A program made the position numbers and the translations under genes. Of a DNA stretch of 24,836 nucleotides, positions 1 through 24,836 are shown piece by piece. A model generated the notes under the pieces. That model worked only from the letters and a program-made list of their open reading frames with translations, had not been told where the DNA came from and ran no database searches. Numbering within the stretch: position 1 is the first letter of the stretch; each line of letters starts with the position of its first letter. The stretch comes from a virus, in the IMG/VR virus record IMGVR_UViG_3300045999_005206, positions 1 to 24,836 of that record. One strand, 5' to 3'.

Positions 1-1
1 G

Positions 2-145
2 GAGATACCACTAACATACACCCTCTCACTTAAAGTAAAACTTGAAGTAAATCTTGCATTAACAGTAACGGTGACAGTAACAGTAACCGTTATTGCTATG
101 CAGTCATCACAAAGCACCCAAGTGTATGAGCCGTCATACAATTAA
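2..145 (+). CDS. C-terminal end of a + strand gene of unknown function (partial, runs in from the left edge)
   Basis: An open frame enters at base 2 and ends at a TAA at 143-145, giving 47 residues. The visible piece is strongly beta-like, with alternating polar and hydrophobic residues (for example LSLKVKLEVNLALT followed by five TV pairs), and it ends in a polar tail, QVYEPSYN. The TV run comes from short ACAGTAAC-type DNA repeats at 62-87. The stop lies 29 bases before a strong bidirectional hairpin and faces the end of the - strand gene at 227, which fits a convergent gene pair. No catalytic motif is visible. A beta-rich virion or fibre protein is one possibility. The same repeat also reads as TV on the - strand, but that frame has no ATG. 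Confidence 0.55.
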   Translation, partial: EIPLTYTLSLKVKLEVNLALTVTVTVTVTVIAMQSSQSTQVYEPSYN

Positions 146-174
146 ATCCATGGACAGTAGGATCTTGGTAGAAG

Positions 175-212
175 AAAGGACTGATCACAGCAGAAGCTAT
201 AATCAGTCCTTT
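175..212. terminator. Bidirectional rho-independent terminator between convergent genes
   Basis: An 11-bp perfect inverted repeat is visible: AAAGGACTGAT at 175-185 and ATCAGTCCTTT at 202-212, with a 16-base loop that can itself pair (AGC/GCT). Read on the - strand the stem is followed by TTTCTTC; read on the + strand it ends in TTT. It lies 14 bases past the stop of the - strand gene and 29 bases past the stop of the + strand gene, so it can end both transcripts. Confidence 0.8.
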
Positions 213-226
213 AGAGGTAAAGCTGT

Positions 227-550
227 TTACACAGCTTCCACCCAGAACATTCCGGTGGGATTCCCCTCCTTATCAAGGACAGGGGAATCTGAGAACTGGA
301 AACCCTGGATAGGGTGACCAGAGCCAGATTTGAGAAGCTTTTCTTTAATCTTCTCAAAGTCCGGATCTCCTTCACGGAGAGGCTGGTCATCCTTGTCTCT
401 AAGACATAGGATACCAAAGGTGACAGGGTTCTGCTTGCGAACCTTCACCGTGAAGCCGTGAAGAGTTGCTTCTTTAGAAGACAACAGGTCATCAGTCACA
501 ATAATCATAGATTTAGTGACTTTGCGGAAGAAAACTTTGTTTTTTGCCAT
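227..550 (-). CDS. Small conserved-looking phage protein of unknown function
   Basis: This 107-residue protein is the only complete gene on the - strand. It begins MAKNKVFFRKV and alternates short beta-type stretches (SMIIVTDDLL, GFTVKVRK, PVTFGILCL) with a charged helix near residues 60-73, ending in a beta-rich tail (PTGMFWVEAV). No signal peptide, membrane segment or catalytic motif is seen. Its ATG is preceded by an AT-rich leader, and the bases ATATACTATGGCAA across the start are identical to those at the major capsid gene start. It is read divergently from the late operon out of the G-rich region 551-892 and ends at a hairpin terminator. It may belong to a different expression class from the late genes. 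A nucleic-acid-binding role is possible but unsupported. Confidence 0.75.
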   Translation of the reverse strand: MAKNKVFFRKVTKSMIIVTDDLLSSKEATLHGFTVKVRKQNPVTFGILCLRDKDDQPLREGDPDFEKIKEKLLKSGSGHPIQGFQFSDSPVLDKEGNPTGMFWVEAV

Positions 551-892
551 AGTATATATTTAATTAAAGGTTTTATCTAGGGGGAGCATTGACGCTAAAT
601 GGTAGCTGGGGAGCGGAATTTGGGGACCCACTCACAACGCCATATATAAAATGGATATAGGTACCAGGGGGGATGTTTACACTAATTGAGATAGGGTGGG
701 GGTGTTTGATAAGGTACCCTAAAAAATAAACCCCACCAGTCAAGGTAGGGTTCTCACATCTCTGATAAAGACCATGTCATTCTTTATATAGGGATGTATT
801 GCAAATATAGTAACCCAGGTTGATTAATAAAAAATAAACTTTTTTAATTTAAACTTTAATTGTATGTTTGTGTAACCAATTTAAAAACCATC
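551..892. promoter_or_regulatory. Non-coding divergent control region rich in G-runs
   Basis: No convincing gene occupies these roughly 340 bases, which separate the - strand gene at 550 from the + strand operon starting at 893. The + strand carries a cluster of G-runs unusual for this AT-rich sequence: 580-584, 608-611, 622-625, 667-672, 694-696 and 698-702. Two GGTACC palindromes sit at 660-665 and 713-718. The right half (about 820-892) turns very AT-rich, as expected for a promoter and A-rich leader, and TTGCAAATATAGTAA near 799-813 resembles the promoter-like motifs upstream of late genes. It must hold divergent promoters. An origin or packaging site is possible but not shown. Confidence 0.6.
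695..737. repeat. Imperfect inverted repeat / stem-loop in the divergent region
   Basis: GGTGGGG at 695-701 can pair with CCCCACC at 731-737, and TTT/AAA next to the arms may extend the stem with bulges. The 29-base loop contains a GGTACC palindrome. A competing pairing of ACCCT (716-720) with AGGGT (747-751) is possible. The function is unknown; a regulatory fold or protein-binding site is plausible. Confidence 0.4.
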
Positions 893-1195
893 ATGTCAGA
901 AGAAACAGTTCAAGAACAAGCTACCCTCTCTAAAGAAGAGATGGCACAGCGTAGACAAGAGATCACAAACTTTTACAGAGAGAGCATTGAGCATCTGAGA
1001 GTCCAGAAGGAGTATGAAGAACTCTTACTTGGTGTGGAAGAAGCTAGGGCTAAGAGAATCCAGATTCAACTTGAGTTGGCTAGATTCTATGCTTCTCAGG
1101 AAGAGCCTAGTGAAGCCGGTGCAGACTTTGAAAGAGCTCAAGGACTTGAAGAAGATCTTCCTCAACCTAAGAGGACTTTGAAAAGAACAGAGTAA
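893..1195 (+). CDS. Small charged coiled-coil protein, unknown function
   Basis: I start the gene at the ATG at 893 (MSEETVQEQ), giving 100 residues. The upstream in-frame ATG at 860 would add an unlikely MYVCVTNLKTI segment from the AT-rich leader, whereas the 893 start follows TTTAAAAACCATC, like other leaders in this window. The protein is almost wholly charged helix: residues about 10-65 form a probable coiled coil (EEMAQRRQEITNFY, HLRVQKEYEELL, EARAKRIQIQLELARFY). An acidic then basic tail (EEDLPQPKRTLKRTE) follows. It opens the + strand operon and lies 6 bases before the next gene. No enzymatic motif is seen. It could be a small scaffold or regulatory subunit. Confidence 0.7.
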   Translation: MSEETVQEQATLSKEEMAQRRQEITNFYRESIEHLRVQKEYEELLLGVEEARAKRIQIQLELARFYASQEEPSEAGADFERAQGLEEDLPQPKRTLKRTE

Positions 1196-1201
1196 TTCTC
1201 T

Positions 1202-1573
1202 ATGGCAGTTGTCAACAGAGTAGAAGAGAAAGTAAAGGTTAGTATTAATGATACCATTCAGTATCAGATACTAACCTATTGCTTTTTCAGAGATGTTCAG
1301 ATTAGTGCATCTGATCTGAAGTGTTTGGCTGAACTTGCCAAAGCCGGGAGTGTTGAGCTTACCCAGTTCTGTAAAGAAATGACTGACAAGGATATTTTTA
1401 AAAGTCCACAGTCAGCAAGAAATGCAATAGCCAAGGCAGAAAAAAAGAACCTGGTTATAAAGAATGGGGTGAACAAGAAAAAGATTTCAATCAACCCGGC
1501 CATGAATGTTCAGACCAAAGGTTATGTTTTACTTGATTATAAGATATTAGGAAGTGAAACCCAAGAGTCATAA
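1202..1573 (+). CDS. Winged-helix-like putative DNA-binding protein
   Basis: This is a 123-residue protein. The middle and C-terminal parts read like a helix-turn-helix with a wing: helices at about 38-50 (ASDLKCLAELAKAG) and 52-62, a likely recognition helix with SPQSARNAIAKAEKKN (about 70-85), then a basic wing NGVNKKKISINP (about 89-100) and a C-terminal strand. This arrangement resembles winged-helix proteins common near the packaging genes of Bacteroidota phages. Its end overlaps the next gene, HU/IHF-like, by 20 bases, so the two are probably translationally coupled and may act on the same DNA. A transcription or replication regulator is the best guess; the fold assignment is by eye only. 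Confidence 0.6.
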   Translation: MAVVNRVEEKVKVSINDTIQYQILTYCFFRDVQISASDLKCLAELAKAGSVELTQFCKEMTDKDIFKSPQSARNAIAKAEKKNLVIKNGVNKKKISINPAMNVQTKGYVLLDYKILGSETQES

Positions 1574-1943
1574 AACATTTAAGGAGGGCATTGCAGAACA
1601 AGTAGGTGTCCACCAAACAGTGGTTGATGACTTTATAGATTTTTATTATTCAAAGGTCCGGAAGAATCTTTCAGATCTTACATTCCCTAGTGTCACAGTT
1701 GCCGGCTTAGGTACATTCCAGATTAGGAAAGGAAAACTTAAGAAAGCAATCAAGAAGAATCAAGACATCATAGGGAACCTACAAAAAAGAACATATGATG
1801 GCTTTGAGAAACATCTGGCTATAGCTGATAAGGTTAAGCTTATGGAGAAAGCCATGGATATGATGAATGAGATTGAGGAGAAGAAGAAAGAATTTAAAAG
1901 GAAGAAAAATGAAAATAAAACAAATAATCAAAGCAATCCGTAA
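1554..1943 (+). CDS. HU/IHF-family DNA-bending-like protein, divergent
   Basis: This 129-residue protein starts at a GTG that overlaps the previous gene. The N-terminal half matches the HU/IHF fold: a helical pair (about 7-38, with VVDDFIDFYYSKVRKNL) followed by VTVAGLGTFQIRKGKLKK at 47-64, where GLGTF corresponds to the family signature. After this the usual arm with an R-N-P-x-T-G tip is absent. It is replaced by a basic stretch and a helix rich in Lys and Glu to the end, so the DNA contact must differ from bacterial HU. crAss-like phages also encode IHF-like proteins. It probably binds or bends phage DNA near packaging or gene control sites. The next gene starts 35 bases before its end. 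Confidence 0.72.
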   Translation: MKPKSHKTFKEGIAEQVGVHQTVVDDFIDFYYSKVRKNLSDLTFPSVTVAGLGTFQIRKGKLKKAIKKNQDIIGNLQKRTYDGFEKHLAIADKVKLMEKAMDMMNEIEEKKKEFKRKKNENKTNNQSNP

Positions 1944-2229
1944 TGCGGATCAGATTGTTGAAGGTATCAGCAACACAATATTTAAAAAGGAACATGTTGA
2001 ACTCATTGCTAATGAAAGATGGAAGATCTGTAAGAAGTGTGAGTTTATAGATCCTGTAGGTGATAAATGTGTGGCACCAGGTACTCAACCATGCTGTGGT
2101 GAATGTGGATGCAGCCTGGCATTCAAACTTAGAGCTTTATCAGCCTCATGTCCTAAAGACAAATGGACAGAGATCATCACTGATGAAGAAGAAGATAAAC
2201 TCATTAACAGATTAGAAAATGGCAATTAG
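1909..2229 (+). CDS. Cysteine-rich putative zinc-binding protein
   Basis: I chose the ATG at 1909 (MKIKQIIKAIRN), giving 106 residues; an upstream ATG at 1867 adds only an Arg/Lys-rich stretch that overlaps the HU-like coding frame. Residues 1-36 are helical. Residues 38-85 carry eight cysteines: C41-x2-C44, C54, C62-C63, C66-x-C68 and C81, within the context WKICKKC, PCCGECGC and SCPKDKW. This pattern indicates one or two structural zinc sites. I recall similar small proteins in Bacteroidota phages, without a known function. It is overlapped by 35 bases at the front and 11 at the back, so it is part of a coupled operon with the HU-like and nuclease genes. A DNA-related adaptor role is inferred from this setting only. 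Confidence 0.75.
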   Translation: MKIKQIIKAIRNADQIVEGISNTIFKKEHVELIANERWKICKKCEFIDPVGDKCVAPGTQPCCGECGCSLAFKLRALSASCPKDKWTEIITDEEEDKLINRLENGN

Positions 2230-3028
2230 TTTTAAAGAAGACGGGCACGTCTACCAAAGCACTGATGGTGAAGACATCAAGTGGCTTAGTGTAACTTCTT
2301 TTATAGGGATGTTCAAACAGAAGTTTGATGCAACATCCCAGGCAAAGAAATCTGCTAAGAATAAAAACTCTAAGTGGTATGGCATGGACCCAGCTGATAT
2401 TGTTAAGGCTTGGGATGCTGAAACAGAAAGAGCTATCAAGCTTGGTAACTGGTACCACAGCCAAAGAGAGAATGATATCCTAGATTTCCAGACTATTCAA
2501 AGAGAAGGTGTTGAGATACCTATCATCAAACCCCTTATAGAAGATGGGATTAAGATAGCTCCCAACCAGAAGCTTACAGATGGTATGTATCCTGAGCATC
2601 TTGTTTATCTGAAGTCAGCCGGCCTATGTGGCCAGGCAGATCTTGTAGAGATCATAGATGGTACTATCAACATCACAGACTACAAGACTAACAAAGAAAT
2701 TAAGGAGTCTGGGTTTACAAACTGGGAGGGAATCACCTCCAAGATGTATCACCCTATAAGCCATTTGGATGATTGTAATCTAAACCACTATAACCTACAG
2801 TTGAGTATTTATGCCTATATTATTAAAAAGCACAACCCAACTTTCAAGATAGGAAGACTTACTATCCAGCATGTTAAGTTCAAACAGATTGGTACAGACT
2901 CTAAAGGTTATCCAATCAATGAGCATGTTAACGGTGAACCTGTGATAGAAGACATCAAGATGTACAATCTCCCATATCTTAAGGATGAGGTTACAAGTTT
3001 AATAATGTGGCTAAAAGATAAAAAATGA
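2219..3028 (+). CDS. PD-(D/E)XK superfamily nuclease (RecB/Cas4-like)
   Basis: This is a 269-residue protein. The catalytic core is visible: YPEH near 122-125, GQAD with D141, ITDYKTNK with D154 and K156 (the D-x-K motif), and a QxxxY helix at Q194-Y198 (NLQLSIYAY). This order of motifs is typical of the RecB/Cas4 branch of PD-(D/E)XK nucleases, which cut DNA using bound metal ions. No cysteine cluster of the Cas4 iron-sulfur type is seen, so it is closer to a plain RecB-like exonuclease. It sits between a zinc-type protein and unknown genes, in a chain of overlapping reading frames leading to the terminase. Roles in recombination, processing of replicated DNA before packaging, or host DNA breakdown are possible. 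Confidence 0.85.
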   Translation: MAISFKEDGHVYQSTDGEDIKWLSVTSFIGMFKQKFDATSQAKKSAKNKNSKWYGMDPADIVKAWDAETERAIKLGNWYHSQRENDILDFQTIQREGVEIPIIKPLIEDGIKIAPNQKLTDGMYPEHLVYLKSAGLCGQADLVEIIDGTINITDYKTNKEIKESGFTNWEGITSKMYHPISHLDDCNLNHYNLQLSIYAYIIKKHNPTFKIGRLTIQHVKFKQIGTDSKGYPINEHVNGEPVIEDIKMYNLPYLKDEVTSLIMWLKDKK

Positions 3029-3255
3029 GTGGACAGTATAAATGGCCGTCAGGATATAAAGGTCCAGTTCATGCAACAATGGACCTATCTGAATACACCC
3101 ATACTGTTCACATAATAAGAGAAGATGAAACTGAGGTATTAAATGTACTGATTTACTATGAAACTTTGGATTTTACAATGCCAGATCATTATAAATCAGG
3201 CACTTGCACGTCTCAGTTAAAGTACAACTTTAAGTATAAAGAAGATGCTGATTAG
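3025..3255 (+). CDS. Small protein of unknown function
   Basis: This is a 76-residue protein beginning MSGQYKWPSGYKGP. Its ATG overlaps the stop of the nuclease gene (ATGA), and its own end overlaps the next start by 11 bases. The sequence is beta-like (TVHIIREDETEVLNVLIYYETLDF) with a single cysteine and no recognised motif. The overlaps argue that it is really translated as part of the pre-packaging operon. I do not recognise the family. Confidence 0.6.
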   Translation: MSGQYKWPSGYKGPVHATMDLSEYTHTVHIIREDETEVLNVLIYYETLDFTMPDHYKSGTCTSQLKYNFKYKEDAD

Positions 3256-3763
3256 ACTATTTGACATACAAAATGGGAAAGTTATCCCAACAGAACATTG
3301 TTACACAATAGATTTCTTGAAGGTAATCATGGATGAATACCCAGATACCTACCTGAATGTGTACCAATATCTTTACTATATGACATGCCCAAACCCAGAT
3401 CTTAACCCATTCTTCAATCTTCCGGAACATGAAAAGGAAGATATCATAGTAGAAGAGATTAAGATGCAGGAATCACCGGAAGATCCTATGATCTTGAAGG
3501 CTTTGGCCATGTGTTCTAAACTATATGAAACCCCTACTACCAGAGCATATAAAGGTATTAAGGCTATGCTTGACAGATTAGCTCGGTACATGGAGACAAC
3601 ATCCATTGAGCATGGTAGAGATGGTAACATTAACTCATTAGTGAATGCTGCTGCTAAGTTTGAGCAAATCAGACAATCTTACAAAGGAGCATTCAATGAC
3701 ATGAAACAAGAGCAAGAGAGTGTTGTCCGTGGTGGACAAGGTTTAGCATATGATCAGTTATGA
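3245..3763 (+). CDS. Helical protein of unknown function near the packaging genes
   Basis: This is a 172-residue, mostly helical protein. Residues 20-50 (DFLKVIMDEYPDTYLNVYQY) and 70-110 are hydrophobic and acidic helices. Residues 105-160 are polar helices (KGIKAMLDRLARYME, NSLVNAAAKFEQIRQSYKGA), ending with a flexible Gly/Gln tail. The fold type and position, three genes upstream of the large terminase, make a small-terminase or other packaging adaptor role conceivable, but I see no helix-turn-helix that would support it. It overlaps its neighbours by 11 and 4 bases. The repeated polar helices could form an oligomer. Confidence 0.7.
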   Translation: MLIRLFDIQNGKVIPTEHCYTIDFLKVIMDEYPDTYLNVYQYLYYMTCPNPDLNPFFNLPEHEKEDIIVEEIKMQESPEDPMILKALAMCSKLYETPTTRAYKGIKAMLDRLARYMETTSIEHGRDGNINSLVNAAAKFEQIRQSYKGAFNDMKQEQESVVRGGQGLAYDQL

Positions 3764-4392
3764 GTCAGTTGAATGCAAACATACCATACACAGAGTGCAT
3801 TATCAGAAAAGAATGGATAGGCATGGAAGACACTCCTGGTTTTATATTTGGGGTTAAGTCTTTAATCAACCATCCCTTATTGTTTCACTTTCAGACAAAC
3901 TTTGGTGCTGTAGTTTGGAACCTTCCTATATCAGCATTCTATCATAAAGAGGGTTATGATGTTTTATCAACTGATGAGCAGAAAAGACTATCTCTATTAG
4001 AGAGTTGGGACTGTCAATCCTCAGCTATATGTGTTTTATCATTTCATTTCTTACAACACAAGAGGGTAGATGTATTCTGCCGTGATGGGCAATGGAGATC
4101 TGGGATATATCTGTTCACAATAGATGACTACCCTACAGATCCCAACACTGTGAATACAGGATATTCTGCAGATATGGATTCAAAGTGTTTTCATTTCATT
4201 GCATTAGATGATGGTAACTTCTGTGTTCAGCCTAACAACTTAATCAGATGGCATAACCCTGACTTTATCAAACCTTATGATAAAGAGAATCCACCAAAGT
4301 TTAAAATAAAAGCAGATAGATTGTCAAGTGAGGATATTGACATGACATATGCTAAGAGTCCTTATTATATTTACAGAGCAGAAAACTTATAA
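3760..4392 (+). CDS. Conserved-looking phage protein of unknown function
   Basis: This 210-residue protein reads as a mixed alpha/beta globular protein with many aromatic residues. Notable stretches are ECIIRKEWIGMED (about 12-24), FGAVVWNLPISAFYH, and a C-terminal half with SKCFHFIALDDGNFCVQPNN (about 144-163) followed by RWHNPDF. No known catalytic motif, signal peptide or membrane helix is seen. It is linked by an ATGA overlap to the gene before and a TAATG overlap to the gene after. I do not recognise a named family, though similar proteins seem to occur beside terminase genes in large Bacteroidota phages. Confidence 0.7.
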   Translation: MSQLNANIPYTECIIRKEWIGMEDTPGFIFGVKSLINHPLLFHFQTNFGAVVWNLPISAFYHKEGYDVLSTDEQKRLSLLESWDCQSSAICVLSFHFLQHKRVDVFCRDGQWRSGIYLFTIDDYPTDPNTVNTGYSADMDSKCFHFIALDDGNFCVQPNNLIRWHNPDFIKPYDKENPPKFKIKADRLSSEDIDMTYAKSPYYIYRAENL

Positions 4393-4634
4393 TGGAACAT
4401 AAAAAAGTAGCAGAAGAGATTTATGAAAGCATGTACAGTGTCACACCTGACACATTGGCTTGGGGCACCAGACATAACATTGCTTTAGCTGCGTCAAAGA
4501 AACTGGTGCATAAAATTTGTACAGTATTACCATCATATCCGTGTGATGAAACAGATGTTCAGTCTCATAGAGGTGAGATTGACTGTGCAATTAAAAACTG
4601 GAAGAAAGTAAAAGACCAACTAGATAACATATGA
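4392..4634 (+). CDS. Small helical protein of unknown function
   Basis: This 80-residue protein is predicted mostly helical: residues 2-16 (EHKKVAEEIYESMYS), 27-43 (NIALAASKKLVHKICT) and 60-78. It overlaps the upstream gene by one base (TAATG) and the GroES-like gene downstream by four (ATGA), so it is probably translated together with the co-chaperonin and terminase. No motif is recognised. It could be a small packaging or regulatory subunit. Confidence 0.6.
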   Translation: MEHKKVAEEIYESMYSVTPDTLAWGTRHNIALAASKKLVHKICTVLPSYPCDETDVQSHRGEIDCAIKNWKKVKDQLDNI

Positions 4635-4906
4635 CAACACAAACAGTAGTTCCCGTAGGGAAGAAAGTATTGATCAAGCAAAAAGAAGCTGAGATGTATT
4701 ACCCAGGCACCAACATTATGATACCTGAAACAGCTAGAAAGAAAGAATGTAAAGGTACAGTTGTAGGTGTAGGTGGTGAAGTAACTGAAATTAGTGTAGA
4801 TGATTACATCATGTATGCTGATTATGCTGTACCAACATCATTAATTCACAACGGTGAAGAGCATCTTCTTATTAATGCTGGAGATGTTTTTGTGATCTTT
4901 AGGTAA
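4631..4906 (+). CDS. GroES-like 10-kDa co-chaperonin
   Basis: At 91 residues it has the usual GroES length. The order of elements matches the family: an N-terminal strand KKVLIKQKEAE (about 11-21), a mobile-loop region GTNIMIPETARKK (26-38) holding the GroEL-contacting hydrophobics IMI, KGTVVGVGG (about 41-49), a VDDYIMYADYA strand pair, and a C-terminal HLLINAGDVFVIF. Such proteins cap the GroEL ring; phages such as T4 (gp31) use them to fold their capsid protein with host GroEL. Its place directly before TerL, portal and capsid genes suits a role in folding large virion proteins. No GroEL homologue is seen in the window. It joins its neighbours by 4- and 1-base overlaps. Confidence 0.88.
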   Translation: MTTQTVVPVGKKVLIKQKEAEMYYPGTNIMIPETARKKECKGTVVGVGGEVTEISVDDYIMYADYAVPTSLIHNGEEHLLINAGDVFVIFR

Positions 4907-7095
4907 TGTACATAGAGGTACCTACATATGACAATGGCACCTGGGGTGTAACATCTTTTGATACAAGGAAGGACTTTTCTGACTTTGTACTGGGAATTTT
5001 TAAAGTTCCTGGAGAATACAAGTTCAATGAAACAGCTTTGCTTTTCAATGAAGAAGCCAGAAACTTTACAAACAATGGATTCTATTGTAGTAAGCCATTT
5101 AGATCAAAAGATTACATAGACTACTGGGATGATCAGAAGAACAAGTGTAGAACTGGTGTTATCTATAAAGATAAAGGTAATGCCTGGTACCTAACTAGAG
5201 ACTATTACATGTGGCTAAACTTTCTCCCCATCTTTGATAAAGAGGAGAAGAAGTATGGCTTTGCTAAGGTCCGGGATGCACAGTATCACATGGCCCTTTA
5301 TGAGTTGCTTGCTGAACTAAACTACAAACACTCTGCTATTCTAAAGAAACGTCAGATAGCAAGTTCTTACTTTCACATGGGTAAGATCATAAACCAATAC
5401 TGGTTTGAAGAGGGTTCTATATGTAAGGTAGGTGCAAGTCTTAAAGACTACATAAATGACAAGGGTTCATGGAAGTTCTTGGATGAATACAAGAGTTTCT
5501 TAAATGAACATACTGCCTGGTATAGACCATCAAACCCTGAAAAGGTTCTGCTATGGGAACAGAAGATTGAGGTAAGAACATCCGGAAACAGAAAGACAAG
5601 TAAAGGTCTACACTCTAAGATACAAGGAGCATCATTTGAAAAGAGTCCAACAACCGGTGTAGGTGGTCCATGTACCTACTTCTTTCATGAAGAAGCTGGT
5701 ATTGCACCTAAGATGACTGAGACTTATGAGTACTTACGTCCTGCCATGTCATCAGGTATGATGACCACTGGTATGTTTATAGCTGCTGGATCTGTGGGTG
5801 ACCTTGAACAATGTGAACCATTAAAGGATATGGTGCTTAATCCAACAGCAAATGACATATATGCTGTTGAGACAAACCTAATTGATGCTGATGGTACCAT
5901 TGGCTTGGCCGGATTGTTTATCCCGGAGCAATGGTCAATGCCACCATTCATTGATGACTATGGTAATTCACTTATAGAAGAAGCATTAGAAGCAATAACT
6001 GCAGAGAGACAGGTGTGGAAGGAAGAACTAAGTCCGGAGCAATACCAGCTGAGAATTTCTCAGAAACCAACCAACATTCAAGAGGCATTTGCTTATAGGA
6101 AAGCATCAATCTTTCCTCAAGGACTTATTTCAAGACAGCTCAAAAGGATAGAAGAGAAAGAATATTCTTATGAGCACATTGAACTCACCAGAATAAATGG
6201 AGAGATAGTACCATCAAGAACCAACAAACTACCTATCTCTTCATTTCCCATTGACAAGAAGATGACTGATAAGTCTGGTTGTCTAGTGGTTTGGGAAAGA
6301 CCTGTGAAAGATCCAGGTTTTGGAATGTATTATGCATCCATTGACCCAGTTGGTGAGGGCAAGACTACCACATCTGACTCTTTATGTAGTATATTTGTCT
6401 ATAAGAACCCTGTTGAGATAAGAAGAGAGACAATAAATGGTCTTGAAACATTTATTGAGACAGACAAGATTGTGGCAGCATGGTGTGGCCGGTATGATGA
6501 CATCAATGAAACCCATGATTTGCTCTCTATGATAATAGAATGGTACAATGCCTGGACTATTGTGGAAAACAACGTGTCACTGTTTATACAGTACATGATA
6601 TCCAAGAGGAATCAGAAGTATTTGGTACCAAAAACCCAGATATTATTCCTAAAAGACTTAGGTTCTAATACTAATGTCTATCAGGAATATGGCTGGAAAA
6701 ACACAGGTACATTATTCAAGACACATCTTATATCATATGCTATTGAGTTTCTAAAAGAAAAGATAGATGAGGAGACAGATGAGAATGGAGATACTGTTAG
6801 ATACACTAATGGTGTAGAAAGAATCCCTGATCAGATGCTTCTTAAAGAGATGTTGGCTTATTATCCTGGGTTAAACGTGGATAGATTGGTGGCATTCTCT
6901 GCTCTTATAGCATTTGCTAAAGTGCAGCAGGCAAACCGTGGATATTTGAAAAGAACTGAGTCTAATCCAAATAAATCCTTGGATAAATCAGAAAATTTAT
7001 ATAAATTTAAGTATTCCCCCTTTAAAAATTTGGAGAGGGGTGGAAGAAGTATGACTAACAAAGTAAAGAGATCTGGCTTTAAAAATTTTAAATAA
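4906..7095 (+). CDS. terL: Terminase large subunit (ATPase and nuclease)
   Basis: This 729-residue protein drives DNA into the prohead and cuts the concatemer. The N-terminal ATPase region shows a degenerate Walker A, LKKRQIASSYF at 146-156, a Walker B-like CTYFFHEEAG at 256-265 (the usual Asp is His261, with Glu262-Glu263 following), and a coupling motif AAGSVGD near 292-300. The C-terminal RNase H-like nuclease is seen from three acidic sites: YYASIDP with D480, TIVENN with E554, and NVDRLVAF with D659. The last roughly 45 residues are a basic tail. It begins one base inside the stop of the GroES-like gene, and the portal gene starts two bases after it. It could be a headful or site-specific enzyme; the sequence does not say which. 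Confidence 0.9.
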   Translation: MYIEVPTYDNGTWGVTSFDTRKDFSDFVLGIFKVPGEYKFNETALLFNEEARNFTNNGFYCSKPFRSKDYIDYWDDQKNKCRTGVIYKDKGNAWYLTRDYYMWLNFLPIFDKEEKKYGFAKVRDAQYHMALYELLAELNYKHSAILKKRQIASSYFHMGKIINQYWFEEGSICKVGASLKDYINDKGSWKFLDEYKSFLNEHTAWYRPSNPEKVLLWEQKIEVRTSGNRKTSKGLHSKIQGASFEKSPTTGVGGPCTYFFHEEAGIAPKMTETYEYLRPAMSSGMMTTGMFIAAGSVGDLEQCEPLKDMVLNPTANDIYAVETNLIDADGTIGLAGLFIPEQWSMPPFIDDYGNSLIEEALEAITAERQVWKEELSPEQYQLRISQKPTNIQEAFAYRKASIFPQGLISRQLKRIEEKEYSYEHIELTRINGEIVPSRTNKLPISSFPIDKKMTDKSGCLVVWERPVKDPGFGMYYASIDPVGEGKTTTSDSLCSIFVYKNPVEIRRETINGLETFIETDKIVAAWCGRYDDINETHDLLSMIIEWYNAWTIVENNVSLFIQYMISKRNQKYLVPKTQILFLKDLGSNTNVYQEYGWKNTGTLFKTHLISYAIEFLKEKIDEETDENGDTVRYTNGVERIPDQMLLKEMLAYYPGLNVDRLVAFSALIAFAKVQQANRGYLKRTESNPNKSLDKSENLYKFKYSPFKNLERGGRSMTNKVKRSGFKNFK

Positions 7096-7097
7096 AC

Positions 7098-9857
7098 ATG
7101 CAAGTATATAACGCAATGCAACTAAAGGCTGGTGCTAAGGCACAGAGCGGATATCCAACAACCGCTAGTCTTACACAGCCTGTACAGTTCCTTCCTGCAA
7201 AAGAAAAAAATGATGACTGGGCAGCATGGAACCTGGACTGGCTTGAGTTGCAAGGAATGTACTTCTTAAGGAAGAATGCACGTAAGCTTTTGAAAAACTA
7301 TAAGCTTGCAAAAGGTATTATTGATAAAACAGACTACATCATTGAAGAAGACAATGAATATAAGGATCTAGTTGATGTACTTACAAGAGAAGATAACTCT
7401 GCTCTTGAACTTAAGTTCTATCCTATTATTCCTAATGTAGTCAATGTGCTTTGTGGTGAGTTCTCAAAGAGATTCAATAAAGTTCAGTTTAGAGCCGTTG
7501 ATGATCTCTCATATAATGAGATGTTAGAGCAGAAAAGAATGCAAGTGGAGGAAAACCTGCTTGCTGATGCTGAACAGAAACTCATTCAGAGAATGATTGA
7601 GATGGGTGCTGATCCAACTAGTCCTGAAGTACAACAACAACTGGCTCCGGAAAATCTTAAGTCTCTTCCTGAGATTGAAGACTTCTTTAGAAAAGACTAT
7701 AGATCTTTGGTAGAAGAATGGGCTACACATGTTTACAATGTGGATGAGGAAAGATTCAAGATGCAGGAACTTGAAGAAAGAGGATTCCGTGACATGCTTA
7801 TTACTGACCGTGAGTTCTGGCATTTTAGAATGTTGGAAGATGATTATGAAGTAGAGCTTTGGAATCCTGTTCTTACATTCTATCAGAAATCTCCTGATGC
7901 AAGATACATATCTGAGTCTAACTATGCCGGCAAGATTGATTTGCTTACTGTAGCTGATGTAATAGACAAGTATGGTTATCTTATGAGTAGAGAACAGCTT
8001 GAGTCTTTACAGAATATCTATCCTGCTAAATCAGCCATCTATCAGGTGTCTGGTTATCAGAATGATGGTACCTACTATGATCCAAGCAGATCTCATGAGT
8101 GGAATACTAGTATGCCCGGCTTAGCCTATAGGCAGTTTGTAAGTCATTGGGATACTGCACCTGAGTTTGGTGGTGATGTTGTAACATCTATTCTTGACCA
8201 AGGTGAAGATCTTCAGACCTGGCAACAAGGTTCACTTATGCGTATTACCACAGTTTATTGGAAGACACAGCGTAAGGTGGGCCATCTTATAAGAATCAAA
8301 GAAGATGGAGAGATTATTCAGGAGATTGTTGATGAAACATACAAGATCACTGAAAAGCCTTTGTATGATACCTCTGTATTTAAGAATAAGAATAAAGAGA
8401 ATCTTATTCAAGGTGAGCATATTGACTGGATCTGGATTAATGAGGTATGGGGTGGTGTAAAGATTGGACCAAACTTGCCTGCATTTTGGAGATCCAACAT
8501 GTCAGATAACATTAATCCTATATACCTAGGTATCAATAGGAGCAAGCCTGGCCGGGTTCCATTCCAATTCAAAGGTGATAAAAGTTTGTATGGATGCAAA
8601 CTTCCAATTGAAGGTCGGGTATTCTCAGATAGAAACACTAGATCTACTTCACTGGTAGATCTTATGAAAGCATATCAGGTTGGATATAATATGGTAAACA
8701 ACCAGATTGCTGATATCCTTATAGATGAATTGGGTACTGTAATTGTGTTTGATCAGAATGCTCTTCCAAGACATTCAATGGGTGAAGACTGGGGTAAAGC
8801 AAACTATGCTAAAGCATATGTTGCTATGAAAGACTTCCAGATGCTTCCTTTGGATACATCTATCACAAATACAGAGAATGCTACAAACTTCCAGCATTAT
8901 CAGACTCTTAACCTGGAGCAAACAAACAGATTAATGACTAGGATTCAGCTTGCCAATTATTTTAAAGGACAAGCATTTGAAGCTATTGGTGTGAATCCTC
9001 AGAGACTTGGTGCTCCTATTGCACAACAAACAGCCACCGGTGTAACTCAAGCTCTAAACCAATCTTATGCTCAAACTGAGATTTACTTTACTCAACACTC
9101 AGATCAACTGATGCCAAGAGTTCATCAGATGAGAACAGATTTGGCTCAGTTCTATTATAGTAATAAACCAAGTCTGAGACTTAGTTATATTACCACTGAA
9201 GCAGAGAAAGTAAACTTTGTACTTAATGGTACTGACCTTTTGCTTAGAGACTTTAATGTGTTTGCTACTACTAAGACCAACCATAAGGCTATTCTTGATC
9301 AGCTTAAACAGCTTGCTATGACTAATAACACTAGTGGTGCTTCAATCTTTGATCTTGGTAACATCATTAAAGCTGAATCTATTGCTGAAGTTACTCATAT
9401 CCTGAAAGGTGCTGAAGATAAACAGAACATGATGAGAGAGCAAGAGATGGCTCAACAGCAGCAAATGCAGCAAGAAGCTCTGGCAGCAAAAGCTGAAGAA
9501 CAGAGAATGAAACTTGAGTTTGAAGCATCTGAGAATGATAAAGACCGTCAGGTTAATCTGAACATTGCTGAGATAAGAGCAGCTGGTTATGGTGCCACAG
9601 TAGATATTAACCAAAACCAGATAAGTGATTATCAGGATGCCATGAAGCAAATGAGAGAAGATGCCCGGTATAGAGAGGATATCAACTTTAAGAAAGAGCA
9701 GGCTGCTGTAAAGAACTCAATGTCTAAGAGTAAACTGGATATTGATAGAGAAAGGCTTGCTACAGAGAGAGACGTAGCTAACAAACAACTTGAAATTGCC
9801 CGTGTAAATAAGAATAAGTATGATGTGAAAGGTGGTAAAGAGAAGCCAAAAGAGTAA
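7098..9857 (+). CDS. Portal protein with a long C-terminal coiled-coil tail
   Basis: At 919 residues this is a large portal. Support comes from its place between TerL and the scaffold and capsid genes, and from portal-like text. That includes an N-terminal helical region (NARKLLKNYKLAKGIID), DYIIEEDNEY and VNVLCGEFSKRFNKVQFRAV (about 114-133), a long central beta/alpha region, and NPQRLGAPIAQQTATGVTQA near 634-653. From about residue 770 to 919 the chain is a Gln/Glu/Lys-rich helix (MREQEMAQQQQMQQEA onward), probably a coiled coil pointing into the capsid, like a barrel or internal-protein anchor. Portals form the 12-fold DNA gate at one head vertex. Only two cysteines occur, against the Cys-rich tail genes further on. 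A promoter-like motif follows it. Confidence 0.82.
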   Translation: MQVYNAMQLKAGAKAQSGYPTTASLTQPVQFLPAKEKNDDWAAWNLDWLELQGMYFLRKNARKLLKNYKLAKGIIDKTDYIIEEDNEYKDLVDVLTREDNSALELKFYPIIPNVVNVLCGEFSKRFNKVQFRAVDDLSYNEMLEQKRMQVEENLLADAEQKLIQRMIEMGADPTSPEVQQQLAPENLKSLPEIEDFFRKDYRSLVEEWATHVYNVDEERFKMQELEERGFRDMLITDREFWHFRMLEDDYEVELWNPVLTFYQKSPDARYISESNYAGKIDLLTVADVIDKYGYLMSREQLESLQNIYPAKSAIYQVSGYQNDGTYYDPSRSHEWNTSMPGLAYRQFVSHWDTAPEFGGDVVTSILDQGEDLQTWQQGSLMRITTVYWKTQRKVGHLIRIKEDGEIIQEIVDETYKITEKPLYDTSVFKNKNKENLIQGEHIDWIWINEVWGGVKIGPNLPAFWRSNMSDNINPIYLGINRSKPGRVPFQFKGDKSLYGCKLPIEGRVFSDRNTRSTSLVDLMKAYQVGYNMVNNQIADILIDELGTVIVFDQNALPRHSMGEDWGKANYAKAYVAMKDFQMLPLDTSITNTENATNFQHYQTLNLEQTNRLMTRIQLANYFKGQAFEAIGVNPQRLGAPIAQQTATGVTQALNQSYAQTEIYFTQHSDQLMPRVHQMRTDLAQFYYSNKPSLRLSYITTEAEKVNFVLNGTDLLLRDFNVFATTKTNHKAILDQLKQLAMTNNTSGASIFDLGNIIKAESIAEVTHILKGAEDKQNMMREQEMAQQQQMQQEALAAKAEEQRMKLEFEASENDKDRQVNLNIAEIRAAGYGATVDINQNQISDYQDAMKQMREDARYREDINFKKEQAAVKNSMSKSKLDIDRERLATERDVANKQLEIARVNKNKYDVKGGKEKPKE

Positions 9858-9963
9858 GTTTTCACACATAAAAAATTTAAAATTAAGGGTAATAAAAAAT
9901 CTTAGCTATATACTACAGAAAATTAGTAAAGGGGTTCAAATTTATTAAGTTTATTTTCTGAAC

Positions 9964-9976
9964 TTTGCCTATATTA
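9964..9976 (+). promoter_or_regulatory. Promoter-like motif before the scaffold/capsid pair
   Basis: TTTGCCTATATTA lies 35 bases upstream of the ATG at 10012, in the 154-base AT-rich gap after the portal gene. It shares TATATTA with three other intergenic motifs in this window (19691, 21047, 22059), two of which read TTTGTATATTA. The leader after it holds AAAACTAAAACCAACAC, the A-rich type seen before other gene clusters. It probably starts a transcript for scaffold and capsid genes. Confidence 0.45.
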
Positions 9977-10011
9977 ATTATGTACATAACAAAACTAAAA
10001 CCAACACAGTT

Positions 10012-11280
10012 ATGAGTACGGAAAATAAAACAATGGAAAGCAATGTCAACCAAGTGGAGATTGACTTAGATGAGATGTTCAATGGAGCCCCTGGAGCACA
10101 GGCAATTACTTTGCCTTCTGCAGAGCCACCCAAAAAATCTATCTTCTCTAAGAATGATTCATCTGTTGACATGAGTTTCACAGAACCTAATTCTGATGGC
10201 AGTGATGATTCTGATGATGATAATGGTTTACCTGGTAACTCAGGTAGCCCCGAAGGATCTGCCCAAAAGAAACAGGAAGTAAATGCTCTACTTGATTCAT
10301 TTGTAGATGGAGATGAAGAGAAAGTAGAAACAAGAGGAAGAAAGCCTATCAATGGAATTAGTGATGTGTTTCACAAACTAATTAAAGATGAGAAGCTGGT
10401 TCCTTTTGAAGATGACAAGCCTTTTGAGGAATATACTCTGAAGGATTGGGAAGAACTGATTGAAGCTAACTTGGAAGAAAAAGCCAATCAAGCTAGAAAA
10501 GAGACTCCCAAACAGTTCTTTGAAAGTTTGCCCCAGGAACTCCAGATTGCTGCAAGATATGTAGCTGATGGTGGTGCTGATCTTAAAGGATTATTCTCAA
10601 CTCTTGCCGCTGTAGAAGAGACAAGAGAGCTTAATCCTAAAGATGAAAGAGATCAGGAATACATCATTAGAGAATATCTTGGTGCAACTGGATTTGGTAC
10701 AGCTGATGAGATTGATGAAGAAATCTCTGTATGGAAAGATCTTGGTAAGCTTGAGCAACAAGCCATGAAGTTCAAACCAAAATTGGACAGAATGCAAGAA
10801 GAAGTGGTAATGCACAAACTTCAGGAGCAAGAGCTTAGAAAGAGACAACAACAGCAAGCTTCTCAGCAGTACATGGAAAATGTGTACAATACCTTAAGAG
10901 AAGGATCACTTGGTGAGTTGAAGATTGACCGTAAAACACAAGCAATGCTTTACAATGGTCTGGTTCAACCTAACTATCCTTCCGTAACAGGAAAAAACAC
11001 AAACCTGTTAGGGCACCTTCTTGAGAAGTATCAGTTTGTAGAACCAAACTATACTTTGATTTCAGAAGCATTGTGGCTGTTATCAGATCCTGAAGGCTAT
11101 AAGTCTAAGATCATGGAAAAAGGTGCAGTTAAGAGTACAGAAGAAACTGTAAGAAAACTTAAAACTGCACAAGCAAATCTGAATTCTGCTTCTAACTTCA
11201 ATGAAGAAGAAGAAGATACTAAGAGACAGGCACCTAGCAAAAAACTTCCAAGAGCAAGAAACATATTTTCAAGATTTTAA
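10012..11280 (+). CDS. Scaffold-like head assembly protein
   Basis: This 422-residue protein fits a scaffold by position (portal, this gene, then major capsid protein) and by composition. The N-terminal 100 residues are acidic and disordered, with a Ser/Asp block GSDDSDDDN near 62-71. The middle is helical and charged (LKDWEELIEANLEEKANQ). A coiled coil follows near 260-295 (MQEEVVMHKLQEQELRKRQQQQ). The C-terminus is an acidic patch EEEED then a basic end (KKLPRARNIFSRF), the kind of tail that could bind the capsid shell. There are no cysteines. A short basic RGRKP near 107-111 resembles an AT-hook core, but its use is unclear. It may also be an internal protein that stays in the head. Confidence 0.68.
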   Translation: MSTENKTMESNVNQVEIDLDEMFNGAPGAQAITLPSAEPPKKSIFSKNDSSVDMSFTEPNSDGSDDSDDDNGLPGNSGSPEGSAQKKQEVNALLDSFVDGDEEKVETRGRKPINGISDVFHKLIKDEKLVPFEDDKPFEEYTLKDWEELIEANLEEKANQARKETPKQFFESLPQELQIAARYVADGGADLKGLFSTLAAVEETRELNPKDERDQEYIIREYLGATGFGTADEIDEEISVWKDLGKLEQQAMKFKPKLDRMQEEVVMHKLQEQELRKRQQQQASQQYMENVYNTLREGSLGELKIDRKTQAMLYNGLVQPNYPSVTGKNTNLLGHLLEKYQFVEPNYTLISEALWLLSDPEGYKSKIMEKGAVKSTEETVRKLKTAQANLNSASNFNEEEEDTKRQAPSKKLPRARNIFSRF

Positions 11281-11308
11281 AAAAACACATATTAAATAAC
11301 AATATACT

Positions 11309-12928
11309 ATGGCAACTCCAGTTTTAAACAATGGGATTTTCCTCAGAGACACTAACTACAAAGCAAGTTCTCATGTGGATTCTTATCACTTAACCCAGAT
11401 GCTTGGTTCAGCTGAACCTATGGATCTTGGTCCTGTAGACATTTGGGCTATGACTCAGAAGGTAGAAATGCCTCTGTATCAAATGGCTTCATTTGGTGGC
11501 AAGAATACCATCTTGGTTGACAATGCACGTGGTGAGTACAAGTGGCAAACCCCTATTGCTCAAGATCTGCCCTTCGTTGTGGCTGACATTGAGCCTGCAA
11601 ACACCGAAAAAGGTGTGGATGGTACTACCTTCATGATTAAGATCTCTAAAAGAGCTTTTGGTCATGGTGATATTATCACTTATGACAAGTACAATGGTCT
11701 GGAACTTTACATTACTGCTGCGGATATTATCCCTGCCGGTGATGGTTACATCTACACCGTTCAGCTTGTTAACAACAACAACTCTGCATTCCTGGATAAT
11801 GTTTACCTGACTCCTGGAACCAAGTTCTTCCGTAAAGGTTCTGCCCGTGGTGAGTATGGTGAGCGTTTCTCTGATATGGAGACTGGTTCTGGCTTCCGTG
11901 AATTCTACAACTTTGTAGGTGGTGCTGAAGCTCACGTACACTACAGCATTTCTAGCCGTGCTGATCTGATGATCAAAGGTGGTTTGAATGCTGATGGTAC
12001 TGTACCTGTTACTGAGATCTGGCGTAACTTCAACCAGGATCAATATGATCCCTCAATTTCTAACATTGAGCAGTTGGTTACCAACATGGGTAAAGCAGGT
12101 GCTAAAAAAGCATTTGACAATGGAACTCTGTCACGTACTTTCTTGACCAATTTGGAAGCTGCTCACTTGAGCAAGATTGCAAATGACATTGAAACTTACC
12201 TGATGTGGGGTAAAGGTGGTAGAATCAAACAGGATGGTCCAGATGATATTCGTCTGTCTGTAGGTTTGTGGAGCCAGCTTGACAACTCATTCAAGCGTGT
12301 TTACAACAAATCTAACTTTAGCCTTGACATGTTCAAGTCTGAACTTTACAACTTCTACCAAGGTAAGGTTGAGTTCAAAGGTCCAGATCCTCAGCGTAAA
12401 CTGATTGTTCAGACCGGTATTGGTGGTATGCAGTTGATCAACAAAGCCATTGCTAATGAAGTATATGGTACTGGTCTGGTGCAGAATGCCGTTGAACTTG
12501 GTGCTGTAACTGGTAGCGGTATGGATCTTGACTTTGGATTTGCTTACACCAGCTTCACTATTCCTTTCTTGGCAAACGTGAAGTTTGTGTTGAATCCTGC
12601 ATTTGACAACCTGCACACCAATGATATTGAAAACCCTCTGATTGATGGCCGTCCTTTGAGCTCTTACAGCTTCATCATCTTTGATGTAACTGAAGAAGGA
12701 AATGACAACATCTATCTGCTGAAATTGTCTTGGGACAATCAGCTGAAGTGGTTCTATCAGAATGGTACCATGGACTACATGGGACGTACTCAAGGCTTTG
12801 CTAGCTCCGGCCAGTTCAATGGTTACAGAGTTTACATGACTCAAACCATGCCAGCCATCTGGGTAAAAGACCCCACTAAAGTTCTGAAAATAGTTATGAG
12901 AAACCCTGTAACAGGAGGTTCATTCTAA
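11309..12928 (+). CDS. Major capsid protein
   Basis: At 539 residues, this gene follows portal and scaffold genes and is closed by a strong terminator 20 bases after its stop. The text is typical of a beta-rich HK97-fold shell protein: an N-terminal arm (MATPVLNNGIFLRDTNY), a glycine-rich central part (AFGHGDIITYDKYNG), and a long C-terminal domain ending VLKIVMRNPVTGGSF. No cysteine is present. Codon use differs from the neighbours: 13 of 18 arginine codons are CGT, against mostly AGA in the terminase and portal, and CTG is frequent, as in very highly expressed genes. It forms the icosahedral shell. The HK97 fold is inferred from position and family knowledge. The start bases ATATACTATGGCAA match those of the - strand gene at 550. 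Confidence 0.82.
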   Translation: MATPVLNNGIFLRDTNYKASSHVDSYHLTQMLGSAEPMDLGPVDIWAMTQKVEMPLYQMASFGGKNTILVDNARGEYKWQTPIAQDLPFVVADIEPANTEKGVDGTTFMIKISKRAFGHGDIITYDKYNGLELYITAADIIPAGDGYIYTVQLVNNNNSAFLDNVYLTPGTKFFRKGSARGEYGERFSDMETGSGFREFYNFVGGAEAHVHYSISSRADLMIKGGLNADGTVPVTEIWRNFNQDQYDPSISNIEQLVTNMGKAGAKKAFDNGTLSRTFLTNLEAAHLSKIANDIETYLMWGKGGRIKQDGPDDIRLSVGLWSQLDNSFKRVYNKSNFSLDMFKSELYNFYQGKVEFKGPDPQRKLIVQTGIGGMQLINKAIANEVYGTGLVQNAVELGAVTGSGMDLDFGFAYTSFTIPFLANVKFVLNPAFDNLHTNDIENPLIDGRPLSSYSFIIFDVTEEGNDNIYLLKLSWDNQLKWFYQNGTMDYMGRTQGFASSGQFNGYRVYMTQTMPAIWVKDPTKVLKIVMRNPVTGGSF

Positions 12929-12948
12929 GAGATGTTTCAAGTAGAATA

Positions 12949-12974
12949 GGGAGAGGGGCAACCTTCTCCCTTTT
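12949..12974 (+). terminator. Rho-independent terminator after the major capsid gene
   Basis: A 9-bp stem (GGGAGAGGG at 12949-12957 with CCTTCTCCC at 12962-12970, one G-T pair) closes a GCAA tetraloop and is followed by TTTT. It sits 20 bases past the capsid stop codon, so the capsid message can end here while the fibre locus downstream needs read-through or its own start. Confidence 0.9.
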
Positions 12975-13005
12975 CTAATGTTTAACAATTAAAAAAAAGA
13001 AAGTC

Positions 13006-14199
13006 ATGACAATATACGCAAAAGCCCCTTTTAAGCACGTGACTGAATTCAATAACTCAACAGTTGCTGAATTGTTTGCTACACCCGAATTTACAGCAGC
13101 AGTTAATGCAATTGCTGGTGGAGGTGGACTTGAAGGTACAAGTTATATATATGTAGCTGCAAATGGTACAGATATAGAAAATGCTGCTGAATTACAGACA
13201 GCCTATACTACTGCACAAGGAATGTCTCCTTCTGCTAGTAATTATGTTACTATTATTGCTGCTCCTGGTAATTACAATTTCCAAAGTACTCCATTTGTAA
13301 TGAACACTCAATATATTAATCTTGTATCCTTAGATGGAAATAGGAGTATTATATTTAACTCATCAGATTCAAATGGTAATCTTAATGTTACAGCTGATAA
13401 TGTTTTTGTAAAAGGAATTAATTTACAAACTAAAAGCTTTACTGTAGGCAGTTTATTAAGTAATCTTAAAGTAGAAAATTGCAAATCAGGATCTAATTCA
13501 TTTTATAGTTCTAATATTAGTTTTGTTCTGTCTGGTACATATACAAACTGTGAAGTAGGAGATGATTCATTTTACGCAAACCAAATTAGTGGAACTTATG
13601 ATGGTTGTATAACTGGAAATTATGGTTTTGTTGGTTATATAACAGGTATCTTAAAAAACTGTACTGTTCAAAGTTATTCTATTGGTTTAGGATTTTCAAA
13701 TGTTGCATCTTGTGCTGGTACATTTATTAACTGTACTGGTTTTGATTACTGTTTTAAATCTACTTGTTCTGGGCTTTTTATAGGTTGTAGAACTAATGAT
13801 TATGGCTTTGCTTGGTATGATTCCTGTACTGGTAACTTTTACAACTGCATAGGAAGAAATCAATGTTTTAGTTATGGTCCTTCTGCATATGGTGCTTTTG
13901 GTCTTTTTGTAAATTGTGTAATTAATACAGGTGGTTTTGGTCATGACTCAACAGCAAGTGGAAGTTTTGCAAATTGCATAGCAGATGCAAATGCTTTTGG
14001 TTATAAAGGTGCATGTTCAGGAAAATTTTATAATTGTATAGTTATGTCTGGTACCGGCTTTGGTACAGGTTCTGGTGGAACATTAACTGGAAAATTATAT
14101 TATTGCCGTGTAGGTTTTGATCCTTTCCGAACTGTTTCTGGTGGAGGTAAAACAAGATACTGTATTGATGGAAATGATACTGCTAACAATCAAGGATAA
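13006..14199 (+). CDS. Fibre/tailspike-type protein with a right-handed beta-helix
   Basis: This is a 397-residue protein. Residues 7-35 (APFKHVTEF ... LFATPEFTAAVNA) form an anchor module that recurs in the gene at 14552. A glycine hinge (GGGGLEG) follows. Residues about 45-150 start a pectate-lyase-like beta-helix (YIYVAANGTD, YVTIIAAPGNYNF). From about 156 to 368 there are about eleven rungs of roughly 20 residues, each with a pattern like GxFxNC then a later Phe, so Asn-Cys pairs stack in a ladder. Beta-helices of this kind make phage fibres and spikes that bind or cut surface glycans; no catalytic acid pair is evident here. It is the first gene after the capsid terminator, so a capsid-attached head fibre is as likely as a tail fibre. 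Confidence 0.72.
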   Translation: MTIYAKAPFKHVTEFNNSTVAELFATPEFTAAVNAIAGGGGLEGTSYIYVAANGTDIENAAELQTAYTTAQGMSPSASNYVTIIAAPGNYNFQSTPFVMNTQYINLVSLDGNRSIIFNSSDSNGNLNVTADNVFVKGINLQTKSFTVGSLLSNLKVENCKSGSNSFYSSNISFVLSGTYTNCEVGDDSFYANQISGTYDGCITGNYGFVGYITGILKNCTVQSYSIGLGFSNVASCAGTFINCTGFDYCFKSTCSGLFIGCRTNDYGFAWYDSCTGNFYNCIGRNQCFSYGPSAYGAFGLFVNCVINTGGFGHDSTASGSFANCIADANAFGYKGACSGKFYNCIVMSGTGFGTGSGGTLTGKLYYCRVGFDPFRTVSGGGKTRYCIDGNDTANNQG

Positions 14200-14204
14200 A
14201 TAAT

Positions 14205-14540
14205 ATGAAAAATTTACAATCTATAGAAGAAGGTAAGTGGGTAGAATTAGTTTCTATTGAACTTACTAAAGCAGAAATTGAACTTTCTAAGTCAATTGAC
14301 CAAAATGATTCAGATGCTAAAAAAGCTTTAGCTGAAAAAATTGCAACAGATGGCAAAAAGTCCATTAGTGCTACTATTTCAAGCAAAGCAAAAGCCAAAT
14401 ATAATGAACTTAAACCCACTGTAAAAGATGGTGATGTTTATGAGTTTATTTCTGCAATTTTTAGTTATGATGGAATAAGTATTACAAAAGGCATTATTGA
14501 CTGCAGAGTAAATAATGAACATGTTCAAATCCGTTTTTAA
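14205..14540 (+). CDS. Small protein of unknown function in the fibre locus
   Basis: This is a 111-residue protein beginning MKNLQSIEEGKWVELVSIEL. The first 80 residues are charged helix (LTKAEIELSKSIDQND, AKKALAEKIATDGKKS), and the end is beta-like (ISITKGIIDCRVNNEHVQIRF). It lies 5 bases after the beta-helix fibre gene and 11 before the short anchor-domain gene, so it is probably co-expressed with them. A fibre assembly chaperone is a reasonable guess from position only; no family is recognised. Confidence 0.62.
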   Translation: MKNLQSIEEGKWVELVSIELTKAEIELSKSIDQNDSDAKKALAEKIATDGKKSISATISSKAKAKYNELKPTVKDGDVYEFISAIFSYDGISITKGIIDCRVNNEHVQIRF

Positions 14541-14551
14541 TCTAAAGTAAG

Positions 14552-14809
14552 ATGACAATTTATAAAGCTCCGAAAAAAGTTAATGCTCCATTCAAGCATG
14601 TTACGGACTTTACTAACTTGACAACTGAACAATTATTTGCTACTCAAGAGTTTACAAGTGCTACAAATGCACTTGTAAGCTCTGCTGTAGCAGACAAGTT
14701 AGATAAAGATACTGGTACTACTTATAATGTGTATGCATTAAAAGCAATGACTGCAGCTGAGTATGCTTTAATTACTCCAGACCCTGATACAATTTACTTT
14801 GTAATCTAA
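14552..14809 (+). CDS. Short fibre adaptor sharing the anchor domain of the beta-helix protein
   Basis: This is an 85-residue protein. Residues 12-40 match residues 7-35 of the fibre at 13006 in 20 of 29 positions (APFKHVT, LFAT, EFT and NA shared), and both start MTIY. After a short linker the C-terminus reads ALKAMTAAEYALITPDPDTIYFVI; a PDT(L/I)YFV end like this is common in phage fibre and baseplate proteins as a small assembly module. It lies two bases before the putative receptor-binding protein. The likely role is to fix that protein to the same virion site used by the beta-helix fibre, or to act as a short alternative cap. The function is inferred. Confidence 0.68.
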   Translation: MTIYKAPKKVNAPFKHVTDFTNLTTEQLFATQEFTSATNALVSSAVADKLDKDTGTTYNVYALKAMTAAEYALITPDPDTIYFVI

Positions 14810-14811
14810 TT

Positions 14812-15834
14812 ATGCCAAGCCTTAAGTTAGGAAATAACGCTATTACCACTGTAAAGATAGGTTCTACTCAAGTAAATAAAGTTTATTTGGGTGCTACTGA
14901 GATATGGAGTTCATGGTCTCCTTCAGATCCTAATGCTATTACCTATATCAATACAATGAATAGTTTGCCTGGAGTTACTCTTACTTTAGAAGAAAAACAA
15001 GCTGTTGATGAACTATTCATTAGGATGAAAGGAAATGATCCTCTTTATCCTAACTTTGGTAATGCTGGAATTTGGAATGCTGCTAAAGGTATCTATCCTT
15101 ACTTAGGAGCAAACTTAGAAGCTTATAGGTACAATGCTTTAAATCCTATTAGCAATACAACCGTAACAGATCCTTGCGGATATCCATCTAGTCCTGGCTA
15201 CCAATATATAGCCGGTGGTATAACTATAGATGGAATCTATGGACCTAAAGGAAATGGAGTTAATGGTGTAATCCTAACTAACTTAAACTGGATTAACGGA
15301 GTAGCTTCAACACTTTCTCCAACTAATCTTTGTTTAGGAGCTGTTTATAAAACAACTTCTACTACAGGCAGAGACGACTTTGGTGACTATAACCCTAACC
15401 CTAATATGGGAGGTATTTGGTTAAGAACTAAACCTTCTCCTATATCAGCTCGTATGGGTAATCTAGAAGGCGCTGTTACAGGAAGTGTGACTCTTGGAGG
15501 TAGAGGGCACTGGATGCTTCACAGATCTGGCGGAGACAAAAGAGTTTACTATCAAGGTGTACAAGCTAGCTATACTGGAGGAGCAGATAGATCTGGTGAA
15601 GGAGGAGCATGTGGTGGACAAGTTACTTGGCCTTTCTTAGGACTTAACTTTAGTTACTTTAATGGAGTAGGTGGAGGTGCAAGTATGGCTACAAGAGCTG
15701 CAAACTGCGTAAACTTCTCAGCTAATACTTTGATGTTCTCTTATGTAATGGATGCATTCTCTAATAGCCTTATTCCTGCTTGGAATCAGATGATAGAAGC
15801 TTTTTGCGTTAAGACTAACAAAAAGACCTGGTAA
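14812..15834 (+). CDS. Putative receptor-binding / fibre protein with lectin-like C-terminal part
   Basis: This is a 340-residue protein. The N-terminus (LKLGNNAITTVKIG, then NKVYLGATEIW at 22-32) is the short repeat-like head found on many phage fibre and structural proteins. Residues 45-75 are helical. The remainder is rich in Gly, Asn, Ser and aromatic residues, with GRGHWMLHRSGGDKRVYYQG near 228-247, a stretch that resembles a concanavalin/LamG-type sandwich. GEGGACGGQVTW and GVGGGAS loops follow. There is no signal peptide. Proteins of this composition usually form the tip that binds the host surface. It follows the adaptor gene by two bases. A specific ligand cannot be read from the sequence. 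Confidence 0.65.
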   Translation: MPSLKLGNNAITTVKIGSTQVNKVYLGATEIWSSWSPSDPNAITYINTMNSLPGVTLTLEEKQAVDELFIRMKGNDPLYPNFGNAGIWNAAKGIYPYLGANLEAYRYNALNPISNTTVTDPCGYPSSPGYQYIAGGITIDGIYGPKGNGVNGVILTNLNWINGVASTLSPTNLCLGAVYKTTSTTGRDDFGDYNPNPNMGGIWLRTKPSPISARMGNLEGAVTGSVTLGGRGHWMLHRSGGDKRVYYQGVQASYTGGADRSGEGGACGGQVTWPFLGLNFSYFNGVGGGASMATRAANCVNFSANTLMFSYVMDAFSNSLIPAWNQMIEAFCVKTNKKTW

Positions 15835-15852
15835 AAAATAAAAACCTAGAAT

Positions 15853-16095
15853 ATGATAATGGCTTACAAACTCCCGACTGATTTAAGTCCTGAAGAACTT
15901 ACAGAAGTTTTACTTGCTTCTGGTTCTCCTTTGGCTCCTAACCCTGTTCAAGATGTAAACGACCTATGGTTTATATCTGAAGAAGAATGGAATTATCCAG
16001 AGTGGCAAGGATTTAAAGAACAATACCCTGAGATTGCTGCAGGATTTGAATACACAGAATATGTACCTAACTCTAAATATTCTCCTGATATTTAG
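15853..16095 (+). CDS. Small acidic protein of unknown function
   Basis: This is an 80-residue acidic protein starting MIMAYKLPTDLSPEEL; the second ATG at 15859 (MAYKLP) is equally possible. It contains helical segments (SPEELTEVLLASG, EEEWNYPEWQGFKEQYPEIAAG) and many Trp and Tyr. It is the last gene of the fibre locus, 18 bases after the receptor-binding candidate, and could be a fibre chaperone or cap. No family is recognised. Confidence 0.55.
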   Translation: MIMAYKLPTDLSPEELTEVLLASGSPLAPNPVQDVNDLWFISEEEWNYPEWQGFKEQYPEIAAGFEYTEYVPNSKYSPDI

Positions 16096-16134
16096 TATTT
16101 TTGACAAATAAAAACCAACCCAAAAACCAATAAT

Positions 16135-17151
16135 ATGAGTGATTACACTATCGTAGAGAAGTACCAGCAGACCAAGAGTAAAGTGGTTGCTGTACGTCCT
16201 TATTTTGATTCCAGTAGACAAAACATGGGATTAGAAAAGTATGGAATGGCCCTGCATGATGGGGTTTACCATGAAGAATCTTTAGCTTGTCTTGAGCTGA
16301 ATGGAGTAAAAAGATTTGTAACCGGGCTTAATGAATTTGCTCCGGATGTAAAACTATTGCCTCCTGCAGAGAAAGAAGTCAAGGTAAAAGAAATTAGAAA
16401 TGTTGTAGCACAGCTTGAAAAAGAATTGGCTGCAAATGTGATTGATGTTGAAGACAAAGAATTCTGGAACAAAGTTGTTTTGCTTAAGCCTGACAATGAT
16501 AAGTTCTGGTCTAGAATTAGTCTCCGTTGTGGCAATGATCCTGTTTATTTGGATCCTGAAAAAGATCCTTATGATCTGATTAAGCTTTATGCTATCAATG
16601 CTGGTGGCTTTAGCATTATTGCTAAGTCATTGAAAGCTGCTAAGAAGATGATCAATCCTCCTAAGTTTTATCTTGACCAGGTTGAAGAAACTATTGGTAC
16701 CAGAACTGAATACGCAAAAGTTAGAAACAAAGCTCTTGCAGAACTTCAGAAACTCTATGATAAGGATACTGTAAAACTCATGTATGTTGCCAAAGTTATT
16801 GATGCTGATAGCACTCAATATACTAAGAGCACTCCTAATGATATTATCTATGAGAACATGGATAACTATATCAATGGTGCCGGTGTTGAAAGCAACAAAC
16901 AAAAAGCCGCTGAAGCATTCTTGGAAGTATCTAAAGAAAGCATGCAGAATCTTAAAATCAGAGCTCTTGTTAAAGATGCTTTGTTCTACAGATACATTTC
17001 AAGCAAACCAAGTGGTTGGATTGAGATGATTGACAGTGGTGAGAAACTTGGAAAAAGACCTTCAGAGGTTGTTGAGTATCTTAAGAATCCACAGCATGAT
17101 GATGCTCTTACAAATCTCATGAGCAAAGTGGAGGTTTACTGGAACATGTAA
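16135..17151 (+). CDS. Virion-associated candidate of unknown function
   Basis: This 338-residue protein is preceded by an A-rich leader containing AAAAACCAAC. It has an N-terminal beta-like part (residues 1-75, with YTIVEKYQQTKSKVVAVRPY), then charged helices (about 78-100, EKEVKVKEIRNVVAQLEKEL), a middle with FWSRISLRCGNDPVYLDPEK near 122-141, and a helical C-terminal half. No catalytic signature is seen. Its place between the fibre locus and the connector gene suggests a head-completion, internal or head-vertex protein. A match to a named crAss-like cargo or ring protein cannot be claimed by eye. Confidence 0.68.
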   Translation: MSDYTIVEKYQQTKSKVVAVRPYFDSSRQNMGLEKYGMALHDGVYHEESLACLELNGVKRFVTGLNEFAPDVKLLPPAEKEVKVKEIRNVVAQLEKELAANVIDVEDKEFWNKVVLLKPDNDKFWSRISLRCGNDPVYLDPEKDPYDLIKLYAINAGGFSIIAKSLKAAKKMINPPKFYLDQVEETIGTRTEYAKVRNKALAELQKLYDKDTVKLMYVAKVIDADSTQYTKSTPNDIIYENMDNYINGAGVESNKQKAAEAFLEVSKESMQNLKIRALVKDALFYRYISSKPSGWIEMIDSGEKLGKRPSEVVEYLKNPQHDDALTNLMSKVEVYWNM

Positions 17152-17161
17152 TTAACATCAA

Positions 17162-17869
17162 ATGAATAATACCACCCTTCAAATAAAACTAAAACAAAGA
17201 CTGAATAAGTTAGCTAGCAATGACTATGATAATCTAGAGTGCTGGCAGATAGTTGAAGCTTTTAACAAAGCTCAAGTTGATTGGGTGCGTAGACAGTTGC
17301 ACGGTGGGAATGTTTATAAAGAAGGTGATGAGATGTCAAAGAGAAGAATTGATGACCTTCAGATTCTTCTTGTTGAACTAAATCTCACCGGTGCACAGTT
17401 TGATGATTACTTTGAATCAGACAATTTTCCGGTTGATAACTATCTTGAGTATAAAAGAATAACAGTTCAGGCTACTACAGAATGTTGTCCTGGCCCAAGA
17501 CCAATGGTTGTTTATCTTGGTGAAGAAGCTAACAGAGATCTTTATTTAAGAGATCCTCTTAAAGATCCTAGCTTTGAATGGGGGGAAACATTCTGTACTA
17601 TGATAGGTAATAGAATAAGGATTTACAGAAAACCAGACTTTAACATTGTAAATCCTGTTTTTACCTATTATAGACAGCCGGTCAATATTCAGGTATTAGG
17701 ATGTCAGAATCCTTATACTGGTACAAACAGTACTATTGATGTTGAATGTGAATTCAAAGATGATGTAGTTGAATTGTTGTTAGATGATACTGCATCATTG
17801 ATAGCTGGTGATATTGAAAACTTTAACCAGTACACAAGAAACCAACAAGCGGCAGAAAGAAATAACTAA
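17162..17869 (+). CDS. Head-tail connector / ring (adaptor) protein candidate
   Basis: This is a 235-residue protein. The N-terminal 90 residues are helical (LKQRLNKLASNDYDNLECWQ near 8-27, FNKAQVDWVRRQLHG). The centre is beta-rich (YKRITVQATTECCPGPRPMV, then IRIYRKPDFNIVNPVFTYY). The end is helical (FKDDVVELLLDDTASLIAGD near 200-219). That pattern, helical bundle, beta domain and C-terminal helix, and the closing text resemble adaptor or ring proteins that dock under the portal in podovirus-type and crAss-like phages. Six cysteines are present. It ends in a TAATG overlap with the glycosyltransferase gene, so the two are co-translated. The identification is moderate. Confidence 0.6.
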   Translation: MNNTTLQIKLKQRLNKLASNDYDNLECWQIVEAFNKAQVDWVRRQLHGGNVYKEGDEMSKRRIDDLQILLVELNLTGAQFDDYFESDNFPVDNYLEYKRITVQATTECCPGPRPMVVYLGEEANRDLYLRDPLKDPSFEWGETFCTMIGNRIRIYRKPDFNIVNPVFTYYRQPVNIQVLGCQNPYTGTNSTIDVECEFKDDVVELLLDDTASLIAGDIENFNQYTRNQQAAERNN

Positions 17870-19242
17870 TGGATTTAGTCTATCTGTATAAAGGTGGAAG
17901 CAAAACAGAATTGTTTTTAAGTATTAAGAGTGTCTGGAACTTTCTTAAAGGTTACAGACATATTTACATTATTGGTGATTATGTTGAGTTTCCAACTGTG
18001 AAAAGTGTAATTTCACTTCAGCATGGCACCAGCAGATATAACAACTCTTATTTAAAGATGATTGATGCATGTAATCATCCTGATATCAGTGATGATTTTC
18101 TTTTAATGAATGATGATTTTATATTCTTAAAAGATGTGCATGTAAATGATATTCCTACTTATCATCTTACAGGAATTAAAGAACTAGGTAATAATCCTGC
18201 TGATACAAGACATGTATTGTTTAGGAATACTACAGAGTATCTTGAATCTCAAAACAAACCCCTTAATCATTTTGATGTTCATTTTCCCATGGTTATAAAC
18301 AAGAAGAAATTCTTGTCTATGCCATCAGATAAAGATTATGCTTATAGAAGTCTGTACGGTAATCTTTACTCTGAGAATCTTGAATATCTTGAGCATGGTG
18401 ATAATGTTTGCAGATCTTTAGATGAGTTTAATAAGAAGTTTGAAAAGTTTCCAATTATATCAACTCATAATAGTTTAATACTTGAAGGCAAGTTGAATGT
18501 AATTGGAAAACTTAAGAAACATTTTTCATCTAAGCTCTATATCTCAATGACATCAACTCCTCCAAGATTTGAGAAACTTCCAGAGGTAATTAAGATTCTT
18601 AAAGCTCAAACAGTGCCATTTGAGAAAATCTTATTGCATATTCCTAAAGAGTATAAAAGATTTCCTGGAGAATACACTTTGCCAGATAGCATTCTTAATG
18701 ATGAAAAGATTTATGTTAACTATATTGATGTTGATCTTGGTCCAATCACAAAAGTACTTCCAGTAAAAGATCTGGATTTTGTAAATGATACTGATCTTAT
18801 TTTTACTGTTGATGATGATATTGCTTATTCTCCAAATACTTTAAGAAGATTTATTTTAGAATTTCAAAGAGAAGAAAGAGAATATGCTATCACTGGCTGT
18901 GGATTAAAAATAGAAGGATTCAAAGCTAGAAGGAACAGTGAAAGAATAGTTAGTTTGTTGCAAGGATTTTCTGGTTGCTTATATAGAAAAGTACATTTTA
19001 AAAACTTTTCTGATCAATACTTAACTGCCATACTCAACAATCATGAATGTTTTGTTTCTGATGATATTGTCATTAGTGGTTGGTTAAAAGAACAAAATAT
19101 AAAAATAAAAGGACTAAACAACAGCAAAGATCTTAAACCTCTTGATTATGGTTTTAATCAAGATGCGTTACATAAAGAAAGACCGAATGGTTATGTGAGA
19201 GTCTATGTTGAAGCTATGAAACAATTAAATTTTATAATATAA
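17869..19242 (+). CDS. Two-domain glycosyltransferase (Stealth-like plus GT-A)
   Basis: This is a 457-residue protein. Residues 1-210 resemble the Stealth-type sugar-phosphotransferase/glycosyltransferase group: MDLVYLYKGG at the start (like the family's DIVYxWVDG strand), NNSYLKMIDA near 58-67, and DISDDFLLMNDDFIFLKD at 72-89, where N81-D82-D83 would hold metal and substrate. HFDVHFPMVI follows. From about 220 a second, GT-A-like domain begins (LYISMTSTPPRFEKLPEVIK) with the DxD site LIFTVDDDIAY (D315-D317) and a late SDDIVISGWL near 391-400. Each domain would transfer a sugar or sugar phosphate. It is fixed in the late operon by TAATG overlaps on both sides and has codon use like its neighbours. 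Targets may be virion proteins or host surface glycans. Confidence 0.75.
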   Translation: MDLVYLYKGGSKTELFLSIKSVWNFLKGYRHIYIIGDYVEFPTVKSVISLQHGTSRYNNSYLKMIDACNHPDISDDFLLMNDDFIFLKDVHVNDIPTYHLTGIKELGNNPADTRHVLFRNTTEYLESQNKPLNHFDVHFPMVINKKKFLSMPSDKDYAYRSLYGNLYSENLEYLEHGDNVCRSLDEFNKKFEKFPIISTHNSLILEGKLNVIGKLKKHFSSKLYISMTSTPPRFEKLPEVIKILKAQTVPFEKILLHIPKEYKRFPGEYTLPDSILNDEKIYVNYIDVDLGPITKVLPVKDLDFVNDTDLIFTVDDDIAYSPNTLRRFILEFQREEREYAITGCGLKIEGFKARRNSERIVSLLQGFSGCLYRKVHFKNFSDQYLTAILNNHECFVSDDIVISGWLKEQNIKIKGLNNSKDLKPLDYGFNQDALHKERPNGYVRVYVEAMKQLNFII

Positions 19243-19670
19243 TGGAAAGAACATTAAAATCCGGTAGTGGATCTGCCCCAAAAATTGATAAGGTAGACTC
19301 AATGACAGCTGAATGTGTAGAGGAGATCTTAAACTCTGCAGTTAGTTTTCACAAACTCCATCTTCAAGTAGAAGGTGATGGATCATTTGCAGCTCATATG
19401 GCTCTTAAAGAATTATATGAAGCAATGCCTGAACTTGGTGACACTATTGCTGAGGGTTACCAAGGTGCTTCAGAAAAACTATTGAAGTATAAACATCAGG
19501 GTCCTGTTATTCTTAAATCAGTGGATGATGCCATTGAGCATATTAGAAATATGTGTGACATGGTGAATGCACTTCAGAAGATCATGCCTTACTCAGAGAT
19601 TATTAATGCACTTGACACAGTAAAAGATGCATTGAACTCAGGTAAGTACAAATTAATTTTCTTAAAATAA
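19242..19670 (+). CDS. Dps/ferritin-like protein
   Basis: This is a 142-residue helical protein. Residues 24-45 (AECVEEILNSAVSFHKLHLQ) and 49-75 (FAAHMALKELYEAMPELGDT) look like the first two helices of Dps. Candidate ligands H40, H52, D67 and E71 are spaced 12, 15 and 4 residues apart, the same spacing as the ferroxidase residues H51, H63, D78 and E82 of E. coli Dps. The C-terminal part is shorter than in Dps (about 167 residues). The text recalls the family often annotated DUF5856 in Bacteroidota phages. A working protein could oxidise iron, protect DNA or act in the virion. It begins in a TAATG overlap with the glycosyltransferase and is followed by a promoter-like motif. Assembly into a cage is not shown. 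Confidence 0.68.
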   Translation: MERTLKSGSGSAPKIDKVDSMTAECVEEILNSAVSFHKLHLQVEGDGSFAAHMALKELYEAMPELGDTIAEGYQGASEKLLKYKHQGPVILKSVDDAIEHIRNMCDMVNALQKIMPYSEIINALDTVKDALNSGKYKLIFLK

Positions 19671-19690
19671 TTTGCAAATTTGAAATCTTC

Positions 19691-19701
19691 AATGTATATT
19701 A
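19691..19701 (+). promoter_or_regulatory. Promoter-like motif before the abundant structural gene
   Basis: AATGTATATTA is found 39 bases before the ATG at 19741, in a 70-base AT-rich gap that also holds TTTGCAAATTTG just upstream. It differs from the TTTGTATATTA motifs at 21047 and 22059 in the first bases only. It likely starts the message that ends at the terminator at 21000-21033. Confidence 0.4.
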
Positions 19702-19740
19702 ATATTACAATGTTTGTTAAACCCCTAAATAAATAAAACT

Positions 19741-20985
19741 ATGGCGTATTTTAATCATGCTTTCTTCAAAAGCTTTGTTGTTGACAGTGTAGACACTGTT
19801 GGCGGCACCAAAACCAAAGATCTGGCTCCTGGTCAGCTGGCTCTTGTTAATGGATCAAACTGGACCAGTGTAAGTGTACTACCTGTACCTTCAATGGCTT
19901 ACCTGGTTCAAGGTAGCTACCACACCAAGGATAACATTGGAAACAATCCTGGCCATGGTGGTTACTCTGAGTCTGTAAAGTCAAAGGGCATCAACCCTAA
20001 GTTCATTACCCGCATTTGGGAATCTGACTGCTGCTCAGCTTCTCCTGCAACTGTGTGTATTGAAGTTGGACCTACCTGTGCTCCTTGCGGTTCTAACCTT
20101 TTTCTCCGTCTGGATGTTAAAGGTTCTCCTGCTCTGCGTTTCTTGAACCACAATGCTTATGCAATTGGTGATAGCTCGGGAAGTGCTGCACTTGGTGATG
20201 TACCTGGTCTTTGCTGTGTAGAAGGTCAAACCTATCTTGACCCTGCAGTTGCTTTGGCTAAAGCTGCTGACATGCTGTTGCAAGATCCTATCATTGCTCC
20301 TTTTGTAAAAGAAAAGACCGGTGGTGGAATCACTGTACAGTATGGTGTTCTGGCTCCTACAACTTACACCATTGATCAGATTCTGGATGGAACCTATACT
20401 CCTTCTACTGATCCTGTTGGTGATGAAGTAAGTGCAGAAGTTTGCTTTGAAGGTGCTTATGTTGACACCAAATTTGGTAACTGCTCATTTGACACCCGTG
20501 ACTTCTATGAAAAAGAGCCTGTTCAACTGATTGGTTCTGTTCTGAATGAAACTGGTGATCCTTGTAATGATTGCGGTGTTGTAACTACCACTCCTGGTAC
20601 TATGCAGCAGACTTCAGGTGAAACAGTATTGAGAGAGATCCTGTTGACCGAAGCTTACATGCAGTCTCCTTACAACCAAGGTAACCCTGATTCTGCCCGT
20701 ATCCGTGAGATTGAAGGATCCAATGATATCCTGAATGCAGTTGACCGTAATGCTCTGTACAAAGGTTACTATGTACAGCACAGCATTCCCCGTCTGAACA
20801 ATCCTACCGGTGTATTTGACAATGATCAGTATGTTTACCAGATCTTCGTTAAGTGTAGTGATTTGGCAACTCAGGCTCAGGTTGAAACTTTGTTGACTGA
20901 ATTGGCAAGTGCTGCTGAACTGTCTGGTAATCCTATTACCATTGAGAACAGCATTGATGCTTGTCCTAGTGGTTACTACTACTAA
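19741..20985 (+). CDS. Abundant cysteine-rich structural protein, probably major tail protein
   Basis: This 414-residue protein is flanked by a promoter-like motif and a terminator, with nearly all arginine codons CGT/CGC and frequent CTG, as in the major capsid gene. It is therefore probably made in large amounts. The N-terminus reads as a virion protein (MAYFNHAFFKSFVVDS, then LAPGQLALVNGSNW). Thirteen cysteines occur, several in pairs: SDCCSASPATVC and TCAPCG near 98-118, GLCC near 158, DPCNDCG near 272. The C-terminal third is helical and ends SIDACPSGYYY. The cysteines could bind metal or form disulfides. A tail tube or sheath is the likeliest role; a second major head protein is also possible. 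Confidence 0.68.
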   Translation: MAYFNHAFFKSFVVDSVDTVGGTKTKDLAPGQLALVNGSNWTSVSVLPVPSMAYLVQGSYHTKDNIGNNPGHGGYSESVKSKGINPKFITRIWESDCCSASPATVCIEVGPTCAPCGSNLFLRLDVKGSPALRFLNHNAYAIGDSSGSAALGDVPGLCCVEGQTYLDPAVALAKAADMLLQDPIIAPFVKEKTGGGITVQYGVLAPTTYTIDQILDGTYTPSTDPVGDEVSAEVCFEGAYVDTKFGNCSFDTRDFYEKEPVQLIGSVLNETGDPCNDCGVVTTTPGTMQQTSGETVLREILLTEAYMQSPYNQGNPDSARIREIEGSNDILNAVDRNALYKGYYVQHSIPRLNNPTGVFDNDQYVYQIFVKCSDLATQAQVETLLTELASAAELSGNPITIENSIDACPSGYYY

Positions 20986-20999
20986 TCTGTGATTTTGAT

Positions 21000-21033
21000 A
21001 AAAAAGGGGTGGGATTTTTCTCATCCCTTTTTT
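21000..21033 (+). terminator. Rho-independent terminator after the abundant structural gene
   Basis: Six A residues (21000-21005) and GGGGTGGGA pair with TCTCATCCC and TTTTTT (to 21033) around a TTTT loop, with two G-T pairs. The final T-tract makes the hairpin a standard terminator. It lies 14 bases after the stop codon and 13 bases before the next promoter-like motif. Confidence 0.9.
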
Positions 21034-21046
21034 ATTTTGTTATTTC

Positions 21047-21057
21047 TTTGTATATTA
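21047..21057 (+). promoter_or_regulatory. Promoter-like motif TTTGTATATTA (copy 1)
   Basis: TTTGTATATTA stands directly after the terminator and 27 bases before the ATG at 21085. The identical 11-mer occurs at 22059-22069. The position between a terminator and the next gene makes a promoter the natural reading. Confidence 0.5.
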
Positions 21058-21084
21058 GATATAAGTATCTTAACAAATTACTAA

Positions 21085-21636
21085 ATGGCCGAAAAACATA
21101 TTTTAAGCTTGGAAGTCCCTACTGTGGCAAATTGTGACATTATGACTATAAGGGATACCAGTCAATACAGTAGCAAACTGGCAATTGACTGTGCTGAGCT
21201 TTTGGTAACACCTCCGGGTTTTAATGTACCGGCTTTAATCAATGTTGTTCCAAATTCTACAATGAATCTAACAGCATGTGATCTTGACATACAAGGAGAA
21301 AACTGTGGTACTGTAACAGTTCCGCTACCTGATGGTGTTTATATCATTAAATACAGTGTGGCTCCAAATGATAAAGTCTATGTAGAGTATAATCATTTGA
21401 GAGTAACCAGTCTTATGAACATGTACTATCAAGCATTATGTAACATTGAGCTTACAGCTTGTGAACCAATGAGTGATAGAAGGGATGTAATAGCTGAGAT
21501 TAAATATATCAGAACCCTTATTGATGGTGCCGTGGCAAATGTTGAATATTGCCAGAGTCCAGGAAAAGGCATGGATATTTATAACTTTGCAAAAAAGAGA
21601 TTGCAGAAACTTAACTGCAAAATTGTAGGATGCTAA
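21085..21636 (+). CDS. Cysteine-rich tail/connector candidate
   Basis: This 183-residue protein has an N-terminal beta-rich domain (about 1-110: HILSLEVPTVANCDIMTIRD, then TVTVPLPDGVYIIKYSVAPN) that reads like an immunoglobulin-type sandwich. A helical C-terminal part follows (DVIAEIKYIRTLIDGAVANV; NFAKKRLQKLNCKIVGC). Nine cysteines occur, three or more as xxC-acidic (NCDI, ACDL, ACEP). It follows the abundant structural gene and has its own promoter-like motif. A tail, baseplate or head-tail joining role is likely by place, and no family is recognised. Confidence 0.65.
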   Translation: MAEKHILSLEVPTVANCDIMTIRDTSQYSSKLAIDCAELLVTPPGFNVPALINVVPNSTMNLTACDLDIQGENCGTVTVPLPDGVYIIKYSVAPNDKVYVEYNHLRVTSLMNMYYQALCNIELTACEPMSDRRDVIAEIKYIRTLIDGAVANVEYCQSPGKGMDIYNFAKKRLQKLNCKIVGC

Positions 21637-21655
21637 CCAATTAAAAAACCAACAT

Positions 21656-21844
21656 ATGACCTGTAAAAATTGTAACACAGCCTTTACATGTGGTTGCCAA
21701 AAAGCAAAGGCAGCCGATGGAGCAAATGTCCACAAGACTTGTCTAACAGAGTACAACAACAAGATTAATGCTAGTCCTGGTGGTGTACCTAAAGATAACT
21801 TGACAAGAACAGTGCAAAGGGCAACAAGAAATTTAAAGAGATAA
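21656..21844 (+). CDS. Tiny CxxC zinc-type protein
   Basis: This is a 62-residue protein. Cysteines C3-x2-C6, C12-x-C14 and C29 with H26 (VHKTC) could form a zinc site; the sequence reads MTCKNCNTAF, TCGCQKAKAADG, VHKTC. The C-terminal half is polar and basic (TRTVQRATRNLKR). Leader AAAAAACCAAC precedes the ATG. It lies 19 bases after the previous gene and 1 before the next. I recall similar tiny proteins in tail clusters of Bacteroidota phages, without a known function. Confidence 0.62.
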   Translation: MTCKNCNTAFTCGCQKAKAADGANVHKTCLTEYNNKINASPGGVPKDNLTRTVQRATRNLKR

Positions 21845-21845
21845 C

Positions 21846-22043
21846 ATGGATCAGATGCTTGTTAAAAAGATTCAAACAGAGCAAGAATTTGCAGCTGCTG
21901 TTTACAGAAACTTCAGAGAAGTTGCTTATGGTATTGAATCTTGTTGTGACAAGAACTTTGAGGATATTGTTATCCAAAAAGAACTTTGTGATTGGCAAGC
22001 ATTAATGCCTGTAGATACATCATGTGATCCACAATGCCCTTGA
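21846..22043 (+). CDS. Small cysteine-containing protein of unknown function
   Basis: This 65-residue protein begins with a helix (MLVKKIQTEQEFAAAVYRNF, residues 4-23) and has five cysteines (ESCCDK, KELCDW and SCDPQC). It lies one base after the CxxC protein and is followed by a promoter-like motif. The cysteine-acidic pairs resemble those in the large protein at 22115. It may be a small component or chaperone of that protein; no family is recognised. Confidence 0.55.
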   Translation: MDQMLVKKIQTEQEFAAAVYRNFREVAYGIESCCDKNFEDIVIQKELCDWQALMPVDTSCDPQCP

Positions 22044-22058
22044 TTGAAATGAAAAAAA

Positions 22059-22069
22059 TTTGTATATTA
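22059..22069 (+). promoter_or_regulatory. Promoter-like motif TTTGTATATTA (copy 2)
   Basis: This is an exact second copy of the motif at 21047, 45 bases before the ATG at 22115. The leader between has a weak CTGC/GCAG hairpin and an A-rich stretch. It probably drives the large tail gene. Confidence 0.5.
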
Positions 22070-22114
22070 TACTATCACCTGCTTAATGCAGCAACAAACT
22101 AAAAAAATATATTC

Positions 22115-24836
22115 ATGATACCAGTAAGTAACGGAAAACAACAACCTTGTTCACCAATATCATCCAACTGTGTTATATGGCAGGGACCAGATCTTCCTTG
22201 CATTAACTTATGTAAAGGTGATACAGTAAGTGATGTAATTGCCAAGATGGCAACTGAGTTGTGTAATATAATTGATGAAGCATGTCAATGTGAACCTGAT
22301 TTGACAGGTTTAGATTTGAAATGTGTTTTACCATCAGGTGATACACCTCCTCAAACTCTTGTGCAGACTATTCAATTGATTATTGATTATCTATGTGAGC
22401 TTAATCCCGGAGGTGGTGGAACATTACCAATTATACAACTTCCTCCTTGCTTGTATTATGTTGATCCATTGACTGAAAACACTATTACAGCTTTACCTCT
22501 TGATCAATATGCTGCATATCTGGCTGGTAAAATGTGTAATCTTATTACATCTATACAGATCATCAATCAAACTCTTATTGATTTTGAAACAAGAATTACT
22601 GTACTTGAAAACTGTGTTCTTCCATGCACTCCAAGTACTGGAGAAGTACAGGTTATTTCACAATGTATTATCCCTGGATCACTTGTAAAAGTATCAGTAT
22701 TACTTTCTTCTCTTGAATCTGCATTTTGTAATCTTCAAGATGCAACTGGTGATCCTGCTGCTATTAGTCAAGCAATAAACCAACAGTGCTTATATGGAAC
22801 TACACCTAGACTTTCTGGTGTAGGAAATTATGGTAGCCTTCCTGGATGGCAGGGATCTCCTTCAACACTTGCTCAATCTGTACAGAATCTTTGGATTGCT
22901 GTATGTGATATGTATTCTGCTATTACTAACATTCAAGAGAATTGCTGTGATACTGGTTGTGATGGTGTGACTTTTGGATTTACTTATACAGTAAATACAG
23001 ATGGTGCCGGCATAGCCACATCATTGAATTTGAATTTTACAAGTTCAATACTTCCTCCTGCTTATAATGATTGTGGTGGAAGCACACTGGTAACAATCAC
23101 TGATTCTGCTGGCAATAGTGTGACTCAAGCTGTAAATGTTAAAGCACTATCAACAAATCCAGCGGGAACAAATATCCCATTAGCAGGTTTAAATGTTTAT
23201 CAGTCTATACTTGTAAATATTCCTTTCTGTGTTACAGACGGTATTAATCTTTGCTCTGAATCTAGAACCCAGATTGTTCCTCTTCAAATTCCTTGTCCTA
23301 CTAGTGTTATTCTTACTCCTTCTATAAGCACTGTAGATGTTTCATTTACAAATGTTTTAGGAACTGGAGTTACATATGTAATTAAGATTAATGATACACT
23401 TACGGGCATACTAGCTGGTTCAACAACTATAAGTCTTCCTGGTGGATCAATTTTTCACACATTTACAGGACTTGCATCTGGAACTTCTTATACCGTTACT
23501 ATTGAGATTACAAGTGGTGGTGTAACTAGAATTTGCCCAGGTGGTGTAACCAGTACTGTTGGTGAATCATGTGCTGATATATCATCTGTAACTGTAGATC
23601 CGGGTCTTACAATTGCTGATGCTGATATTGTACTTGGTTATAGTGGTGTTGGTCCTGGACAACCTCCTGGCCCAGTAACATACTATGGATATAATATAGC
23701 AACAAACAAACTTATTGTTGATACATTTACTCAAGATTGCGGAGCTCCAATTATATCAATGGGAAGTTTAAGTGTGGTTGGTGGAAATGTTAGTTTAAAT
23801 CTTGCATTATTACCTCTTGGTAATGAAGTATCAATAATTACTGAATATAGTTCAGATAATGTAACATGGACTGGTACAACATCTGGCCCAGCTGGAGTTA
23901 GAGTTATTTCAACAGGAATTACATCAGGTCAAATTTATATAAGAGCTAAAACAGAATGTATTGGTCCTGATTCAAGTATTTATACTAAGATAATGTATAA
24001 CTATGGTACAAATGAATGGCTTACATTATCTGCTCCAAGTGTATGTACTAATCCATTAGCTCTATCAGCAGTTGATTGTCCATATGGAGATGACATTAAT
24101 AACTCAACTCTTGCATGTGGAAGCAATAACTATACTGTTCCTGGTTTCTCAACTACAGGAAAATGGTTTTACTTTGGAGTTGTTTATGTAGGAACCACTA
24201 GATATTATGCATATGCAGGTTGGTCAGCAAATTCTTCTTCTCCAAATGCTGTATATAGAGTTGTTCTTTGTTGTGAGTGTCCAGCATTTATTCTTGGTCC
24301 AACTTATGGAACTGGAATACTTAATCTAGTATGTGCTCAAGGACAAACAATATCTTTTGATCTTGAATATGTTCTTGGTGATGGTGCTCCTGTATGGAAC
24401 ATTGTTACTAATGGTTATAATGGAACATTTACTTACAATGGTGGTAATAACTTCTCTTATACACATAATAACTCTGTTTCTTATGGTGATACCATGACTG
24501 TAAATCTTTCTTCTACAGCTTCATGTTCAGATGTTGATTATGTTTTGCAAGTTCAAATTATACCATGTACTGTTGGATTAACCTCACAAGATCAAGATAT
24601 TTTTGCATTTATTGATACAAATACAATTAACATAGCAGATGGTCCACAAATTGCATCTGCTCTTAACGCATTTGGTTTAAATCTTAACGGTCTTTATGGT
24701 TGGACAGGTCAGATGTATATAATACCTGTTACTGATTCAGAATGGCTTGGTTATGCAAAAGGTATTGTAGATGATGGTGTAAGTGCATTTGTTGATCCAT
24801 CACCAATTTGGGCTTCAATAAGTAATTTACCTACAT
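22115..24836 (+). CDS. Very large cysteine-rich tail/baseplate or fibre protein (partial, runs off the right edge)
   Basis: An uninterrupted frame starts at the ATG at 22115 (MIPVSNGKQQPC) and stays open to the window end, 907 residues so far. Residues 1-275 contain five helical segments each holding a Cys followed by N/D/E: C50 (ELCNII), C94 (YLCELN), C141 (KMCNLI), C205 (AFCNLQ) and C264 (AVCDMY). From about 280 on the protein is beta-rich, Thr/Ser/Gly-rich, with a fibronectin-III-like stretch near 395-475 (VDVSFTNV, TYVIKIND, GLASGTSYTVTIEI). About 37 cysteines are present in the visible part. Such repeat-rich large proteins after the tail genes usually form tail fibres or baseplate arms. 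Codon use is ordinary (AGA, CTT, GGA). Confidence 0.72.
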   Translation, partial: MIPVSNGKQQPCSPISSNCVIWQGPDLPCINLCKGDTVSDVIAKMATELCNIIDEACQCEPDLTGLDLKCVLPSGDTPPQTLVQTIQLIIDYLCELNPGGGGTLPIIQLPPCLYYVDPLTENTITALPLDQYAAYLAGKMCNLITSIQIINQTLIDFETRITVLENCVLPCTPSTGEVQVISQCIIPGSLVKVSVLLSSLESAFCNLQDATGDPAAISQAINQQCLYGTTPRLSGVGNYGSLPGWQGSPSTLAQSVQNLWIAVCDMYSAITNIQENCCDTGCDGVTFGFTYTVNTDGAGIATSLNLNFTSSILPPAYNDCGGSTLVTITDSAGNSVTQAVNVKALSTNPAGTNIPLAGLNVYQSILVNIPFCVTDGINLCSESRTQIVPLQIPCPTSVILTPSISTVDVSFTNVLGTGVTYVIKINDTLTGILAGSTTISLPGGSIFHTFTGLASGTSYTVTIEITSGGVTRICPGGVTSTVGESCADISSVTVDPGLTIADADIVLGYSGVGPGQPPGPVTYYGYNIATNKLIVDTFTQDCGAPIISMGSLSVVGGNVSLNLALLPLGNEVSIITEYSSDNVTWTGTTSGPAGVRVISTGITSGQIYIRAKTECIGPDSSIYTKIMYNYGTNEWLTLSAPSVCTNPLALSAVDCPYGDDINNSTLACGSNNYTVPGFSTTGKWFYFGVVYVGTTRYYAYAGWSANSSSPNAVYRVVLCCECPAFILGPTYGTGILNLVCAQGQTISFDLEYVLGDGAPVWNIVTNGYNGTFTYNGGNNFSYTHNNSVSYGDTMTVNLSSTASCSDVDYVLQVQIIPCTVGLTSQDQDIFAFIDTNTINIADGPQIASALNAFGLNLNGLYGWTGQMYIIPVTDSEWLGYAKGIVDDGVSAFVDPSPIWASISNLPT

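Follow-up and report, generated by a model that had tools for sequence, protein, structure and literature searches.

A Stealth-like domain fused to a KfiA-like glycosyltransferase domain in an accessory gene of a crAss-like phage

Enzymes of the Stealth family, such as GNPTAB and CpsY of M. tuberculosis, are sugar-1-phosphate transferases that take their sugar from UDP-sugar donors. The CR1 motif of these proteins reads IDVVYTF or something similar, and mutation of either N322 or D324 of CpsY lowers its activity 200- to 500-fold (PMC10668966). Single polypeptides that combine a glycosyltransferase with a sugar- or polyol-phosphate transferase are known in the form of the capsule polymerases CslB, Cps1B and Cps12B (PMC5974469), and in mycobacteriophages there are glycosyltransferases (Che8 gp110 and Corndog gp38) that glycosylate capsid and tail-tube proteins (PMC12363180).

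The open reading frame considered here, which starts with ATG and lies in a 24.8-kb virus record, a genome fragment (called the window in what follows, meaning the whole stretch analysed), bears some likeness to each of these. Its N domain has the GT-A fold in common with GNPTAB and CpsY, but is fused to a glycosyltransferase domain and scores below the Pfam gathering cut-off. Like CslB, Cps1B and Cps12B the ORF joins a GT-A domain to a predicted phosphotransferase, although the phosphotransferase of the CslB type is TagF-like (GT-B-type) whereas the N domain is Stealth-like; its likeness to Che8 gp110 and Corndog gp38 lies in the virion-decorating role proposed below. The relevant features are these:

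17162..17869, + strand: gene for a connector/ring-type head protein of 235 aa, upstream flank of the slot (phrog_29507, virion structural protein, E=4.8e-6)
17867..17871, + strand: TAATG, overlap of the connector stop with the start of the fused gene (an 8-nt spacer instead in L001)
17869..19242, + strand: fused two-domain sugar-transferase ORF, 457 aa (full-length homologue at L001:8001-9380; dN/dS 0.11)
17869..18516, + strand: N domain, residues 1-216, predicted Stealth-like sugar-1-phosphate transferase domain (profile, Foldseek, AF2)
18088..18120, + strand: SDDFLLMNDDF, residues 74-84 (the counterparts of N81 and D83 in the alignment are N322 and D324 of CpsY, which contact the sugar and Mg2+)
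18280..18282, + strand: H138, aligned with the HxP motif of GNPTAB (invariant in 44 homologues)
18346..18348, + strand: R160, candidate counterpart of CpsY R419 by position (invariant in 44 homologues)
18520..19239, + strand: C domain, residues 218-457, predicted GT-A domain like KfiA and the GlcNAc-transferase of heparosan synthase (profile, Foldseek, AF2)
18808..18828, + strand: VDDDIAY, metal-binding motif, residues 314-320 (D315-D317 and Y320 invariant in 40 homologues)
19060..19065, + strand: D398-D399, a further acidic pair conserved in the C domain (nearly invariant in 40 homologues)
19240..19244, + strand: TAATG, overlap of the stop of the fused gene with the DUF5856 start (retained in L001)
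19242..19670, + strand: DUF5856/Dps-like gene, the slot's second accessory gene (PF19174 E=4.7e-14; phrog_858 E=8.7e-20)
19741..20985, + strand: gene for a conserved 414-aa protein, downstream flank of the slot (conserved in relatives)

That the ORF is not a chance one follows from its homologue in L001 (IMG/VR contig 3300049846_000430), which occupies the same location and is 74-75% identical across 457/457 residues, together with the low dN/dS between the two; taken by halves this ratio is 0.11 (N) and 0.10 (C), implying that both domains are kept up by purifying selection. The gene has a GC content of 0.30, against 0.35-0.44 in the neighbouring conserved genes. Its own sequence matches Pfam only under the gathering cut-offs (Stealth_CR2 and Glycos_transf_2, each with E=0.006), and NCBIfam gave no match to the 457-aa protein. 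A likeness of the whole protein to RSV F was rejected, as phmmer against the PDB gave spurious matches alone, and so was an origin in a defence system, for which PADLOC gave no match. Family profiles together with AlphaFold2 models, built for the N and C domains separately, make both predicted domain assignments firm, and these domain-wise searches and models place a GT-A fold in each half, the initial annotation having proposed two different glycosyltransferase domains.

For the N domain, a profile of 44 homologues compared with the PDB matched GNPTAB (7s6n, E=5.6e-12), Drosophila GNPT (1e-8) and CpsY (8j2n, E=4.6e-7), and all its matches at E<=0.001 were to Stealth proteins. The model (pLDDT 92.4) likewise has CpsY and GNPTAB as its top Foldseek matches. 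Stealth_CR2 is matched by 44/44 of the homologues at E<=0.01 (best 6.9e-11), the window's own domain reaching 17.2 bits against a gathering cut-off of 39.4. The Stealth features occur in succession: a CR1-like DLVY (within MDLVYLY, D2 and Y5 being invariant), CR2 with NDD and the HxP of CR3. After the last comes an Arg, R160, at the place expected for the essential CR3 Arg of CpsY (R419), of which it is a candidate counterpart; N81, D82, D83, H138 and R160 are each invariant in 44/44. At about 216 residues, however, the domain differs from Stealth proteins in having neither the long spacers nor the CLND of CR4; the tetrapeptide CLND/CIND was not found in the protein's sequence, which has ISTHN at the corresponding place, and Stealth_CR4 is matched by 1/44 of the relatives. 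CpsY E305, a GlcNAc contact in CR2, is aligned with M64, implying that the sugar or the way it is bound differs. The window's copy also carries substitutions (R20K, P39V and K180V) at three sites that are near-invariant in its family. Overall, sequence and model point to a Stealth-like domain, for which transfer of a sugar-1-phosphate would be expected. The initial annotation, which had read SDDFLLMNDDF as Stealth-type, is supported on this point; its description of two different fused glycosyltransferase domains holds as regards there being two GT-A families, but the first, given its Stealth-like character, is probably no glycosyltransferase in the strict sense.

In the case of the C domain, a profile of 40 sequences matched the GlcNAc-transferase domain of the heparosan synthase PmHS2 of Pasteurella (8viw, E=7e-13) and KfiA of E. 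coli K5 (5z8b, E=1.4e-11), and the same two proteins were the top Foldseek matches of the model (pLDDT 87.5). Shared with these are the fold, a TxxPxR start, the DDD motif and, further along, motifs that are Gly-rich or acidic (E from 1e-11 to 7e-13; Foldseek 1e-10), whereas identity is only about 20% and the partner domain is Stealth-like rather than a GlcA-transferase; the likeness is one of sequence and fold, and is not evidence of heparosan. The GT-A DxD site that had been proposed at VDDDIAY is present, and the acidic residues, whose loss in relatives would have told against the assignments, are retained in both domains (the N81-D83 region and D315-D317). Bacterial relatives of the C domain sit in polysaccharide (EPS/O-antigen) gene clusters, and in 5/80 bacterial C-type loci a Stealth-like gene lies within about 4 kb of the C-type gene, directly after it in L219. 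Among viral fold matches giant-virus glycosyltransferases were best, with one Gordonia phage glycosyltransferase also listed. A tblastn search of named phages with the C domain gave no match, and when a two-sequence C alignment was used as the scan query the contig of L001 was the sole match.

The N domain belongs to phrog_7999 (E=2e-16), a family without an assigned function, and two overlapping scans of IMG/VR gave at least 544 and at least 493 confirmed loci with relatives of it (the confirming E-values being relative to the candidates). Proteins of this family are about 200-310 aa long and stand alone in all other loci examined; among 80 that were measured the range was 202-311 aa, and all were stand-alone bar that of L001. 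Genes occurring near the stand-alone phage members include glycosyltransferases, pyruvyl transferases, FkbM methyltransferases and sugar epimerases, and also DNA methylases, ParB-like genes, portals and head proteins. In Streptomyces phage TurkishDelight a relative (gp22), two genes after a glycosyltransferase, is bordered by the annotated major tail protein and the head-to-tail adaptor; by inspection, the gene is upstream of a sheath-like gene in L004 and flanked by portal-like and head-like genes in L320/L325, while in Cece and BrutonGaster the stand-alone relatives are outside the structural operons. Stand-alone Stealth-like genes recur in head/tail operons of unrelated phages (L004:7857-8744, L171:5992-6702, L320:1986-2633). 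In another unrelated phage a ferritin/Dps-like gene (L090:2697-3143, phrog_3636) is found near a stand-alone Stealth-like gene at 4001; phrog_3636 is matched as well, though less strongly, by the DUF5856 gene of the window. A literature search found no paper on Stealth_CR2 in phages.

Both domains occur in one ORF only in the window and L001, among the 173 N-type and 112 C-type ORFs of the loci fetched (counts that include some genes fetched twice), and in 395 bacterial genomes of the phylum of L181 nothing matched across both halves. L320/L325 had seemed candidates on the strength of a tblastn match spanning residues 1-255, but their genes stand alone. Within the loci and genomes searched, the fusion brings known parts together in a domain arrangement that is new.

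By its sequence the phage is crAss-like (Crassvirales-type). TerL is encoded at 4906-7095 (phrog_6681, E=5e-69), the portal at 7098-9857 (phrog_6547, E=8e-93) and the major head protein (MCP) at 11309-12928 (phrog_11589, E=6e-31); tblastn matches of the last include the MCPs of cr130_1, phi17:2 and phi14:2, among named phages, Leptolyngbya phage Lbo-JY46 has the nearest MCP, 27% identical, with crAss-like cr130_1 and the Cellulophaga phages coming after it. A relative of this MCP is encoded by 600 or more stretches of IMG/VR, and among the 80 best identity is mostly 86-93%; the group, an abundant crAss-like one, may lack a sequenced isolate. Just upstream of the packaging genes is an auxiliary metabolic gene (3760-4392) that matches phrog_3704, ‘ferredoxin’ (E=3e-39). 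The ORFs at 13006-14199 and 14552-14809 have a common N-terminal motif of the kind MTIY...KxxxAPFKHVTxF, found likewise at L001:4079 and 4610, and the 397-aa product of the former has repeated, beta-helix-like ‘FxNC’ units and evolves fast (dN/dS 0.43 against L001). Both are probably head-fibre or decoration proteins and as such candidate acceptors.

The fused gene does lie among late structural genes, and TAATG overlaps with both the connector and the Dps-like gene are present in the window, as had been reported; what was drawn from them, namely that the gene is an old member of the operon and not a late insertion, fails for this group of phages. The slot between the connector gene (which has a homologue in Lbo-JY46 and is conserved among relatives) and the 414-aa protein gene was surveyed in 80 IMG/VR loci, the best among at least 600 that encode this MCP, plus the window and L001, and both flanking genes were resolved in 63 loci. 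Within this sample from the best 80 of at least 600, the fused gene and DUF5856 are both present in 2/63 (the window and L001), DUF5856 is present without the fused gene in 20/63, the slot is empty with the flanking genes less than 200 bp apart in 38/63, and other content is found in 3/63, including L068. Synteny thus extends to L001, which has the gene at the same place, but not to the other 61/63; in Lbo-JY46, too, both the fused gene and DUF5856 are absent between homologous neighbours. A tree built from both flanking head genes makes the window and L001 sisters (support 1.0), nested among DUF5856-only phages (support of the next nodes 0.67, 0.79 and 0.56), and the simplest reading is a single gain of the gene into a slot that already held DUF5856. 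Its dS between the window and L001 (1.6) is like that of the connector gene (1.4), so the gene was present before these two separated. As to the overlaps, 8 nt separate the connector stop from the ATG in L001, meaning that the upstream one is not fixed, and overlapping pairs are common in the window (2219/3025, 3245/3760, 3760/4392, 4392/4631, 4631/4906), making an overlap uninformative on the age of a gene. That the gene has long belonged to the late operon and evolved together with virion assembly would fit the TAATG at both ends and the shared position in L001, but with the gene missing from nearly all resolved loci and the upstream overlap missing from L001 it is scarcely credible, and for this clade it is refuted unless many independent losses are assumed.

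As side observations on the slot, that of L068 holds a 54-aa hydrophobic, holin-like ORF (14284-14448), implying that differing cargo is accepted; and in a distant relative (L085:13379-15208) small Lys/Gly-rich ORFs in a row, some with an LPKKQxGG start, are inserted between the homologue of the 338-aa gene and the connector gene.

There are, then, two distinct GT-A domains with conserved active-site motifs, each under purifying selection, in a gene inserted at this site; from here we infer that the enzyme is active, which donors it uses, in what order it works, what it acts on and how the phage profits. The explanation that seems likely is that the product is a bifunctional glycan-modifying enzyme, carried as late-expressed accessory cargo, that modifies a virion protein or a surface glycan. 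The gene would have entered the connector/DUF5856 slot in the common ancestor of the window phage and L001. Working like a Stealth enzyme, the N domain would take a sugar-1-phosphate from a UDP-sugar and transfer it; working like KfiA, the C domain would attach another sugar, probably from UDP-GlcNAc or a similar UDP-sugar. Between them they would furnish one acceptor with a short sugar unit that is joined through phosphate or contains it. Because the gene lies in the late operon, a virion protein (e.g. the fibre-like product of 13006-14199) is the first candidate acceptor and a host surface glycan the second, and decoration of a virion protein may account for about half of the probability of this explanation; it must be remembered, though, that the position may simply mark where cargo is tolerated. 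A more far-reaching version, in which a minimal enzyme resembling the capsule polymerases, with a Stealth module in place of their TagF-like one, puts phosphodiester-linked sugars on the phage's own particle, so that one cargo gene provides a sugar-phosphate coat, is rather improbable.

It is possible, if distinctly less probable than the explanation just given, that the virion is untouched and that a host capsule or O-antigen is altered during infection, leading to superinfection exclusion or aiding release. Capsules are built by Stealth enzymes and KfiA, the relatives of the C domain are found within EPS/O-antigen loci, and stand-alone relatives of the N domain occur near pyruvyl transferases and epimerases; against this, a late structural operon leaves little time to profit from a surface change, no sugar-pathway partner gene was recognised adjoining the fused gene, and Glycos_transf_2 is absent from eight related large contigs (in nine related contigs no such gene was found beyond the fused one of L001). 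That both domains might be ordinary glycosyltransferases making a disaccharide, the Stealth-like one having lost phosphotransfer, is suggested by Foldseek, in which GT6 galactosyltransferases also resemble the GT-A fold of the N domain, and by the changes at E305 and CLND; but as Stealth proteins supply the sole significant PDB sequence matches and the best fold matches, and as N81, D83, H138 and R160 are retained, this is unlikely. Some phages glycosylate DNA bases, and some stand-alone relatives of the N domain adjoin DNA methylases or ParB-like genes, so that action on DNA or nucleotides (e.g. base hypermodification by sugar-phosphate transfer) might be considered; given that the structurally known relatives of both domains act on glycans, and given the late structural position, it is very improbable.

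What these results provide is a documented Stealth-like/KfiA-like fusion, in two phages only among the loci and genomes searched, and an identity for the unannotated phage family phrog_7999, whose proteins are small and Stealth-like and which several hundred loci match in each IMG/VR scan. They also correct an inference, in that a stop/start overlap is no proof of old operon membership. If active, the product would be a compact enzyme for making phosphate-linked glycans, and would let virion decoration be tested in crAss-like phages.
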